Shown piece by piece: positions 1 through 64,000 of a stretch of DNA of 64,000 nt. The stretch covers positions 682,001 through 746,000 of the forward strand of contig NC_015738.1 of assembly GCF_000270285.1 (NCBI RefSeq). Reading direction: 5' to 3'. The notes under the pieces were generated by a model. That model saw only the letters and a list, made by a program, of their open reading frames with translations. It was not told the origin of the DNA and searched no databases. The translations under genes and the position numbers were made by a program. This DNA is from Eggerthella sp. YY7918. GTDB taxonomy: Bacteria; Actinomycetota; Coriobacteriia; Coriobacteriales; Eggerthellaceae. Every line of letters begins with the position of its first letter. Within the stretch, counting starts at the first letter, position 1.

Positions 1-335
1 GCATGGCAGATCTCTACCACGAGAGCAAGCCGGCTTCGGGCGAGGGTTTTCGCAGTCGCGAAATGGTGTTGTACAAGTTTCGCTTCTACCAGAAGTATGC
101 CGAAATCGTTTTAGCATTTCACCGAGCACACGTATCGACCTCGCTGCTCGACATCATCACCGACTGCGAGATCGATGAAAGTGGGGACATGCCCGCGCAT
201 TCCATCGCGCGCTACGAGCTCTATTACTTTGCGGGCGCTTTTTACAACATGCTGATCTATTGGCTTGAAACAGGTATGCGCGAAACGCCCGAAGCTATGA
301 CCGACGAGTTTCTTCGCATTGCGAAGAGGGGTTGA
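1..335 (+). CDS. TetR/AcrR-type regulator, C-terminal part (5' end cut by window)
   Basis: The reading frame is open from the first base, so the DNA-binding half lies upstream of the window. What remains (about 110 residues) looks like the ligand-binding helices of a TetR-type repressor: an aromatic helix (YELYYFAGAFYNMLIYWLE) followed by the usual end G-M-R-E-T-P-E-A-M. The stop codon abuts the stop of the convergent MFS gene at 336, so the two genes share no intergenic space. Ligand and targets cannot be told. The neighbouring exporter is a plausible target, but this is only inference from position. The family call rests on the C-terminal pattern alone. Confidence 0.55.
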   Translation, partial: MADLYHESKPASGEGFRSREMVLYKFRFYQKYAEIVLAFHRAHVSTSLLDIITDCEIDESGDMPAHSIARYELYYFAGAFYNMLIYWLETGMRETPEAMTDEFLRIAKRG

Positions 336-1586
336 TCAGCGCTCTTCGTCCAGCGCGCGGACGCTTTTGGGTAGATACACCAACAGGCCCAGCGCGATGC
401 AAATAACGCCGTCAACCACGAAGAACGGTGCGATGCCGATGCTTTCAGCCAGCATGCCGCCCAGCGCGATGCCGATAGGCGATGCGAGGCCCATGGCGGC
501 GGTGGTGAAGCCGAGCGCTCGTCCGGTTTTCTCGGGCGGAACATTTTTCTGCACGAGCGTGATGAGTGGTCCGTTGAACCAGGCGCAGGCCATAGCCATG
601 ACGGCGCACAGTACCACGAACACGGGGAACGCCGACGGCGGCAAAAAACCGCAGGCCACCGTGGTTACACCTACGATAAACGCCGCTATTCCGATAAGCA
701 GGGCCAAGCGCTTGCCGCCGCCCCACGCCATGAGAATAACCGATCCCACAATCATGCCGATACCAAAAGCCGCTTCTGCAATGGCAGCCATGTAGCCGTC
801 GCCGCCGAAGTGGGAATAGGTCATGAGCGGATAGATGGCCGAGAGTGGGGAGAACGCCATCATGCCGACCGTAATGCCGGCGATGAGGATAACGAGTCCG
901 CGCGTCTTGGCGAGTGCCTGCCAGCCGTCGCGCATGTTGGCGAAGACGTGCTGATCGTCGGTGGACGCATCGTGTACGGTGGGGATTTTCGCCAACGCAA
1001 GGCCGGCGACGGCTGCCAATGCGCCGAAGAAGTCCAAGAACATGACGGAGTGGAAGCCAAGTGTCGTGTACAAAAAGATGCCGAACGCAGGCGCGCCGAT
1101 GGAGGCAACGGACATGAGCAGTTGGTCAAGCGTGTTGATGCGCAGCAGGTGTTTTTCGGGCACGAGCAGGGGCATGGCCGCCATCATGGCGGGGCCGTGG
1201 AAGGCTTGGCCGATGCTGCGCACAATGACCATCACGAGGATGAGCCCGAACGTGATATGACCTGCGAGGATGACAAAACCCAGCACAAGCGACACCACAC
1301 CGATGCTTAAGTCGGCTACGATCATGACCGTTTTGCGGTTGTACTTATCGGCGATAACACCGCCGAAGGGGGACAGCAGTCCCTGGGGTAGAAATGCGCA
1401 GATGCTTGCAACGGCCAACGCGAGGGCGCTGCCCGTGGTTTCGGTGACGTACCAGACGGCTGCGTATCCTGCGGCGTAACTGGTCACCATGGATACAGCC
1501 TGGCCAGCCCAGATGGTGATAATGATGGCAAGCCAGCGCGTGGGCAGCGGTTGCCCTGCGGCGCTGAGTGTGGTTGATGGGGTCAT
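336..1586 (-). CDS. MFS transporter (probable exporter)
   Basis: A 416-residue, strongly hydrophobic protein with about 12 membrane segments and the MFS loop-2 motif (GGVIADKYNRKTVMI, residues about 76-90). A long central cytoplasmic loop carries the sequence HDASTDDQHVFANM. It matches the MFS_3/enterobactin-exporter-like class, which moves drugs, siderophores or metabolites out by proton antiport; the substrate is unknown. The start at 1586 is supported by GAAGGAG about 7 bases upstream. It is convergent with the TetR-type gene and stands alone, with 286 bp of unassigned sequence before the lysozyme gene. Confidence 0.85.
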   Translation of the reverse strand: MTPSTTLSAAGQPLPTRWLAIIITIWAGQAVSMVTSYAAGYAAVWYVTETTGSALALAVASICAFLPQGLLSPFGGVIADKYNRKTVMIVADLSIGVVSLVLGFVILAGHITFGLILVMVIVRSIGQAFHGPAMMAAMPLLVPEKHLLRINTLDQLLMSVASIGAPAFGIFLYTTLGFHSVMFLDFFGALAAVAGLALAKIPTVHDASTDDQHVFANMRDGWQALAKTRGLVILIAGITVGMMAFSPLSAIYPLMTYSHFGGDGYMAAIAEAAFGIGMIVGSVILMAWGGGKRLALLIGIAAFIVGVTTVACGFLPPSAFPVFVVLCAVMAMACAWFNGPLITLVQKNVPPEKTGRALGFTTAAMGLASPIGIALGGMLAESIGIAPFFVVDGVICIALGLLVYLPKSVRALDEER

Positions 1587-1872
1587 ATGACGGCTCCTTC
1601 AAGTTGATGCGGTTAACTGCGCGCGAGGCGCTTCGGACGTTTTCAGCGTGGGGTAGCGAACGCGGTTGCACCAGCCATTTTGGTTGGCAGGTAACATGCA
1701 ACGGAAAGTTGCTGGGAAAGATGGCGCGCTCAAGCGTGCCGACTACTGAAAAATACCCATGAAACCGATCTCCTTGGAAGGTTGTCAAGTGGCTGTGTAT
1801 TCTACCGGTGTAGTCTCGTGTTCGTCAAGATGAATAAGGCGGGTTGTTGTCGCGACGTGTAGGACGCATCTT

Positions 1873-2844
1873 CTACAGCGCGTCGGTGAAGCGGATATTG
1901 AGATCGACGTTGGTGGTGATGCCGGCGACCGATCCGGCGTTGGTGTATTGCCAGATGGCGAAAGTAAGCTCGGCGGTGGGCGCTGCGACATCGTATTCGG
2001 CGAACCAGATGGGACGTGTGCCCAGCGCCGAGCGATCATAGCGCGCCATATCTCCCGCATTGCCGTAGATCATCGTGTCGTATCCCGCCGATTCGATACG
2101 TTCGCAGAACGCAAGGGCGCAAGCGGTCAGGGTTTCGGTATCCATGTTGTTCGCGCGGCCGATCGGCTCGGGTACCGGTTCGTGGTCATACACCACCGGC
2201 AATGACAGGTTTCGACCGTTGAGCTGGGAAAGCACAAGATCGGCTTCCTCGAGCGCTTCGTCCACGTTAATGGCTTGCGAGAAGAAGTAGACGCCGGTGT
2301 CAAGTCCGGCTGCCAGAGCACCTTCAAGATTCTCATCGAATCGTGTGTCGGGTATCATTCTGCCCTCGGTATAGCCGCGGCTTCCCGCACGTACAAATGC
2401 AAACTCAATGCCGTCCGACGCTACTGCTTGCCAGTCGATAGCGTTTTGGTGGTCCGACACATCAACGCCTACCTGCGATTTAAGCTGACCGTTTTCGGAA
2501 TAGGTCAGGCGATCTCCTTCGCTGGCAAGGCCCGACCAGTCGTAGGGACACACGTATAGCGTGCTTGTATCGACGGGTTCTTTTTCGGAACAGCGAGTCA
2601 GTGAAAAAAGCATGCTGAGTAACAGTACGACGGCTACAACAATTAGGACGATAACGGCGAAGGGGGCGCATCGTGCAAGAGGGGTTGTGCTTTGACTGGC
2701 AGTAGGCCCCCTTCCGAATGGCCGCTGACTGCGGGCGGTGTGAGAGGGCTGAGTCGCACGGCGTTTCGTACGTTCTTCGTGGACAGAGGTTTTCCGCAGG
2801 GGGCGCTTCGGCTGCCTATGTATGGGTACATTCATGAAGCGCAT
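1873..2844 (-). CDS. GH25 family lysozyme, membrane-anchored
   Basis: A 323-residue protein with a basic, Ser/Arg-rich cytoplasmic N-terminus (about 60 residues), one membrane segment (AVIVLIVVAVVLLLSMLF) and an extracellular GH25 barrel. The barrel opens with VGVDVSDHQ and contains the acidic pair in YDHEPV, corresponding to the family's catalytic D-x-E. GH25 enzymes cut the MurNAc-GlcNAc bond of peptidoglycan. A second start (Met4, 2835) has a better-spaced AGGA and could be the real one. The neighbouring GT51 gene has the same orientation, so the two may form a wall-synthesis and wall-turnover pair. Confidence 0.85.
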   Translation of the reverse strand: MRFMNVPIHRQPKRPLRKTSVHEERTKRRATQPSHTARSQRPFGRGPTASQSTTPLARCAPFAVIVLIVVAVVLLLSMLFSLTRCSEKEPVDTSTLYVCPYDWSGLASEGDRLTYSENGQLKSQVGVDVSDHQNAIDWQAVASDGIEFAFVRAGSRGYTEGRMIPDTRFDENLEGALAAGLDTGVYFFSQAINVDEALEEADLVLSQLNGRNLSLPVVYDHEPVPEPIGRANNMDTETLTACALAFCERIESAGYDTMIYGNAGDMARYDRSALGTRPIWFAEYDVAAPTAELTFAIWQYTNAGSVAGITTNVDLNIRFTDAL

Positions 2845-2918
2845 CCTACCAAAGCCTCTCGCGCGCTGCAGGGCTGTTCCTCCTTACGCGCAGATAACTC
2901 CAGAAAAACTCTGCGCCC

Positions 2919-3701
2919 TTATGCTGCCTTGCTTACGGGCGTGACGAGATTTTGGATGGTGGGACGGCTGGCGATGTTCATTGCACGGGTATGATCAAGG
3001 CTGTCGTAGGTCACAAGCTTGCGCAGGACTTCATTTTGCCGCTGGCGTGCAAGTTCGGGGTTGACGGTCGGCGCATAGACCGACGGCGCGTTCGGGATGC
3101 CTGCCAGCATGACGCATTCATCCTCGGTCAGCTCGCTCGGCTGCTTCCCGAAGTAACCTTCGCTTGCGCTGCCGATGCCTTCGTAGCCGTCGCCGAAATA
3201 GATAGAGTTCACATACAGCTCAAGTATCTGGCGCTTTGAGAAATGCTGCTCCATCGTAAACGCCATGAACACTTCAGCCACCTTGCGTTCAAGTGTTTGC
3301 TCCTGGGTAAAGTACTGGTTTTTCGCGAGCTGCTGGGTGATAGTGCTGCCGCCCTCCACGATGGCTCCCGCCTTGATGTCGTTTACGAGAGCGCGTCCGG
3401 TGGCGATAATATCGAATCCCGGGTGTGCGTAAAATCGATGGTCTTCCACGGCGATAACTGCTTGCAGATACAGGTCAGGCAGCTCGTCGATGGACGTGAA
3501 GGTTTCCTGTTGGTGGATGCGCGCAGCCATGTCATCGAGGCTTTTTGTCTCGATAGCTTCGTGGTACAAGTTGAAACCACGGGTGCCAAAGTAGAGAGCC
3601 GCTAGAATTATTACAGCAAGCAGAGCAATAGCGATACTTTTCAGCGTGGTGCCAATGATGCTTCGGTGCGTTGCATGTGATGTGGAAGCGACTGCGTACA
3701 T
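2919..3701 (-). CDS. GT51 peptidoglycan glycosyltransferase (monofunctional)
   Basis: 260 residues: a short cytoplasmic tail, one membrane anchor (about residues 19-39) and a GT51 domain that polymerises lipid II into glycan strands outside the membrane. Visible motifs are AVEDHRFYAHPG with the catalytic Glu, GGSTITQQLAKN, and ILELYVNSIYFGDGYEG. No transpeptidase domain follows, so it resembles a monofunctional MtgA/SgtB-type enzyme or a truncated class A PBP. GGAGACAATC precedes the ATG. It lies downstream of nothing obvious on its strand; the ABC operon upstream ends in its own hairpin. Confidence 0.88.
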   Translation of the reverse strand: MYAVASTSHATHRSIIGTTLKSIAIALLAVIILAALYFGTRGFNLYHEAIETKSLDDMAARIHQQETFTSIDELPDLYLQAVIAVEDHRFYAHPGFDIIATGRALVNDIKAGAIVEGGSTITQQLAKNQYFTQEQTLERKVAEVFMAFTMEQHFSKRQILELYVNSIYFGDGYEGIGSASEGYFGKQPSELTEDECVMLAGIPNAPSVYAPTVNPELARQRQNEVLRKLVTYDSLDHTRAMNIASRPTIQNLVTPVSKAA

Positions 3702-3833
3702 GATTGTCTCCTGCCTATCTGGGTGACAACCCTAGTATGACGAACGTACCTTGTGGCTACCTTACTTGCCACTTGCCCGCCTCTTACATTTGTGAAAGGT
3801 GAGGGTGGAAGCCCTATTCTTTAAGCAGGGGGT

Positions 3834-3878
3834 AAAGGGGTCGATTCCGCCTTTAGTATCGGTTTCCCGACCCCTTTT
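3834..3878 (-). terminator. Rho-independent-type terminator after the ABC operon
   Basis: AAAGGGGTCG (3834-3843) pairs perfectly with CGACCCCTTT (3868-3877) around a 24-nt loop. It lies just past the permease stop codon (3937) on the minus strand and could act in both directions, since runs of A and T flank both arms. Confidence 0.65.
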
Positions 3879-3936
3879 CAGAATTTGTGCATCGGACAAA
3901 AGACAGGGTGCTTTTATCCACGCAGACAAACATTTG

Positions 3937-4635
3937 CTACAGCTCGCGCTTCGCGTAGAGCTTGACGGATAGGGCGGCGGAGGCTGCGTAGAGGACGACG
4001 ACTATAGCAGCCGCGATGACGGCGAGGGCGATGGTACCTTCTGGTGTTTTAACCCAGGTGATGAAGTTGAGTAGAAACTGAGGTATTTCAAATTGTGAAA
4101 GGGCGTTGAACAGGAGCATGGCGCCTATCATGATGACAACAGGCAGGTAGCGTACAGTCTTTGTCATGCCAAAGCGCGACACGAGCGGCATAATGATGGC
4201 CAGCATCACAAGGATAAGGACAAGGCCAATGACTCCAGAGAAAAGAACGGCCTGCCAGGAGAAGTTCACCATAAGGTTCGCCAATTGGGGAATAGTCGGC
4301 AGAAGCTCTGCGGCTGCAACGACGATGAGTGTGACCGCATAGCCGATAACGAGCCCGATCACCGCAAGCAGCGCTAGGCTTGCGTATCGGCCAACGATGA
4401 CGTCGGTCCGCGACATCGGCAGCGCCAGGCGGAACTGCTGCCAGTCGCCGCGTTCGTCGAATGCGATGATGGTGAACGCCAGCGAGAACGGGATGAACAC
4501 CGCAAGCATGGGCGCGGCAACGTAGAGATTCTCCGTCATGAAGCAGATGAAAGCACCTATAAGCACGGCGATGACAAGCTGCTGGAATAAGTATTTTTTA
4601 GCGACCTGGAGGTCGGACATGAACATGGCTTTCAC
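3937..4635 (-). CDS. ABC-2 type permease subunit
   Basis: 232 residues with about six membrane segments, of the ABC2_membrane type that pairs with YtrB-like ATPases. The motif region FDERGDWQQFRLALPMSRTD (about residues 55-74) is typical of this permease class. The start is taken as GTG at 4635, six bases after AAAGGAGG and overlapping the ATPase stop; ATG codons four and six residues later are alternatives. It is the last gene of the GntR-ATPase-permease operon. In Firmicutes such operons respond to cell-wall antibiotics, but the substrate here cannot be read from sequence. Confidence 0.85.
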   Translation of the reverse strand: MKAMFMSDLQVAKKYLFQQLVIAVLIGAFICFMTENLYVAAPMLAVFIPFSLAFTIIAFDERGDWQQFRLALPMSRTDVIVGRYASLALLAVIGLVIGYAVTLIVVAAAELLPTIPQLANLMVNFSWQAVLFSGVIGLVLILVMLAIIMPLVSRFGMTKTVRYLPVVIMIGAMLLFNALSQFEIPQFLLNFITWVKTPEGTIALAVIAAAIVVVLYAASAALSVKLYAKREL

Positions 4636-5522
4636 AGGACGCCTCCTTTCAACATAAGGCCCATGTAGGTGTCGATGTCGGCTTTATCGAGTGCGACGTG
4701 CGGGAAATTTTCGGCAAAGGCGAAACGGTCGGGCGCGAGCACGTCGATGCCGTAGGGATTCCGGATGCTACGCAGCTCGCCCGGCGCGAAGAAGCCGCTC
4801 GCGGCGATGTTTTCGAACTCGGCGGCGCGGCAGTGTGCGATGCCCGCGAGGTCGGTGATGGCATCTTTTTCGATGGCGAACACGATATGGCCCTGGTCGA
4901 TGCACACGATGTAGTCGGCGATTTTCTCGAGGTCGCTTGTGATGTGGCTGGACATGAGGATGCCGTGGCGCTCGTCGCGCATGTAATCGCGCAGGAAGTC
5001 GAGCGCCTCGTCGCGCGCGAGCGGGTCGAGGCCGGCTGTGGCTTCGTCGAGGATGAGCAGATCGGGGTCGTGTGCGAGCGCAGCGGCCAGCGATAGCTTC
5101 ATGCTCATGCCGCGTGAGAGGTCCTTCACCAACTTGCCCTTCGGCAGGCCGAACTGGGCCAGGCGCTGCTCGAAGTCGGAGGCGTTCCACCCCTCGTAGC
5201 TGTAGGACATGAGCTTGCCCACGGCTTCGATGGTCATTTCTTCGGGGAAGGAGCAGGTGTCAAACACCACACCTACGCGCTGTTTCGCCTGCTTGACGGC
5301 TTTTGCGCTGGCGTGTTCGCCCACGTTTTGGCCGAAGAGTTCGATGGAGCCTGCGTCGGGGAAGATGAGGCCAAGCACCGATTTGATGGTGGTAGTTTTA
5401 CCGGCGCCGTTGGAGCCGATGAAGCCGACCACGCTGCCAGCGGGCACCGTGAGGTCGACGTTGGTCAGGTTGAAGCCGTCGTAGTGCTTCGACAGGCTGC
5501 GAATGCGAAGAAGGTCGTTCAT
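4632..5522 (-). CDS. ABC transporter ATP-binding protein (YtrB-like)
   Basis: 296 residues. Walker A GSNGAGKTT, a signature LSRGMSMKLSLA (a variant of LSGGQ seen in YtrB-like ATPases), Walker B LLILDEATAGLDP and an H-loop in SSHIT are all present. About 90 C-terminal residues extend past the nucleotide-binding domain. It would power the permease encoded immediately downstream with a 4-bp overlap. Its start codon overlaps the stop of the GntR regulator, so the three genes are translationally coupled. Confidence 0.9.
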   Translation of the reverse strand: MNDLLRIRSLSKHYDGFNLTNVDLTVPAGSVVGFIGSNGAGKTTTIKSVLGLIFPDAGSIELFGQNVGEHASAKAVKQAKQRVGVVFDTCSFPEEMTIEAVGKLMSYSYEGWNASDFEQRLAQFGLPKGKLVKDLSRGMSMKLSLAAALAHDPDLLILDEATAGLDPLARDEALDFLRDYMRDERHGILMSSHITSDLEKIADYIVCIDQGHIVFAIEKDAITDLAGIAHCRAAEFENIAASGFFAPGELRSIRNPYGIDVLAPDRFAFAENFPHVALDKADIDTYMGLMLKGGVL

Positions 5523-5899
5523 CAGTCGTCACTTTCTGCGATGAGGTCAAGCATGTCATGGAGTTCTTGGACGGTTACGTTCGCGGCGCGCGCCTCGTCG
5601 GCGGCGTGGGCGAGCAGCTCCTCGATAGTGCGGAGGCGTTCTTCGCGGAGCAGCTCTTTGTTGCCGCCAGCCACGAAGCTGCCCTTGCCCTGCACGGTTT
5701 CGACGAACCCCTGCGCCTCAAGCTCGGCGTAAGCGCGCTTCGTTGTGATAACGCTGATGCGCAGGTCGCCGGCCAGCGCGCGGATGGAGGGTAGTTGCTG
5801 CCCTTCTTCCAGCTCGCCTGCGAGGATGAGGCTTTTCATCTGCGAGACAATCTGCTCGTAGATGGGTTTGTCGCTCGCGTTCGAGATGATAATGTCCAA
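5522..5899 (-). CDS. GntR-family regulator, YtrA subfamily
   Basis: 125 residues: a winged-helix GntR domain with the typical opening PIYEQIVSQMKSLILAGEL and QQLPSIRALAGDLRISVITTKRAY, plus a short helical tail in place of the large effector domain, as in YtrA. The start is a TTG at 5899, six bases after AAAGGGAG. It is the first gene of an operon with an ABC ATPase and permease and probably represses it. A candidate promoter with an overlapping palindromic operator lies about 240 bp upstream. Confidence 0.88.
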   Translation of the reverse strand: MDIIISNASDKPIYEQIVSQMKSLILAGELEEGQQLPSIRALAGDLRISVITTKRAYAELEAQGFVETVQGKGSFVAGGNKELLREERLRTIEELLAHAADEARAANVTVQELHDMLDLIAESDD

Positions 5900-5954
5900 C
5901 GTGCTCCCTTTCTTGGTTCGGTGGCTTCACGCGCGGCCCTCGCTCTCGTCGAAA

Positions 5955-5970
5955 TGTTTCACGTGAAACA
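5955..5970. other. parS-type ParB-binding site 1
   Basis: TGTTTCACGTGAAACA, a perfect 16-bp palindrome identical to the parS consensus known from Streptomyces and matching the B. subtilis form. Flanking AA/TT extends the symmetry to 20 bp. It lies between the GntR operon and its probable promoter. ParB would bind here for chromosome segregation. Confidence 0.85.
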
Positions 5971-6125
5971 TTCGCTCGTGCTAAAGCTTGGTGCGTGGAT
6001 GAAGCCTGAGCGTCCCGGCGTCCCGGTGCGCCCGGTGGCGCGTCGCAGCGTCCCGCTTCGCGCCGTGGAGGCCGTGGGCACGTTCCCCACTTCCCCCGTA
6101 TCGAGTACCCACGTTGCATATGCTA

Positions 6126-6176
6126 GGTGTATATACCCGATATGCACACTATAATCAGTAGATACACACTCGTCAA
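6126..6176 (-). promoter_or_regulatory. Promoter with overlapping operator for the GntR-ABC operon
   Basis: Read on the minus strand: -35 TTGACG (6176-6171), exactly 17 bp, then -10 TATAGT (6153-6148), with a predicted start near 6141. Just downstream, GTATATAC (6136-6129) sits in the near-palindrome GGGTATATACACC, of the AT-rich kind bound by YtrA-type repressors. The rest of 5900-6290 holds parS site 1 and GC-rich sequence with repeated GGGACGC, with no convincing gene. Confidence 0.6.
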
Positions 6177-6290
6177 GCACCTTACTGTGAAAATTTTAAG
6201 CACGCCGAGGCGCTCCGTGCTGCGCGCACGTGAGTGTATGGTTGATGTGTATGACGAAATTGAGTGGTGGGACGATGAGGATTCGGAGTC

Positions 6291-7112
6291 TTAGCGAGCT
6301 GCGGTGCCCTTTTTCTCGTTGAGGACAGGATTGGTGTAGCGACCGCGGGTTTCGGTGCTCTTGCCGTATTGGATGGAGTTCGTGGGGCAGCGGTGAAGGC
6401 AGCCGAGGCACTGGGTGCAGCCGAGCTCCGACCAGCGCGGCGTGCGTTCGATCATGGTGATGGTGTTGGTGGGGCAGAGATTTGCGCACTTGCCGCAGTG
6501 TATGCAGGTGGGCAGCGTGTAGAACTCAGCCGTCGAGTGCGACTTGTCATCCTTCTCGTAGATGGTGGACATGAGTATGCCAAAGAGATTGCGGTGTTCG
6601 GCATGCGCGTGTTCGCGTGCGGCAATGCGGCCAGCTACTTTGCGCGCTTCAAGTTCGGCGTTTGCCAGCAGCTGCTCGCGTTTCTTGCCTTGCGCAGGCG
6701 CGTAGAGGAAGGTGCAGTTGCCCACCGAGCGAATGCTAAACGAGGCATCCAGGTTGATGCCCTGCGTTTCAAGCAGGCGTTCGCCAAAAATGCGTGCCGT
6801 GTTGCCGACGAAACCACCTCCGCAGGTGACGACCACGAAGCAGTATTCGGGTGCGAACGTTTCCTTATTTCCCGTGCGGAAATTGGCCCGTTTGATGAAA
6901 ATATCGACGATGGGCGGGGTTGTCCAATAATACGTCGGGAAGACGAAGCCGAGCTGTTCACCCTGTTCAAGTGTAAAATCGAAGTCGGCATGCTTGAACG
7001 ACGCGCCGATGTCGACGAGCAAATCGTCGGTGGCCTTCGCGATGGTTTGTGCCGCTGCGAGCGAGTTTCCGGTGCCGGTGAAGTAAAAGATCATGACTGC
7101 CGTCTTTCCCAT
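6291..7112 (-). CDS. EFR1-type flavodoxin / 2[4Fe-4S] ferredoxin fusion
   Basis: 273 residues. The N-terminal flavodoxin-like fold carries the FMN phosphate loop FTGTGNSLAAA (about residues 9-19). Two C-terminal 4Fe-4S motifs follow: CIHCGKCANLCP and CTQCLGCLHRCP. This arrangement matches the EFR1 family of anaerobic electron carriers, with unknown partners. The start at 7112 was chosen because AGGAGAA lies 11 bases upstream. A longer frame reaching 7271 begins inside parS site 2 (its palindrome happens to read MFHVKH) and is an artefact. The gene is monocistronic, oriented away from the Spx-like gene. Confidence 0.88.
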   Translation of the reverse strand: MGKTAVMIFYFTGTGNSLAAAQTIAKATDDLLVDIGASFKHADFDFTLEQGEQLGFVFPTYYWTTPPIVDIFIKRANFRTGNKETFAPEYCFVVVTCGGGFVGNTARIFGERLLETQGINLDASFSIRSVGNCTFLYAPAQGKKREQLLANAELEARKVAGRIAAREHAHAEHRNLFGILMSTIYEKDDKSHSTAEFYTLPTCIHCGKCANLCPTNTITMIERTPRWSELGCTQCLGCLHRCPTNSIQYGKSTETRGRYTNPVLNEKKGTAAR

Positions 7113-7254
7113 TGCTGGTTCTTTTCTCCTAGTATACCAATGTCTGGGACTGGTATGATCTGGCGAACAGGCGTGAATTGGTCGACGTGGCCATTCGCGT
7201 GAATGTGTTCCCGTGTGGCTGGAGCGGGTCTGTACTCTCACGTACATCTCTGAA

Positions 7255-7270
7255 TGTTTCACGTGAAACA
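7255..7270. other. parS-type ParB-binding site 2
   Basis: TGTTTCACGTGAAACA, perfect. The right flank ATTCGTTC is shared with site 6 at 62859. It lies in the divergent spacer between the EFR1-type and Spx-like genes. Confidence 0.85.
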
Positions 7271-7364
7271 TTCGTTCGCTACGCTCTCTGGTATGATGTT
7301 TGAACCTATTGATTGGATGTCTCGCTTTTGGCGGCGTAGGCTAGTGTAGTGAAAGAGGACTTTT

Positions 7365-7727
7365 ATGGCGAAGGTGCTGTTTGTAGAGTATCCGAAGTGC
7401 TCGACGTGCAAGAAGGCCAAGGCGTGGCTCGATGCGCATGGTGTGAGCTATACCGATCGTCATATTGTGGAGGACAACCCGACGACCGAAGAATTAGCGG
7501 CATGGCATGCGAAAAGCGGCCTAGCGCTGCGGCGGTTCTTCAACACGAGTGGCATGCTCTATCGCGAGCGCAATGTGAAGTCGTTACTTGATGCGGGCAT
7601 GACCGATGAGGATGCGTACGCGCTGCTGGCCGAGAACGGCATGCTGGTGAAGCGCCCGATTGTGGTGGGGGACGGCTTCGTGCTGGTCGGCTTCAAAGAG
7701 TCCGAGTGGGAACAGGCGCTTCTGTAA
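7365..7727 (+). CDS. ArsC/Spx family thioredoxin-fold protein
   Basis: 120 residues. The N-terminal YPKCSTCKKAKAWL contains the C-x-x-C redox motif of the ArsC/Spx/YffB family, followed by the family motifs LRRFFNTSG and LVKRPIV. Relatives are either thiol-dependent reductases or Spx/MgsR regulators that bind the RNA polymerase alpha C-terminal domain; sequence alone does not decide. AGAGGA precedes the ATG. A short GC-rich hairpin with a T-run follows the gene, so it is probably a single-gene transcript. Confidence 0.85.
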   Translation: MAKVLFVEYPKCSTCKKAKAWLDAHGVSYTDRHIVEDNPTTEELAAWHAKSGLALRRFFNTSGMLYRERNVKSLLDAGMTDEDAYALLAENGMLVKRPIVVGDGFVLVGFKESEWEQALL

Positions 7728-7740
7728 GATTGCGCATCAG

Positions 7741-7758
7741 AGGCCAGTTGGCCTTTTT
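7741..7758 (+). terminator. Short hairpin terminator after the Spx-like gene
   Basis: AGGCCA (7741-7746) pairs with TGGCCT (7749-7754) and is followed by TTTT. It lies 14 bases after the stop codon. The stem is short, so strength is uncertain. Confidence 0.5.
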
Positions 7759-7775
7759 CGCCATCGTGACACAAA

Positions 7776-7791
7776 TGTTTCACGTGAAACA
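7776..7791. other. parS-type ParB-binding site 3
   Basis: TGTTTCACGTGAAACA, perfect, in the convergent spacer between the Spx-like gene and dtd. The right flank is ATTTGTTCT, as at the variant site 63042. Confidence 0.85.
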
Positions 7792-7819
7792 TTTGTTCTC
7801 AATAGTATGTTTGGTGGCA

Positions 7820-8266
7820 CTATAGCGTGTCGGTGTCGAGCCAGAGCGTGAAGGGGCCGTCGTTTACCAGGCTTACGTCCATGTAGGCGGCGAAGCGGCC
7901 GGTTTCGACGCGCGGCACATCGCGGCGGGCGCGTTCGACGAACAGCTCGTAGAGGCGGTTGGCTTCGTCGGGTGCGCCGGCCTCGGTGAAAGAGGGTCGG
8001 TTGCCCTTCTTGCAGTTGGCGAACAGGGTGAACTGCGACACCACAAGCACTTCGCCAGCCACATCGGCAAGCGAAAGGTTTGTTTTGCCGTCAGTGTCCT
8101 CGAAGATGCGCAGGCGCGAGATCTTGCTCCACAAGCGTTCAACCTCAGCTTCTGTGTCGGTGTGCCCCACACCCAGTAGGATGACCAGCCCGCGCCCAAT
8201 GGCACCCACCGTCTCGCCGTCGATGTCCACCTGCGCCTGTGTTACTCGCTGGATAACCGCTCGCAT
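7820..8266 (-). CDS. dtd: D-aminoacyl-tRNA deacylase
   Basis: 148 residues matching DTD over its full length. It begins [18 protein letters not shown] and has the substrate-site motif [17 protein letters not shown] and the cross-subunit Gly-Pro motif in VNDGPFT. DTD hydrolyses D-amino acids and glycine mischarged on tRNA. The start at 8266 follows GGGAG and matches the conserved N-terminus; the frame stays open further upstream, to 8515, without family similarity. The 247-bp spacer to the divergent flavodoxin gene shows no clear promoter. Confidence 0.95.
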
Positions 8267-8513
8267 CGTGCTGCGCTCCCTTTCCCTTTGCTCTGCTTCT
8301 GGCTGCTTTCGTTTATCGCTCTTGATAGTGCGCTTTTGCCGACAGTATAGCATCGACGTTATTTTTGAGTTGACCGCCGTAGTCACACGGCGTATAACGA
8401 AGCGAAATGATCGACAGTACGTTCGACATCCCGTCTGTGTTCGAAGGGCTGAGAATCGGTTCTTATCGAGTGAAAACAGGCGACGGCGTACATATCGTGG
8501 GAGAGGACGTGCC

Positions 8514-9029
8514 ATGGCCTACGCCATCGTGTATGACAGCAGGACCGGCAATACCGCGGAGTTAGCGCGTGCGGTGGCTGATGTACTGCCCGAGGAAGGG
8601 CGGCTTGCGTTTGGTCGCGTGGGGGAGGTGAGCGCGGAAGCGCTCGCACAGGCGGACCGCGTATATGCGGGATTTTGGACGAATCGCGGCGACTGTACGG
8701 ATGAAATGGCCGAGGTGCTGGCCTCGCTCGACGACAAGGAAGTATTCCTGTTCGGTACAGCGGGCTTCGGCGCTGATGCGACGTACTTCGCGGGGGTGGG
8801 TGCGCGGGTGCTCGTGCATCTACCTGGGACGGCGCGCGTTGTGGGCACGTTTATGTGCCAAGGCCGCATGCCCATGAGTGTGCGCGAGCGCTACGAGCGT
8901 CAGGCAGAGGCAAACCCGGCGCAGGCCGCGCGCATGAACCAACTCATTGAGAACTTCGACGAAGCACTGAGCCATCCGAACGACGACGATCTGGCGCGTT
9001 TGTGCGCAGAAGTGGAGGCGACCCTATGA
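8514..9029 (+). CDS. Flavodoxin family protein
   Basis: 171 residues with a flavodoxin-like start, [17 protein letters not shown], whose S-R-T-G-N-T loop would hold the FMN phosphate. An alternating alpha/beta core follows ([10 protein letters not shown]) and then a helical tail unlike that of short flavodoxins. It resembles the flavodoxin-like proteins of gut anaerobes that supply electrons to reductases, but no partner enzyme is adjacent. ATG at 8514 follows GAGAGG. Its stop overlaps the start of the TfoX-C gene (ATGA), so the two are coupled. Confidence 0.8.
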
Positions 9030-9286
9030 CGAAGCTGAGCGATCTTCCTAACATTGGCGCGCATGCCGAGCAGCAGCTTACCGAGGTGGGGATAACCACC
9101 GCTGAAGATCTTCTTGCGATCGGCGCTGAGCAAGCCTGGCTCAAACTGCAAACTATCGACCCCGGCGTATGCATTATGCAACTCTACGACCTCGAGGGCG
9201 CCGTGCAAGGCATTCCCAAAAAAGCCCTCGACCCCGCTCGCAAACAAGAACTCAAAGCCTTCGTGGCTGCAAACCAACCCGCCTAA
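9026..9286 (+). CDS. TfoX C-terminal domain protein
   Basis: 86 residues, consisting only of a TfoX_C-type helix-hairpin-helix domain: LSDLPNIGAHAEQQLTEVGI, then TTAEDLLAIGAEQAW and LYDLEGAVQGIP. The N-terminal domain of the competence regulator TfoX/Sxy is absent, as is common for stand-alone copies. The role is unknown; related folds bind nucleic acid. It overlaps the flavodoxin gene by 4 bp. Confidence 0.85.
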   Translation: MTKLSDLPNIGAHAEQQLTEVGITTAEDLLAIGAEQAWLKLQTIDPGVCIMQLYDLEGAVQGIPKKALDPARKQELKAFVAANQPA

Positions 9287-9378
9287 GCACAGAGGTCATT
9301 TGCGTCATTTGTCTTACGGGATGCCTGATTACTTTTCGTGAGCTCGTCAGGCTGAGCGGTTTGCGTCATGAGCGGAAG

Positions 9379-9394
9379 TGTTTCACGTGAAACA
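9379..9394. other. parS-type ParB-binding site 4
   Basis: TGTTTCACGTGAAACA, perfect, in the 354-bp gap 9287-9640. The right flank CGTGCTAAA also follows site 1, suggesting that segments carrying parS have been duplicated. Confidence 0.85.
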
Positions 9395-9449
9395 TCCGTG
9401 CTAAAACTCTCGATGATTTGCATATTCTGAGAGGCGAATAACGCCCTCT

Positions 9450-9494
9450 CTGTCATCCTGAGCGAGCGAAGCGAGTCGAAGAATCTCGCGCGAC
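9450..9494 (+). repeat. Dispersed intergenic repeat (CTGTCATCCTGAGCGA type)
   Basis: The stretch begins CTGTCATCCTGAGCGAGCGA and continues through GCGAGTCGAAGAATCTCGCG. It belongs to a class of short dispersed repeats with TCATCCTGAG and GTCGAAGRATCTC cores that is common in many bacterial intergenic regions. Related copies lie inside cdsA (41388-41467) and dxr (42638-42687). The rest of the 9287-9640 gap holds parS site 4 and the TetR operator. Confidence 0.6.
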
Positions 9495-9591
9495 GCCAGC
9501 TATAACGCTTTCCGTAAGAGCGGGTGACATCTCCCCGCTTGCGTTGTGTGGCATGGCAGAGCACCAAGCTTGACTTCCTTTCGTGTGCACA

Positions 9592-9613
9592 TTATATTAC
9601 AACCGTAATATAA
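9592..9613. promoter_or_regulatory. Palindromic operator of the TetR-type gene
   Basis: TTATATTAC (9592-9600), four bases, then GTAATATAA (9605-9613): a perfect 9-bp inverted repeat 27 bp before the TetR-type ATG. A further half-site GTGTAAT follows at 9617. This is the usual position for an autorepressor site. Confidence 0.6.
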
Positions 9614-9640
9614 CAAGTGTAATAAAAAGGAGGAGAGGGC

Positions 9641-10198
9641 ATGCCGGAGCAGAGGGTTACGCGGGATGCAGTGCTTGATGCGGCGCTTGCGCTGGTGCGT
9701 GAGCAGGGAGAAGGCGCGCTGAGTGCGCGGACGGTGGCCCAGAGGGCGGGGTGTTCGGTGCAGCCCATCTACAGTCAATTCGGCGACATGCAAGAACTGG
9801 TTCGCCAGCTTTATGATCATGCGCGGGCCTGGGTGGCAGCGTATAACCGCCAGCATGAGCACGACGGCAAGAACCCCTTCGAGTCGAATGGCCTTTCACA
9901 CTTGCGCCTCGCGCGCACGGAACGCAATCTGTTCCACTTCTTGTACCTGTCGCCGCATATGGATGTCACGAGTTTCGCCGAGGTGTACGAAAGTGTGGCC
10001 ATCGACGGCGTGCAGGACTGCATTGAGGAGCTGGGGAATTTGTCGCCGGCGGCCGCGCGCGAGCTGTACCTCAACATGATCGTGTACACGCACGGCATGG
10101 CTGCGATGCTGGCGTGTGGTTCGCACTTTTCTGACGAAGAGCTGGCCATGCGCATGGATGCGGCATTTCAAGCCTTCGTCAGCGCGGTGCGGTCATGA
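9641..10198 (+). CDS. TetR/AcrR family regulator
   Basis: 185 residues. The N-terminal helix-turn-helix reads RDAVLDAALALVREQG, then LSARTVAQRAGCSVQPIYSQFGDMQELV, the TetR pattern. The C-terminal helices bind an unknown ligand. GGAGAGGGC precedes the ATG. Its stop overlaps the start of the iron-sulfur membrane protein (ATGA), so it probably controls that gene and itself through the palindrome at 9592-9613. Confidence 0.9.
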   Translation: MPEQRVTRDAVLDAALALVREQGEGALSARTVAQRAGCSVQPIYSQFGDMQELVRQLYDHARAWVAAYNRQHEHDGKNPFESNGLSHLRLARTERNLFHFLYLSPHMDVTSFAEVYESVAIDGVQDCIEELGNLSPAAARELYLNMIVYTHGMAAMLACGSHFSDEELAMRMDAAFQAFVSAVRS

Positions 10199-10950
10199 GC
10201 GCCGCCCGCAAGTCGGGGGCTACTCGGCAGCGAGTGCGGCGGCTTGTGCTGCTGGTGTCGTTTCTGCTGCTCCCCGTGACCATCTACTATTTCTCGCCGG
10301 TGCTTGCCATATCGGGCGCATTTGAAGGTGTTGTTGCTGGATGTCTGCTTATGTTCGCATTGCAGTTCTTGCTCGCGATCGTGTTGCGCCGTGCGTTTTG
10401 CGGTTGGCTGTGTCCGGCTGGCGGCCTGCAAGAAATCGAGGCCGATGTTGCCAACAAGCCGGCGAAACTCGGTTGGCGCACGCGCATCAAGTATGTGATC
10501 TGGGCGCCGTGGGTGCTCACCATTGTTGCGGGTGCGTGGCTCGCTGGCGGCTTCTCGGTTGTGAATCCGCTCTATCACACAACGGCGGGTATCTCGGTGG
10601 CAAACCTCATGGGACTAGGCATCTACCTGGGCATTGTGGCGCTGTTCTTCATCCCAAATCTGTTTCTGGGCCGTCGCGCCATGTGCCACTGCATCTGCTG
10701 GATGGCACCGTTTATGGTGTTGGGCGGCAAACTTGGCCGCGCGCTGCGCATCCCGCAGCTGCACATTAAAGCTGAGCCGGATCGCTGCATAAGCTGCGGC
10801 AAGTGTGAACGCGCATGTCCCATGAGCCTGCCGGTGGAAGTTCTCCTGCGCGCTGACACTATCTCCGACGCTGAGTGTATCCAATGCGCCGCCTGCGCCG
10901 ACGCTTGTCCCAAAGACGTGCTCAAACTACGCATCGGCCGCATGCAATAG
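10195..10950 (+). CDS. NapH/MauN-type 4Fe-4S membrane protein
   Basis: 251 residues with four or five membrane segments. The cytoplasmic motif CGWLCPAGGLQEIE is characteristic of the NapH/NosR/CcoG group, and CHCICW resembles its second copy. Two ferredoxin-type motifs (CISCGKCERACP and CIQCAACADACP) close the protein. Such proteins pass electrons from quinol or the membrane to soluble acceptors. No dedicated reductase is adjacent, so the partner is unknown. It is translationally coupled to the preceding TetR-type repressor. Confidence 0.85.
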   Translation: MSAARKSGATRQRVRRLVLLVSFLLLPVTIYYFSPVLAISGAFEGVVAGCLLMFALQFLLAIVLRRAFCGWLCPAGGLQEIEADVANKPAKLGWRTRIKYVIWAPWVLTIVAGAWLAGGFSVVNPLYHTTAGISVANLMGLGIYLGIVALFFIPNLFLGRRAMCHCICWMAPFMVLGGKLGRALRIPQLHIKAEPDRCISCGKCERACPMSLPVEVLLRADTISDAECIQCAACADACPKDVLKLRIGRMQ

Positions 10951-10977
10951 CATAATAATCAGCCATTTCCGCACAGG

Positions 10978-10993
10978 TGTTTCACGTGAAACA
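10978..10993. other. parS-type ParB-binding site 5
   Basis: TGTTTCACGTGAAACA, perfect, between the NapH-like gene and the MerR promoter. It is the last of five sites within 5.04 kb. Confidence 0.85.
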
Positions 10994-11025
10994 CTGACGC
11001 TGCCCTTCTTTTCTCAAATTCCCAC

Positions 11026-11056
11026 TTGACCCTCACGTTACGTGAGGGCGTATGCT
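11026..11056 (+). promoter_or_regulatory. MerR-type promoter with 19-bp spacer
   Basis: -35 TTGACC (11026-11031) and -10 TATGCT (11051-11056) are 19 bp apart, the long spacing that MerR proteins correct by twisting DNA. The palindrome CCCTCACG TTA CGTGAGGG (11030-11048) fills the spacer. The downstream gene is a MerR-TipA regulator, so autoregulation is expected. Confidence 0.8.
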
Positions 11057-11084
11057 GTCGTTACGACGTCGGAAGGAAGTAGTC

Positions 11085-11855
11085 ATGGAGCAAGAGCGAA
11101 CCTATACGGTGCACGAGTTGGCGCAGTTGTCGGGCTGTACGGTGCGAACGTTGCACCACTACGATGAGCTGGGCCTTGTGCGGGCGCAACGTGCGTCGAA
11201 TGGGTATCGGCTTTACGGTGCGGCCGAGGTCGACCGGCTGCAGCAGGTACTGCTGTACCGCGAGGCGGATATGCCGCTTGCGGACATCAAGCGCCTGTTG
11301 GATGACCCTGCCTTTAATGCCTGTGATGCGCTGGCTGGCCACCTGCGCGAGCTGCGCGGTCGTGCGCAGCGTTTGGAAGCATTGATTGCGAGCGTGGAGA
11401 AAACGCTCGCCCATTTGGAGGGAGGCGCGGCTATGGAAGACCGCGAGAAGTTTGAGGCATTCAAGAAGGGCCTCGTGGACGAGAACGAGAAGAAGTACGG
11501 TGCTGAGGTGCGCGAACGCTGGGGCGACGCGGCGGCCGATGCGAGCAACGCGAAGGTGATGGGCATGAGCGAGCAGCAGTACGCCCACACGCAGGAGCTG
11601 GAGGCGCAGATGCGCAAGGCTCTGCTGGCAGGCATGGAAGCGGGCGACCCGGCAGGCGAGGACGCGCAGCGTGCGGCCGACCTGCACCGCCAGTGGCTCT
11701 GCGAGTTCTGGGCCGACGGCGCGTACTCGAAAGAGGCGCACGCCGCACTGGCCGAAGGCTACGTGGCCGACGAGCGCTTCAAAGCCTACTACGAAGCCAT
11801 CGCCCCCGGCGCCACCGAATTCCTCCGAGACGCCATCAAGGTGTACTGCGGGTAA
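11085..11855 (+). CDS. MerR family regulator with TipAS ligand domain
   Basis: 256 residues. The N-terminal MerR winged helix reads YTVHELAQLSGCTVRTLHHY, with DELGLVRAQRASNGYRLY after it. A coiled-coil linker (about residues 75-125) follows, then a C-terminal TipAS domain including MGMSEQQYAHTQ and WADGAYSKEAHAALAEGYV. TipA proteins bind thiopeptide or other ligands and activate their own promoter. The start at 11085 follows GGAAGGAAG; an upstream in-frame ATG at 11052 overlaps the -10 and is unlikely. No target other than its own promoter is obvious. Confidence 0.88.
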   Translation: MEQERTYTVHELAQLSGCTVRTLHHYDELGLVRAQRASNGYRLYGAAEVDRLQQVLLYREADMPLADIKRLLDDPAFNACDALAGHLRELRGRAQRLEALIASVEKTLAHLEGGAAMEDREKFEAFKKGLVDENEKKYGAEVRERWGDAAADASNAKVMGMSEQQYAHTQELEAQMRKALLAGMEAGDPAGEDAQRAADLHRQWLCEFWADGAYSKEAHAALAEGYVADERFKAYYEAIAPGATEFLRDAIKVYCG

Positions 11856-11880
11856 AGGGGCGTTGTGGTGTGACGAACGA

Positions 11881-12207
11881 CTAGAAGTTGGAATCGAAAT
11901 CGATCAGTGCGTAGGTGTCGATATTCTGGCGCTGATGGAGAACGCGATAAACGGTAAGCGTCGTGTCGTCGAAACGGTAGTACACAGTGTAGGGATTCGC
12001 AAAAACCGTGCGGTATTCGGTGTAGTGCAGATCGTCCATATGGAGATGTCCTCCGCTTTCGGGAAAAGCGCGCACGCGATCAAGGGCGGCGTCGATGCGC
12101 TGCATGGCATCGAGCGCTGCTTGTGGCGATTTTCGCTCGAACCCCAGATAGAATGCAATAGATTCACGATCAAGGTGGGCGCGAGGACGCCAGACAAGAT
12201 CAAGCAT
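11881..12207 (-). CDS. RelE/ParE-type toxin
   Basis: 108 residues with the RelE/ParE fold: a helical N-terminus (ESIAFYLGFERKSPQAALDAM) followed by beta strands (YRTVFANPYTVYYRFDD, LTVYRVLHQRQNI). The end motif V-x-H-x-R-Q is typical of RelE/ParE superfamily members. RelE toxins cut mRNA on the ribosome; ParE toxins poison gyrase; the subgroup cannot be settled here. It lies 2 bp downstream of the antitoxin gene. Confidence 0.8.
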   Translation of the reverse strand: MLDLVWRPRAHLDRESIAFYLGFERKSPQAALDAMQRIDAALDRVRAFPESGGHLHMDDLHYTEYRTVFANPYTVYYRFDDTTLTVYRVLHQRQNIDTYALIDFDSNF

Positions 12208-12209
12208 CC

Positions 12210-12533
12210 TTAGTCCACCTTGGCGTTCGATGTATAATCAATATTCCATAGTGCAAAAATCTCATGCATTTTCGCGTCCGATTCCTCGGCGGAAATGGCT
12301 TCCGGTCGATAGCGCTCTTCGATTTCCGCCTCTCGCAATGCCAAATATATGCGATTTCGCCGCTCGGCTGACTCGTACGCGTTACTGTCCATAAGTACGT
12401 ACGAAGATACGCCATTCTTGGTGAGTACGACCGGTTCTTGTGTTTCGGTTGCCTGCACACACACATCATTAAGCTGCGTGCGCAAATCAGTAATGGGCCT
12501 AATAACGGGAAGTGCTGTAGCGAACGCTCGCAT
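12210..12533 (-). CDS. Phd/YefM-family antitoxin
   Basis: 107 residues. The N-terminal Phd/YefM domain shows RPITDLRTQLNDVCVQ, then EPVVLTKNGVSSYVLMDSNAYE, the family's DNA-binding fold. The C-terminal acidic region should wrap around the toxin encoded next to it. The upstream spacer (12534-12675) is AT-rich around GATACTGAATAGTATACAG and probably contains the shared autoregulated promoter. Confidence 0.85.
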   Translation of the reverse strand: MRAFATALPVIRPITDLRTQLNDVCVQATETQEPVVLTKNGVSSYVLMDSNAYESAERRNRIYLALREAEIEERYRPEAISAEESDAKMHEIFALWNIDYTSNAKVD

Positions 12534-12610
12534 TGATCCTCCAATCGATGATGATACTGAATAGTATACAGAATAATGTACTTAATTCAATACTTTATGT
12601 AAGGAAGCGG

Positions 12611-12662
12611 AAACGCCGTGTCACCGAACGGCGGCGAAGGCGAACGTTTGGTGACACCGTTT
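12611..12662 (-). terminator. Stem-loop after the AAA ATPase gene
   Basis: AAACGCCGTGTCACC (12611-12625) pairs with GGTGACACCGTTT (12650-12662) with a 2-nt bulge. It starts 13 bases past the ATPase stop codon on the minus strand. There is no clear U-run, so it may be a processing or Rho-dependent end rather than an intrinsic terminator. Confidence 0.4.
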
Positions 12663-12675
12663 GCTACGTGAAGGC

Positions 12676-14238
12676 CTACTCTTCGTTGAGGTTGAGGCGG
12701 TTGATGCGGGCGGCTAGGTCGGTGCCGCGTTCGTGGAAGAGGAGGGTTTCGTTGTGCTTGAAGTAGGGGTCGCAGCCGTGGTCGTTGATGAAGGTCATGC
12801 CGTAGCGGTTGACGGTGAGGTCGGTTACGAGCAGTAGCATTTCTTGGCCCGGGCCGAAGGCATCTTCTACGAAGGCGAATGCGTGGTTGAGCGCGTCCGA
12901 CGTGGCGGCGATGCGCGCGTCGAGGGTGTCAACTAGTTCGCCAAACAAAGCCTTTACCTGGTCGAACGTCACTGTGCCACTCTCGCTGCCTGACCGCAAG
13001 GCGCGGTCGATCAGCGCGAGGGTGCGTTCGTATGACACATACTTCTCGTCGGACAAGAGCCCGGCCTTACGCTCGGCATCGAGCTGCGCCTGCAATGCGG
13101 CGGCCTCAGCGCGCAGCGCCGGCTGCATGTCGGGACTTGCATTTGTGGCTGTTCTCGCATCGCCCGCATCGGCTCCCGCGTCCACACCCGCCACTGCGTT
13201 CGCCGCATCCCGCAGTTCCGCCAGCCGTCCGTGCGCGAACGCTACGGCGCGTTCCTCCAGCACCGCCTCGCGCAGCCGACCGCCCAGCGCGTCGGTGATA
13301 AGCCCCATGAGCGACACGCGCTCGTCGAAGCCCGCCTCGCGTGCCCGGTCGAGCACCGCACCGTCGGCCGTTCCTGCCAGAATGCGGTCGATCTGGTAAT
13401 CCGCCCGATACTTCGTGAACAGCTCGTAGTATACGCTAAACCGCTTCGCGATCTCGGCATTCTGCACGTACTGTCCGATGAGCAGCTCATCCACCGCAAG
13501 CCCACGCTCCTCGTAGAGCTGCATCATGGCCGACAGGTCGTCCCAGCCGCGCGCCGTGACGAACGACTTGCCGTCCACGGTGGTCTCCACGCGATAGAAA
13601 TGGTCGCGCTCGATATCGAGGTACGTGAGTACGGCCGGGTGCACGCCGCTCTCCACGGCAAAGTCGCGCCACGCGGCGAAGTCGGGCTCCACGTCGATGC
13701 GTTTCAGGCGGTCCCACGTAGCAATGTCGAAATCGCGCGCCGTGCGGTTGTACTCGGGAGGGTTGCCCGCCGTCACCACAATCCAGCCGTCGGGCACGCG
13801 GTGCCGCCCGAACACCTTGTACTGCAGAAATTGCAGCATGGCGGGCGTGAGCGTCTCGGACACGCAGTTGATCTCGTCCAAGAACAGGATGCCCTCGCGC
13901 CGCCCGGTGGCCTCCATGGCCTCGTACACCGCGGCGATGATCTCGCTCATCGTGTATTCGGACACGTCGTATTCCACGCCGTCGTAGGTTTTCTTCGCGA
14001 TGAACGGCAGGCCGAGCGCGCTTTGCCGCGTGTGGTGCGTCATCGAATACGATACAAACTCCACGTCCAGCTCCTGCGCGATCTGCTCCATAATGGCCGT
14101 CTTGCCAATGCCGGGCGCGCCCAGCAAAAACACGGGACGCTGCCGTTCGGTGGGCATGCGGTAGTTGCCGAACTCGTCCTTCGAGAAGTAGGCGACCATC
14201 GCGTTTTTGATTTGCTGCTTCGCTTGACGAATATCCAC
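12676..14238 (-). CDS. MoxR-type AAA+ ATPase
   Basis: 520 residues. Walker A GAPGIGKT (residues 40-47) and Walker B ILFLDE (117-122) lie in an AAA_5/MoxR domain; TAGNPPEYNRTARDFDIATW is the sensor region. A long Ala-rich and coiled C-terminal part (about 330-460) follows. MoxR ATPases act as chaperones with a VWA-domain partner, which is exactly the gene upstream in this operon. AGGAGG lies 7 bases before the ATG. The substrate complex is unknown. Confidence 0.88.
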   Translation of the reverse strand: MDIRQAKQQIKNAMVAYFSKDEFGNYRMPTERQRPVFLLGAPGIGKTAIMEQIAQELDVEFVSYSMTHHTRQSALGLPFIAKKTYDGVEYDVSEYTMSEIIAAVYEAMEATGRREGILFLDEINCVSETLTPAMLQFLQYKVFGRHRVPDGWIVVTAGNPPEYNRTARDFDIATWDRLKRIDVEPDFAAWRDFAVESGVHPAVLTYLDIERDHFYRVETTVDGKSFVTARGWDDLSAMMQLYEERGLAVDELLIGQYVQNAEIAKRFSVYYELFTKYRADYQIDRILAGTADGAVLDRAREAGFDERVSLMGLITDALGGRLREAVLEERAVAFAHGRLAELRDAANAVAGVDAGADAGDARTATNASPDMQPALRAEAAALQAQLDAERKAGLLSDEKYVSYERTLALIDRALRSGSESGTVTFDQVKALFGELVDTLDARIAATSDALNHAFAFVEDAFGPGQEMLLLVTDLTVNRYGMTFINDHGCDPYFKHNETLLFHERGTDLAARINRLNLNEE

Positions 14239-14252
14239 GTTTTCCTCCTGAC

Positions 14253-14371
14253 GGTTTCCCGTGGTGGCCTCAGAACCTTTCAGAACCTGCGGACACTCGC
14301 GCGCGGCGCAAAGGCCGCTGAGCTCGTCGTCCGCAGAACCTTCAAGGCTCTGCGACCTGCCACGGAAATCC
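14253..14371. repeat. Long imperfect inverted repeat between the VWA and AAA genes
   Basis: Nearly the whole 144-bp spacer folds on itself. TGCGGAC (14288-14294) pairs with GTCCGCA (14329-14335), and outer AGAACCT and CCGTGG blocks pair at matching distances. As it lies inside an operon, the RNA hairpin could adjust expression of the ATPase relative to the VWA gene. Confidence 0.5.
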
Positions 14372-14382
14372 TGTTCCTTCCA

Positions 14383-15915
14383 TTACTGATCTTCCAACAA
14401 AACGGTTTCCTCCAGGACTACCTTCATGGCCCAGGTGGGAACCGGGGCGCTAGCGGCGGCGGACGCGTCGTCTACGAAGACGAACGCGGTGTCGTAATCG
14501 GGCTTGCGAGTGGGGTAGGTGCCCTGGCCGTCGGTGAAGTAGATGAGGCCGCCGAGGTTCGTGAGGTCGCCGCGCTCCACGGCGGCGTCCACGTAGGCGA
14601 ACACGGGGCGGAAATCGGTGCCGCCAAGCCCCTTGATTTCCAGGCGGTCCAGGTAATCGTCCAGGTCGTGCAGGTTTGCGATGCGCGTGACGTCGGTCAC
14701 GGTGGCATCGCACTGCACGATGAGCACGTTCATGTCAGCGAAGAAGCTCGTCTCGTCGGACAGGATGCCGTAGGTTTTCTCGATGAAGCGCCGCACGAGG
14801 CCATCCTTCGTGGAGGCTGAGGTGTCGATGGCAATGACGAAATCGCGCACGCGCTTCTCTTCCACGTACTCAAGCGGCTCGATGAGCGGCAGGTTGCCGT
14901 AGCGCTCGAGGCCGTAGCAATAGTAGACGTAGTCGAACTCGTCGTCGTTCACGCGAATCTGCTCGCCCATGCGGGCGAACTTGCGCAAAAACTCTCGGTA
15001 GTCCTGCTTCTCGCGCGTGACGGCGCGCAGGTTCATGGCGAGATTTGCGCCGCGCACACCCCACAGTTTCACGTACGAATCAAGCTGTATGCCCATTTCA
15101 AGCGCGGCGTTTTTCCATTGGTCGCGCGAGCGGTCGAGGTTTATCGTGTCGGCGAAGCGCTCGCCGATGGCGCGCGCAGCGTTTTCGGGCGCTTCTTTCT
15201 GGAAGATGTCGTCGGGGTCCATGCCGCGCTGTGAGGCGTGGCTGCGCTTGGCGTTGGCGGCTTCGGGCGGCAGCTCCATCTGTGTGCCATCTTCGCCGGG
15301 GCCGGCCGCGGGCGCAGCGGAATCAGTGGGATGTTCTTCGGCCTGGCCGCGTGCTTCAGCGGCTTCGCTTTCGCCCTCGGCAGCGAGCATGCGGTGCCAG
15401 GGTTCGTGGTCGTCCACGAGGAAGGGCGCGCGCAGCTCGGCCACTTCATCGTCGGAAAGCTCCTGGTCAACCAGGTAACGATAAACTGTTTCGGCTGTGG
15501 CCAGCGGCAGCGCGGCGTCGATACGCGCAAGCGTGGCCGCCTGGCGCGCGGCGCGAGTTGTGCGCGTGGCGGGCAGGTCCAGCTCGGCGATGGTTCGCTC
15601 AACCACCAGGTCGCAGGCTGCATCCCAACGCAGTGCGTCAACGTGCTCGCCAGGATAGAGGTGCAAAAACACGTTATGCAGCACCATATGAAGGTAGGCG
15701 CGCGTGAGCGCATTCGGCTCGTCGGCGTACAAGCGCGCGAGCGAGGCTGGGTCGAAGCGCAGATGCACGCTATCAGTGGCCAGCGTGGCCCCGGGCACGG
15801 GAAGGGGGCGCAGGCGCGCGAACGCGGCGTTCATGAAGCGCAGGTTCACGATCAGTTCGTTTTTCGCAAGGTCGAGCGCTTGGCGAGCAAGCTCCTCGAC
15901 GGCATCGGCGGCCAT
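14383..15915 (-). CDS. VWA domain protein with putative metallopeptidase-like N-terminus (DUF2201 type)
   Basis: 510 residues. The N-terminal helical region contains HMVLHNVFLH, reminiscent of the H-x-x-x-H of the DUF2201 N-terminal domain. A low-complexity acidic linker follows, then a C-terminal VWA domain with the MIDAS motif in VIAIDTSASTKDGLV. It pairs with the MoxR ATPase downstream. The start at 15915 follows GAAGGAG; the frame stays open to 16020, but that extension lacks a ribosome site. Metal-dependent binding of a client complex is expected for the VWA part; peptidase activity is unproven. Confidence 0.8.
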   Translation of the reverse strand: MAADAVEELARQALDLAKNELIVNLRFMNAAFARLRPLPVPGATLATDSVHLRFDPASLARLYADEPNALTRAYLHMVLHNVFLHLYPGEHVDALRWDAACDLVVERTIAELDLPATRTTRAARQAATLARIDAALPLATAETVYRYLVDQELSDDEVAELRAPFLVDDHEPWHRMLAAEGESEAAEARGQAEEHPTDSAAPAAGPGEDGTQMELPPEAANAKRSHASQRGMDPDDIFQKEAPENAARAIGERFADTINLDRSRDQWKNAALEMGIQLDSYVKLWGVRGANLAMNLRAVTREKQDYREFLRKFARMGEQIRVNDDEFDYVYYCYGLERYGNLPLIEPLEYVEEKRVRDFVIAIDTSASTKDGLVRRFIEKTYGILSDETSFFADMNVLIVQCDATVTDVTRIANLHDLDDYLDRLEIKGLGGTDFRPVFAYVDAAVERGDLTNLGGLIYFTDGQGTYPTRKPDYDTAFVFVDDASAAASAPVPTWAMKVVLEETVLLEDQ

Positions 15916-16053
15916 GGCGGCTCCTTCGACGTGGTGCGACAGCAGCGCCGGCCGACTGATGCTTGCCAGGGCTGCAAGCTGGAGTGTAGCATGGTGGCGT
16001 GCGGCCGGTAAACATATCATTTAGGTTTGGTTTTGAGAGGTAGCACAAAAACC

Positions 16054-18048
16054 ATGAATACAAACTCGCTGGTATTTAACGATTCGATAACACCAATTGA
16101 TAAACTTATTGAGCATTTGATCAAAAACTGTCCCGCGCTTGCAGTCCGTGATGTTCATGTTGTCGATGCCGCCCGTGCATCCGAGGGAGAGATGTGGTCT
16201 CCTCAGCTGCTCGCGCACGAAGCGTGGGTGGCATCTAAAGAAAAGGCGAGCGGCGCCGACGGCGATCTGCTGAGGGTCGGCGCGCTGGGTATGGGCCTCT
16301 CCGATGAGGAGCGCACGCGTGTGTTGGCTCAGGCTACGCATCGCTCGACGCAAGAAAGGCAGCCGGAGGCCCTGCGCGAACAAGAGGGAAGCGAGGGCGA
16401 TCTGCGCGGCGCTATCGAAGTGCGCCAAGATACAGATGGCTACGCAATTGTTGGCGTTGACCTGCATAGATTTGCTCAAACTTGTGGCGGCACCGAAGAT
16501 CTTATCGTTGCGCTTCCCGCCTTCATAGGTGGAATGCCTGTGGTGCGCATCGCTGCCGAGGCCTTTTCGCGACGACGTGTGCAGGGTGTGGGTGTGCGGC
16601 TGCTCGTAGTGCCCGACACGGTGAAGCGTATTGGCGCACATGCGTTTCTCGCGCTGTCGGCCCAGTGCATTCATCTGGGTTGCAATGTGGAAGTTCTCGG
16701 TGAACAGCCCTGCGATCTTGCGGGAGTGTCGCCGCGGTTGGCGCGCCGCTCCTATTCGGTCGACAAGCATAACAAACACTTCAGTGCGCATAGGGGGAGT
16801 TTGTTTTCGAGCGATGGAACGCGCTTGCTGTTTCTTGCTACTCCCTCTACAGCGCGCGTTGAGCTGCCTTCAAACGTTGAGTATATTGAAGCAGCTGCGT
16901 TTGCGACAGGATGTGAGCCGCCTGCCGTTGTGGTGTGTCCACAAACGCTCGCACGTGTTGATACGAAAGCATGGGACGATGCAGTGTGGCTTTGTCCGCA
17001 CGGTGCCCCCGCATGTCATGCGCTTCGCAGGCGCGGCGTGCGCTTGGCGGGACCGCGAGCGTTTGAGCAGGATGGATGCTGGTATGATTTCGACGAGGAT
17101 GGTGCTGTGCTTGTGGCGGGACCCCCGAAACCCGCTTCTGTATCCCGTCGCTTTGCGGAGCAAGCGGCAGCGTTTGCGGCAGCCGTCCACGGCATAGCCG
17201 GCGATGCGGCAGGGGTAGATGGGGCGCTTTCTCCCTCGGCGGTTGCGGCTCAGGCTGCAACCGAATTTGCTGCATCGGGGGAAGCGGGTTCGACAGTGGG
17301 GTATGTGTCCGCCAGCGCTTCTGAGGTACTAGCGTTACCGCGTGAGGTGGCGGGGCGGCCTCTTGTGCGCATTGGGATTCGGGCGTTGCCATTCGCCCCC
17401 GCATCCGTGGTAATTCCCGATACGGTGCGCGTTATCGAGCGCGATAACGCCTGTCGGGGGACAAAACGGCTGGTGCTTGCAGAAGGTCTTGAGCGCATTG
17501 GCGAACATTGCTTCTGGTCGCGCAAGCTGGAAGGCCCTGTGCTCATCCCTGCAAGCGTTCATTCAGTTGGAAAAGGGTGTTTCGAATATGCTGTGTGTCG
17601 ACTAGAACATACGAAGACCATCATCCACGTGTCGGCCGACCAGCTGCTGAGCTGCTTCTTGGCTGATCCGCCAGATGAAATCCCCTTTGACTTCGCTCGT
17701 TACGATGAGTTGTTGCGCACAGGCAAGAATCTGCCTGATCGCCTTGGTGCGGTACTGCACCGTCTGGCGATGCCGTTTCGCCTTGCTGACGATACGCGCG
17801 ACGTGCTTGTGTCCTATCTACGTGACCATGAGCGCGAGACGCAAGAGCGGGTGGCTCGCGACGGCGACCGTGTCATGGTCGAGGCGCTCGTGCACGCTGG
17901 ATTCATTGATGAGCGCACGTTCGACCGCCAAATTGAGCTGTTGCGTGCATGCAATCGCACCGACTGCGTCCTTTACCTTATGGAATGGCATCGTGAGCAG
18001 GGTGGGCAGTCGAAGCCGTTTTCTTCGCGCGACCGCTTTGCCTTGTGA
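16054..18048 (+). CDS. Leucine-rich-repeat protein (LRR_5/BspA-like), cytoplasmic
   Basis: 664 residues without signal peptide or membrane segment. Short repeats of the BspA/LRR_5 kind recur, e.g. LLVVPDTVKRIGAHAF, VELPSNVEYIEAAAF, VVIPDTVRVIE and LVLAEGLERIGEHCFW. The C-terminal 150 residues are helical and charged. LRR_5 proteins usually mediate protein binding, often on the surface, so the lack of an export signal is noteworthy. ATG at 16054 is chosen over a TTG at 16027. It is divergent from the VWA gene, with only 138 bp between starts. Confidence 0.7.
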   Translation: MNTNSLVFNDSITPIDKLIEHLIKNCPALAVRDVHVVDAARASEGEMWSPQLLAHEAWVASKEKASGADGDLLRVGALGMGLSDEERTRVLAQATHRSTQERQPEALREQEGSEGDLRGAIEVRQDTDGYAIVGVDLHRFAQTCGGTEDLIVALPAFIGGMPVVRIAAEAFSRRRVQGVGVRLLVVPDTVKRIGAHAFLALSAQCIHLGCNVEVLGEQPCDLAGVSPRLARRSYSVDKHNKHFSAHRGSLFSSDGTRLLFLATPSTARVELPSNVEYIEAAAFATGCEPPAVVVCPQTLARVDTKAWDDAVWLCPHGAPACHALRRRGVRLAGPRAFEQDGCWYDFDEDGAVLVAGPPKPASVSRRFAEQAAAFAAAVHGIAGDAAGVDGALSPSAVAAQAATEFAASGEAGSTVGYVSASASEVLALPREVAGRPLVRIGIRALPFAPASVVIPDTVRVIERDNACRGTKRLVLAEGLERIGEHCFWSRKLEGPVLIPASVHSVGKGCFEYAVCRLEHTKTIIHVSADQLLSCFLADPPDEIPFDFARYDELLRTGKNLPDRLGAVLHRLAMPFRLADDTRDVLVSYLRDHERETQERVARDGDRVMVEALVHAGFIDERTFDRQIELLRACNRTDCVLYLMEWHREQGGQSKPFSSRDRFAL

Positions 18049-18130
18049 TTGTTCCGGAGGGATGGCGGCAATCTCCTTGCTTGTAAAACGTGCGTGTTCT
18101 GCTCGTGTCGGCTCGTCCTCTCCTAGAATC

Positions 18131-18159
18131 TTGCCGATAATGCTTGTTACATGTATACT
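18131..18159 (+). promoter_or_regulatory. Promoter of the FitA/VapC-type pair
   Basis: -35 TTGCCG (18131-18136), 17 bp, -10 TATACT (18154-18159), 30 bp before the antitoxin ATG. Overlapping TGCATGCA and TGTTACATG offer candidate operator symmetry for the ribbon-helix-helix antitoxin. Confidence 0.55.
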
Positions 18160-18188
18160 GCATGCAAAACCAAACGAAGGAGGCCAGA

Positions 18189-18575
18189 ATGCCGGCATTG
18201 CAAGTGAGAGACTTCCCGGACGATCTCTACGAGGAACTGAAGGTATACGCTGCCAGCCAGCATCGTAGCATCGCGCAACAAACCATCGTTGCGGTGGAAC
18301 AGATGCTGCAGACGGATGCAACGGGGGCGCCGTTTTCTGCCGAGCATAAACCGCACTATCTTGATTTTGATACCGAAGCCGAACGTGCTGCGCGCATCAA
18401 AAGGAAAAAAGAAGTGTTTGAGCGGATTGGACAACTGCATTGGAACGGGCCGAAGCCTACCGCGGAGGAAATTGTTGCGGTGGTTCGTGAAGGTCATGAA
18501 GAACGTGACGAGGCCATACTGCAAAGCCTAGGATTTTACGATGAAATCGAAGGACGAAGGGCGGCTGAGGCATGA
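18189..18575 (+). CDS. Ribbon-helix-helix antitoxin (FitA-like)
   Basis: 128 residues. The N-terminus ALQVRDFPDDLYEELKVYAA followed by SQHRSIAQQTIVAVEQML is an Arc/CopG-type ribbon-helix-helix of the FitA group, which binds operator DNA and neutralises a PIN toxin. The C-terminal 70 residues are charged and helical. AAGGAGG precedes the ATG. The gene overlaps the PIN gene by 4 bp (ATGA), as is typical for VapBC/FitAB modules. Confidence 0.85.
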   Translation: MPALQVRDFPDDLYEELKVYAASQHRSIAQQTIVAVEQMLQTDATGAPFSAEHKPHYLDFDTEAERAARIKRKKEVFERIGQLHWNGPKPTAEEIVAVVREGHEERDEAILQSLGFYDEIEGRRAAEA

Positions 18576-18982
18576 TAGTTCTGGATGCAAACGCAGCTAT
18601 CGCCATGATGCGCAAAACTGAGGAAGGCGAAGCGCTTCTAGCTTTGATGCTTGAAGGTGAATCGGTCATTGCCCCTACGCTCTTGCACTTTGAGTTGGCT
18701 AATGCGTTGGCAAAGTACGTGCGGAGAGGGGAACTTTCTTCTGATGAGTTGCCTGTTGCTTTACAGACAAGTGTGCAGTTCGTTGATACCTTTTACCCAG
18801 GTAAAGAACTTACGCTTGAGGCTACTTCCGAAGCCGTTCGTCTCAATCATCCTGTGTACGATCTGTTCTACCTCGTGTTGGCGCGCCGGACGGGTTCGAC
18901 TTTGTTCACCTTGAACAAGCGGTTGCAGAACCTATGCCTCGACAATGGTGTGAACTGCGTCTTTCTTGATACGGAATGCTAG
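18572..18982 (+). CDS. PIN-domain ribonuclease toxin (VapC family)
   Basis: 136 residues. PIN-fold acidic residues are seen at Asp5 (MIVLDANAAIA), Glu in FELANAL (about residue 41) and Asp in VYDLFYLVLA (about 97). The fourth position, normally the Asp of a T-x-D motif, reads TLNKRL here, so it is Asn. Many VapC proteins tolerate this, but activity could be reduced. VapC toxins cleave tRNA or rRNA. It forms an operon with the preceding antitoxin. Confidence 0.88.
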   Translation: MIVLDANAAIAMMRKTEEGEALLALMLEGESVIAPTLLHFELANALAKYVRRGELSSDELPVALQTSVQFVDTFYPGKELTLEATSEAVRLNHPVYDLFYLVLARRTGSTLFTLNKRLQNLCLDNGVNCVFLDTEC

Positions 18983-19038
18983 ATCGATCACGACTGGTAT
19001 ACTAAGCAGTTCCAGAACAATGCAGCGAGGGGTACGCG

Positions 19039-20670
19039 ATGATCGATGAGATTCAGGTTGAGAATCTGGCGCTGATTCGAGAGGCGACGCTTGAGCCTGC
19101 GCAGGGATTGACTGTGCTTACCGGCGAGACGGGTGCGGGTAAAACGGCTCTGCTTTCGGCGTTGAAGCTGCTCATGGGCGCGCGTGCCGATAAAGATGCC
19201 GTTCGCGAAGGTACCGACGCACTCTCGGTGTCGGGCCGATTCTATGATTCCGCCGAGGCTGACGAACTCGTTGCTACGCGCCGGGTTGCTGTCGACGGTC
19301 GTTCACGCGCCTCCCTCAATGGACACATGGCAAGCGTTGGCGAACTCGCGCAGGCTGTTGCCCCTGCTATCGATCTGTGCGGCCAGCATGAGCACCAACA
19401 GCTTATGCGCACGGCAACTCACGTGCGTTTGCTCGATTCCTGGGCGGGAGATTCGGTGGCTGTGGCTCGTGCTGCTTATGAAAGCGCCTTTGTGGAAGCA
19501 GCCGATGCTGCTGCGGAACTTGCGCGTGTGCGCGATGCGAGTGCCTCTTCATCTGCCAAGCTGGATGAAGCACGCTTCACTCTTTCGCGTATCGATGCCG
19601 TCGGTCCTGTTGAAGGTGAATACGAAGAATTGGTTGCCGATCTTGCGCGCGTTGAGCACGCAGAAGCCCTGGCGAGCGCCGCCAACACTGCACACGTTTC
19701 CCTTGCGGGAGAAGAAGGCGCGCTTGACGCACTCACTACGGCTGCCGCAGCGCTTGAGGGCGGTGCACGTTTTGATGCGAAGCTCAAAGAATTCGCCGCC
19801 TCGTTGCGCGAGGTGGGGTATGTGCTCGAAGATGTGGCTCGGGAGACGCGTGACTATCGCGACAGGGTGGAGTTTGACCCTGATGTCCTTGCTGAACAGC
19901 AGGAGCGCATGGCTGCGCTTCAAGGGCTGCTGCGCGCCTACGGCCCCCGCATGGAGGACGTTTTTGTGAAGCGTGCCGAAGCGGCTGATCTTGTCTCGCT
20001 GGTTGATGATGCCGCCGAGCGTGAACGCGTGGCGCAAAAAGCACTTGATGCGGCGGAGACGATGCTCGCTCAGGCGGCCGATGCGTTGACCGCTGCGCGT
20101 GCCGAAGCCGCCCCGCGCTTTGCCGAAGCGGTTACAGCGCACATGGTGCGTCTTGAGATGGGCAGTGCCGAACTGGTTTGCGAGCTTCAACCGCTTGATC
20201 GTGCGCAATGGACGCGTACGGGTCCGCACGCGGTCGAATTTTTGTTCCGTCCCGGTACGGGCATGCAAGCTCGTCCGCTCGCGCGCATCGCGTCGGGCGG
20301 TGAGGTGAGCCGCGTCATGCTGGCCATCAAAGTGGTGCTGGGCGCGAACGACGACGTCGGCACGCTCGTGTTCGACGAGGTGGACGCTGGTGTGGGTGGT
20401 TCGACCGCCGTGGCGCTGGCCGAGGTGCTGGTCGACCTCGCACGCACGCACCAGGTGATCGTGGTCACGCACCTCGCGCAGGTAGCGGTACGCGGTGAAG
20501 CGCACTACGTGGTGCGCAAGGCGGAAGGGGAAGGCGGTATGCCTGAAACCGATCTGCATAGGCTTGCCGAAGACGAACGCCCCGCCGAAATCGCACGTAT
20601 GCTTTCCGGCGATGCTACCGAAGCTTCCCTCGCTCACGCCCGCGAGATGCTTGCAGGCGTGAACTGCTAG
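19039..20670 (+). CDS. recN: DNA repair protein RecN
   Basis: 543 residues, SMC-like. Walker A GETGAGKT (29-36), the RecN motif CGQHEHQQLM (about 114-123), a long central coiled coil (about 150-370), the ABC signature RIASGGEVSRVMLAIK and Walker B TLVFDEVDAGVGG. RecN helps bring broken DNA ends together during recombinational repair. The central coil is Ala/Glu-rich. The start follows AGCGAGGGG; GGTATACT lies about 40 bp upstream as a possible -10. No SOS box was recognised. Confidence 0.95.
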   Translation: MIDEIQVENLALIREATLEPAQGLTVLTGETGAGKTALLSALKLLMGARADKDAVREGTDALSVSGRFYDSAEADELVATRRVAVDGRSRASLNGHMASVGELAQAVAPAIDLCGQHEHQQLMRTATHVRLLDSWAGDSVAVARAAYESAFVEAADAAAELARVRDASASSSAKLDEARFTLSRIDAVGPVEGEYEELVADLARVEHAEALASAANTAHVSLAGEEGALDALTTAAAALEGGARFDAKLKEFAASLREVGYVLEDVARETRDYRDRVEFDPDVLAEQQERMAALQGLLRAYGPRMEDVFVKRAEAADLVSLVDDAAERERVAQKALDAAETMLAQAADALTAARAEAAPRFAEAVTAHMVRLEMGSAELVCELQPLDRAQWTRTGPHAVEFLFRPGTGMQARPLARIASGGEVSRVMLAIKVVLGANDDVGTLVFDEVDAGVGGSTAVALAEVLVDLARTHQVIVVTHLAQVAVRGEAHYVVRKAEGEGGMPETDLHRLAEDERPAEIARMLSGDATEASLAHAREMLAGVNC

Positions 20671-20732
20671 GGAAGTGCGCAGACCGATGATGCCCGGCTT
20701 GCTAAGTTCGTGATAGCGGGCGCCAGTAACGC

Positions 20733-22658
20733 TTAGTCGTTCGCGCTGCTCTCAAGCGCTTTTTCTCCGCGTTCGGCCAGGTACTTCTGCATGGAATAGT
20801 GGGTGATGTCGGAACGATTGATCACGCCCACCACTTGGCCGTCGTCAAGGACGGGCACCTTCTTCAGGTGGTTGTCGCCCAGCACGCGGCATACTTCGGG
20901 CAGGTCGGCATGTATATCCACGCCGATGATTCCCTTGCTGCCAATAGCTGTCACGTTCATGCCCATAAGCTGGTCGAGCTTGCGTGCAAAATCCGAATTG
21001 CTGGAATCGGTGTCCACGGTTTGCATAATCATAACGACGGGGTCCATCACCATGGCACTGCGCTTCGAAAGGTAGCGCATGATGTCGCCGTCTGACACAA
21101 ACCCAACGGCTTGACCTTCGGCGTTCACGAGCGGCGCGGCGCTGATGTGCTTCTCCACCAAAAACTGCATGGCCTCCGCCACCGTGGAGCTTGACGGCAG
21201 GGTGTACACATCGCGTTTCATGATGGATTCCAACACTGTACGACGGGAGTTGTCTTTGTCCTTGGCGGCTGCTTCGCCCGGCCTATCCTTCACCAACGCC
21301 ACTACCATAATGAAGCCGATGAGGCAGAGGACGCCCGCAAGGGCAAACGCCACGTCGATGCCGAAGATGCCGGCCTGCGTGGGCGTCATGATGCGCGAAC
21401 TCGCGTTGGTGGCAACCGTGGATGCCGACACGATAATAGCCGTTCCCAACGAACCTGCTACCTGGCGAAACGTATTGTTTACCGAGGTGCCGTGATTCAC
21501 GAGTTCGTTCTCAAGGGCGTTCATGCCCCACGTGGTGATGGGCATGTTCACCAGCGACAGCGAGAACAGACGCACGGTGTACAAAACGGTCAGCATGATG
21601 ATGCCGGTGTTGGTACCCAAAAAGGCGAAACAGAAAGTCGTGAGCGTAAGTATGCCCATGCCGACAAGGCTTAAGACGCGTGGACCGTGCTTGTCGAACA
21701 AGCGGCCCGCAATGGGTCCCATGGCGCCCATGATGATGGCGCCGGGCAGAAGTACCAGGCCAGACACCGTAGCCGAGTAGCCCATGAGCGATTGCAGGTA
21801 GATGGGTACCAAAATACCCGCGGCCAGAAGGGCGCCCTGGACAAGCATGCCAATGATGGTGGCGATGAGGAACTTGCGGTTCTGCAGCACGCGCACCTGC
21901 AGCATAGGATGCTCCATCTTCAGCTGACGACGGAAGAAGAATACGAGCGCCACCACGCCCACAAGCGTGCCAACGACAGCATCGACACGCAGGCCAAACG
22001 AGCCAATGGTAGACAGGCCGTACAAAAGACCGCCGAAGCCGAATGATGAGAGGATGACCGAAGGGATGTCGAGCGTGACATCCTTGTTTGTTTCGCCACC
22101 TTTATCCAAAACGAATGCACCGACAAGCACGACCACCGCCGATAGCACGGTGATGATGTAGAACATCTCGTGCCACGTGTACTGATCGATGATAACGCCA
22201 GCTACGGTGGGGCCGATGGCCGGGCCGAACGCGATAACGATGCCGAACAGGCCCATCGCTGTACCGCGTTTGTCGATGGGGAAGGTCCACATGAGCACCG
22301 TCATAACAAGGGGCATAAGGATGCCAGCGCCGGCGGCCTGCACCAGACGGCCCAGAAGTAGCACGCTGAAGTTGGGACCCCAACCCGCCAATGCACTGCC
22401 CGCCGTAAAAATGACCATGGATACGATGAAGAGGCGCTTGGTGGTGAAACGGTCCGTCAGAAACGCTGTGATGGGAATCATGATGGCGTTGACCAAGGTA
22501 AAGCCCGTCGTTAGCCACTGAGCGGTGGATGCGTCGACGTTCATCTCCGTCATGACCGACGGCAGGGCCGGGGCCACAACGGTCTGGTTCAAAACGGTGA
22601 CGAATGTGCCGAATACCAGTACGGCCAACATGATAATTTGCTTGCGCGATAAACCCAT
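20733..22658 (-). CDS. DHA2-type MFS transporter fused to a CBS domain pair
   Basis: 641 residues. About 14 membrane segments occupy the first 480, in the EmrB/QacA pattern (FLTDRFTTKRLF loop; GPAIGPTVAGVI motif C, which marks antiporters). The last 150 residues form two CBS motifs (MKRDVYTLPSSSTVAEAMQF, then SAAPLVNAEGQAVGFVSDGD; second copy KKVPVLDDGQVVGVINRSD). CBS pairs bind adenosine nucleotides, so transport may respond to energy state. GGAGG precedes the ATG. It is convergent with recN and divergent from the T-box operon. Confidence 0.88.
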   Translation of the reverse strand: MGLSRKQIIMLAVLVFGTFVTVLNQTVVAPALPSVMTEMNVDASTAQWLTTGFTLVNAIMIPITAFLTDRFTTKRLFIVSMVIFTAGSALAGWGPNFSVLLLGRLVQAAGAGILMPLVMTVLMWTFPIDKRGTAMGLFGIVIAFGPAIGPTVAGVIIDQYTWHEMFYIITVLSAVVVLVGAFVLDKGGETNKDVTLDIPSVILSSFGFGGLLYGLSTIGSFGLRVDAVVGTLVGVVALVFFFRRQLKMEHPMLQVRVLQNRKFLIATIIGMLVQGALLAAGILVPIYLQSLMGYSATVSGLVLLPGAIIMGAMGPIAGRLFDKHGPRVLSLVGMGILTLTTFCFAFLGTNTGIIMLTVLYTVRLFSLSLVNMPITTWGMNALENELVNHGTSVNNTFRQVAGSLGTAIIVSASTVATNASSRIMTPTQAGIFGIDVAFALAGVLCLIGFIMVVALVKDRPGEAAAKDKDNSRRTVLESIMKRDVYTLPSSSTVAEAMQFLVEKHISAAPLVNAEGQAVGFVSDGDIMRYLSKRSAMVMDPVVMIMQTVDTDSSNSDFARKLDQLMGMNVTAIGSKGIIGVDIHADLPEVCRVLGDNHLKKVPVLDDGQVVGVINRSDITHYSMQKYLAERGEKALESSAND

Positions 22659-22931
22659 GAAGCTGATTCCTCCAAACGTGCTGATGCTGAACAGAGCGCC
22701 CTTGCCGCAACAAAAACGCCTTCGATCACGGCTTTGGCCGATTCACGAAGACGTTCGGAATTGCACACATTTTTGTGATGTTGTCCCAGTATAAATACTT
22801 GTTTGTTGGATGGATGGAGATACGTAACCGTATCGTCAAACTGCACTGAAAGTGCACATCACAATCAAGGAGAGGCCACAAACCGACCGCAAAGCAAGAT
22901 CACTTCGTCGATGTTGCTCACAAAAAAATAG

Positions 22932-22961
22932 TTGACAGTGCCCGGAATGATTGTGTTAAAG
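22932..22961 (+). promoter_or_regulatory. Promoter of the T-box leader
   Basis: -35 TTGACA (22932-22937), with -10 candidates TTAAAG (22956-22961, spacer 18) or the overlapping GTTAAA (spacer 17). The predicted start lies near 22968, just before the leader structure. The interval 22659-22931 holds only the upstream region of the MFS-CBS gene. Confidence 0.6.
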
Positions 22962-22967
22962 TGTGCG

Positions 22968-23260
22968 TCACAACTTAATACCTGAAACCGATGAGGCGAA
23001 AGTCAAGCCATCAGAGCACTCACAGAGAGCGGGCGCAGCTGGGATTCCCGTAGTAACGCTGGATGGTAAATGGTTCGCCGAGGGAAAGGGGAAAGGAAGC
23101 TGCGTTTGCGGCGACCGAGTATCTGGACCGTGAGCCTGCGTTAAGGGCAGAACATGTGTTGGCATGTTCGTGAGAGGGTTCTGTATCTGCAGAATCAATT
23201 GTGAAGGTGGCACCGCAGGTTATAAGACCTGTCCTTCGATTGAAGGACAGGTCTTTTTTG
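22968..23260 (+). ncRNA. T-box riboswitch, probable tryptophan specifier
   Basis: A transcriptional T-box leader. Stem I: GGCGAA (22995-23000) pairs with TTCGCC (23074-23079), and CCATC (23008-23012) with GATGG (23062-23066). The specifier-loop 3' side reads TAAATGG, ending in TGG at 23071-23073. AGAGAG (23024-23029) and a CGGG/CCCG hairpin lie above. GAGTA and GCGTTA mark the stem III region. The T-box proper is AAGGTGGCACCGC (23204-23216). The terminator is a perfect 13-bp stem, AGACCTGTCCTTC with GAAGGACAGGTCT (23225-23254), followed by T6. Uncharged tRNA would favour antitermination. ATG one base earlier is an alternative specifier, but the TrpP-like gene downstream favours UGG (Trp). Confidence 0.85.
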
Positions 23261-23420
23261 TTTCGCCGGCCTGACGGCCAGCGAAACGAGCCGACGCTGC
23301 GGAAGCTTGGAGCACCCAATCTCGCGGCGATGCCGATGACTCGCGTACCGAAGTACGCTTCGCCATCGCCATCCCCACGATCTTAGACACTCCAAGCTCC
23401 CTCGCTGACCTTGTTGGACC
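23260..23420 (+). repeat. Multi-hairpin intercistronic element, copy A
   Basis: Hairpin 1: GTTTCGC and GCGAAAC (23260-23287). Then GACGCTGCG. Outer stem GCTTGGAG with CTCCAAGC. Inner hairpin with core GCGTAC CGAA GTACGC (23343-23358) extended by GGCGATG/CATCGCC. Ends with CCTCGCTGACCTTG. It starts within the T-box terminator's T-run and lies about 100 bp before the S-component gene. The same architecture recurs at 24155, 40367 and 61052 with different stem sequences. Confidence 0.75.
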
Positions 23421-23521
23421 TGTGAATCCAAAATCCTCTCTGCGAAGTTCGTGCCGGCAAACTGAACGCCCCGGGAGGGGTAACGACCGGCGGGAGCTCC
23501 GCCAAGAAAGGATTGAGGAAC

Positions 23522-24151
23522 ATGGAACAGCAGATCAAGCGCGAGGCTGCAACGCAAACGGCGGCAGCAGGGGGGACGGCACCTCGGACGGCGAAGCGGG
23601 ATGTCGCGACGCCTCAGAAGAAAGCAGGACTTTCTACACAGGATCTTATTCTTATCGCCGTGCTTTTGGCGGCGGGTGCCGTGCTTAAACTGACGGTGGG
23701 ATCGCTTCTTTCATCGATGGGCATGAAGCCGAACTTCATCATTGCCATGTACTGTCTGGCGATTATTCTTACGCGTCCGAAGGTGGGGCAAGCGCTCATC
23801 ATCGGCCTTCTGGCAGGTCTTATCTGTCAGATCCCCATGCTTAACGCCACGCCGTTATTGAATATCCCCTCCGAGATTCTGGGGGCGCTCGCATGCGGTC
23901 TGCTCATCAAAATCCCGATGAATATCGGTGGCAAGCTGGATCTTAACCCGCTCGTGAACACGTTTATTTCGACGGTAGTGTCGGGTGGCACGTTCGCTCT
24001 GCTGGCCATTTACATCAACGTGGTATCCACCGGCGGCGATGTGATGGTTGCCCTTGCTACCTACGCCGCCATCGTCTTCGGTACTGCCACGTTCAACGCC
24101 ATTCTCGTGCAGGTGTTGGCCATGCCGCTGAAGAAGGTTCTGAAGCGTTAA
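23522..24151 (+). CDS. ECF transporter S component, TrpP-like (tryptophan)
   Basis: 209 residues. After a hydrophilic 38-residue N-terminus come about six membrane segments. The motif GMKPNFIIAMYCLAIILTRP matches the signature region of TrpP-type S components, which capture tryptophan for an ECF module. The upstream T-box with a UGG specifier supports tryptophan. The energising module (two ATPases and EcfT) follows after structured element B. ATG at 23522 is preceded by GAGGA at short spacing. Substrate assignment is inference from family and leader together. Confidence 0.8.
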   Translation: MEQQIKREAATQTAAAGGTAPRTAKRDVATPQKKAGLSTQDLILIAVLLAAGAVLKLTVGSLLSSMGMKPNFIIAMYCLAIILTRPKVGQALIIGLLAGLICQIPMLNATPLLNIPSEILGALACGLLIKIPMNIGGKLDLNPLVNTFISTVVSGGTFALLAIYINVVSTGGDVMVALATYAAIVFGTATFNAILVQVLAMPLKKVLKR

Positions 24152-24154
24152 CGA

Positions 24155-24318
24155 GTTCCGTCGTTCTACGAACGACGGAACGACTCGACGCTGCGGCTTC
24201 GCGAGGCACCCCACCTCGCGGCGAGGCCGAGGATTCGCGTACCTTGCGTACGCTTCATCCTCGTCCTCCCCACGATCTGGGGCACCTCACGAACCCTTGC
24301 TGACTTATTACGCCAACC
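24155..24318 (+). repeat. Multi-hairpin intercistronic element, copy B
   Basis: Begins 3 bp after the S-component stop. Hairpin 1: GTTCCGTCGTT and AACGACGGAAC, an 11-bp perfect stem (24155-24181). Then GACGCTGCG, outer stem TTCGCGAGG with CCTCACGAA (one mismatch), inner core GCGTAC CTTGC GTACGC flanked by CGAGG/CCTCG, then CCTTGCTGAC and ACGCCAACC. It ends 24 bp before ecfA. Confidence 0.8.
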
Positions 24319-24342
24319 AGCAATCCAGAAAGCATTTTACCT

Positions 24343-25182
24343 ATGATCGAACTCAACAACTTCAGTTTCCAATACCGCGAGGGTGCCTCCCCAGTGGTGA
24401 GTGATATTAACCTGAGCATTCCTGACGGCACGTTCGTAGGCATTACGGGTGCGGCGGGGTCGGGCAAGTCGACGCTCACCTATGCGCTCAACGGTATCGT
24501 GCCGCACTGCTACCCGGGTGACTTTTATGGTTCGGTCGTGGTCGAAGGCATGGATACCTGCGAGGTGGCGCTTACCGACCTATCGCGCGTGGTGGGTAGC
24601 GTCTGCCAAGATGTCGACAGCCAGTTCGTGACATCGGTGGTGGAAGACGAAGTGCTCTACGGCCTGGAAAACTTTGGCGTCCCGTGCGATCAGATAGAGG
24701 GTCGTGTGGCGACGGCGCTTGCCGACATGGGTATCACCGATCTGCGCGACCGTGTGATCTCGTCGCTTTCGGGCGGGCAGAAGCAGAAGGTGGCCATTGC
24801 GTCCATCCTCGCGATGCAGCCGCGCGTACTCGTATTGGACGAACCGACCGCCGAGCTTGATCCGGCCAGTTCGCTTGCAGTGTTTGATCTACTCGCTTCC
24901 TATGCGCGTGAGCACGGCATCACGGTTGTGGTCGTGGAACAGAAGATTGCGCTTTTGTCCCAGTTTGCCGATCTACTTGTCATTGTGGACGAGGGGCGGA
25001 TACGGTTTGCCGATGCGCCCGTGCAGGTGCTTGAACACTCCGACGAGCTCAAACGTCTAGGCGTAAACTGCCCGCGTTCCACCACGCTTATGAATCGCCT
25101 TGGTGACGAGGGCCTCTACGCCGGTCCGGCGGTGCGCAACGTGAGCGAGGCCTGCGCGGCGCTTAAGGAGTTGGTCGCATGA
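24343..25182 (+). CDS. ecfA1: ECF transporter ATPase A1
   Basis: 279 residues. Walker A GAAGSGKST, Q-loop in VCQDVDSQF, full signature LSGGQKQKVAIA and Walker B VLVLDEPTAELD. It is one of the paired ATPases that energise the ECF module. The C-terminus (about residues 230-279) is the ECF-specific tail. It overlaps the next ATPase gene by 4 bp. No clear ribosome site precedes the ATG at 24343, so the upstream hairpin element may matter for its translation. Confidence 0.92.
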   Translation: MIELNNFSFQYREGASPVVSDINLSIPDGTFVGITGAAGSGKSTLTYALNGIVPHCYPGDFYGSVVVEGMDTCEVALTDLSRVVGSVCQDVDSQFVTSVVEDEVLYGLENFGVPCDQIEGRVATALADMGITDLRDRVISSLSGGQKQKVAIASILAMQPRVLVLDEPTAELDPASSLAVFDLLASYAREHGITVVVVEQKIALLSQFADLLVIVDEGRIRFADAPVQVLEHSDELKRLGVNCPRSTTLMNRLGDEGLYAGPAVRNVSEACAALKELVA

Positions 25183-26024
25183 TCGAATTCAAGGATGTAC
25201 ACGCTTCCTATGATGTGACGCTACCCATTCTGAAAGGCATCAGTTTCACCATAGCTGATGGTGAGTTTGTGGCCTTCGTTGGCACCAACGGGGCGGGAAA
25301 GTCCACCACGATGCGTCTGATGAACGGCTTGTTGAAGCCCGAGTCGGGCGAAGTGCTTATTGACGGCGTGCCCACAACCGCGCTCAAAACGAGCGAACTT
25401 GCGCGCAATGTGGGCTTTTTGTTTCAGAATCCCGACAGTCAGATTTGCTGCAACACGGTGCGCGAGGAATTGCTGTTCGGCTTTGAAGCGGTGGGACTCG
25501 CGGGACCTGAGGCAGATGCGCGTGTGGATGCGCTCATCGAAGAGTTCGGCTTCAATCCTGATGACGATCCCTTTTTGTTGAACCGTGGTGCGCGACAGCT
25601 GTTGGCGCTCGCCTCCATTGTGGTGCTGGCACCGCCGGTGGTGGTGCTCGACGAGCCTACAACCGGTCTTGACTACCGCGAGTGCGTGAAGGTCATGGAC
25701 ATCATTCGGCGCATTCATGCGGGTGGTACGACCGTCATTATGGTGTGCCACGATATGGAAGTGGTGGCCGATTACGCGCAGCGTTGTATTGTGATGAGCG
25801 ATGGTCAGGTGATTGACGATGGTCCCACGTTCGACGTGCTGCGCAACCGCGACACGCTTGAGCGTGCTTCGTTGGTACCGCCTCAAATTGTGGATATATC
25901 GCTGGAGCTTTCACGTGCCTTACCGCAGCTTTCCAACACGCCTGTTGTGCAGGCTAACACGGTAGATGAAATGGCTTCCGCCATAAAAGAAGCGGTTTCC
26001 GTGCAGAAAGGAGAGGTTGCATGA
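25179..26024 (+). CDS. ecfA2: ECF transporter ATPase A2
   Basis: 281 residues. Walker A GTNGAGKST, Q-loop FLFQNPDSQI and Walker B VVVLDEPTTGLD are intact, but the signature reads LNRGARQLLALA instead of LSGGQ. The second ATP site of the dimer may therefore be degenerate, while A1 keeps a canonical signature. It overlaps both neighbours by 4 bp (ATGA), which points to equal production of the two ATPases and the T subunit. Confidence 0.9.
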   Translation: MIEFKDVHASYDVTLPILKGISFTIADGEFVAFVGTNGAGKSTTMRLMNGLLKPESGEVLIDGVPTTALKTSELARNVGFLFQNPDSQICCNTVREELLFGFEAVGLAGPEADARVDALIEEFGFNPDDDPFLLNRGARQLLALASIVVLAPPVVVLDEPTTGLDYRECVKVMDIIRRIHAGGTTVIMVCHDMEVVADYAQRCIVMSDGQVIDDGPTFDVLRNRDTLERASLVPPQIVDISLELSRALPQLSNTPVVQANTVDEMASAIKEAVSVQKGEVA

Positions 26025-26791
26025 GTTCGTTTCTTGAGTACGTTCCGGGCACCAGCATGCTGCATCGCATGAACCCGGTAGCTAAGCTGGTGGGCGCGAT
26101 TGCGTTTGCGCTTGCGTGCTTCTGCACGAGTAATCTGGCATTTTTGGCGATACTGCTCGCTAGTGCGTTTGCGCTGGCAGCGTCGTGCGGCATGATGCGT
26201 CCTACCATCGGCCTCGCGCGGGCGGTGTTCGCTTTTTCGCTCATCTTGGCCATTGTGCAGGTGCTTACTACGCCTACAGGCGCGGTACTTGTAACGCTAC
26301 CCTGGGGTTATATCGGTACGGGCAGCTTGCTTGCCGCGCTTACGACCATCGTGCGCTTGACGGCCGCCGCCATCCCTTTGTTTCTGGTGTTCTACGTTAC
26401 CAAAATGAACGACATCACAAATTCGGTAGTGAAGGTGCTGCATGTGCCGTACAAGTACGCGTTCACGTTCACGTCTACCATTCATTTTATCCCCGTGTTC
26501 ATGAACGACATGAAGGGCATCATGGAAGCCCAGACGGCACGCGGCGTGGAGTTCGATGCGGGCGGCATTGTGAAGAAGGTGCGCCTTATGGTGCCCTTGT
26601 GCGTGCCGCTTTTGGTGTCGTCGGTGCGCAAGACAAACAGCGCCGCCATCGCTGCTGAGGTTCGCGGCTTTAATTTGCGTACCGTTACGAGCGGCTACAA
26701 AGAATACCCCTTCACCGCATTCGATGTGGCGGCCATGATAGTCAGCGTCGCCCTTATCGCGCTTTCCGTGATGCTGGGCATGTTGTTGTAG
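26021..26791 (+). CDS. ecfT: ECF transporter transmembrane subunit EcfT
   Basis: 256 residues with about five membrane segments and the two coupling helices that carry short Arg-Gly motifs, QTARGVEFDAGG and AAEVRGFNLRT. These dock onto the ATPases. GAAAGGAG precedes the ATG within the A2 gene. It is the last gene of the T-box operon; the 237 bp to the next gene contain no recognised feature. Confidence 0.9.
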   Translation: MSSFLEYVPGTSMLHRMNPVAKLVGAIAFALACFCTSNLAFLAILLASAFALAASCGMMRPTIGLARAVFAFSLILAIVQVLTTPTGAVLVTLPWGYIGTGSLLAALTTIVRLTAAAIPLFLVFYVTKMNDITNSVVKVLHVPYKYAFTFTSTIHFIPVFMNDMKGIMEAQTARGVEFDAGGIVKKVRLMVPLCVPLLVSSVRKTNSAAIAAEVRGFNLRTVTSGYKEYPFTAFDVAAMIVSVALIALSVMLGMLL

Positions 26792-27028
26792 GGAGGCAGA
26801 AAGGGAGTAGCAAAAAACCTCCGTCAATCCACATCCTTGCAAACGCAATAGGAGGAACCCTCGAAGCTGGCATCGGCTCGGAACATGAGCGTTACTTCGA
26901 CGATGATCGCATTGATCTACATAAGGTATGCAACAGTTCCGTACGTCATTGTTTCGATAGTCTCAGAGGGGTGGGGCGTGGCGTATACTGGCGCCTGTCG
27001 AATGTGCAAAGAACAAAGGAGGCCCAAA

Positions 27029-27331
27029 ATGGCGCAAGCGTTCGAAACGTTCATGAAGGAAGCACCCGAGGTGGCAAAGGCGTACGGCACTATGGTGGCG
27101 GCGCTTGCGCAGACGAGTGCGCTCGAGCGCAAAACGCACGAGTTGGCCTATCTCTCGGTTCTTGTGGCGCAGGGCATGGAGGGCGGCCTGGATTTCCATG
27201 TGAAATCGGCAAAGGAAGCCGGTGCAACTCGCGAGGAAGTGACAAGTGCCGCTCTTGTAGGATTACCATTGGTAGGTATGCGCGCCGTAGAGGCCCTCGC
27301 TCCGGTGCTCGAGGCCTACGATCAGGCATAA
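27029..27331 (+). CDS. Carboxymuconolactone decarboxylase-like protein lacking the CxxC
   Basis: 100 residues with the AhpD/CMD helical core: ALERKTHELAYLSVLVAQGM followed by DFHVKSAKEAGATREEV. Where redox-active relatives have C-x-x-C before the conserved His, this protein reads EGGLDFH, so the peroxidase-coupled redox function is probably absent. It may bind a small ligand, as in the CMD branch. AAAGGAGG precedes the ATG. The gene stands alone. Confidence 0.8.
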   Translation: MAQAFETFMKEAPEVAKAYGTMVAALAQTSALERKTHELAYLSVLVAQGMEGGLDFHVKSAKEAGATREEVTSAALVGLPLVGMRAVEALAPVLEAYDQA

Positions 27332-27467
27332 CAACAAGACCCCGCTTCCTTTTCGGTTTTGTTTGGTGGCGTTAGAATAGGTGCGTTGATGCGAATTCGG
27401 CTGATCGAGCGGAAAACCTCGCTCTTTGGATGTACTGAAACTGAGGCTTTTGAAAAGGCGGCGGACT

Positions 27468-27959
27468 ATGACTGAATACAAGATGCGCAAAGCAAATCGC
27501 CAGCTGACTGAGCAGGATGCACTTAGCGTGTTTGAAGAGGCCGCCTATGTGACGGTTTCAACGGTCGATGAGGATGGCATGCCCTATGGCGTGCCCCTGT
27601 CGTTTGTCTGCGTGGAAGACAAGCTCTACGTTCACATGACGAACGACCGAGGCCACAAGTCGGACAACTTCGGCCGCGATGGTCGTGTGTGCGCGACGGC
27701 GGTTGTGGATGTGGAGGCTTGCTGGGATGGCGACTTCACGACCAGCTACGGGTCGGCTATGATGTTTGGACGGATCCATCGTGTGACGGAGGATGTCGAG
27801 GTTCGTCGCGCGCTTGTGGCACTGTGTATGAAGTATCTTCCCGAATATAAAAGCGAAATCGGGGCCGCCATGGAAAGGGAATGGGCCAATACGGCCGTGT
27901 GGGTCATCGAGCCAGATTCGATTACCGGAAAGGCGGCGCATCGGGGCAATACCAAGTAG
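27468..27959 (+). CDS. Pyridoxamine 5'-phosphate oxidase-like FMN protein (NimA-like)
   Basis: 163 residues of split-barrel flavin fold: MRKANRQLTEQDALSVFEEA, then YVTVSTVDEDGMPYGVPLSF, then YVHMTNDRGHKSDNF, matching the 5-nitroimidazole reductase NimA/PNPOx-like class. Such proteins bind FMN and reduce small electrophiles. The physiological substrate is unknown. ATG at 27468 lacks a strong ribosome site. It is followed by the B3/4 gene in the same direction at 44 bp. Confidence 0.85.
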   Translation: MTEYKMRKANRQLTEQDALSVFEEAAYVTVSTVDEDGMPYGVPLSFVCVEDKLYVHMTNDRGHKSDNFGRDGRVCATAVVDVEACWDGDFTTSYGSAMMFGRIHRVTEDVEVRRALVALCMKYLPEYKSEIGAAMEREWANTAVWVIEPDSITGKAAHRGNTK

Positions 27960-28003
27960 CAAACGCCGCTATTAACAAAAGCAGGAACCAAGGAGGAGGA
28001 GAC

Positions 28004-28729
28004 ATGAAGGAATTTGTTGTCGAGGATTCGTTTTGGGAGCTTTTTCCCGATGCTGCAATCGGCATTATCGTGGCGAATGGCATGAAGCCGACCGCGCAGG
28101 TGCCTGCCGAGGATGCCGCCGCGATTGCCCGTCTGTTGCGTGATGCGAATCAGGCGGCTGATCAGCATCTAACGAGCAATACCATCTCGGAAAACGAAGT
28201 CGTGCGTGTGTGGCGCGAGGCTTACCAGAAGTTCAAGACGAAGAAGGGCGCGCGCTGCTCGGTAGAGAATATTCTCAAGCGTGTGCTGAAGGGCAACCCT
28301 GTGGGTTCCATTACGCCGTCGGTCGACATCTACAACGCTATTTCGCTCAAGTATGCCTTGCCGGTGGGCGGCGAAGACATCGATACGTTCGACGGCAACA
28401 TTCGCCTTGGCATTACCGAGGGTGGCGACGCCTTCCGTGCGCTTGGCGAGGATGCCGATGAACCGACTCTTGAAGGCGAGCTGTGCTACCGCGACAACGC
28501 CGGTGCCATTTGTCGCTGCTGGAACTGGCGCGATGGTGAGCGCACGGCGCTTACGGACGATTCGACCAACGCATTTCTCATCATAGAGTGCGTCGACCCC
28601 GCGCGTATCGACGACCTGAACGCTGCGCTTGACGAGTTCGCCCAGCTTATGGAACGCTACTTAGGCGCAACCATCAAGGTGCAGGCCGTCGTCGACCAAG
28701 ACCATCCTCGCCTCACCATCGCCGACTAG
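28004..28729 (+). CDS. B3/B4 domain protein (tRNA-synthetase editing-like)
   Basis: 241 residues. The core shows LPVGGEDIDTFDGNIRLGI and PTLEGELCYRDNAGAICRCW, characteristic of the free-standing B3/B4 domain otherwise found in the editing module of phenylalanyl-tRNA synthetase beta. Proposed roles are hydrolysis of mischarged tRNA, or a regulatory relative. AAGGAGGAGGAG precedes the ATG, so high translation is likely. Nothing in the neighbourhood identifies its partner. Confidence 0.85.
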   Translation: MKEFVVEDSFWELFPDAAIGIIVANGMKPTAQVPAEDAAAIARLLRDANQAADQHLTSNTISENEVVRVWREAYQKFKTKKGARCSVENILKRVLKGNPVGSITPSVDIYNAISLKYALPVGGEDIDTFDGNIRLGITEGGDAFRALGEDADEPTLEGELCYRDNAGAICRCWNWRDGERTALTDDSTNAFLIIECVDPARIDDLNAALDEFAQLMERYLGATIKVQAVVDQDHPRLTIAD

Positions 28730-28762
28730 AGCGGTTTGTAGCAGCCGCGTCTTGGACCGGTG

Positions 28763-29551
28763 CTATACGCTGAAAGCCCAGAGGTTACGGCACTGGTTGA
28801 GCACGGTTTGTGCGTCCCAGGTGCGGTTGCTGCGCTCGGCGCTGTTCGGGTCGAATACGGTTACCTGGCCGGTTTCGTCAATGCCTGACAGTACGATGAA
28901 GTGTCCTTCGGTTGTAAAATCGCCGGGGCCTACGCTGCAGATGACGGGTTGACCGCTTGAAAGTGCACTGGTCAGCGCGTCTGTGTCGGCGGGCAGTTCG
29001 TTTGCGGTAAGGCCAAGCATGCGGGCCCCTTCGCTCATGAATAGCCAGGCCGTTGCCCCTTGGTCGACGAAACCGTTTTGTTCGCTGAATGCGCACATGC
29101 GGGCGGGGTCGTAATCGGTGCGTCCGGTAAGATAGACGTACACCATTGTCAGACAGGTGGGCCCGCATCCGTTTTCTGCAACGGTGCCGCCTGCGTAAGG
29201 TTTGTTGCTCCATGCGGGATCAGTTTGCAGAAGCAGCGGCATCGCACCGGCCTTCCATTGCGATACGGGCGTGCTTGTTTGGCCCGATTGGACGGTTTCT
29301 CCCTGGGCGCTGTCGTTTGTTCCGGCAAGTTGTAGAAGGGTGCAACCAACGACTAATGCCGCCACCGCACACACCGTGCAGAGGAGCGCTTTGACGATTC
29401 TCGGTTTCAAGCGGCGCGTCTTAATAGCTGGTGGGCGCGGTGCGGGGAACGACTGCGTAACCCCGTAGCGAGGATGGTTGCGGTCATAAGGGCTGCTTGA
29501 ACTCCCGGCTGGGTGAAAATGTCCGCTGTCGGTTTGATACACCTGAGGCAT
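28763..29551 (-). CDS. Membrane-anchored C39-type cysteine peptidase 1
   Basis: 262 residues: Pro/Ser-rich cytoplasmic start, one membrane segment (about 53-75), Ser/Thr-rich linker, then a papain-like C39 domain with catalytic Cys in NGCGPTCLTMVY, His in GHFIVLSG and Asp/Asn in VFDPNS. Such exported peptidases (C39_2 type) process peptides or wall proteins outside the cell. It is divergent from a VanRS-like two-component system whose likely binding repeats lie in the shared spacer. A second C39 protein closes the cluster. Confidence 0.85.
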   Translation of the reverse strand: MPQVYQTDSGHFHPAGSSSSPYDRNHPRYGVTQSFPAPRPPAIKTRRLKPRIVKALLCTVCAVAALVVGCTLLQLAGTNDSAQGETVQSGQTSTPVSQWKAGAMPLLLQTDPAWSNKPYAGGTVAENGCGPTCLTMVYVYLTGRTDYDPARMCAFSEQNGFVDQGATAWLFMSEGARMLGLTANELPADTDALTSALSSGQPVICSVGPGDFTTEGHFIVLSGIDETGQVTVFDPNSAERSNRTWDAQTVLNQCRNLWAFSV

Positions 29552-29632
29552 GTCGTTCTCCTATCCTGTAAGATGCGGCCATGTCCGAACCTCCTCGTCC
29601 TAGGCCGTGTCCTCAGGGTATCGTGAGCCGTA

Positions 29633-29696
29633 CTTAACCTTCCCATAGCGTCTTGCAACGCAATTCTGAAACAGCTTAAGTTTTCCTTAACCTTTC
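29633..29696 (+). promoter_or_regulatory. Direct-repeat array, probable response-regulator binding site
   Basis: CTTAAGTTTTC (29675-29685) is followed without gap by CTTAACCTTTC (29686-29696), an 11-bp tandem with 9 of 11 matches, as bound by OmpR/PhoB-type dimers. A third copy, CTTAACCTTCC, lies at 29633-29643, 42 bp (about four turns) upstream. The array is in the divergent spacer between the C39 peptidase and the response regulator. TAGAAT at 29740-29745 is a possible -10. Confidence 0.6.
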
Positions 29697-29752
29697 ATGA
29701 AGCGCGCTGTGCTGAGCAAAGGTGCATGATCGAATCGGCTAGAATCGTTTTT

Positions 29753-30457
29753 ATGGATGAACCCTCGCGCATACTCATCGTCGATGACGAAAAGGCCATC
29801 GCCGATCTTGTTGGAAAACTGCTTGCAGCTGAAGGTATGGACGTGCGTGCCTGCTATTCGGGCGAACGTGCGTTGGAGCTCTTTGAGCGCGAGCGGTTCG
29901 ATCTGGCAATCCTCGATATTATGATGCCCGGTCTCGATGGGTTTGAGGTTTGTCAGCGCATCCGGACCGTCTCTGATCTGCCCGTCATCTTCCTTTCTGC
30001 AAAGGACGAGGAAGTGGACAAGGTGGTGGGGCTGACGCTGGGTGCCGATGATTATGTGACCAAGCCGTTCAAATCGCGCGAGTTGGTTGCGCGGGTCAAG
30101 GCGCGATTGCGGCGTTCGCGGCATGAAGCATCTGGCCAGGTAGGTCTTCTTCAGGCGCGAGGGATTGAGCTTGATGTGAATGCCCACACCGCAACGCTTC
30201 ATGGGGAAGCTCTTAAACTTACGCCGAAGGAATACGACACACTTGTCCTGTTGGTGAAGGCGTACGGAACACCCGTGTCGGCGCACGACATTTTTGAGTC
30301 CGTATGGCACGAACCCTTTAACGATGCTGCCGCTAATTCGGTGATGGTGCACATTCGAAACCTGCGCAAGAAACTTGCTGCAGTGGATTCCTCGGAAAAG
30401 TTTATCGAGACAGCATGGGGTGTGGGATATAAAATCGCGCGACGCGGGGACGCATAA
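29753..30457 (+). CDS. OmpR/VanR-type response regulator
   Basis: 234 residues. The receiver domain has ILIVDDEKAI with acidic pocket, phospho-acceptor Asp in LAILDIMMPG, Thr/Ser in IFLSAKD and Lys in DDYVTKPF. The C-terminal winged helix ends VMVHIRNLRKKL and WGVGYKI. ATG at 29753 fits the family's length; a start at 29726 adds nine residues. A TAGAAT eight bases before 29753 would make the message nearly leaderless. It overlaps the kinase gene by one base. The direct repeats upstream are its likely own target. Confidence 0.92.
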   Translation: MDEPSRILIVDDEKAIADLVGKLLAAEGMDVRACYSGERALELFERERFDLAILDIMMPGLDGFEVCQRIRTVSDLPVIFLSAKDEEVDKVVGLTLGADDYVTKPFKSRELVARVKARLRRSRHEASGQVGLLQARGIELDVNAHTATLHGEALKLTPKEYDTLVLLVKAYGTPVSAHDIFESVWHEPFNDAAANSVMVHIRNLRKKLAAVDSSEKFIETAWGVGYKIARRGDA

Positions 30458-31737
30458 TGCCGCGATCTCTCGAAAGCGAACAAGCACGCGCGTTGCGAAG
30501 GCGATTGTTCACGCGCCTTGCGACAAAGCTGGCCGTCTTCACGGTTGCGTTCGGTTGTTTGATGTTTCTCGTCGAAATGTTCGTGGTGTCCGATCTTGCG
30601 AACTGGATAGCTGACAACACGTCAGAGTGGATTTATCTCACCGTCGACGAATACAACCAACTTCATCAAGAAATTTTATCCTCGGATGGATCGATTGCTG
30701 AAAGCGCGTGGGATTTCTGGCCTGTGGAAGACGGCATGTTCGCAGCGAGGGATCTGACGATTTATCAGGCAATTCGCAGTCTCAAGATTCCCTTGGCCAT
30801 AGCGATATATCTTCTGGGATGCATCGCTATTATGTTCACGGAGCTCAATCGGTCGCTCAAGCACTTCGATACGCTTTCGGCGGCGGTGACGAAGCTTTTG
30901 TCAGATACCCATACCACGGTGAAGCTTCCGGACGAGCTTGGCATCATTCGCGCTGAGCTGATGGAAATTCGGGAGCGTACGCTCAGTGATGAGCGTGCTG
31001 CGGTGGCAGCTGAACGCCGGAAAAACGAGCTGGTGGCGTATTTGGCGCACGATATCAAGACGCCGCTCACCTCGGTGCTTGGCTATTTGTCGCTCTTGCG
31101 CGAAACCTCCGATCTTCCGCGGGCGGCGCGGCAAGAATACGCAGATATTGCCTACGCGAAAGCTGAGCGACTTGAAGGGCTGGTCGACGAGTTCTTTGAG
31201 ATCACTCGCTATAACTTGCAAGCGATACCCATCGAACGCGAGCGCGTTGACATCGCCCTGTTCTGTCGACAGGTGGCCGACGAGTTCTTCCCCGATGCGG
31301 ACGAGCGTGGCGTGACGCTTAAGGTGGAAGCGCCATCCGACGAGACGTTTTTTGTAGACCCCGATAAGCTGGCACGTGCGCTTGGTAATGTCGTGCGCAA
31401 TGCGGTTGCGTTCGCTCACGCACATTCTGAGGTACGACTTGAAGCGAGCATGATGGGTGAGCACGTACGCATCGCCGTGACGGATTGTGGGCGCGAAATA
31501 TCACCTGCTCATCTGCAGAGTATCTTCGAGAAATTCTTCCGTGAAGATGCCGCGCGCTCAACGCATCGGGGTGGAGCGGGTCTTGGGCTTGCCATCGCCC
31601 GCGAGATTGTAACAGCACACGGCGGCACCATAGCGGCAACAAGTGAGGCGGGCGTCACGACATTCACCATCGAGATACCACGCGATGCTTCCGAGCGCTG
31701 TCTTGCGCGCGTAAGTTCACATGACGCGGCGCCTTAG
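30457..31737 (+). CDS. VanS-like sensor histidine kinase
   Basis: 426 residues. Two membrane segments (about 27-50 and 108-128) enclose a small extracellular sensor of about 60 residues. HAMP-like linker, then the H-box AYLAHDIKTPLTSVLGYLSLL with the phosphorylated His, N-box VVRNAVAFAHAH, and G-box GGAGLGLAIAREI. The H-box resembles VanS and relatives that sense wall-active antibiotics. With wall-type exported peptidases on both sides, an envelope signal is likely. Its stop overlaps that of the convergent C39 gene. Confidence 0.92.
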   Translation: MPRSLESEQARALRRRLFTRLATKLAVFTVAFGCLMFLVEMFVVSDLANWIADNTSEWIYLTVDEYNQLHQEILSSDGSIAESAWDFWPVEDGMFAARDLTIYQAIRSLKIPLAIAIYLLGCIAIMFTELNRSLKHFDTLSAAVTKLLSDTHTTVKLPDELGIIRAELMEIRERTLSDERAAVAAERRKNELVAYLAHDIKTPLTSVLGYLSLLRETSDLPRAARQEYADIAYAKAERLEGLVDEFFEITRYNLQAIPIERERVDIALFCRQVADEFFPDADERGVTLKVEAPSDETFFVDPDKLARALGNVVRNAVAFAHAHSEVRLEASMMGEHVRIAVTDCGREISPAHLQSIFEKFFREDAARSTHRGGAGLGLAIAREIVTAHGGTIAATSEAGVTTFTIEIPRDASERCLARVSSHDAAP

Positions 31738-32564
31738 GAAATGACGATGGCTTGTGCGCCGAGCTGGTAGTAGCGGGTTGCGAAGAGGTCGAGCGGATAA
31801 GAGGTCTGTCCGACGAGCGAGTCGCTTACGTATACCACGCCGGAATCCAGGTCGTACCCGCTAATTACCACGCAGTGGCTTGGCTGAAGGAGCCGGTACT
31901 CGTTGCCGTTTTCGTAAGCCACCTGATATGCTTGGCTCGGTTCGGCGAGGTCAATCGTACACCAGACGATAACGGGACGTCCTGTGGCCACCAATGCGAG
32001 TACGTCCGAGAAAGAAGAGCCGGTCTTTTCTTCGGCGTGTAACGAAGAATCCTGTGCCTCAAGATAGGCATTAGCTGCTTCGACCAGCGCCGGAGCCATG
32101 CAGGCAAAGCCGCTCGTGTCATACGGGTTTCCCAAAAAGGCGTGCACGAAGTCGTAGTCGCTCCTCGCAAGCCACAAGTCAGCTATCTCGGTCTTTTCCA
32201 CGTTGAATCCGTAAAACTGCAATGCGTTGACCAGTGCAACCGACTCGCATCCAGTTGGAAGTTCGGGGTTTTGCAAAAGTGCCGGAACGTCGAGCGAGCA
32301 AGATGAAGCAGACTCTGCTTCGGAGCCGGGGGTTTCCTCTGATGAAGACAGCGCGGCCGTTTCAGTTTCGGCAACACCTGCGGCATTGTCGACAAAGTTG
32401 TTTTCTGTCGAGCGCGCCCAGGCCGATGAAACGACAACCGAACCCAGCACGATCAGTGTCACAACGCCGATGATGCCTATCAGCAGATGCGCTCTTCCTA
32501 AAAGCCCTCGCGAAGGCGCAATCACCTCAACGCCCTGCAGTCTTTTCCTCTTGTCGGCTTCCAT
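31734..32564 (-). CDS. Membrane-anchored C39-type cysteine peptidase 2
   Basis: 276 residues from the chosen start (GGAGAAG seven bases upstream of Met at 32564); the frame stays open to 32705. One membrane segment (GIIGVVTLIVLGSVVVSSAW), an acidic Ser/Glu-rich stalk, then a C39_2-like domain with Cys in PTGCESVALVNALQFYGF, His in SHCVVISGYD and Asp in VYVSDSL. It shares the architecture of the peptidase at 28763 but little sequence. Its 3' end overlaps the kinase stop, and it is transcribed towards the two-component system. Confidence 0.8.
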   Translation of the reverse strand: MEADKRKRLQGVEVIAPSRGLLGRAHLLIGIIGVVTLIVLGSVVVSSAWARSTENNFVDNAAGVAETETAALSSSEETPGSEAESASSCSLDVPALLQNPELPTGCESVALVNALQFYGFNVEKTEIADLWLARSDYDFVHAFLGNPYDTSGFACMAPALVEAANAYLEAQDSSLHAEEKTGSSFSDVLALVATGRPVIVWCTIDLAEPSQAYQVAYENGNEYRLLQPSHCVVISGYDLDSGVVYVSDSLVGQTSYPLDLFATRYYQLGAQAIVIS

Positions 32565-32867
32565 GAGCTTCTCCATTTCGGTTGGTATTGACACGGTAGC
32601 AACGGTTCTTGAAAACAAGCTGAAAGAAGTGCGGGTAGGGAAGGCTGTCGACGAACCCTGTTGCTGTAAAAACGAAAGGAAAGAAAGAATTGTTTCAGGG
32701 CTCACAAAATGGACTCAATGAAGCTTGCCGCCGGACGCTTGCCGCTTCGTTGTGCTCGTCGTCTGCGCGTGGGCAACAATTCCGTGATGGTTCGCTGCGC
32801 CCTGTGCGTAGGCGGCACAGCTTTGTTATGATGGCTTCAGAAAATTGTGACTTGGAAGGATGCATAT

Positions 32868-33707
32868 ATGTTTACTATCGGGTGCCATCTCTCGAGCGCG
32901 AAGGGCTATCTTCACATGGCGAAGGACGCCGTGTCCATCGACGCCAACACGTTTCAGTTTTTCACGCGCAATCCGCGCGGCGGTCGCGCGAAGGAAATTG
33001 ACCCGGCCGACGTGGCGGCCTATGCGCAGTACGCTGCCGATCACGGCATTACGCGTATCCTCGCACACGCGCCCTATACGCTGAACCCCGCCTCCGATAA
33101 GCAGCAGACGCGTGACTTCGCGCTCATGGTGCTGGCCGAGGACCTTGGCCGTATGGAGGAGACGCCGCACCAGCTGTACAACATGCACCCCGGCAGCGCC
33201 GTCGGGCAGCCGAAGGACGTCGCCATTGCGAAGATCGCCGAAGCGCTGAACGAGTCGCTTTTGCCGGTGCAGTCCACCACGCTGCTTTTGGAGACAATGT
33301 CCGGGAAGGGGAGTGAGGTCGGCGGCACATTTGAGGAACTGGCGGCTATCATCGCACAGGTTGATTTAGCCGACCATGTGGGAGTGTGTTTGGACACGTG
33401 TCATGTGTGGGATGCCGGCTACGATATCGTGGGCGACCTCGACGGTGTTATTGACGAATTCGACCGCGTGCTGGGTTTGGATCGCTTGCGTGCCATCCAC
33501 CTTAATGACAGCTTGAATGCGCGCGGCTCGCATAAAGACCGTCACGCTCGTATCGGTGAGGGCGAGATTGGCCTTGAGGCTCTCGCCGCTGTGACGAACC
33601 ACCCCAAGTTGCGTGACCTGCCCTTCTATCTGGAAACTCCCAACCCCACTCTCGCCGGCTACGGCGAAGAGATCGCTGCCCTCCGCCAAGCTCACAATGC
33701 GAGATAG
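32868..33707 (+). CDS. nfo: Endonuclease IV (AP endonuclease)
   Basis: 279 residues, full length for Nfo. Metal-binding motifs of the TIM barrel are visible: GCHLSSAKGY (N-terminus), AHAPYTLN, NMHPGSAVG, LLLETMSGKGSEVG, VCLDTCHVWDAGYD and LNDSLNARGSHKDRHARIGEG. It cleaves DNA at abasic sites in base excision repair. ATG at 32868 follows GGAAGGA. TATGAT (32827-32832) may be the -10. It is convergent with the aldehyde dehydrogenase gene. Confidence 0.95.
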   Translation: MFTIGCHLSSAKGYLHMAKDAVSIDANTFQFFTRNPRGGRAKEIDPADVAAYAQYAADHGITRILAHAPYTLNPASDKQQTRDFALMVLAEDLGRMEETPHQLYNMHPGSAVGQPKDVAIAKIAEALNESLLPVQSTTLLLETMSGKGSEVGGTFEELAAIIAQVDLADHVGVCLDTCHVWDAGYDIVGDLDGVIDEFDRVLGLDRLRAIHLNDSLNARGSHKDRHARIGEGEIGLEALAAVTNHPKLRDLPFYLETPNPTLAGYGEEIAALRQAHNAR

Positions 33708-33724
33708 TGCAGGCAGAGTGGCAC

Positions 33725-35134
33725 TTACCGCATGAGCATGCGCAGCAGCTTGATCTTGTCGCCGAACGGAGGGTTGCGGACGGGGAGTTCGAGCCATGTA
33801 CCCTTCTTCATGGTGGACTTGTAGTGGGTGAAGCAGTCGAAGCCTGTCTTGCCGTGATAGGCTCCCATGCCGGAGTATCCCACGCCGCCGAAGCCCATGT
33901 GGTTGTTCGCGAGATGAATGATCACGTCGTTTACGGTGGCGCCGCCGAATTGCAGGCGCGTGAGTACGCGATGCTGCACTTGTTTGTCATCGGAAAACAC
34001 GTAGCAGGCAAGCGGTTTCTCGAACGTGTGCACGATATCGAATGCTTGGTCGAGCGAGCGGTAGGTGAGCACGGGTAGCACAGGGCCGAATATCTCCTCG
34101 TTCATTATCGGGTCCTCCAGCGTCACGCCGCGCAGGCAGGTGGGCTCGATGCGCAGCGTCTCGGGGTCGCCGTGGCCGCCGAACGCCACTGTGGCCTCGG
34201 GATTGCGATTCTCGATAAGTCCCATCACGCGCTCGAAGTGGCGCTGCGAAATCATATGCGGCCATTCGTCGCAGGTCAGGATGTTTTCGCCGTAATATTG
34301 GTGGAAGCACGCGTCCAGTTGCGCCACGAAGTCATCCACCACGCGTTCGTGTACGAGCAGGTAGTCGGGTGCGACGCAGGTTTGCCCGCAGTTGATGCCC
34401 TTGCCCCAAGCGATGCGCTGGGCTGCGCGCTTCACGTTGGCGGTCTCGTCCACGATGCAGGGGCTCTTGCCACCCAGCTCCAGTACGACGGGGGTGAGAT
34501 ACTTTGTGGCAGCAGACATCACCGTGCGACCTACGCTTGTGCTGCCGGTGAAGAATATCTGATCCCAGCGAACCCCCAGAAGCCAGTCGTTCATGTCACC
34601 CGACCCGGGAAAGCCGCACACGAATTCGGGCGGGAAAATGCTCGTCAGCATCTCGATTAAGAGTTCGCTCGTAGCCTTCGAGGTGCGTGAGGGCTTGAGC
34701 GCTACGCAGTTGCCGGCCGCGATGGCGTCCACCATGGGTACGAGCGCCAGCTGCAGCGGATAGTTCCACGGCGACAGTACCAGAACCACACCCATCGGGC
34801 TGGGGTACACCTTCGATGTGGAATGGAAGTGCACGATGGGCGAGGCCACGCGGCGCGGACGCGACCAAGCGTTCAAATGCTTGAGGCACGTGGAAATTTC
34901 TTCGTAGACGAGGCCGAGTTCGGTGGCGTAGCCCTCGAACGGTGCCTTACCCAGGTCGGTGGTGAGCGCGGCCAGAATACGCTCTTCGTTCGCCTTCAGG
35001 TACGCGCGTAGTTGCTCGAGCGCGCGACGGCGGTACTCCACCTGCAGTGTGGCGCCCGTCGCGTAGAAGTCGCGCATCTTCTGCGCCGCAGCTTCGACGT
35101 CGGCGATGCTTTCGTAATGGGGGATGGCGGTCAT
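33725..35134 (-). CDS. Aldehyde dehydrogenase (class 3-like)
   Basis: 469 residues. It has NAD-binding WNYPLQLALVPMVDAIAAGN, FFTGSTSVGR, the general-base Glu in LELGGKSP and the catalytic Cys in NCGQTCVAPDY. The short N-terminus and C-terminus place it with ALDH3-type fatty/aromatic aldehyde dehydrogenases. It follows an iron alcohol dehydrogenase gene with a hairpin-rich spacer, so an alcohol-to-acid route was probably encoded; the alcohol dehydrogenase is frameshifted here. Confidence 0.92.
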   Translation of the reverse strand: MTAIPHYESIADVEAAAQKMRDFYATGATLQVEYRRRALEQLRAYLKANEERILAALTTDLGKAPFEGYATELGLVYEEISTCLKHLNAWSRPRRVASPIVHFHSTSKVYPSPMGVVLVLSPWNYPLQLALVPMVDAIAAGNCVALKPSRTSKATSELLIEMLTSIFPPEFVCGFPGSGDMNDWLLGVRWDQIFFTGSTSVGRTVMSAATKYLTPVVLELGGKSPCIVDETANVKRAAQRIAWGKGINCGQTCVAPDYLLVHERVVDDFVAQLDACFHQYYGENILTCDEWPHMISQRHFERVMGLIENRNPEATVAFGGHGDPETLRIEPTCLRGVTLEDPIMNEEIFGPVLPVLTYRSLDQAFDIVHTFEKPLACYVFSDDKQVQHRVLTRLQFGGATVNDVIIHLANNHMGFGGVGYSGMGAYHGKTGFDCFTHYKSTMKKGTWLELPVRNPPFGDKIKLLRMLMR

Positions 35135-35162
35135 CTTGGGGCCTTTCTGATCTTAGACGTCC

Positions 35163-35274
35163 ACGTTATGGGCTGGCGGTGTCCACCAAGCGAGTTCCGG
35201 ATGGCGAACAGTCCAGTGGACTGTCCGTGCGAGCAGGACTGTTTGAGCGACTGGGCATTGCCAGCCCATAACGT
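35163..35274. repeat. 112-bp inverted-repeat element
   Basis: ACGTTATGGGCTGGC (35163-35177) and GCCAGCCCATAACGT (35260-35274) are a perfect 15-bp inverted repeat. Inside, ACAGTCCA and TGGACTGT form a second palindrome, and GGACTGT occurs again nearby. It lies between the alcohol and aldehyde dehydrogenase genes and could be a MITE-like insertion or an RNA hairpin. Confidence 0.65.
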
Positions 35275-35300
35275 TTCGAGTAGTTTTGATGTTCAAGGTG

Positions 35301-36487
35301 CTAAAACGCAGCTTCCAATATCTCCCTTGCCACTTCAAGCGTAATCTCGGTTTCGTTATATAGTGCGGCGCCGTCGTAGCGAGCCTGTTGAGCGACGGCG
35401 GGAAGGTCATCACGCGCAACGCCCAACTCGGACAGGCGCAGCGGCACGCCGTACTTCTCATGGTACAGGTCGTTAAGTGCGAACAGGTGCTCGCAGAACG
35501 CGTGGTCGCGTTCGCCGGTCGAGGCGCTTGTGCCCAGATCAGCCGTCCGTGCCGGTGCGAGATATGGCAACAGTTCGCCATACAGTCCGGCGTGAATCCC
35601 GTTGTTCAGGTTGTAGCGCACGCAGTGGGGGAGCAGCATCATCATGGCTTGGCCGTGCGGGATGTGGCAAAGTCCGCCGAGCGAATGGCCAAGGGCGTGT
35701 ACGATGCCCACCATCGCATTGCTGAACGCTGCGCCTGCCAGAAGCGACCCGAGCGCCAAGCTTGTGCGCGCGTCAACGTTGTCACCATCGCGGCAGGCCA
35801 CGGGCAGGTTTTCGGCGATGAGTTCAATGGCCTTCACGGCGAAGGCATCGCTCACCGGGTTCTTCTGGATGGACGTATACGCCTCGATGGCATGCGTGAG
35901 CGCGTCTATGCCGGTGGTGGCCGTGAGCTTCGGGGCAGAGAGGCGGTGAGCGCCGGATCGAGCACCGCCACGTGCGGCACCAGTTTGTAGGATGTGAACG
36001 ACAACTTCGCGTGCTTGTGTGTGTCGGCCACCACGGCTACAAGCGTCACCTCGCTGCCGGTGCCGGCGGTGGTGGGCACGGCGATGAACGGCGGTAGATC
36101 AGTCTTCAAAATCTCCGAACCTTGCAGCGTGGCAAAGTCCACACCTTCGCACGCAAGCGAGGCGGCCGCCCCTTTTGTCGTGTCGATAACCGACCCGCCG
36201 CCGATGGCTACGAACCCATCACATCCACGTTCGGCGTAGAGCCGTGCCACTTCGTTCACTACATCCATCGATGAGTCGGGCGGCACTTGATCGAACACCT
36301 CGTAGGCCACGCCCGCCGCGTCCAGAACGCCTGTGAGTTTTGCGGCCACCCCCAACTTCACAAGGCCCGCGTCCGTCATAACAAGCGGATGCGCCACACC
36401 GCGGTCGGCCAGCTCGCTGGGAAGTTTATCCAGCGCATGTTCGCCGCAGATGATCTTCGTGGGGCAGGCGAATTCAAAACCGTTCAT
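35301..36487 (-). pseudogene. Iron-containing alcohol dehydrogenase, frameshifted
   Basis: The first 180 residues match an Fe-ADH (NAD motif FVAIGGGSVIDTTKGAA; PTTAGTGSEVT) up to DPALTASLP, then the frame ends in SSRPPPA-stop. Adding one C to the CCCC run (G run on the plus strand, 35932-35935) restores PKLTATTGIDALTHAIEAY and a full 395-residue protein with the metal-binding histidines (THAIEAY; HALGHSLGGLCHIPHG). Either the gene is freshly inactivated or the base call in the run is wrong. GTAAGGAG precedes the ATG. Upstream is a 176-residue unknown protein, downstream an aldehyde dehydrogenase. Confidence 0.85.
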
Positions 36488-36496
36488 ACGAGCTCC

Positions 36497-37027
36497 TTAC
36501 GGTTGAGTAGCGGACGGACGGGCGGCAGAGGTACGGTACGCGGCGCGCCAACCGAAGAACATGCGCAAGAGCGCCGTAAACATATAGGTAAGGGCAATGC
36601 CTGTGTTGTTGGGCCCGCGGGTGGAGAACGCGCGCTGTGCGAGCGCCTGCTGAAGCGTCATGCCGCCGGTAAAGCACGCGAATGCATAGGCCAGCGAGCG
36701 AAATGCGATCACGTAGTCGATGGCTACCGCATCCGTCTCGGAGCTGGTCAAGCCACTGCCTGGTTCCACGTCGCGCGCAAGCCGCGCAGGGGGCACTCGT
36801 TTGAGCACACTGCTTTCACTGCGCCGACAGACGCAGGCAAGGTTTGTCCCCTCCACCTTCAACATAAACGTGTAGCCGCACACCAAATAGTCCACCTCGG
36901 CGCGAATCTTCGGCGATACGTGTTTGAATAGATTGACAAGGTGGGGAAGCAGACGCAGGAGCACGCGAACATAGAGCGCTTGGAAACGTTCGTTCACAGT
37001 GCGGCGCGGAGGCGCTTGATTAATCAT
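36497..37027 (-). CDS. Conserved-looking protein of unknown function
   Basis: 176 residues, not recognised. It begins MINQAPPRRTVNERFQALYV, is mostly helical, and contains a strand-like block DYLVCGYTFMLKVEG with two Cys residues following (ACVCRR). The C-terminal part has hydrophobic helices that might touch a membrane (YVIAFRSLAYAFACFTGG). ATG at 37027 follows AAAGGAG. It is first in an operon with the alcohol and aldehyde dehydrogenases, 9 bp apart, so a role with these substrates is possible. Confidence 0.6.
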   Translation of the reverse strand: MINQAPPRRTVNERFQALYVRVLLRLLPHLVNLFKHVSPKIRAEVDYLVCGYTFMLKVEGTNLACVCRRSESSVLKRVPPARLARDVEPGSGLTSSETDAVAIDYVIAFRSLAYAFACFTGGMTLQQALAQRAFSTRGPNNTGIALTYMFTALLRMFFGWRAAYRTSAARPSATQP

Positions 37028-37218
37028 AGGCACTCCTTTGCATCGTTGACGATATCCCTATGATACTCCGGCATGCGCGGGCGACAGCGTTTTTTCGGTC
37101 GAAACGCACCGAAGGTGCACGGTTGGCAAAACGCCTTCCGCACGGCTGGTTTCACTCCGTTGTGAACAGGCATCTTTGTTCCTTTGCAACGCCCAGTGTA
37201 CGAAGTGTTCTCGGCGCA

Positions 37219-37234
37219 TACACCGATTGGTGTA
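37219..37234. promoter_or_regulatory. Small palindrome in the divergent spacer before htrA
   Basis: TACACC GATT GGTGTA, a perfect 6-bp inverted repeat. It lies in the 326-bp gap 37028-37353 between the divergent unknown-protein operon and htrA. No confident promoter was recognised in the rest of the gap. Confidence 0.3.
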
Positions 37235-37353
37235 ATTCCATGACGCGAAGATGACAATTGAGCGTAGGGCACTCAGATTAAAAGACCGACGTGATAAGGT
37301 GGCCGCATTACATCGGAATTCGAAAGTATTCACAGATTCTAGGAGCGTGAAGT

Positions 37354-38823
37354 ATGACCGATACGCATAACACCACTCCTGGCAGCACCCCTACGCCGCC
37401 GGCGCCGGGCGAAAATCACGCCCAGCACACATCATCTATGGGCCAGCAGCCCTACTATCAGCAGTCATCGCAGTCGACCTATCAGCCGCAGTCGACGTAT
37501 CACACGCCGGGCTCTGTTTCGGTTGAGAAAAAGTCGCACGGCCTGCGCACCTTTTTGATTGCGTTTGCCGGAGCGGCGTTGGCCTGCGCCATTGGATTTG
37601 GCGGTTTTCTCGCCTGGCAGTCCACCACGGGCGGTGTCGTTGGTGGCGACAGTGGCTCTCACGACGGGGGCCAGCAGACCCAACTGGGAGCTCAAAGTTC
37701 CAACTCGGTAGATGCTAACGACGAAGATCTTACGCTTCCCGAAGCCGTGGCTAAAAAGTCGCTTCCTTCGGTTGTCGCTATCGACGTGTACACCAACCAA
37801 TCGTCTATGGGCGGTTTCTACGGCTATGGTTCGGGCGCAAACAGCGGATCGGATGCAAGCACGCTCACGCAGTCTTCGCTTGGTAGCGGTGTTGTGCTCA
37901 CGCAAGACGGCTACATCATCACCAACAATCATGTGGTCGAAGGCGGCGACGCCTTTAAGGTGACCATCGAAGGCGAGCAGTATGACGCGGAAGTTGTTGG
38001 CACTGACCCCAGCTCTGACCTGGCCGTTATTAAGGCTAAGGACGCAAGTAACCTCAAGCCCATCGAGGTGGGCGACTCCGATAGCCTCATCATTGGCGAG
38101 TGGGTTATGACCATCGGCAGCCCGTTTGGCCTTGAGCAGTCCGTCGCCACCGGTATTGTGTCGGCCACAAGCCGCTCGCAGATCATGGACAGCGGCACCA
38201 ACCCCTACACAGGTCAATCTGGCGAGCCCACTATTTACGCGAACCTCATCCAGACCGATGCGGCCATTAACCCGGGCAACTCCGGCGGCGCGCTCGTCGA
38301 CGCTGACGGCAAGCTCATCGGCATCAACACGCTTATCACCTCGTATTCTGGCAACTACTCCGGCGTTGGTTTTGCTATCCCGGTGAACTACGCCACCAAC
38401 ATCGCGCAGCAGATCATCGACGGCAAGACTCCCACCCATGCGCAACTCGGTGTGTCGCTTTCCACGGTGAACGCGCAAAACGCTCAGCGTTATGGCCTGC
38501 CGGTTGAAAGTGGAGCCTACGTATCTCGTGTGTATCCCGATTCTGGTGCAGCGGCTGCCGGTATTGAAGTGGGAGACATCGTCACGAAGTTCGACGGTCA
38601 GAACGTCGCCTCTGCAAGCGAGCTTATGCTGGACATTCGCGCAAAAAATCCCGGCGATAAGGTGACCTTGGAAGTGAATCGCAATGGCGAAACGAAGCAG
38701 ATAGAAGTGACGCTTGGTTCTGACGAATCCAGCCAAAGCGCTTCGACTCAGCAACAGAGCGGCTCGCAGGAATCTCTTCTCGACCGTCTCTTCGGCAGCA
38801 GCACGAACGACCAGGCGGCGTAA
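37354..38823 (+). CDS. HtrA/DegP-like serine protease
   Basis: 489 residues. A 60-residue Pro/Gln/Ser-rich cytoplasmic tail precedes one membrane segment (about 65-88), a linker, a trypsin-like domain with His in ITNNHVVEGG, Asp in SSDLAVIKA and Ser in NPGNSGGALVD, and a C-terminal PDZ domain (GAYVSRVYPDSGAAAAGIEVG). It degrades or refolds damaged proteins outside the membrane, as actinobacterial PepD/HtrA proteins do. AGGAGCG precedes the ATG. A strong terminator follows. Confidence 0.93.
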   Translation: MTDTHNTTPGSTPTPPAPGENHAQHTSSMGQQPYYQQSSQSTYQPQSTYHTPGSVSVEKKSHGLRTFLIAFAGAALACAIGFGGFLAWQSTTGGVVGGDSGSHDGGQQTQLGAQSSNSVDANDEDLTLPEAVAKKSLPSVVAIDVYTNQSSMGGFYGYGSGANSGSDASTLTQSSLGSGVVLTQDGYIITNNHVVEGGDAFKVTIEGEQYDAEVVGTDPSSDLAVIKAKDASNLKPIEVGDSDSLIIGEWVMTIGSPFGLEQSVATGIVSATSRSQIMDSGTNPYTGQSGEPTIYANLIQTDAAINPGNSGGALVDADGKLIGINTLITSYSGNYSGVGFAIPVNYATNIAQQIIDGKTPTHAQLGVSLSTVNAQNAQRYGLPVESGAYVSRVYPDSGAAAAGIEVGDIVTKFDGQNVASASELMLDIRAKNPGDKVTLEVNRNGETKQIEVTLGSDESSQSASTQQQSGSQESLLDRLFGSSTNDQAA

Positions 38824-38843
38824 TTAATCGCCTCCTTCACAGA

Positions 38844-38875
38844 AAAACGGCTCTGGCATCTGCTGGGGCCGTTTT
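38844..38875 (+). terminator. Terminator after htrA
   Basis: AAAACGGC (38844-38851) pairs with GCCGTTTT (38868-38875) around a 16-nt loop, ending in the T-run, 21 bp after the stop codon. It separates htrA from the pyrH operon. Confidence 0.75.
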
Positions 38876-39016
38876 CACGTTATGAAGGTGTTCCTGTTTG
38901 TCCTTTACGTGAAAAGCTTCTCTTTGACTTCTGCAAAGAGCGCGCGTGTCAGGGTTTTCGGGTACCATACGATGACAAGCGAAAACACGAAATACAACCG
39001 CCGAGAGGATGGGGTT

Positions 39017-39733
39017 ATGTCGGAGGACTATCGATACAAGCGCGTGCTTCTAAAGCTGTCGGGCGAAGCGCTGGCGGGCGATGTGGGCTATGGCATCGAT
39101 CCGAAAGTGGTCGATGATTTGGCAGATGAAATTGCCGATATCGTGCGCGATGGCGTGCAGCTTGCGGTGGTTGTGGGCGGCGGCAATATCTTCCGCGGCC
39201 TGGCTGGCTCGGCTGAGGGCATGGACCGCGCGCAGGCCGACTACATCGGCATGCTTGCGACGGTCATGAACGCGCTTGCCTTGCAAGATGCGTTTGAGCG
39301 TCATGGCATTTTCTCGCGTGTGCAAAGCGCTATCAACATGCAGGAAGTATCTGAGCCCTACATTCGTCGTCGCGCCATTCGTCACCTCGAAAAGGGGCGC
39401 GTCGTCATCTTGGCTGCAGGCACGGGCAATCCCTACTTCACCACCGATACGACGGCCGCCCTGCGTGCGTGCGAACTCGATGTGGATGTGCTCATGAAGG
39501 CCACCAAGGTCGATGGCGTGTACGACAGCGATCCCAAGAAGAATCCGGATGCGGTACGCTTCGACACGATCAGCTATATGGACGTGCTTTCGAAAGGCCT
39601 CAACGTCATGGATTCGACGGCCACGTCTTTGTGCATGGACAACAACTTGCCGATGATCGTGTTCGATCTGACGGTCAAGGGAAACATTTCGCGCGCTTTG
39701 AAGGGCGAAAACGTAGGAACCACGGTAGAATAG
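39017..39733 (+). CDS. pyrH: UMP kinase
   Basis: 238 residues, full length. Nucleotide-binding motifs: [12 protein letters not shown] (12-residue start), [11 protein letters not shown], and the C-terminal [19 protein letters not shown]. It phosphorylates UMP to UDP. ATG at 39017 follows GAGAGGAT; in-frame upstream codons lack family similarity. It heads the conserved pyrH-frr-uppS-cdsA-dxr run without rpsB-tsf directly before it. Confidence 0.96.
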
Positions 39734-39805
39734 AGCGAAAGCTTTGAGCATCTGCAAACGCGCGATGCTCGCATGTTGCAGAAGTCGGGTGAAAGGATCC
39801 TGGAT

Positions 39806-40363
39806 ATGGTGAACGATATTCTTGAACAGGCTGAGGGACGCATGCAAAAGGCCCTTTCATCGCTCGGCGATGCATTCGGTTCCGTGCGTACCGGACGTGC
39901 CAACGCCATGGTGCTCGATCGCATCAAGGTGGATTATTACGGAGTGCCTACGCCGGTCAACCAAATGGCGGGCATCAAGACGCCCGACGCGCACATGCTG
40001 GTCATCGAGCCTTGGGATAAAGGCGTTCTCGGCGCCATCGAGCACGCCATCCTCGAGAGCGATTTGGGTGTGACGCCCTCCAACGACGGTACGGTTATTC
40101 GTCTGCCGTTCCCTTCGCTTACCGAAGAGCGTCGTCGTGAACTGGTGAAGCAGTGCAAGACGTACGCCGAAGAAGCTCGTGTGGCCGTGCGTAAAGCTCG
40201 CCAAGACGCCAATGCCGCCATTGAGCGTGCGGTCAAAGAGGAAAGCCTTCCTGAAGACGACGAACGTCGTGCCCAGGCCGACGTCCAAAAGCTCACCGAC
40301 AAATACGTCGCTGAAGTTGATGAAGCCTTCAAGAAGAAGGAAGCGGAAGTGATGGAGATCTAG
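39806..40363 (+). CDS. frr: Ribosome recycling factor
   Basis: 185 residues with RRF hallmarks: VRTGRANAMVLDRIKVDYYG, TPVNQMAGI and RLPFPSLTEERRRELVK. With EF-G it splits post-termination ribosomes. ATG at 39806 lies after GAAAGGAT. It follows pyrH by 72 bp. Element C begins 3 bp after its stop codon. Confidence 0.96.
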   Translation: MVNDILEQAEGRMQKALSSLGDAFGSVRTGRANAMVLDRIKVDYYGVPTPVNQMAGIKTPDAHMLVIEPWDKGVLGAIEHAILESDLGVTPSNDGTVIRLPFPSLTEERRRELVKQCKTYAEEARVAVRKARQDANAAIERAVKEESLPEDDERRAQADVQKLTDKYVAEVDEAFKKKEAEVMEI

Positions 40364-40366
40364 CAG

Positions 40367-40530
40367 GTTCCGCGGGCCTCCGGCCCGCGGAACTGCCCGA
40401 CGCTGCGGCCGGCTAGGGCACCCGATCTTCACACGATCCCGGAGGCTCGCGTACCAAAGTACGCCACGCCTCCGCGATCCTGCGAATCTCGGGCACCCCA
40501 GCCGCCCTCGCTGACGTACTACGCCAACCT
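40367..40530 (+). repeat. Multi-hairpin intercistronic element, copy C
   Basis: Hairpin 1 is a 12-bp perfect stem GTTCCGCGGGCC with GGCCCGCGGAAC, loop TCC (40367-40393). Then GACGCTGCG, outer stem CGGCTAGGG with CCCCAGCCG, inner core GCGTAC CAAA GTACGC extended by GGAGGC/GCCTCC, then CCTCGCTGACGTACTACG and CCAACCT. It ends 35 bp before the uppS start, within an essential operon. Confidence 0.8.
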
Positions 40531-40565
40531 GTTTCTCTCCTCACCAACCAGAAAGTGCCACCCCG

Positions 40566-41345
40566 TTGAACAAGCCGCTCGACTACATATTCCCAAATCC
40601 GCCGGCGGACCTCGATCCGACGTTGCTCGACTCTGCGGCGGTGCCGGAGCATGTGGCCGTCATCATGGACGGCAACGGGCGTTGGGCGAAGGAGCGCGGG
40701 AAGAACCGTCTGTTCGGGCATAAGGCCGGCATCGAGGCGGTGCGCGAGACCATTCGCTGCGCATCCGACGTGGGTGTGCGCTACCTGACCATCTATTCGT
40801 TCTCGTCCGAGAATTGGAAGCGGCCGCAGGACGAGGTTATCGGCCTCATGAACCTGTTTGCCACCACGATGCTTGCCGAGGTGGACGGGCTGCACGAGGA
40901 GCACGTGCGCGTCATGACCATCGGCCGCACCGATGCATTGCCGAAAAAGACGCGCGATGCGTTTGACGCTGCGTGGGAGAAGACGAAGAACAACGACGGC
41001 ATGACGCTGGTTGTGGCGGTCAATTACGGTTCGCGTGTAGAGCTGCTTGACGCGGTGCGTTCCTACATGGACGAGGCGCATGCCGCCCTGCGCGAGGGGC
41101 GCGCACCTGAGGAACTTACCGAGGAGTCGTTTGCGCGTCATCTTTATACGGCCGATATTCCCGACCCTGATCTGCTCATTCGTACGAGTGGCGAGATGCG
41201 CGTGTCGAACTTTCTTCTGTGGCAGATTGCTTACGCGGAGTTCGTGTGTACCGAGGTGCTGTGGCCCGATTTCGATCGTTACGAGTTTTTGCGTGCACTT
41301 TTGGAATTCCAAGGGCGTGACCGCCGGTTTGGGGCGGTGAAGTAA
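40566..41345 (+). CDS. uppS: Isoprenyl transferase (undecaprenyl diphosphate synthase)
   Basis: 259 residues. Signature motifs: VAVIMDGNGRWAKERG with the catalytic Asp, SFSSENWKRP, and the C-terminal DLLIRTSGEMRVSNFLLWQ. It builds the lipid carrier for wall synthesis from IPP. The start is TTG at 40566 without a strong ribosome site; the structured element just upstream could influence initiation. The stop is immediately followed by the cdsA start. Confidence 0.95.
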   Translation: MNKPLDYIFPNPPADLDPTLLDSAAVPEHVAVIMDGNGRWAKERGKNRLFGHKAGIEAVRETIRCASDVGVRYLTIYSFSSENWKRPQDEVIGLMNLFATTMLAEVDGLHEEHVRVMTIGRTDALPKKTRDAFDAAWEKTKNNDGMTLVVAVNYGSRVELLDAVRSYMDEAHAALREGRAPEELTEESFARHLYTADIPDPDLLIRTSGEMRVSNFLLWQIAYAEFVCTEVLWPDFDRYEFLRALLEFQGRDRRFGAVK

Positions 41346-42377
41346 GTGGCGGACAAAGCCGAAACGAGTGAGGCGATCCCGTCCGATTGTCATCCCGGCC
41401 AAAGTGACGCAGGGCAAACCACTCGCTATCCCGAGCGCAACGCGCAGCGCGAAGTCGAGGGATCTCGTGTGGCTTCGGCCAGCAAGGCTGCCGAGCGTAA
41501 GCGCACCGAGAAACTCAAGGAATTCGCGCAGGATAAAACGCCCAAGAAACTGAAGAACCCTACGAACTTCCAAGTGCGTTTTCGTACAGGATTCATTTAC
41601 ATCACCGTGTCGGTGGTGTGCATCCTCGTAAGCGAATGGACCACGCTTGCTCTGCTTGTGGCGACGGCGGGCATCACGGCTGGTGAGTTCTATTACATGT
41701 TGCGTTCAGATGCCAAGCTGCCCAACGAAATGCTGGGCATCATTGCTGCCATGCTCTATCCGATAAGCGTATTTTTCCTCGGCATGGAAGGCGCGCTGTT
41801 TGTGAGCCTTGCGCTGCTTTTGGCACTTATCGTATGGTACGTATTTTGGATGCGGGCGCGCGTTCCCGATGTGGGAGTGAGCTTCTTTGGCGCGGCCTAC
41901 TGCGGTATGTTGCTGTCGGGTGTGGTGGTGGTTCGCTCGGCGTTGCCCGATCCCTGGGGCGGCCTTTTGGTGCTGTGCCTGTTTTTGAGCGTATGGGGCA
42001 ACGATTCGTTTGCGTATCTGGTGGGCAGCAAGTTCGGCAAACATAAGCTCGCGCCGCGTACGAGTCCGAAAAAGAGCTGGGAAGGATTCTTTGCGGGACT
42101 TGTGGCTTCTGCCGTGTTCTGGTGTGTGATGACGTTTATTCCCGGCGTGTCGATGTCCATCCCTGAAGCAATCGTGTTTGGTCTGATCAGCGGTCTTATG
42201 GGGGTGCTTGGCGACTTGGCCGAAAGCCGCATCAAGCGCAATTCCGGGTTTAAAGATTCCGGCACCATCATGCCGGGCCATGGCGGTTTGCTCGATCGAT
42301 GCGACGCGCTCTTTTTGGTGGCGATCACTTCGGCGATTCTTCTCGTTGGTAGCGGCGCAATCCCTTACGTTGTCTAA
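41346..42377 (+). CDS. cdsA: Phosphatidate cytidylyltransferase with repeat-derived N-terminus
   Basis: 343 residues; makes CDP-diacylglycerol for phospholipid synthesis. About eight membrane segments and the family signature near the C-terminus (SRIKRNSGFKDSGTIMPGHG, then GGLLDRCDA). The start is GTG directly after the uppS stop. The first 75 residues are hydrophilic and unlike usual CdsA; residues 15-40 are encoded by sequence resembling dispersed intergenic repeats (41388-41467). A later start cannot be excluded, but none has a convincing ribosome site. Confidence 0.93.
   Translation: MADKAETSEAIPSDCHPGQSDAGQTTRYPERNAQREVEGSRVASASKAAERKRTEKLKEFAQDKTPKKLKNPTNFQVRFRTGFIYITVSVVCILVSEWTTLALLVATAGITAGEFYYMLRSDAKLPNEMLGIIAAMLYPISVFFLGMEGALFVSLALLLALIVWYVFWMRARVPDVGVSFFGAAYCGMLLSGVVVVRSALPDPWGGLLVLCLFLSVWGNDSFAYLVGSKFGKHKLAPRTSPKKSWEGFFAGLVASAVFWCVMTFIPGVSMSIPEAIVFGLISGLMGVLGDLAESRIKRNSGFKDSGTIMPGHGGLLDRCDALFLVAITSAILLVGSGAIPYVV
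41388..41467 (+). repeat. Dispersed-repeat sequence read in frame in cdsA
   Basis: Contains TGTCATCCCG, TATCCCGAGCGCAACGCGCA and GCGCGAAGTCGAGGGATCTC, the cores of common bacterial intergenic repeats related to 9450-9494. It encodes part of the hydrophilic tail of CdsA (CHPGQSDAGQTTRYPERNAQ). Confidence 0.55.
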
Positions 42378-42414
42378 ATCCGCTTTCTGTGAACGCGGGT
42401 GTTTGGAGGTCATC

Positions 42415-43695
42415 ATGAGCGCAACTCGTCGCATCGTTGTTTTGGGATCCACCGGATCAATCGGCACGCAGACGCTTGATGTGGTGCGGCAGCATGCCGA
42501 CAAGCTAGATGTGGTGGGGCTTGCCGTTGGTACACGAGCCGATGAGCTGCTGGTGCAAGCACGCGAATTTGACGTGCGCCATCTGGCGGTGGGCGACGAG
42601 CGCTTGGCGAACGAAGCCGTGGCCGACGAGCTGCGCTCTGTCATTCTGAGTGAAGCGAACGAAGCGAGTGCCGTCGAATCCCGCGCGGTGTTTGTGACAG
42701 AAGGTTCTGAGCCGTCGCTCGGCTTTGGCGCCGAAGCGGTGGTTGACCTCGTGCGTCTTCCGGAGGCCGACCTTGTGGTGAACGCCCTTGTGGGAGCTGC
42801 CGGTCTTCGTGCGAGCTACGAAACGTTGCGTGCGGGTAAGGTGCTCGCGCTTGCCAACAAAGAATCGCTCGTGGTGGGCGGCGACCTTATCATGCCGCTC
42901 GCTGCCCAGGTTGATGCGCGGCGCAGCGCGGAAGGCCTGGCCCCCGCAAGCGGTCCGGCGGGTGCGCTCATGCCTATCGACTCCGAACATGGTGCCATTT
43001 ACCAATGCCTTCTTGGCGAAGACGCGCGCGAGGTGTCGCGTTTGTGGGTGACGGCATCGGGCGGCCCCTTCCGCGGCCGCACGCGCGACGAGCTGGCGAG
43101 CATCACACCTGCCCAGGCGCTTGCGCATCCTACGTGGAACATGGGTGCAAAGATATCCATCGATTCGTCCACACTCATGAACAAGGGGCTTGAGGTTATC
43201 GAAGCGCACCACCTGTTTGCCATGGACTACGACAAGATCAGCGTTGTCGTACAGCCGCAGAGTGCCATTCATTCGATGGTGGAATTTACCGACGGCAGCG
43301 TGAAAGCGCACCTCGGCACCACAGATATGCGCATTCCCATTCAGTTTGCGCTCAGCTATCCCGAGCGCTGGAACGCGCCGGTCGAACCGCTTGATTTTCG
43401 CACGCTCGGTACCCTTGAGTTTGCCGCACCCGATGAAGATACGTTTCGTTGTCTCGCCCTCGCACGCCATGCGGGGAAGGTGGGCGGTACGCTGCCGTGC
43501 GTCATGAACGCCGCGAACGAGGTGGCCGTCGCTGCCTTCTTGGCGAAAGAGGGATCCTACCTCGGCATTGCCGCCTGTGTCGAAGCCGTTATGAATGCCC
43601 ACGAACGTGCCGGTGTCCAGCGGGTTGAAAGTCTCGAACAGCTCGAAGAACTCGATGCGTGGTCGCGCACCGAAGCGCGCAAAAACCTCCGATAG
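42415..43695 (+). CDS. dxr: 1-deoxy-D-xylulose 5-phosphate reductoisomerase
   Basis: 426 residues; second step of the MEP isoprenoid pathway. NADPH motif VLGSTGSIGTQTLD, ALANKESLVVGG, PIDSEHGAIYQCL, TASGGPFRGR and HPTWNMGAKISIDSSTLMNK are all intact. About 30 extra residues (SVILSEANEASAVESRAV, then FVTEGSEPS) interrupt the N-terminal domain and derive from a dispersed repeat. GGAGG precedes the ATG. Normally rseP follows dxr; here a 13-kb island separates them. Confidence 0.95.
   Translation: MSATRRIVVLGSTGSIGTQTLDVVRQHADKLDVVGLAVGTRADELLVQAREFDVRHLAVGDERLANEAVADELRSVILSEANEASAVESRAVFVTEGSEPSLGFGAEAVVDLVRLPEADLVVNALVGAAGLRASYETLRAGKVLALANKESLVVGGDLIMPLAAQVDARRSAEGLAPASGPAGALMPIDSEHGAIYQCLLGEDAREVSRLWVTASGGPFRGRTRDELASITPAQALAHPTWNMGAKISIDSSTLMNKGLEVIEAHHLFAMDYDKISVVVQPQSAIHSMVEFTDGSVKAHLGTTDMRIPIQFALSYPERWNAPVEPLDFRTLGTLEFAAPDEDTFRCLALARHAGKVGGTLPCVMNAANEVAVAAFLAKEGSYLGIAACVEAVMNAHERAGVQRVESLEQLEELDAWSRTEARKNLR
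42638..42687 (+). repeat. Dispersed-repeat sequence read in frame in dxr
   Basis: CTGTCATTCTGAGTGAAGCG, then AACGAAGCGAGTGCCGTCGA and ATCCCGCGCG: a near match to the intergenic copy at 9450-9494 with short indels. It encodes residues about 75-91 of Dxr. Confidence 0.65.
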
Positions 43696-43728
43696 CGCTG
43701 CTAGGCAAACGGGTCGGTCCCCCGAAGC

Positions 43729-45735
43729 TCACCCCTTCATGCGCTCAAGTTTACGGTAGAGCGTACTGCGAGACATGCCCATGTCGCGGGCGACGAGCGA
43801 TTTGTTGCCGCGGTGCTCAATAAGGAGTTGGCGTATGCGGTCGGCCTCGTACTTCTCATAGGTAAGCTCCGGTGAAAGCGCGTGTTCAGGGGGTAGCATT
43901 TCCCTGGTCGGAGAGGCGCTCTGCGTCGGTTGCGATCCCGCCCCTAAAAGCATTTCGACCACATCCGGCGGCATCGAATCGATGGTCAGTTCGGACGTAG
44001 TGCTCACGTTGACGCAGCGTTCAAGAATATTGCGAAGCTCACGAAGGTTCCCGGGCCAGGTATAGCGCGAAAAGAGTTCGATAACCTCAGGCGCTGCCGT
44101 CGTGATGTTCTTATCAAGACGCACCGATAGATTGGTAAGGAAGTGTTCAACGAGCATTTCCATATCGCCCGGCCGGTCGCGTAACGACGGTAATTCAAGA
44201 TGGAGCACATTGAGACGGAAGTACAGGTCAAGTCGAAATGTGTTTTGATGCACGCATTCCCATAGGTCTTTGTTCGTGGCGGCGATTATGCGAACATCGA
44301 GCTTGAGAAATTTCTTGCTGCCGATGCGCGATACCACGCCGTCTTCCAAAAAGCGCAACAAAAAGCTTTGCATATCGAGGGGCATTTCGGCAATCTCGTC
44401 AAGAAAGACCGTCCCGCCGTTCGCTTGCTCAAACTTTCCGGGTGCGCCGCCTTTGCGCGCGCCGGTAAACGCACCGTCTTCGTAGCCAAACAGCTCGCTT
44501 CCAATAAGCTCCTTGGGGACGGCGCCGCAGTTAATGGGGATAAAAGGCGACTTCCTGCGAGCGCTTGCATTATGAATGGCCTGCGCAAACATTTCTTTAC
44601 CGGTGCCGCTTTCGCCGGTGATAAGAACGTTGCTGGGACTTGCTGCCGCGCAGGCGGCCGTCTCTTTTGCCGATCGAAATGCCGCGGCGTTTCCCTTGAG
44701 GTCGTTAAAGGTAAACATGGCAGATTTCGACGGCTCGTTGCGTCCGGATTGCTGCGAGGCGATGGTGATCTTGAGCCCCGCGATCGATCCGTCATCTTCG
44801 CGAATGTGCTGACAATTCACAGGATAAAAATGGCTTTCACCCCGTTTGTTCGTAACAAAAATTTCAGGAGGGACATGAGCTCGCCCTTTAAGGTTTGCCA
44901 GATACGGTTCGAGTTCGGGCATAAACGACACAAGGGGAACGCCGTCAGACGATGAAGGGGCATGTCCGAACTCCTGTTGGAACAGCCGGTCGGCGAATAC
45001 CACCTCGCCATGGTTGTTGACGAGGATAAAAGCATCGGGGCTTGTGTGGGCTGACTTTTCCAACAGGCCGATGCGCTGCTCAATGACGGGATAGAGCAGT
45101 CGATTTTTAAAAACAAAGTCTTCTACGCTGAGTGCATAGCACAACGTTTTGTGCATCTGGTCCGTCAGGCGCTCAAGGGGAACGAGGGCAACGTTTATCG
45201 TTGCAAAGTTCGATGATTCTTGTACGCCGAAGCGTGCGTAACAGGCATAGTCGCACAAGATGTCGAGATAATTTTCCTGGCCGATACGTACGAACGTCTC
45301 AAAAGGCGTTTTGCGGGCAAGGCTCGCTGCGGTAATGCCGACGTTGTCTTCCGAAAGCACGGTACCCAGGCGCAGTCCTCGCGCTTTGAGTTCGTCGAGA
45401 AGCGTTCGATCGCCACCTTTTGAAAACACGGTCAGTTCTTCGTTGAGGTAAAACAGCGCAGCACCTTGGCTGCCAAGGAAATCCTTTCGTGTTTCGTAGT
45501 ATTCCTTGAGGTAGGCGAGGTGGGTGAAATGCTGGCGATCGAGGTCATCAAAAATGTTCAAGTTGCGCGTTGACTCGTCGATGCTCTTCATATGCCGATC
45601 GACGGAAAGAGCGGCAGATCGGATCCATTCGTCGCAGAGGTGGGCATAAGAGCCGTTCTTTGCAGAAGTGTCTCCGGCTAGCACCCGTTCCTTAAGCGAG
45701 CGAATCGTTGCATCGTCGTAGCGAGCGATATCCAT
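43729..45735 (-). CDS. Sigma-54-dependent transcriptional activator (AcoR-like)
   Basis: 668 residues. The N-terminal half holds a GAF-like region (about 60-215) and a PAS domain (about 235-340; [20 protein letters not shown]). The AAA+ domain has Walker A GESGTGKE, the sigma-54 contact loop GAFTGA, Walker [14 protein letters not shown] and the R-finger region. A Fis-type helix-turn-helix closes the protein ([18 protein letters not shown]). It would drive open-complex formation at the two -24/-12 promoters of the island. It is divergent from the first of these, with a tandem binding array between. Confidence 0.95.
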
Positions 45736-45762
45736 AGGTCCCCCTCAGTATTCGCAATGTGC

Positions 45763-45817
45763 TACATAATAGAACAATTCGATACAGAATGAAACAACAT
45801 GAGACAAAACAGAACAT
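45763..45817 (+). promoter_or_regulatory. Tandem 20-bp upstream activating array
   Basis: Three related 15-mers start exactly 20 bp apart: TACATAATAGAACAA (45763), TACAGAATGAAACAA (45783) and GACAAAACAGAACAT (45803). They lie about 110-165 bp upstream of the predicted sigma-54 start and in front of the activator gene. Spacing of two helical turns suits a multimeric enhancer-binding protein, and the position would also allow autocontrol. Confidence 0.65.
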
Positions 45818-45900
45818 CATCTGTCGTATATATTTGACAACACGCACCCATGACCGAACAAAAAGGCCTTGCACCGCCTGTTTTTTCTGGCAATTGGATT

Positions 45901-45917
45901 TGGCCACGGTTTTGCAT
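45901..45917 (+). promoter_or_regulatory. Sigma-54 promoter 1 (-24/-12)
   Basis: TGGCCACGGTTTTGCAT: the GG (45902-45903) and GC (45914-45915) dinucleotides are separated by the required 10 bp. Predicted start near 45927. It precedes the first SLC13 permease gene. Confidence 0.88.
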
Positions 45918-45967
45918 GGAAAAGAAGTAAGGGGATGTCCGCGGAGAGGGAAGGGCGGTGCGCACTC

Positions 45968-47245
45968 GTGTCGCAAGCTATCATCGCGCTCGTCATTTTA
46001 GTTGTCATCATGGTTTTGTTCATTACGGAAGCCTTGCCTCTGGCGGTGACCGCACTGCTGGGCGCCGTGGCTATGGCTGTGTTTGGCGTTATCGATTTCA
46101 GTCAGGCTTTTGCCGGCTTCGGAAGCGATACGCTCATGATGGTGGCAGGCATGCTCATCATTGGCCAGGCCGTGTACGAATCAGGCGTGGTCGATCGCAT
46201 GGGAGGGCTCCTGTACAAAATCGTATCGCTGGGAGAGCGTTCATCTATCGCGCTTGTTTCCTGCGTTGCGGGTGTATTGTCGGCATTTATGAGCAATACC
46301 GCCATCGTCGCCTCTATTTTGCCCATGGTCGACTCGCTTGCGGAATCGAGTGGGAAGAGGTCGCTGCGTACGGGGCTTGCCATGTCGGTGGGGGCTGCGG
46401 CAATTCTTGGAGGTAGCCTCACCCTGGTGGGATCGACGCCCCAGCTGGTGGCGCAGGGCATCCTTGAGAGCGCGGGGGAGGAGACGCTCGGTTTCTTCAC
46501 CTTGCTCAAGGGGGCTTTGCCGCTGTTTGTGATCGGCCTCGTTTACTACGCCACGATAGGGCGCCGTTTGCTGATGAAGTGCACTGTCGCCTCTGCGCAT
46601 GACGAAACGCAGGCGGCCTCGCCCGTCGCCGCTATCGAAGCGCCGGCAAAAACGACAAAGAAGGCTGCCATTACGGCATTGACCTTTCTGCTGTGCGTCG
46701 TGGGATTTGTCGCCGGCGTATGGACGGTAGGCACCGTGGCCATTGCAGGAGCGCTCTTTCTCATCATTACGCGCTGTATCGATCTGACAAGCGTAGTGAG
46801 AAACGTCGATTGGTCGGCGGTGGTCATTCTTGGCGGATCGCTGGGATTCTCGGCCGGACTTGAGGAATCGGGGGCCGGGGAACTTATCGCGAACGTCATC
46901 ATCGACCTGTGTGGTGGCGCTCTGGCAAACCCGCTTGCCATCTTTGCTGCCATGGTGGTTATCACGGCCGTTCTTTCCAACTTTATGAGCAACACCGCTG
47001 TCGTTGCCATGCTGGTTCCCATGGGTCTTTTCCTTGCCGAGTCGATGGGGTTTAGCCCCATTGCTATGGCGGTGGGCATTGTCTTGGCTGCAAGCGTTTG
47101 CCTTGCCACACCCATCGGCTCTCCGCCTATGACGCTCACGCTCTCCGCCGGGTATCGCTTTGGCGATTACCTCAAAGCGGGCACACCTCTTTGCGTGCTG
47201 CTGGTGGCGGTCATCATCGTGCTTGTGCCGCTGCTTTACACATGA
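45968..47245 (+). CDS. SLC13/ArsB-type permease
   Basis: 425 residues and about 11 membrane segments. Two repeated motifs with SNTA (AFMSNTAIVASILPM and NFMSNTAVVAMLVPM) mark the ion-transporter superfamily, including SLC13-type sodium/carboxylate carriers. The GTG at 45968 is preferred: it lies about 40 bases after the predicted transcription start and yields the family-typical N-terminus. ATG at 45935 would leave only eight bases of leader. First gene under sigma-54 control; likely imports the island's substrate or exports its product. Confidence 0.85.
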   Translation: MSQAIIALVILVVIMVLFITEALPLAVTALLGAVAMAVFGVIDFSQAFAGFGSDTLMMVAGMLIIGQAVYESGVVDRMGGLLYKIVSLGERSSIALVSCVAGVLSAFMSNTAIVASILPMVDSLAESSGKRSLRTGLAMSVGAAAILGGSLTLVGSTPQLVAQGILESAGEETLGFFTLLKGALPLFVIGLVYYATIGRRLLMKCTVASAHDETQAASPVAAIEAPAKTTKKAAITALTFLLCVVGFVAGVWTVGTVAIAGALFLIITRCIDLTSVVRNVDWSAVVILGGSLGFSAGLEESGAGELIANVIIDLCGGALANPLAIFAAMVVITAVLSNFMSNTAVVAMLVPMGLFLAESMGFSPIAMAVGIVLAASVCLATPIGSPPMTLTLSAGYRFGDYLKAGTPLCVLLVAVIIVLVPLLYT

Positions 47246-47280
47246 GCGCGGCTGAGAGGCGAAGGCACTCAAACAGGATC

Positions 47281-47297
47281 TGGCCACGATTTTGCAT
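47281..47297 (+). promoter_or_regulatory. Sigma-54 promoter 2 (-24/-12)
   Basis: TGGCCACGATTTTGCAT, differing from promoter 1 in one base, with GG (47282-47283) and GC (47294-47295) 10 bp apart. Predicted start near 47307, 58 bp before etfB. The flanks GGAT and GGAA are also shared with promoter 1. Confidence 0.88.
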
Positions 47298-47364
47298 GGA
47301 ATGAAGGTAGGAAGTCCGCAACACGAAGGAGATGCGGGGTAAACGAGGAGAAAGGACATGAGCT

Positions 47365-48123
47365 ATGGCAGACGTGCTGGTGGGCTTTAAATGGGTGCTC
47401 GATGAAGCCGACGTGCGCATAGACGATGACTTATCTGTCGATTTTAGCAAGGCGAAACGCAAGATCAGCGACTACGACAAAAACGCGATTGAGACGGGTC
47501 GACGGATTGCCGAACAGATGCAGGGCAATGCCGTGGGGGTATCGTGCGGTCCCGACGAGACGCGGAAAGGGTTTGTCGATGCCCTTGCGCGCGGCCTCGA
47601 CGAGGGCGTGTGGGTAAAAACTGCCGAGCTTGCGTCGGCGCAAGTTGCTGCGCGAGCCATCGCTCACGTTGCCCGCCAGCGAGACGCAGCGCTCGTTATC
47701 TGCTCGGAAGGATCAAGCGACGATTACGCGCGTCAGACGGGCTCTCGCGTGGGCGCGCTGCTCGACTGGCCGGTCGCCACATCGGTGAATGTCGTTGAAA
47801 TTGAAGAAGACGCCGTTGTTGTACACCGCCGCATGGAGGGATGCGAGCAGGTAGTGCGCATGGCGCTGCCTGCCGTGGTGTCGGTCTTGCCCGAGGCAGA
47901 TCCCGCTCCTATTCCCGGCCTAAAGGCAGTGCTTGCCGCCAAGAAAAAGCCCGTCGATGAATTGAGCGCCGAAGAGCTGGGTGTTGATGAAACGGCGGGC
48001 AGCACGCTCAAAAACATGAGCGGCTATGCAAACGATCGTAAAAATGTGCTGATTGAGGGCGACTCCGCAGCTGACAGCGTGCAGAAGCTTATCGAGGCGC
48101 TCAAGAAGGAAGGAGTGCTGTGA
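47365..48123 (+). CDS. Electron transfer flavoprotein beta subunit (FixA-like)
   Basis: 252 residues. The beta-subunit core runs from LVGFKWVLDEADVRIDDD through DYDKNAIETGRRIAE and the AMP/FAD-binding loop CSEGSSDDYARQTGSRVG. With the alpha subunit it carries single electrons to the acyl-CoA dehydrogenase-like enzyme encoded downstream. The start codon lies 10 bases after AAAGGA. It is first in the second sigma-54 transcription unit and overlaps the alpha gene by one base. Confidence 0.93.
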   Translation: MADVLVGFKWVLDEADVRIDDDLSVDFSKAKRKISDYDKNAIETGRRIAEQMQGNAVGVSCGPDETRKGFVDALARGLDEGVWVKTAELASAQVAARAIAHVARQRDAALVICSEGSSDDYARQTGSRVGALLDWPVATSVNVVEIEEDAVVVHRRMEGCEQVVRMALPAVVSVLPEADPAPIPGLKAVLAAKKKPVDELSAEELGVDETAGSTLKNMSGYANDRKNVLIEGDSAADSVQKLIEALKKEGVL

Positions 48124-49031
48124 TGGCTGGGGTGTTCGTATTCGGTTCCACGCCCGACGTGGCGTCCGAAATGCTTGCCTGTGTGCAGGAAGCTGGTCAA
48201 AAGGGCATCGTCATCACAACGGGCGGTCAGGACGTGCAGGATTATCGCAACCTCGCGTGCGAGAGCGTTATACATATTCAGGGCGGAAGCCCTCTGCCCG
48301 AAGCGTATGGGCGCGATATCGCTGCCGTTCTCAAAGAGCAGGGGGCGCAGGTATTTGTGGTGGGAGGCGACACCACCGGTCGCGATGTGGCGGCTCGCGT
48401 TGCCGGAGTGCTCGATGCTCCTATGATGAGCGAGGCGACGAACCTCGCTATCAACGAAGAGGAGACGACAGGCGAACGCCTCGCCTATGGCGGTGCCGTT
48501 GTGCGTCAAGAAGGCATGGAAGGCTTTGGTGTCGTAAGTGTCGCCCCGGGTGCGTGGGCTCCCCTTGACAAGAGCGACGTCGAAGCGCCCGTGAGCGTTG
48601 TCGCAGGGTCGCCTGACACGCGGATGCAGCTCACCGAAGTTCTGCCGCTCGAGAAATCAGGTGTCGATCTCACAAAAGCCGAACGTATCGTGTGCGCAGG
48701 CATGGCCTTTTCAACGCGCGAAGAGCTGGAAACCGCCTTCCATTTGGCCGATGCGCTCGATGCCGAGGTGGGCTGCTCGCGCGGGCTTGCCGAAGACCGC
48801 CAGTGGTTCTCGGAATACATTGGACTTTCCGGTGTGCAGGTAGCGCCAAAACTCTACGTAGGCTTGGGCATTTCGGGCCAGGTCCAACATACCGTGGGTA
48901 TTCGCGGGGCGAACATAGTCGTCGCCATCAACAAAGATCCTTCAGCCCCCTTGTTCTCGAACTGCGATTACGGCGTTGTCGGCGATCTGTTCGACGTCGC
49001 AGAAGCGTTTTCAGCGGCGCTCGGAAAATAG
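48123..49031 (+). CDS. Electron transfer flavoprotein alpha subunit (FixB-like)
   Basis: 302 residues. The N-terminal domain pairs with the beta subunit. The C-terminal FAD domain shows ERIVCAGMAFSTREELE, CSRGLAEDRQWFSEYIGLSG, YVGLGISGQVQHTVGIRG and VAINKDPSAPLFSNCDYG, the conserved ETF-alpha pattern. It belongs with the CaiA-like reductase here. No FixC/FixX-type quinone oxidoreductase is in the island, so the electron donor must be encoded elsewhere. Confidence 0.93.
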   Translation: MAGVFVFGSTPDVASEMLACVQEAGQKGIVITTGGQDVQDYRNLACESVIHIQGGSPLPEAYGRDIAAVLKEQGAQVFVVGGDTTGRDVAARVAGVLDAPMMSEATNLAINEEETTGERLAYGGAVVRQEGMEGFGVVSVAPGAWAPLDKSDVEAPVSVVAGSPDTRMQLTEVLPLEKSGVDLTKAERIVCAGMAFSTREELETAFHLADALDAEVGCSRGLAEDRQWFSEYIGLSGVQVAPKLYVGLGISGQVQHTVGIRGANIVVAINKDPSAPLFSNCDYGVVGDLFDVAEAFSAALGK

Positions 49032-49103
49032 GCTTGAGGTTGATTGCGGGGTAAGGGACGTGCAAAAGGCGCGTCTGGACATAGCGAGAGAAGGAGGAAA
49101 GCG

Positions 49104-50363
49104 ATGAGGGACAATCTGATCACTGAGAAGTACGGCCCGTTGCACGGGGTTCGCGTGATGCTGACAGGCGTCGCCTTCGCCGGCCCGTTTGCGGCGCGCT
49201 GGCTGGGCGACATGGGCGCCGAGATCATCAAGATTGAGATTCCGGGGATGGGAGACACGTCGCGCATCGGACGTCGTGTCGGCGAAGCGGGCGTGGTGCC
49301 GAAATGGATTAGCCTCGGGCGCAACATGAACAGCTTCGAGTTCAATATGAACTTCGACAAGTGCCCGGAATCGAAGCAGGTATTCGAAGACCTCGTAAAA
49401 GAATGCGACATCTGGATCAACAGCGTGCCGAACATCGGCAAGCACGGCGCAACCGACGAGGTGGCGTTCGCGGCGAACCCCAAGCTGGTTATTGCGCATA
49501 TTACAGGATATGGCCTTCCTGAAAATGGCGGCGACGAGCGTCTGCTTGGTCGCCCCAGCGTCGACCCGGTCGCACAGGCATTCAGCGGGCTGGCCGCGCT
49601 TCAAGGCATGCCAGACGGCCCGTATCTTACGGCCAATCCTATCGTGGCCGACATCGTGACGGCTCACGTGGCGGCATGCGGTTCGTTGGCGGCCTACATC
49701 AACGCGCAGCAAACCGGCAAAGGCCAGGTTGTCGACACCACGCTGTATGAAAGCGCGGCGTACCTGATGAGCTATCACTGGTGTTCGCAGCTTAACGGCG
49801 AGGGCCTGTACAAGCGCTCCGGCCCGCTCAACCAGCTATGGCGTCCCTTCGGTTACTACGAGTGCAAAGACGGCGAGTGGGTAGCCGTAGGCGTGTGGGG
49901 TCTTGGCATTTGGCAGAAGTTCTGCGATCTCATGGGCGTGAGCGTGGAGGACTTCCCCTACATGGCCACCTGCGGTCAAGAGGATCCGGAAAAAGTGAAA
50001 CAGATGGATGCCATCTGGCAGGAGTATCTCGACACCCATACCGCAGTCGAAGTGGAAACGGCCTTCATGGAGGCGGGCATGCCCACCTCGAAGCTCAATA
50101 ACGCCGACGACGCCTATCGTCATCCCCATTGGCAGTCGCGCGGCGACTTTATCAAGATCAAGGACGTGACTTCGGGCGACGACTTTGTCGATATTGCCAC
50201 GTCTCCCAAGTTTATCGGTACGCCCTGCAACGTCTACAAGGGTGCTCCGCTACTTGGTCAGGAAAGCGATCGCATCATGAAAGAGATTCTCGGCTATGAC
50301 GATGAGCGCATCGAAGCGCTTAAAGAAAGCGGGTCGGTGGCGGCTTCGCTCATCACGAAGTGA
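49104..50363 (+). CDS. Family III CoA-transferase (CaiB/BaiF-like)
   Basis: 419 residues. It has the CaiB-type opening GPLHGVRVMLTGVAFAGPFA, then WLGDMGAEIIKIEIPGMGD, and a conserved Asp in RPSVDPVAQAFSGL that would carry the CoA as an anhydride intermediate. Such enzymes move CoA from a product thioester to the incoming acid, saving ATP. AAGGAGG precedes the ATG at 49104. The neighbours are a CaiA-like dehydrogenase and a CaiC-like ligase, the carnitine-pathway set, but without CaiD or CaiT. Confidence 0.92.
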   Translation: MRDNLITEKYGPLHGVRVMLTGVAFAGPFAARWLGDMGAEIIKIEIPGMGDTSRIGRRVGEAGVVPKWISLGRNMNSFEFNMNFDKCPESKQVFEDLVKECDIWINSVPNIGKHGATDEVAFAANPKLVIAHITGYGLPENGGDERLLGRPSVDPVAQAFSGLAALQGMPDGPYLTANPIVADIVTAHVAACGSLAAYINAQQTGKGQVVDTTLYESAAYLMSYHWCSQLNGEGLYKRSGPLNQLWRPFGYYECKDGEWVAVGVWGLGIWQKFCDLMGVSVEDFPYMATCGQEDPEKVKQMDAIWQEYLDTHTAVEVETAFMEAGMPTSKLNNADDAYRHPHWQSRGDFIKIKDVTSGDDFVDIATSPKFIGTPCNVYKGAPLLGQESDRIMKEILGYDDERIEALKESGSVAASLITK

Positions 50364-50402
50364 TGTTCGCGCCAATGCGGACACGAAACGAAAGGAAGCG
50401 AT

Positions 50403-51539
50403 ATGGAGCTGACTGAAAACCAAGAGATGTATCTCAAAATTCTCGATGAATTTATTGAACAGGAGGTGGAGCCGCGCCTTAAAGAGCTTGATACGGTAGA
50501 TGAGTATCCGTTCTGGATGCAGCAGCGCATGGCCGAACTCGGTTTTACCCGCCTTGTCGCGCCTGAGGAGTACGGCGGTCTTGGCGAGAATATGACCACG
50601 TTGCTGCTGTTGATCATGCGAGCCTGCCAGTACAACAACACGCTCGGTTCGCTGTTGAACTGCTCGAATAACGCCAATAAGCTGCTGAGCTTTGCGAACG
50701 AACAGCAAATCGAAACGTTTTTGCCGCGCATCGTCGAAGAAGGCAAGTTCATGGGTATGGCCTATACCGAGCCTTCCGGCGGTTCCGACTCGCGTGCGGT
50801 TCAGACGACCGCGGTGCTTGATGGCGATGAGTGGGTCATCAACGGCACGAAGAGCTTCATCTCCTACCGCAGCGCCGTGGGTAGCTGGCAGGTGAGCGCA
50901 AAGACCGTCGACGAAGAGGGCAATGAGGGTATCAGCGTATTCCTTGTCGACGCTCAGGCTCCCGGCGTGAGCTACGGCGCACACTATGACAAGTTTGGCT
51001 GGTGCGGATCAGACACGGGCGACGTCTACTTCAAGGACTGCCGCGTTCCGAAGTGGAGTGTGTGTGGCGAAATCAACAAGGGTTTGCATGTCTCGCTATC
51101 CACACTTGACGGCGCACGCCTTGTTATCGGCGCCCGTGCCGTGGGATATGCCGAAGGCGCGTTTGAAAAGGCATGGGAGTACGCTTCCACGCGTGAGGCG
51201 TTTGGACGCATGCTCACCGACTTCCAGGCGCTGCAGCATTACTTCGCCGACATGTACAGCGACGCTCAAGTGTGCCGCGGGTACCTTATGCATTTGGCAA
51301 GCGAGCTTGATGCCGGTCGATCCATCGGAAAAGGCGGCTCCATCGCCAAGCTCAAGTGCACCACGATGGCGCAGCAAGTGTGTCAGCGTGCGATGGAAAT
51401 CTGCGGCGGCATGGGTCTTTTGAAGGACTTTGGTCTGTCGCGCTACTACGAAGATGCATGTGTCCTCATCACCGGGGAGGGGACAAGCGAGATTCAAAAG
51501 AACATCATCTTCAAGGCAATCAAGAAGGATCATCGATAA
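50403..51539 (+). CDS. Acyl-CoA dehydrogenase family enzyme (CaiA-like enoyl-CoA reductase)
   Basis: 378 residues, full length. FAD/CoA-site motifs: MAYTEPSGGSDSRAVQTTAV, WVINGTKSFIS, REAFGRMLTDFQALQHYFAD and the C-terminal GEGTSEIQKNI. It is close in type to CaiA, which works as an ETF-linked enoyl-CoA reductase in anaerobes. In this operon it would use ETF electrons to saturate a CoA-bound substrate. The direction (reduction, not oxidation) is inferred from context. Confidence 0.93.
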   Translation: MELTENQEMYLKILDEFIEQEVEPRLKELDTVDEYPFWMQQRMAELGFTRLVAPEEYGGLGENMTTLLLLIMRACQYNNTLGSLLNCSNNANKLLSFANEQQIETFLPRIVEEGKFMGMAYTEPSGGSDSRAVQTTAVLDGDEWVINGTKSFISYRSAVGSWQVSAKTVDEEGNEGISVFLVDAQAPGVSYGAHYDKFGWCGSDTGDVYFKDCRVPKWSVCGEINKGLHVSLSTLDGARLVIGARAVGYAEGAFEKAWEYASTREAFGRMLTDFQALQHYFADMYSDAQVCRGYLMHLASELDAGRSIGKGGSIAKLKCTTMAQQVCQRAMEICGGMGLLKDFGLSRYYEDACVLITGEGTSEIQKNIIFKAIKKDHR

Positions 51540-51560
51540 TACCGAGGATAAGGGGAAACC

Positions 51561-52967
51561 ATGGAATTCTCAGTAAAGAAGATCGTGTTTCTCGCCATTG
51601 CCGTGGTTGCAGGCGTGGGACTGGCGATCATCCCTCCTCCCGAGGGACTTGAGGTGTCGAGCATGCAGGTGCTCGGTATTTTGTTGGCTGCTGTAGTTTT
51701 ATGGGCTGGTCAGGTGTTTCCTGAGGCGGCTACCGCTATCATCATGAGCGTATTGTTTATTGTGGTGGCGAAGGTGCCTATCGATACGTCGCTTTCGGCG
51801 TTTTCCGGAACAACGTTTTGGCTGCTGGTGGCAGCGTTTGGTCTCGGTGCTGCCATCAAGGAATGTGGCTTGCTGGAGCGTATTTCCATCTTGCTTCTGC
51901 GGCTGTTCCCGAAAAGCTATAAGGGCCAGGTACTCGGCCTGTCGGCTGTGACCACCATCACCTCGCCGGTCATTCCCAGTAAAGCGGCCAAGTGCAGTAT
52001 TCTTTCTCCGCTTACTCGTGGCATCAGCGAGGCTATGGGTTACAAGAACGAGGGCAAGGAAGCGACTGGCCTGTTCCTTTCGTACTATTCGGCCATTTGC
52101 TATTCGCCCGCTATGTTCATTACCGCGTCGGTTACAACTGCGGCCTTGGTAGGCATGTACTCGCCGGAAATCCAAGCGCAGTACACGATGGTGGTTTGGG
52201 CGCTGTACGCCGCGCCGTGGCTCATTCTCATGTTCTTGGGCAACTACTTCTACATTAGCCGTCGTTATCGTCCCGCTTCGGGCAACAAGCTTGACGTAAG
52301 CTTCCTCGACCAGCGCCTTGCAGACTTGGGTCCCTGGACGAAAAAAGAGAAGATCATGGGCGTGGTCATGATTCTGACCATCCTCATGTGGGTGTTTAAG
52401 AGCCAGCTGGGCATCCCCGAGTATGCTGCTGTTCTGTTCGCCCTGGTTGCGGCTCTCGTGTTCGATATTCTGCCCATCAAAAAGTGGCGTTCGAACGTGG
52501 CTTGGGATTCGCTTATCTTTATCGGCTGCGCCGTAAGCTTGTCAACCGTACTGCCGGCCGTGGGCGTTACCGACTGGCTGGTTGCCGTTGTGGGACCGTA
52601 CACCGCGATGTTCTTCGCAAATCCATTCCTCATGATCGCAGGTTTGGCTGTTCTGACGCTGGCCGTGCGCTTCTTGATTCTGTCCGAGATCGGTTACCTG
52701 TCGGTATTCACCGCTTTCTTGTTCCCGCTCGCCATTGCGGCAGGTGTGAATCCTTGGATCGTTGGTTTCATCATGAACGCATTTGTAATCGCATGGTTCT
52801 TGCCATACCAGAGTTCAGTGTACCTGACAGCTATCCACAGCGCTGGAGACGGATGGGTCACTGAGAAGGCAACGACGATGTATTGCTTTGTGTATTGCGG
52901 AATTGCGCTTATTGCTTCGTTCCTGTCGTACTTCGCTTGGCAGGCTATGGGCATTTGGGGGGTATAG
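51561..52967 (+). CDS. SLC13/DASS-type carboxylate transporter
   Basis: 468 residues, about 12 membrane segments. It belongs to the DASS/SLC13 group (TTFWLLVAAFGLGAAIKECGL; SPVIPSKAAKC; AVSLSTVLPAVGVTDWL), which moves di- or monocarboxylates with sodium or by exchange. It differs from the first permease of the island, so one could import substrate and the other export the reduced acid. RBS AAGGGG precedes the ATG. It sits between the reductase and ligase genes. Confidence 0.9.
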   Translation: MEFSVKKIVFLAIAVVAGVGLAIIPPPEGLEVSSMQVLGILLAAVVLWAGQVFPEAATAIIMSVLFIVVAKVPIDTSLSAFSGTTFWLLVAAFGLGAAIKECGLLERISILLLRLFPKSYKGQVLGLSAVTTITSPVIPSKAAKCSILSPLTRGISEAMGYKNEGKEATGLFLSYYSAICYSPAMFITASVTTAALVGMYSPEIQAQYTMVVWALYAAPWLILMFLGNYFYISRRYRPASGNKLDVSFLDQRLADLGPWTKKEKIMGVVMILTILMWVFKSQLGIPEYAAVLFALVAALVFDILPIKKWRSNVAWDSLIFIGCAVSLSTVLPAVGVTDWLVAVVGPYTAMFFANPFLMIAGLAVLTLAVRFLILSEIGYLSVFTAFLFPLAIAAGVNPWIVGFIMNAFVIAWFLPYQSSVYLTAIHSAGDGWVTEKATTMYCFVYCGIALIASFLSYFAWQAMGIWGV

Positions 52968-53020
52968 CACGCACTGTTCTATAAAAGCCTGTGTCGTCTA
53001 AGCGGAGGACGTGGTACCGA

Positions 53021-54580
53021 ATGTTTCAAGTGGATTACTTTTTGACAAGAAACGCTACGTGTTATCCCGGCAAGCTCGCGATAGCAAGTGCAAACGGTTC
53101 ATTAACTTGGAAGGAACTTGACGAACAGACGACCTGGCTTGCCCAAGCCCTGCAAGGGGAGGGCGTTAAGAAAGGTACCAGGGCGGCAGTACTGTGGCAC
53201 AATTCCATTGAATGGGCGCTCATCTGGTACGCCTGTCAAAGGATTGGGGCGGTGCCCATGCCTCTGAACACGCGACTCCTCCCCGGAGAGATCGCGCATC
53301 AGATGCGGCTCGCCGATTGTACGGTGTTGTTCTGCGCCGCGCGGTTTATTGCGATGGCGCAGAACATCGCTGCCGAGTACACGTTCGATCTGCTTGTGTT
53401 GGAGCAAAAGACAGGCGGCAGCGCCGATTTGATTGAGGGCGCAATTTCGTGGGATGAGCTTTTGTCCCGCGGGTCGCTTGAGCTGCCTTTGGTTGATATT
53501 GAAGAGGACGACGGCGCCGTCATCCTCTTCACCAGCGGAACAACAGGTGAGCCAAAAGGTGTTCTTCGAACGCAGCGTATGGTTCGGGATCATGCGCTTG
53601 TTTTGGCGATGGGTGATGCGGGATCAAGCGATGAAATTATGCTGACCGCATCTCCCTTGTACCACACCGCAGGTTTGCTCTGTATGCTGAAAATGGCGGC
53701 GCTCGGCGGGACGCTTGTGCTCGCCGAGCGTCTTGATCCACCCGTCGTGCTTGCGCTTATCGAACAATATCGTGCTACCCAAGTGATGCTGGTACCGCCC
53801 GTCGTCTATGGACGGCTTGCTGCGTATGAGCGGTGGCGCGACTTCGATTTGTCGAGCGTACGCCAAGTGCTCATGTCGGCAGGGCGTTGCGATCTCGGTT
53901 ATGCGCGCATCGCTTTCATGCTGTTCCCCGAAGCTCGGTTACGGTTTTCGTGGGGATCGACAGAGGCGTGCTCTCTCACCGGCGTCGCCCTTTCTCAGGA
54001 TGAGATCGAAGACGATCCTGAGCTGGTATGTACGGTGGGTTTCGTCAATAGCTTGGTGGAAATTCGTCTGGTTGACGAGAAGGGTGCCGACGTGCCCAGA
54101 GGCAGTGTCGGAGAAGCTATCGTGCGCTCGCCCATGGTGTTCAAGGGGTATCTGGGTGGATCGTCCGATGACGCCTTTATTGATGGATGTTGGCACCGTA
54201 CAGGCGATATGCTCAAACAGGATGAACGGGGTCTGTATTTCCTTGTCGATCGCAAGAAGGACATCATCAAGACCGGTGGCGAGAACGTCTATGCGCTTGA
54301 GGTGGAGCGCGTGCTTTTGCAGCATCCGGCAATTGAAGACTGCGCGGTTGTCGGCGTGCGCGACGAGCGGTTCGAAGAGGGGATTGCCGCAGCCATCAAG
54401 CTTGCGCCCCATGCTTCTCTTGAAGCAGGCGAACTGAGGACCTTCTTTGAGGGGCGTCTGCCGGGATTTAAGAAACCACGCTATTGGGCCATTGTCGATG
54501 AGCTGCCTACTAATAGTGTGGGAAAAGTCCAAAAGGGTACACTGCGCGCGCAAGGCAGATCTTTGTTCTCGCCGCTTTAA
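53021..54580 (+). CDS. Acyl-CoA synthetase/AMP-forming ligase (CaiC-like)
   Basis: 519 residues. Adenylation motifs: ILFTSGTTGEPKGVLRTQR (A3), WGSTEA (A5), WHRTGDMLKQDERGLYFL (A7), DRKKDIIKTGGENVYALEVE (A8) and the catalytic Lys in NSVGKVQKGTL (A10). It loads a carboxylic acid onto CoA with ATP, presumably to start the CoA-transferase cycle. The ATG at 53021 is used; GGAGG lies 13 bases upstream, a rather long gap. Confidence 0.92.
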   Translation: MFQVDYFLTRNATCYPGKLAIASANGSLTWKELDEQTTWLAQALQGEGVKKGTRAAVLWHNSIEWALIWYACQRIGAVPMPLNTRLLPGEIAHQMRLADCTVLFCAARFIAMAQNIAAEYTFDLLVLEQKTGGSADLIEGAISWDELLSRGSLELPLVDIEEDDGAVILFTSGTTGEPKGVLRTQRMVRDHALVLAMGDAGSSDEIMLTASPLYHTAGLLCMLKMAALGGTLVLAERLDPPVVLALIEQYRATQVMLVPPVVYGRLAAYERWRDFDLSSVRQVLMSAGRCDLGYARIAFMLFPEARLRFSWGSTEACSLTGVALSQDEIEDDPELVCTVGFVNSLVEIRLVDEKGADVPRGSVGEAIVRSPMVFKGYLGGSSDDAFIDGCWHRTGDMLKQDERGLYFLVDRKKDIIKTGGENVYALEVERVLLQHPAIEDCAVVGVRDERFEEGIAAAIKLAPHASLEAGELRTFFEGRLPGFKKPRYWAIVDELPTNSVGKVQKGTLRAQGRSLFSPL

Positions 54581-54591
54581 GGCTGCCGGTG

Positions 54592-55911
54592 ATGAAACAA
54601 ACGCAGCGTATCACCCAGAACCTGGGTTTGGCACAGCGCCAGATCCAGGCAATGAATCTGCTGGCAATGTCGACAATTGAATTGGGTACCTACCTTGAGG
54701 AAGTGGCTCTTGAAAACCCCGTCATCGAAGTTATTCAACCGGATATTGAAATGAGTATGCCTCAGGGGCGTGGGCTGTTTTTGCCGGGCGTTCAGGGGGA
54801 TGTTCTGCAGGACGACTGGTTGGACAATAAGCTGATTGACGGAGATGCCGTGGACAAGGAGGCGTACCTTCTTGGACAAGTTGATCTTGGGCGGCTGACG
54901 CGCGATGAGGCCCGTGCGATACGCTACCTTATCGGGATGCTTGACGAGAATGGGTATCTTCTGCAATCCGTAGAACAAGCTGCGCGCTCGCTTGATATTG
55001 ACCGGGTTGTGGTAGCGGCCATGCTGCGTCTCCTTCAGTCGCTTGAGCCGCACGGTATCGGCGCCCGAACGGTGCGCGAAAGCTTGTCGTTGCAATTGGC
55101 AGCGCTTCCCTCCGATAAAGAAGTGGAGATAGCCCTTTCGATCGTTCGCGATCACTTGCCTCTGCTTGCGAAAAATCGTATTCCCGATTTAAAAAGAGCC
55201 TATCCAAAGGTACCTCATCAGGACCTTCTTAAGGCTCTCGAGCTTATCCGCAGTCTTGATCCGCGACCGGGCTCCCTCTTTGCCGTTGATCGCACTCAGT
55301 ATGTGCTTGCCGATGTTATTGTGGAGGATACTCCCGAAGGATTTGAGGTGAAACTTGGACCTGCCGGCGGCTATGACATACGCCTTGACGGTGTGTACCG
55401 CACGCTGGCCAAAGATGCGTCAAATTCGGATACGACAACATGGATTGAAGCCAAATACCGGCAAGCGTATTGGTTGCGTTCGTGCTTGAAACAGCGTCGG
55501 GAGCTTATGCTTGCCATCGTGCAGCAACTGGTACAGCGGCAGAAGGCGTTTTTCTCGTTTGGTCCACGCCACCTTGCCGAAGCGACTATGAGCCAAGTTG
55601 CTGAAGATTTATCGCTCAGCGTTTCTACCGTAAGCCGTGCGGCTAAAGGCACCTATGTGCAGTGTCGCTGGGGTGTGTTTCCGATGCGGTCGCTGTTCTC
55701 CCATTCCTCCATTACGCGATCTGCCGCCAGCGGGGATCCCCGTGTGTTGCTGCGTGAAATTATTGCAGCCGAATGCCAAGAGAAACCCTTGAGCGATCAA
55801 AAAATTGTCGAAGAGTTCGCAAAGCGCGGTGTCGAGTTGTCTCGTAGAACGGTCGCTCGCTATCGCCAAGAACTCGGCATTCCCCCCGCCTCCCAACGCC
55901 GCTATCGCTAG
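54592..55911 (+). CDS. rpoN: RNA polymerase sigma-54 factor
   Basis: 439 residues. Region I is Gln/Leu-rich (LAQRQIQAMNLLAMSTIEL), followed by a short acidic region II and the core-binding and helix-turn-helix domains (LSVSTVSRAAKGTYVQC). The RpoN box reads RRTVARYRQELGI, agreeing with the consensus ARRTVAKYRE at all but two positions. It directs polymerase to -24/-12 promoters in need of an ATP-driven activator. It lies 11 bp after the ligase gene, so it may be co-transcribed with its own target operon. Sigma-54 is rare in Actinobacteria. Confidence 0.96.
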   Translation: MKQTQRITQNLGLAQRQIQAMNLLAMSTIELGTYLEEVALENPVIEVIQPDIEMSMPQGRGLFLPGVQGDVLQDDWLDNKLIDGDAVDKEAYLLGQVDLGRLTRDEARAIRYLIGMLDENGYLLQSVEQAARSLDIDRVVVAAMLRLLQSLEPHGIGARTVRESLSLQLAALPSDKEVEIALSIVRDHLPLLAKNRIPDLKRAYPKVPHQDLLKALELIRSLDPRPGSLFAVDRTQYVLADVIVEDTPEGFEVKLGPAGGYDIRLDGVYRTLAKDASNSDTTTWIEAKYRQAYWLRSCLKQRRELMLAIVQQLVQRQKAFFSFGPRHLAEATMSQVAEDLSLSVSTVSRAAKGTYVQCRWGVFPMRSLFSHSSITRSAASGDPRVLLREIIAAECQEKPLSDQKIVEEFAKRGVELSRRTVARYRQELGIPPASQRRYR

Positions 55912-55928
55912 GCGTTTTCTTACTCATC

Positions 55929-56285
55929 TCAGGTTTGGTCAAGTCCTGTATAGATCGCGATCATACCCATGACGCGTTCCATGGTGTCGTCGTCCAGCGC
56001 TCCAATGTGACGCAAAACTCCATGCGACTCGTGCCACCCGAGATCAAGCGAGCGTAGCCCCTCCACCTGTACGAAACCAGCAATGGGATTGCCGTCTGCG
56101 ATGCGTACGTGCAGAGGAAACCCATTGTCGCTGGAGGTGATGGGCGCAACGAGAGTAAGCGCTGTCATGTTGTTGACGCGAAAGGGGCTGATAACCACTG
56201 CATAGTGCCATCCTGCCGGCTCATGGCGGTGGGAGGGGTCAAAGTTCAGGTAGACGACATCACCGTGTTCAAAGATGCTCAACAT
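55929..56285 (-). CDS. MazF/PemK-family toxin
   Basis: 118 residues. The MazF fold is visible in FEHGDVVYLNFDPSHRHEPA, WHYAVVISPFRVNNMTALTL, APITSSDNGFPLHV and GFVQVEGLRSLDLG. Such toxins are sequence-specific ribonucleases. ATG at 56285 is preferred for its GGGAGG; a TTG six bases upstream is possible. It overlaps the antitoxin gene. It marks the right border of the island next to rpoN, with convergent ends 18 bp apart. Confidence 0.88.
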   Translation of the reverse strand: MLSIFEHGDVVYLNFDPSHRHEPAGWHYAVVISPFRVNNMTALTLVAPITSSDNGFPLHVRIADGNPIAGFVQVEGLRSLDLGWHESHGVLRHIGALDDDTMERVMGMIAIYTGLDQT

Positions 56286-56566
56286 CCCCAAACCTCCCGC
56301 TCTGCACCATGAAGCCCGTCTGCATCGTCATTCCAAGGGTCGTTAGTTGAGCGGGACCCATTCCATGCTTTTTGAACCTCTTCGAAGGAAATAGTTTTAC
56401 GTTTTACTTTGCGGTGCGGCTGGTCTTGAAGGCGAAAAATGATCGCTCCAGGAAGATATTCGACTTCATAGAGGTCGCCGATCGCAGTTCCGGTTATTTC
56501 CATGCCTGCCTTTGTCACGTGGAATCCCTGACCCGTTCCCCATTGAGAAAGTTTCGTCGTTGTCAT
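56279..56566 (-). CDS. MazE/AbrB-type antitoxin
   Basis: 95 residues. The swapped-hairpin N-terminus reads TTKLSQWGTGQGFHVTKAGM, then EITGTAIGDLYEVEYLPGAI, of the SpoVT/AbrB class. The C-terminal tail is charged and ends EREVWGC. ATG at 56566 follows TCGGAGG. The 15-bp palindrome upstream at 56602-56637 should be its operator. It overlaps the toxin gene, the usual order for MazEF. Confidence 0.85.
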   Translation of the reverse strand: MTTTKLSQWGTGQGFHVTKAGMEITGTAIGDLYEVEYLPGAIIFRLQDQPHRKVKRKTISFEEVQKAWNGSRSTNDPWNDDADGLHGAEREVWGC

Positions 56567-56601
56567 AATGCCTCCGAATTTCTGGACGTATGTCAGGTTG
56601 G

Positions 56602-56637
56602 ATGAGGTTGTATATATCATTATATATACAACCTCAT
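56602..56637. promoter_or_regulatory. MazEF operator
   Basis: ATGAGGTTGTATATA (56602-56616), six bases, TATATACAACCTCAT (56623-56637): a perfect 15-bp inverted repeat starting 36 bp before the antitoxin start. Its TATATA core probably overlaps the -10 region. Confidence 0.75.
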
Positions 56638-56788
56638 GTTGGTCAACCGTATAACAAACCTGCCCAGATCGGAGACATATTTGCATCTTGCCTCTATAGA
56701 TGCTCTCGTTCGTGTTCGCGTTGTCTGTGTGGTGCGGATCCGCTTTCCCAATTCTAGCGAGCGCATCTAGCGCATAGATGGCGTGTGT

Positions 56789-56888
56789 CCAGCGAAAACG
56801 TATCCAAACTCCAGCGCATTTCTGGCAGAAAACGTGCGCGGATCTAGCAGAAACCCAGCGAAAACCTATCTAAAACCTATCCAAAACC
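56789..56888 (+). repeat. Short direct repeats before rseP
   Basis: CCAGCGAAAACGTATCCAAA (56789-56808) recurs as CCAGCGAAAACCTATCTAAA (56855-56874), followed by AACCTATCCAAAACC. Related AGCAGAAA/GCAGAAAA units lie between. The 478-bp gap 56567-57044 contains these repeats, the MazEF operator and a TATAAT at 56991-56996, a probable -10 for rseP. Confidence 0.5.
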
Positions 56889-57044
56889 TTGCAGATTTCA
56901 AGCAGTGGAGCATCTATGGGAAACTCGCGGCGGATTTGTATGTTTTTATCGACAGCGGTTTCGTGCGACGCACAGCAACCATCGCTTTCGTATAATGGGG
57001 GCGAACAAGCAACATTCCCTCGCAATCGATAAGGATTCGCGTCT

Positions 57045-58154
57045 ATGGATATTCTCATCATGATTGTCTGTGCCGTCGTCGTGCTGGGCTTTCTCGTATT
57101 CATTCACGAGGGCGGGCACTATTTGGCCTCACGCGCGTTCGGCGTACGCGTAACCGAGTTCATGTTAGGCCTGCCTGGCCCGAGCATTGGCTTTACCAAG
57201 TGGGGTACAAAATTCGGGGTAACTCCCATTCTTTTGGGTGGCTACGCAAAGGTGTGCGGTATGGAGCCGGGCGAGATGAGCCCTCATCTTGAACCGGTTC
57301 TCGCAGCGCTGTATCGTCGCGGCACCGCGAATATGGAAGATGTGGCTCGCGACTGCGGCATTACCGACGAAGAAGCCTACGATGCCCTTGAAGAGTTGGT
57401 GGAATGGGGCAGCGTTATGGGACCCACGAAAAAGGACCAGTACAACACGTATCGTGCTCCCGCGTTTGAGCCGACCAAAAAACAGATCAAAGCGGCTGAA
57501 GCGGCCGGTACGCTTGCTCCGAGCGCTTTAGTGCTGGGACAAGCACGGCCAGTCGAGGACGCGCATGCACTCTTCGAAAGCGAATACCGCCAGCAGTATC
57601 GCAGCTTGCCGTTTTGGAAACGCTCGGTCATCCTTGTGGCGGGTGTCGCCGTTAATCTGCTTTTTGCCATTCTCGTATTCATACTGCTGTATTCCATCAT
57701 CGGTTTCGACGTGCAGAATCCGCAAACGGGCGAGATCATGCACATGACCGTCGATCCGTTGCGCTCGATCATGGCGGGCTTTGCCTACATCGGCATGGTG
57801 GTACAGGCGGTAGCGGGTCTGTTTAACCCCGCGACGGCGGCCGAAACCGTTTCAAACTCGGCTTCGATTGTGGGTATTGCCGTCATGTCTAAGGATGCCG
57901 CCGCGCTTGGCTTCGAGAGCTTCCTGCTTTTCACGGCGATGATCTCGGTGTCGCTTGGCATCATGAATCTGCTGCCTATTCCGCCGCTCGATGGCGGGCG
58001 CTTCGTTATCGAGGTGTTCCAGAAAGTGTCGCGCAAAGAAGTGTCGTTGCGCGCGTTGAACTATATGTCGGTTGCTGGGATGATTCTGTTTCTGGGATTT
58101 TTCCTCATCATGGTCAACCAGGATATTCAACGTTATGTGTTCGGGAACTGGTAA
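57045..58154 (+). CDS. rseP: RseP-like site-2 protease with winged-helix-like insert and no PDZ
   Basis: 369 residues, M50 metalloprotease. Zinc ligands: HEGGH (21-25) and the Asp in NLLPIPPLDGG (308-318). The usual PDZ domain after the second membrane segment is not recognisable. Instead, residues 80-125 look like a winged helix (LEPVLAALYRRGTANMEDVA, then ITDEEAYDALEELVEWGSV) placed in the first cytoplasmic loop. RseP cuts membrane-embedded substrates such as anti-sigma factors. It should follow dxr, but here has its own upstream region after the island. ispG follows. Confidence 0.88.
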   Translation: MDILIMIVCAVVVLGFLVFIHEGGHYLASRAFGVRVTEFMLGLPGPSIGFTKWGTKFGVTPILLGGYAKVCGMEPGEMSPHLEPVLAALYRRGTANMEDVARDCGITDEEAYDALEELVEWGSVMGPTKKDQYNTYRAPAFEPTKKQIKAAEAAGTLAPSALVLGQARPVEDAHALFESEYRQQYRSLPFWKRSVILVAGVAVNLLFAILVFILLYSIIGFDVQNPQTGEIMHMTVDPLRSIMAGFAYIGMVVQAVAGLFNPATAAETVSNSASIVGIAVMSKDAAALGFESFLLFTAMISVSLGIMNLLPIPPLDGGRFVIEVFQKVSRKEVSLRALNYMSVAGMILFLGFFLIMVNQDIQRYVFGNW

Positions 58155-58219
58155 GGAAAAAGAGGTAGAATATCCTCCATGCGCCACGGCGCAAAACTGA
58201 TATCCCGAACGGAGGCCCC

Positions 58220-59287
58220 ATGGCTCAGCAGCCAAAACCGAATCAGGTAACGCGTCGCGTGTATGTGGGCGATGTGCCGCTTGGTGGCGGTGCGCCGGTT
58301 GTGGTGCAATCCATGCTTAATGCTCCAGCCGATGACGTAGCGGCGAATCTCGCGCAGATCGAAGCGCTCGCGCAGGCGGGCTGCGAAGTGGTACGTATGG
58401 CCATTCCCAGGCGGGCTTGCCTCGATACGTTTGAGGCGGTGTGCGCCCAGTCGCCGCTTCCCGTGGTGGCCGACATCCATTTTGATGCGACCATCGCCAT
58501 CGAAGCGGCCAAGCGCGGTGCGGCAAAGCTGCGCATCAATCCAGGCAACATTGGGGGCCTTGCAGCCACCGATCCGGTGCTTGATGCGGCGGGGGAGGCG
58601 GGCATTCCTATTCGCATCGGCGTGAATGCGGGTTCGCTCGATGACGAGGTTGCCGCGCGCACCGACCTGACGCTACCCGAAAAGCTGGCGCGTTCGGCCG
58701 TCGACTACGTGCGCTATTGCGAAGGCCGCGGCTTCACCGATCTTGTGGTCAGCGCGAAAGCTCATGATGTCATGACAACGGTGCGTACGTATCGCCTGCT
58801 CAGTAAAGAATTACCGCACCTGCCTTTGCACATAGGCGTCACCGAGGCTGGAACCACGTTCCAGGGTGCCATTAAGAGTGCCTGCGGCCTCGGTATTCTT
58901 TTAGAAGAGGGCATTGGCGACACGTTGCGCATTTCGCTTACCGACGATCCCGTTCAGGAGATTCGCGCCTGCTGGACGCTGCTTGCCGCTCTCGATCTGC
59001 GTCGCCGTACACCGGAGCTTATTAGCTGCCCCACGTGCGGGCGCTGCCAGGTGGATCTTATTGGGCTGGCGCGTCAGGTGGAAGAGCGAATCGCGCATCT
59101 GGACAAGCCGCTTAAGGTTGCGGTGATGGGATGTGTGGTGAACGGTCCGGGCGAAGCGGCCGATGCCGATATTGGTGTGGCGTGCGGGGACGGATCGGGT
59201 GTGGTGTTTTCCCATGGTAATGTTGTCCGCAAGGTGGAGGAGCGTGCTATTGTGGACACTTTGATGGAGGAGATAGGAAACCTATGA
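58220..59287 (+). CDS. ispG: 4-hydroxy-3-methylbut-2-en-1-yl diphosphate synthase
   Basis: 355 residues; penultimate MEP-pathway step, which consumes two electrons through a 4Fe-4S cluster. Motifs: VVVQSMLNAPADD, ADIHFD, KLRINPGNIGG, and the cluster ligands CPTCGRC and GCVVNGPGE. Full length for the bacterial short form. GGAGGC precedes the ATG. It overlaps proS by 4 bp, tying isoprenoid and translation genes in one transcript. Confidence 0.96.
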   Translation: MAQQPKPNQVTRRVYVGDVPLGGGAPVVVQSMLNAPADDVAANLAQIEALAQAGCEVVRMAIPRRACLDTFEAVCAQSPLPVVADIHFDATIAIEAAKRGAAKLRINPGNIGGLAATDPVLDAAGEAGIPIRIGVNAGSLDDEVAARTDLTLPEKLARSAVDYVRYCEGRGFTDLVVSAKAHDVMTTVRTYRLLSKELPHLPLHIGVTEAGTTFQGAIKSACGLGILLEEGIGDTLRISLTDDPVQEIRACWTLLAALDLRRRTPELISCPTCGRCQVDLIGLARQVEERIAHLDKPLKVAVMGCVVNGPGEAADADIGVACGDGSGVVFSHGNVVRKVEERAIVDTLMEEIGNL

Positions 59288-61050
59288 CGAACGCGACCAA
59301 TGCAAACATTTTACGCATGAGCAAGCTTTATGCACCCACCCTCAAGGAGGATCCTGCCGACGCGGAAATTGCCAGCCATAAGCTGCTTACGCGAGCAGGC
59401 TTCATTCGCAAGACCGCTTCGGGCGTCTATACCTTTTTGCCGCTTGGTAAAAAGGTGCTTGCGAAGGTGGAAAACATCGTGCGGGAAGAGATGGATGCCA
59501 TCGGCGCACAGGAAATCATGATGCCTGCGCTTCAGCCGGCTGAGCTGTGGTATGAAAGCGGCCGTTGGAACGATTATGGTCCGGAACTTATGCGTTTAAA
59601 GGATCGTCACGACCACGAACTGTGTCTCGGTCCTACGCACGAGGAGTTGCTGACGGCGCTCGTACGCAACGAACTGCGCTCATATAAACAGCTGCCGATG
59701 TCGCTCTACCAAATTCAGGTGAAGTTCCGCGACGAAATTCGTCCGCGCTTCGGGCTTTTGCGCAGCCGCGAGTTCATCATGAAAGATGCCTACAGCTTCC
59801 ATGCCAATCAGGAATCGCTTCAAAAAACCTATGATGAAATGAGCGCGGCCTACGGGCGTATCTGCGAGCGTATGCAGCTGGATTACCGTCCTGTTGCGGC
59901 TGATCCGGGCCAGATTGGCGGCAACGTGACGTGTGAATTCATGGCGCTGGCGGAGTCGGGCGAGGCCGAACTGGTGCACTGTTCGTGCGGCTATGCGGCC
60001 AACACCGAGGCGGGCGATTGCTTGGCGCGTCCGACGGTCTATGACGTACCGGAGATGAAAAAGATCGCGACGCCGAATGTGCACACCATTGCCGAGCTGG
60101 CAGCATTTCTTGATATACCGGAGTCTTCAACGGTGAAGGCGCTCTCTGGCAAGGACGACGAGGGCAAGCTTGTGGTGTTGTTTATTCCGGGCGACCATGA
60201 ATTGAACGAGCTCAAGGCCGCTCGTGCAGCCGGCGGTTTCACGCTGCTTACCGATGAGGATATGGAAACGTTCGGTCTGCATAAGGGTTCCATGGGTCCG
60301 GTCGGGTTGCCGAAAGACGCGCGTATTATTGCGGCACGCAGCTTGCAGGCTGTGCCGAAGTGGGTGGTCGGCGCGAACGAGGACGGCTACCACTATGTGG
60401 GTGCGCGTCTTGGCGAAGACTTCCAGGTGGATGAGTGGGCCGACCTGTGCACCGTGCAGCCGGGCGACAGCTGCCCTGAATGCGGTCTTCCGCTGGAAGG
60501 CGCACGCGGCATTGAGGTATCGCAGGTGTTCCAGCTTGGGGACAAGTATTCACGTGCTATGAACGCCACGTTCATGGCTGAAGATGGCAGCGAGCAGCCC
60601 TATCTTATGGGATGCTACGGTGTAGGTATTTCGCGTACGATGGCAGCTATCGTTGAACAGCACAACGACGAGTATGGCATCAGTTGGCCGCTGTCTGTGG
60701 CGCCGGCACATGTGTGCGTGATTCCGCTTACCGTAGGCGATGACGAGGTGCAACCTGCAGCCGAAAAGCTTGCCGCCGACCTGGCGAGTCTTGGCCTTGA
60801 GGTAGCTATCGATGATCGGAGCGAACGCGCGGGCGTGAAGTTCGCCGACGCTGACCTTATCGGATGGCCTCTGCAGGTCATCGTAGGCAAGCGCGGGCTG
60901 GCGGAACAGAAGGTGGAAATCAAACGCCGCAGCACGGGTGCTCGCCGCGATATCTCGCTGGTGGCGCTCACCGACGCGCTCGCTTTTTCTCGTCGCAACA
61001 TACGGGTCTGGGGCTCGGAAATGAATCTGTTCGGAGGCCTGTTCGAGTAA
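59284..61050 (+). CDS. proS: Prolyl-tRNA synthetase
   Basis: 588 residues, bacterial type. Class II motif 2 lies in KFRDEIRPRFGLLRSREFIM and motif 3 in GCYGVGISRTMAAIVEQH. A YbaK-type editing insertion (about residues 225-400; VKALSGKDDEGKLVVLFIPG, DHELNELKA) removes mischarged alanine. The C-terminal anticodon-binding domain is complete. It overlaps ispG; element D starts one base after the stop codon. Confidence 0.97.
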   Translation: MTNATNANILRMSKLYAPTLKEDPADAEIASHKLLTRAGFIRKTASGVYTFLPLGKKVLAKVENIVREEMDAIGAQEIMMPALQPAELWYESGRWNDYGPELMRLKDRHDHELCLGPTHEELLTALVRNELRSYKQLPMSLYQIQVKFRDEIRPRFGLLRSREFIMKDAYSFHANQESLQKTYDEMSAAYGRICERMQLDYRPVAADPGQIGGNVTCEFMALAESGEAELVHCSCGYAANTEAGDCLARPTVYDVPEMKKIATPNVHTIAELAAFLDIPESSTVKALSGKDDEGKLVVLFIPGDHELNELKAARAAGGFTLLTDEDMETFGLHKGSMGPVGLPKDARIIAARSLQAVPKWVVGANEDGYHYVGARLGEDFQVDEWADLCTVQPGDSCPECGLPLEGARGIEVSQVFQLGDKYSRAMNATFMAEDGSEQPYLMGCYGVGISRTMAAIVEQHNDEYGISWPLSVAPAHVCVIPLTVGDDEVQPAAEKLAADLASLGLEVAIDDRSERAGVKFADADLIGWPLQVIVGKRGLAEQKVEIKRRSTGARRDISLVALTDALAFSRRNIRVWGSEMNLFGGLFE

Positions 61051-61051
61051 T

Positions 61052-61229
61052 CTGTTTCGCCTGTCTGACGGCAGGTGGATCAGCCCGACGCTGCGAAACG
61101 CCCGCGCGCTTAACCTTGCACTTGACCTCGTGGCGAGGTCGGGGATTCGCGTACGAAAGTACGCCGCGCCCTCGTCCTCTCCACGATTTCGAGCGCGCGG
61201 GTGCCTCGCTGACGTACTGCACCAACCTA
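61052..61229 (+). repeat. Multi-hairpin intercistronic element, copy D
   Basis: Hairpin 1 is imperfect: CCTGTC with GGCAGG around TGAC (61060-61075). Then CGACGCTGCG, outer stem GCCCGCGCGC with GCGCGCGGGT, inner core GCGTAC GAAA GTACGC extended by GGCGAGG/CCTCGTCC and GTGG/CCAC, then CCTCGCTGACGTACTGC and CCAACCT. It ends just before the HAD gene. Confidence 0.78.
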
Positions 61230-61261
61230 TGCAAAGGCACAACATGGAAACGAAGGATTCT

Positions 61262-61915
61262 ATGCCATTACACAACATCCAAGCGGTTCTGTTCGATTTA
61301 GATGGGACTTTGCTCGACACGCACGATCTTCTGCTTGAAACCTTTCATCATACGGTACGTACCGTGCTCAAGCGGACCATTCCCGATGAGGTACTTATGG
61401 CGAAGGTGGGTCAGCCACTTGATACGCAGATGTGGGACTTCACGGACGATCAGGCTGAACACGATGAGCTGTGCCGCGTGTATCGCGAATATAACGCCGT
61501 CATACACGACGACTGGATCAAGGTATTTCCTGGCATTGCACTCCTGCTCGATGAGTTGAGCGATGCGGGTGTACCGCTTGGGGTGGTTACCTCGAAGCGG
61601 CACGCGGCGGCCCTGCGCGGCCTTTCTCGCTTTAACTTGGAAGGCTCTTTCAAATTCGTTGTCGGTTCCGACGACTGGCCGACCCACAAGCCCGATCCAG
61701 GTCCGGTTGCTCACGGTTGCGACCTGCTCGGTATCGCCCCGCAGCAGTGCTTGTATGTGGGCGATAGCCCCTTCGATATGCAGGCGGGCAACGGCGCCGG
61801 GTGTCCTACCGCGGCGGCGCTGTGGGGAATGTTTTCCCGTCCGACGCTGGAGGCTCAAAACCCCACCTACGTATGCTCTACGCCAGCTGATATTATTCCG
61901 CTTGTCATAGGTTAG
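61262..61915 (+). CDS. HAD-superfamily phosphatase (PpaX/Gph-like)
   Basis: 217 residues. Motif I DLDGTLLDT with nucleophile Asp12 and Asp14, motif II TSKRH, motif III Lys in HKPDPGP and motif IV GDSPFDMQAG. The cap is helical (subclass I), as in PpaX pyrophosphatase and phosphoglycolate phosphatase; the substrate is undecided. ATG at 61262 follows GAAGGA; ATG at 61244 is nearly as good. It follows proS across element D in the same direction. Confidence 0.88.
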   Translation: MPLHNIQAVLFDLDGTLLDTHDLLLETFHHTVRTVLKRTIPDEVLMAKVGQPLDTQMWDFTDDQAEHDELCRVYREYNAVIHDDWIKVFPGIALLLDELSDAGVPLGVVTSKRHAAALRGLSRFNLEGSFKFVVGSDDWPTHKPDPGPVAHGCDLLGIAPQQCLYVGDSPFDMQAGNGAGCPTAAALWGMFSRPTLEAQNPTYVCSTPADIIPLVIG

Positions 61916-61944
61916 GGCTTTCCGCCGGGGTCTGGCGGGGTCTT

Positions 61945-62838
61945 TTACTTCACCTTGTGTTCGTAGGTTTCTGCTATCCACTGTTGAGTGACCTTGAGAA
62001 AGGCCTTTGTGGCAGCCGATGTCGTTTCCATTGAGCGCACCGCAATAGCTATCTCGCGGCTGGTTTCCACTTCGGGTGATACGACTGCGAGGGGAAACGG
62101 CGTGTCGCGCAGAATGAGGTCAGGCAGCACGCTAAAGCCCAGCCCCGCGCTCACCATGCTCATGACCGCGTAATCGCTGTCGATGGTAAAGCGAACATTC
62201 GGCTCCACCTTATTCTGGCGAAAGAGTTCTTCCATTTCCGACGAGGTGCCGCTTTTAAGGCGGATATAGGGCTCTTCAGCAAGCGCTTTGCGCGAAATAC
62301 GGGGCTGATCAGCAAGGGGATGTTGAGGCGGCAGCACCACCAAGAGCGGGTCGCGACGAAGCGCAATGGCTTGCAAATCGCGCTTGATAGGGTAGACCAA
62401 AAAGCCGCAGTCTGCATCGCCGCGCCACACCGCTTCTTCCAGCTCGTCCTCGTCATCGACGCATATCAGTTGCAGATCGATGCCCGGATGAAGCTTGAGG
62501 AAGGCCTTTGCAATGCCTGGAAACCACTGAATGGCGGTACTGGTGAACGCCGCCACGCGCACGACGCCGCTGTCGAGGTGTTTGATTTCGGAAAGACGCG
62601 TTTCCATCTGCCGCTCGGCATTGCAAACGTTTTGTATCCATGGCAGCAAATCTTTCCCGTCGGACGTGAGGTGGGTGGAACCGTAGTCGCGCACGAACAG
62701 CGGCACATCCAACTCGCGCTCGAGCGTACTTATCAGGTAGCTCATGCCGGCTTGCGTGTAACCCAACTCAAGGGCCGCCTGCTTGAAGCTGCCGGTTTCT
62801 GCCACTTTCAGAAACGCCTCATATTTCTGGCTTCCCAT
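61945..62838 (-). CDS. LysR family transcriptional regulator
   Basis: 297 residues. The N-terminal winged helix reads YEAFLKVAETGSFKQAALEL, then GYTQAGMSYLISTLERELDVPLF. The C-terminal periplasmic-binding-like domain senses an unknown ligand. It is convergent with the HAD gene. Upstream, across 447 bp with two parS-type sites, the divergent EamA-type transporter gene is a possible target, as often for LysR-transporter pairs. Confidence 0.92.
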   Translation of the reverse strand: MGSQKYEAFLKVAETGSFKQAALELGYTQAGMSYLISTLERELDVPLFVRDYGSTHLTSDGKDLLPWIQNVCNAERQMETRLSEIKHLDSGVVRVAAFTSTAIQWFPGIAKAFLKLHPGIDLQLICVDDEDELEEAVWRGDADCGFLVYPIKRDLQAIALRRDPLLVVLPPQHPLADQPRISRKALAEEPYIRLKSGTSSEMEELFRQNKVEPNVRFTIDSDYAVMSMVSAGLGFSVLPDLILRDTPFPLAVVSPEVETSREIAIAVRSMETTSAATKAFLKVTQQWIAETYEHKVK

Positions 62839-62858
62839 GCTCTGTCCCCTTCTCAGAA

Positions 62859-62874
62859 TGTTTCACGTGAAACA
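62859..62874. other. parS-type ParB-binding site 6
   Basis: TGTTTCACGTGAAACA, perfect, 20 bp before the LysR start. The flank ATTCGTTC is as at site 2. Together with the variant site it is the only recognised content of the gap 62839-63285. Confidence 0.85.
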
Positions 62875-63041
62875 TTCGTTCTACCTCTCTCTTTGGTGAC
62901 AACGCCTTGTTGTTGTCGAGCGGAGTGGCTGAAGAGATTGGTGCGGTACCAGATGAGCTCTCTTGTGGGTGCCGCGCGGGTCTCTATTCCGGTGACTTCG
63001 CTGCCTCCGATCAAAATGACACGGACATTCTCTACACTGTA

Positions 63042-63057
63042 TGTTTCACATGAAACA
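63042..63057. other. parS-like site 7 (one-base variant)
   Basis: TGTTTCACATGAAACA: the central CACGTG is CACATG, so the palindrome is broken at one position. The flank ATTTGTTCT matches site 3. ParB binding would probably be weaker. Confidence 0.55.
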
Positions 63058-63285
63058 TTTGTTCTGTGCGATCTGCCGTGTTCGTGTTGTAGTTTCTTCC
63101 TTTTTATGCGCGCAAACAAGATGTTTGGCTTGGGAAAACAAGATTTACTTTAAATCTTTAAAAGAAATTCTCGTTTTACTTTTAACCAACGAACCCGTAC
63201 CATGTCAGTTGTCCCAATCACAGAAGATGAGGAAGGCCCCGTATAGCGAGGGCTTACGTTGTCGTGTGCCGAAAGGAGGCATCCC

Positions 63286-64000
63286 ATGGCAAATCGCTCC
63301 AATGCGCGTTGGCCCTATGTGGCGTGTGTCGTGTTGCAGACCGTCATTTTTGGCTCGGGTAACGCCATTACCAAAATGGCCTACGATAGCATTAGCCCCC
63401 TGTGGTGTCTCGCAATTCGTTTCGGCTTAGCGACGCTTGTGTTTGCAGCTTTGTTTGGGCCGCGCATTGTGCGCCAGCTGCGTCACGCCCAAGTGCGCGA
63501 TTGGCTACCCGCTGCATGTTGCATGGCGGTGTCCTATCTGACCTGCAACGTCGCCCTTGATTTAACGACCGCTACCAACGTGGGATTTCTCGTAGCGCTG
63601 CCGGTGGTATTTGCGCCGCTCTTGTCGATGGTTGTCGGTCGCGGGCGCTACCCACGTTCCTTCGTGCCGTTGCAGGTGGCGGTGGTTGGCGGGCTGTACC
63701 TGTTGTGCAGCAATGGCGGATCTTTCGACATGGGCTGGGGAGAGATACTGGCGCTCATATCGTCAGTAGCACTTGCCGGTGCGCTGGTGTTTGGCGAGCG
63801 CGGGCTTCAGCGTATCGACGCCATGGCGGTGGCAGGCACGCAAATTGCCGCCTCGTTTGCGCTCTCGCTCGCCTGCGCGCTCGCGCTCGAACCGCTGCCC
63901 AATCTTGCAACGGTGCAACCCTTCGCCTGGGGAACCATCGCGTTTCTGGCCCTGCTGAGCACCTGTCTCACGTTTGCGCTTCAGAATGTGTCTTTAACCG
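63286..64000 (+). CDS. EamA/DMT-family transporter (3' end cut by window)
   Basis: The frame is open to the window end (238 residues seen). About eight membrane segments so far. It begins MANRSNARWPYVACVVLQTV, with the EamA first-repeat pattern FGSGNAITKMAYDSISPLWC, then LDLTTATNVGFLVALPVVFAP. DMT proteins usually export amino acids or metabolites. GAAAGGAGG lies 5 bases before the ATG. It is divergent from a LysR-type regulator, which may control it. Confidence 0.88.
   Translation, partial: MANRSNARWPYVACVVLQTVIFGSGNAITKMAYDSISPLWCLAIRFGLATLVFAALFGPRIVRQLRHAQVRDWLPAACCMAVSYLTCNVALDLTTATNVGFLVALPVVFAPLLSMVVGRGRYPRSFVPLQVAVVGGLYLLCSNGGSFDMGWGEILALISSVALAGALVFGERGLQRIDAMAVAGTQIAASFALSLACALALEPLPNLATVQPFAWGTIAFLALLSTCLTFALQNVSLT

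Follow-up and report, generated by a model that had tools for sequence, protein, structure and literature searches.

Positions 43729–55911 of the window (the whole 64,000-nucleotide stretch of Eggerthella sp. YY7918 DNA that was analysed) hold an activator gene with a GAFTGA motif, a tandem array made up of five repeats of 10 bp, a pair of -24/-12 promoters and an operon whose gene order is SLC13-EtfBA-CaiB-CaiA-SLC13-CaiC-rpoN. All nine island proteins listed, from the activator to sigma-54, passed Pfam, and the inventory given in a preliminary description of this DNA (activator, array, promoters, two SLC13 carriers, ETF beta and alpha, CaiA-, CaiB- and CaiC-like enzymes and rpoN) was recovered in full. 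The activator, EBP1 (43729–45735, minus strand), lies divergent from the operon and combines an N-terminal sensor region with an AAA+ domain (Sigma54_activat, 224.3 bits in Pfam) and a Fis-type helix-turn-helix (HTH_8); with its Walker A motif and a GAFTGA loop at residue 421, it has the features expected of a bacterial enhancer-binding protein. Residues 80–247 are weakly DhaR-like (E 1.2e-5), and AlphaFold gave no reliable model for the sensor (mean pLDDT 47.5). Between EBP1 and the operon lies a predicted operator ladder (45772–45816, plus strand) of five RNACA units spaced by steps of exactly 10 bp, an arrangement matched in 0 of 300 shuffles, which we presume to contain the EBP1 binding sites. 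In a repeat listing the same array appears as three 20-bp copies.

The two promoters, both identified by pattern match on the plus strand, are TGGCCACGGTTTTGCATGG at 45901–45919 and TGGCCACGATTTTGCATGG at 47281–47299. Since the called start of the first carrier gene (45869) lies upstream of the gene's own promoter, the true start must be near the ATG at 45935. When the window was searched with TGGCCACGNTTTTGCATGG, allowing up to three mismatches, only 45901 and 47281 were found (0.09 expected), and the first 16 bases of this pattern occur exactly at these two positions only in the 3.12-Mb genome. Promoter 1 at up to two mismatches gave 13 genome matches versus 9 in a reversed control, so that further weak targets are possible. 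The generic pattern TGGC-N8-TTGCA with one mismatch was not enriched across the whole window (30 found versus 23.8 expected), and because the generic -24/-12 pattern is not above chance there, only specific promoter dialects were used as evidence.

The operon, all on the plus strand, opens with an SLC13/DASS carrier assigned by Pfam (45935–47245), for which VcINDY (96.9 bits) is among the best-scoring relatives of known structure; a second SLC13/DASS carrier (51561–52967) is nearest to the plant dicarboxylate transporters DiT1 and DiT2.1, and both are dicarboxylate-carrier-like. Between the two lie genes for ETF beta (FixA-like, 47365–48123), ETF alpha (FixB-like, 48120–49031), a class III CoA-transferase (CaiB-like, 49044–50363) and an acyl-CoA dehydrogenase that we propose to be an enoyl-CoA reductase (CaiA/AcrC/CarC-like, 50403–51539); they are followed by an AMP-forming acyl-CoA ligase (CaiC-like, 52991–54580, likely start ATG 53021) and by rpoN (54589–55911). 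Pfam and NCBIfam bear out the earlier view that ETF beta/alpha, CoA-transferase III, acyl-CoA dehydrogenase and ligase form a gene set of the CoA-linked enoate reduction type, and the enzymes fit such a reduction at the sequence level. None of them reached the NCBIfam equivalog cut-offs, the dehydrogenase scoring 301.9 versus 640 for AcrC. It aligned with CarC (6fah) at 219.5 bits, with the Glu of the EGTS motif aligned, and the combination of a dehydrogenase carrying the catalytic Glu with EtfBA, as in reductases of the caffeyl-/acryloyl-CoA type, is present here. The CoA-transferase matched E. coli CaiB at 144 bits, and the Asp residue altered in chain 1xvu is aligned as well.

Whereas fixC and fixX are found in the islands of all four relatives identified, neither was found in the window's island, where their place is an empty junction (54581–54588) between the ligase gene and rpoN, and FixA, B, C and X do not occur together. 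FixC paralogues (66, 62 and 35%) lie elsewhere in the genome. The island had been described as self-contained, which the absence of fixC and fixX makes not fully accurate.

The product of the operon's last gene, RpoN1 (RPON1 clade), contains the AID, core-binding and DNA-binding domains of sigma-54 (Pfam 49.8, 144.3 and 152.7 bits), scores 349.1 bits against a TIGR02395 cut-off of 277.35, and has an RpoN box, SRRTVARYRQ, that is a variant of ARRTVAKYRE. The island carries its own sigma factor, as had been claimed, and a second rpoN lies elsewhere in the genome: the totals are two copies of rpoN and, above 100 bits, two true activators, one pair per island, each rpoN being linked to its own activator. 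An rpoN present in one copy and serving many unrelated targets had been named beforehand as a finding that would refute this reading; that condition fails on copy number. In a family sample an activator lies within 14 kb of rpoN for 29 of 32 genes. Coriobacteriia belong to the Actinobacteria phylum in the NCBI taxonomy, and this phylum has been reported to lack sigma-54; the statement that sigma-54 is rare in Actinobacteria needs correction for Coriobacteriia, in which 99 of 396 genomes carry rpoN (98 over the Pfam cut-off). Of the papers returned by literature searches on sigma-54 and its activators in Coriobacteriia and Actinobacteria, none deals, by its title, with sigma-54 in Coriobacteriia, and in the available part of PMC10269533 the sole mention of RpoN concerns Pseudomonas.

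Promoter sets were found to differ by sigma paralogue, with exceptions. The dialect of the window's island is TGGCCACGNTTTTGCATGG and that of the second island is mostly TGGCAYGN4TTGCT, which has seven exact matches in the genome, four of them inside the second island (one of the four in coding sequence), and none in a reversed control. Across genomes, RPON1 sites numbered 8 in 4/4 loci (exact reversal 1), RPON2 sites 21 in 15/18 loci (exact reversal 9, an excess of only about twofold), core RPON3 sites 11 in 6/8 loci (exact reversal 2), divergent RPON3-like sites 2 in 2/6 loci (exact reversal 0) and deep-lineage sites 1 in 1/7 loci (exact reversal 3), few genes of the last group being recognised by the reference set. 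A C follows TGGC in 7/8 RPON1 sites and in 0/32 RPON2 and core RPON3 sites (p = 4e-7), and A stands at -11 in 7/8 RPON1 versus 2/21 RPON2 sites (p = 2e-4), p values for which orthologous sites are not independent. Because A at -11 occurs in RPON3 as well as in RPON1 sites, a dialect cannot be told by any one base, and T at -11 is absent from 4/21 RPON2 sites. The 4-versus-6 count of co-resident sites at -11 includes L007:12628; it leaves out L007:9835, which is coding, and L007:1619, which overlaps 1638 and has G at -11. No clear dialect site was found at L078, in 3/18 RPON2 loci or in the divergent RPON3-like loci beyond the two with sites; the odd RPON1 site (9129 in reversed L173) overlaps coding sequence. 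From these patterns we infer that RpoN1 is selective for its promoters.

A search of related genomes for the same gene set, proposed in the preliminary description, yielded four related islands, three of which end in rpoN, so that the same order with rpoN last is seen in 4/5 islands including that of the window. The three other rpoN-bearing islands have ladders with steps mostly of 10 bp and some of 12, 20 or 21. One of them is in a Propionibacteriaceae metagenome-assembled genome (MAG) without any other rpoN, which indicates that the module has probably crossed a class boundary; of the two promoters, one is retained in this copy, whose loop reads GAFTGS. L093, L094 and L095 are MAGs, and mis-binning of the Propionibacteriaceae copy is unlikely by tetranucleotide correlation, which is 0.97–0.98 with four other stretches of its own genome (one on the same contig) versus 0.74–0.88 with four Coriobacteriia islands, and by the divergence of its dxr, with 47% identity versus 59–83% in five other genomes (G380 gave no match). 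The syntenic copy with rpoN supports the notion of a portable regulon, but in three family genomes the island occupies the same dxr-rseP slot, with no sign of recent transfer. Between G000 and G200, four-fold-site identity was 0.34–0.56 for eight island genes (carrier 1 left out) and 0.54 for rseP.

In the fifth island, that of G397, neither rpoN nor either of the two promoters is present and the GAFTGA loop is gone, although 34 of the 35 loops found are intact; its ladder is broken, and it has no dialect sites. A 12-base remnant of promoter 1 persists there (2/20,000 shuffles) and is covered by a sigma-70-like TTGAAA-17-GATAAT. Together, these comparisons suggest that sigma-54, activator and promoters travel and vanish together.

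The island is, in our judgement with a probability of about 0.7, a private sigma-54 regulon, in which the island's own sigma factor, activator and promoters would serve only this operon; sigma-54 is best read here as a pathway-private factor rather than a global regulator. The N-terminal region of EBP1 would sense an acid or its CoA ester, and EBP1, bound to the 10-bp ladder, would remodel RNA polymerase carrying RpoN1 at the two same-dialect promoters. These would switch on carrier 1, the enoyl-CoA reductase with ETF, the CoA-transferase, carrier 2, the ligase and rpoN1 itself, so that RpoN1, starting from low basal amounts, would feed back positively on its own expression. The imported acid would be unsaturated, probably di- or tricarboxylic, and is probably reduced by the operon: it would be primed with CoA by the ligase, the enoyl-CoA would take electrons from ETF, the transferase would move CoA from product to new substrate, and carrier 2 would exchange product for substrate. 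The sequence itself shows the gene content, the promoters, the ladder, two separate sigma/activator pairs and their co-conservation and co-absence; substrate class, reaction direction, exchange and feedback, like the electron-sink role and CoA recycling, are inferred. A literature search on the substrate returned nothing usable.

A less likely rival holds that the two sigma-54 proteins are interchangeable, with specificity coming only from activators and operators and the dialects reflecting drift inside each island. This is how specificity arises in bacteria with a single rpoN, and all sites share GG-N10-GC, which the search pattern keeps by construction. Against it, the dialects recur by clade across genera, the RpoN box and helix-turn-helix are mostly clade-specific, G000, G200 and G102 have two rpoN genes each, and G397 is without any island promoter though it retains another rpoN with its own activator. 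Another possibility, that RpoN1 is a relic in decay while sigma-70 drives the operon, seems very improbable. RpoN1 is indeed the least conserved island protein (63, 59 and 38% identity in G200, L093 and L095 versus 95, 93 and 80% for the dehydrogenase), and a relic fragment was seen in G250; yet here the 440-aa frame is intact and carries the three domains, both promoters retain each base of the shared consensus, and no sigma-70-like promoter was found before the window's operon, whereas the rpoN-less island has one.

The nature of the pathway invites similar scrutiny. In enteric bacteria the cai-fix genes serve crotonobetaine reduction, and a strict crotonobetaine/carnitine system would explain the CaiA/B/C-like enzymes together with FixAB in the window's island and FixABCX in its relatives. 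We consider this improbable: CaiA, CaiB and CaiC scores fall far under the equivalog cut-offs (151.5/540, 211.2/413 and 210.8/651), the two SLC13 carriers are of the DASS family, and no CaiT, CaiD or CaiE type was found among the nine island proteins scanned, in line with the earlier judgement that the acid is probably not carnitine. The island also differs from the enteric system in its probable control by sigma-54. Somewhat less improbable, though still doubtful, is an oxidative pathway that degrades a saturated acid via the enoyl-CoA in place of a reductive electron sink. Acyl-CoA dehydrogenases work in both directions, but no hydratase, hydroxyacyl-CoA dehydrogenase or thiolase is among the nine island proteins, and ligase, transferase and dehydrogenase-Etf together resemble reductive systems. 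Caffeate reduction by carABCDE of Acetobacterium woodii is one such system, similar in its ligase, CoA-transfer step and dehydrogenase-EtfBA reductase; the SLC13 carriers and sigma-54 set the present island apart.

As a private sigma-54 regulon, the island has its closest known counterpart in the RpoN-activator pairs of Cereibacter (Rhodobacter) sphaeroides, RpoN1-NifA, RpoN2-FleQ and RpoN3-AprX, for which the accessible parts of the reports describe a contribution of -11 recognition to RpoN1/RpoN2 specificity (PMC11999139, PMC3162934). Several rpoN per cell occur in both cases, and on the same partial accounts the copies studied in Cereibacter each have one activator and one gene set; here, however, the gene for the sigma factor lies alongside those of its activator and targets, seemingly inherited and lost together with them, and the targets are acid/enoate-metabolism-like rather than nif or flagella. 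It seems to us an even bet that in Coriobacteriia sigma-54 has shifted from a global factor to pathway-private, mutually insulated heritable cassettes of sigma, activator and dialect, two of which can share a cell, one having crossed class with its operon and one having changed over to sigma-70 in place once all sigma-54 parts were lost. The pairs may be sets of sigma-54, activator and promoters that evolved in nature to be insulated from one another; if so, they would allow the origin of sigma-54 promoter selectivity to be tested directly. In the rpoN-less relative, one promoter seems to document a change from sigma-54 to sigma-70, and the metabolic genes point to regulated acid or enoate reduction. 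In deep Coriobacteriia lineages, too, rpoN adjoins an activator (6/7 loci) and a histidine kinase (7/7), with TGGCAC/TGGCAT-type sites at several loci, but these belong to a separate rpoN clade of two-component type. Among the genomes listed, those outside the order have one rpoN each, except G151.

The gene list that the preliminary description had given for the island at 43729-55911 proved correct. An operator array of five RNACA repeats, spaced at exactly 10 bp, precedes promoter 1 (45901) by about 85 bp, and promoters 1 and 2 (47281) have in common the sequence TGGCCACG[GA]TTTTGCATGG. The first 16 bases of this consensus match exactly at these two sites only in the 3.12-Mb genome, while a whole-genome search that allowed up to two mismatches gave 13 matches, as compared with 9 for a reversed control.

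The same genome carries two rpoN genes and two sigma-54 activators scoring above 100 bits, together with two further activator Pfam matches (34.6 and 26.7 bits), which are apparently Clp-type AAA proteins. The second rpoN (contig 352752-354215), whose own activator starts 13 bases after it, lies beside genes for CaiB-like proteins, MFS carriers, an OYE-type reductase, a hydratase, a ligase and an acyl-CoA dehydrogenase. This second island extends over contig 337.8-356.3 kb (L009:12792 to L007:16263, as locus:position) and includes two CaiB-like genes; its ligase is fused to a metallo-beta-lactamase-like domain. Its promoter sites are mostly TGGCAYGN4TTGCT, a pattern with seven exact matches genome-wide, four of them inside the second island (one of these coding), and none in the control.

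Of two published surveys, one describes Actinobacteria as being without a sigma-54 system (2011; PMC3162934) and the other Actinomycetota as effectively so (2025; PMC12316311); judging by titles, we found no paper on sigma-54 in Coriobacteriia. Of 396 Coriobacteriia genomes, 99 carry rpoN, spread over 57 of 153 genera; for the window's own family the counts are 31 of 138 genomes and 14 of 48 genera. Activators were counted in the 29 family genomes matched in the class-wide survey (thus leaving out G407 and G424), which hold 32 rpoN genes when a fragment in G250 is set aside. An activator was found within 14 kb on the same contig for 29 of these 32 genes (exceptions: G274, G359 and G363), G315 being counted on the activator's N-terminal part only, at a contig end. 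For 25 of the 29 genomes, activators above 100 bits and rpoN genes are equal in number; G155 and G313 show an excess of one activator, and G274 and G359 have none. Seven rpoN-less family genomes yielded no activator above 100 bits, except G030 (107 bits).

A maximum-likelihood tree, in which fine placement is unsure since several branches are long, separated the rpoN genes into clades: RPON1 (the window, G200, G207 and G398; support 99/93), RPON2 (17 entries; 98/91) and RPON3 with its relatives (14 entries; 99/99), with a clade of deep lineages standing apart from all three. An activator adjoins rpoN in 17 of 17 RPON2 genes in the tree (at L059 its first part only, at a contig end). In the RpoN box, RPON1 has SRRTVAR[YF]R and the deep clade ARRTVAKYR; most RPON2 proteins have KRRTVAKYR, and most RPON3 proteins SRRTVNKYR. 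Activator loops are GAFTGA in RPON1 and RPON2, except for GAFTGS in L095 (an island from a Propionibacteriaceae MAG) and a lost loop in L094 (an rpoN-less island, also from a MAG), and in the RPON3 group GSFTGA (7 of 9 found) or GAFTGA (2 of 9). RPON3-type islands (L080:8838-19606 and L198:627-13198) carry MFS carriers, a molybdopterin oxidoreductase and a GSFTGA activator; in L198 there are a ferredoxin-like protein and an amidohydrolase as well. G102 has two rpoN-activator pairs, the second (L078:7396-14403) with a very divergent rpoN amid CaiB-like and OYE-type genes. The deep lineages (L066-L072) have a histidine kinase and an activator beside rpoN, and in five of these seven loci TGGTAY-type sites lie right before rpoN, as if the gene were self-controlled.

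Promoters were compared between clades with the pattern [TC]GGC-N8-TGC, which leaves the discriminating bases open, in the non-coding DNA ahead of those island genes that were recognised. C follows TGGC in 7 of 8 RPON1 sites as against 0 of 32 RPON2 and core RPON3 sites (p = 4e-7), the latter having A in 20 of 21 and 11 of 11, respectively. At -11, A occurs in 7 of 8 RPON1 sites versus 2 of 21 in RPON2 (p = 2e-4), where the rest are T (17), G (1) and C (1), and in all 11 core RPON3 sites. In the two genomes that have both systems, 4 sites with A at -11 stand against 6 with T (p = 0.005), leaving out L007:1619 and the coding site L007:9835. Since orthologous sites do not count as independent observations, all three p values are optimistic. 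The pattern in exact reversal yielded 1 site for RPON1, 9 for RPON2 and 2 for core RPON3. The scan itself found nothing in 3 of 18 RPON2 loci, 2 of 8 core RPON3 loci and 4 of the 6 divergent RPON3-like loci. C. sphaeroides has been presented as an exception, each of its RpoN copies so far studied pairing with a particular activator, -11 being one determinant of specificity (PMC11999139).

With the second carrier as query, the window's island was found in 3 of the 396 genomes of the class (G000, the window's own, G200 and G207). A pattern-based scan of 84,980 species with the CaiB-like protein as query, in which very near genomes may be missing, returned three close relatives (74-77%) among the best 80 of 430 matches, the others of these 80 being at most 34%. 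These three, together with G200 from the class-wide survey and the window, make five islands with the common order EBP | DASS1 fixA fixB caiB caiA DASS2 caiC [fixC fixX] rpoN, where EBP is the activator and DASS an SLC13-type carrier. The set is complete in G200, L093 (Ca. Rubneribacter avistercoris) and L095 (titled Propionibacteriaceae). L094 has fixCX, followed by an ORF that we read as guaA, and no rpoN. The window's island is missing fixCX; copies at 1.926 Mb or 1.685 Mb, with FixC at 62 and 66%, might serve it.

In G112, of the same genus, frr-uppS-cdsA-dxr-rseP-ispG-proS is uninterrupted, with a dxr-rseP gap of about 0.25 kb. The island lies between dxr and rseP in G000, G200 and G207, with other sequence beside it in the latter two. 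Among seven other family genomes the gap is about 1 kb in three, and in four no dxr lies within 1.5 kb of rseP; the slot is therefore variable. G250 has an RPON1 DNA-binding fragment (71%; L091:9834-10226) about 2 kb upstream of rseP, a probable relic of a lost island; no further island gene, and no dxr, was seen in the 20 kb read there. In the window, a PemK/MazF-like toxin gene (55929-56291, minus strand) lies directly 3' of rpoN, beside a small gene (56279-56686), both between the island and rseP. Synonymous identity gave no sign of recent island transfer. L095 differs in that Propionibacteriaceae are a family of another class, Actinomycetes. The dxr of the L095 genome is 47% identical, the island agrees with that genome in composition (0.97-0.98), and the genome's only rpoN is matched by a single activator above 100 bits. 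Taken together, these features make it probable that the cassette crossed a class boundary.

No -24/-12 site was found in L094. Its activator loop is GSPAAS, while G[AS]FTG[AS] fits 34 of the 35 loops found in 40 loci, and its 10-bp ladder is broken. The place of promoter 1 is occupied by GTTTTGTGGAAT, a version of GTTTTGCATGGAAT (present unchanged in G200 and L093) that lacks two bases; any such variant arose in 2 of 20,000 shuffles, the core having been chosen after the match was seen. Overlapping it is TTGAAA-17-GATAAT (10 of 12 bases), from a sigma-70-like scan that found two sites in L094 where 0.2 were expected, and, across the other four islands, nothing in three and one 9/12 site in G200. 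The L094 genome (G397) retains another rpoN with its own activator, and the island promoters were nonetheless not preserved. Because the more distant L095 has rpoN, we read L094 as a natural knockout, in which the unit would have been lost and the island then rewired to sigma-70.

Within the window's island, the acyl-CoA dehydrogenase (ACAD), the proposed enoyl-CoA reductase, is nearest to Etf-complex dehydrogenases (5ol2, which we take to be the C. difficile complex, and CarC, 6fah) and to AcrC. For the transferase the closest protein is CaiB, whose catalytic Asp aligns; for the ligase the closest are FadD5 and feruloyl-CoA synthetase. None of the island enzymes reached an equivalog cut-off. 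For the carriers, the resemblance is to VcINDY, a sodium symporter (carrier 1), and to the plant dicarboxylate transporters DiT1 and DiT2.1, which are exchangers (carrier 2). This likeness suggests a di- or tricarboxylate substrate that would be both taken up and exchanged. A paralogous operon at 1.926 Mb of the contig (L196:9148-18997) encodes ACAD, CaiB, ligase, DASS, EtfBA and FixCX and has a LuxR-type HTH gene nearby instead of a sigma-54 activator, so that sigma-54 control is a feature of the island and not of the enzyme set.
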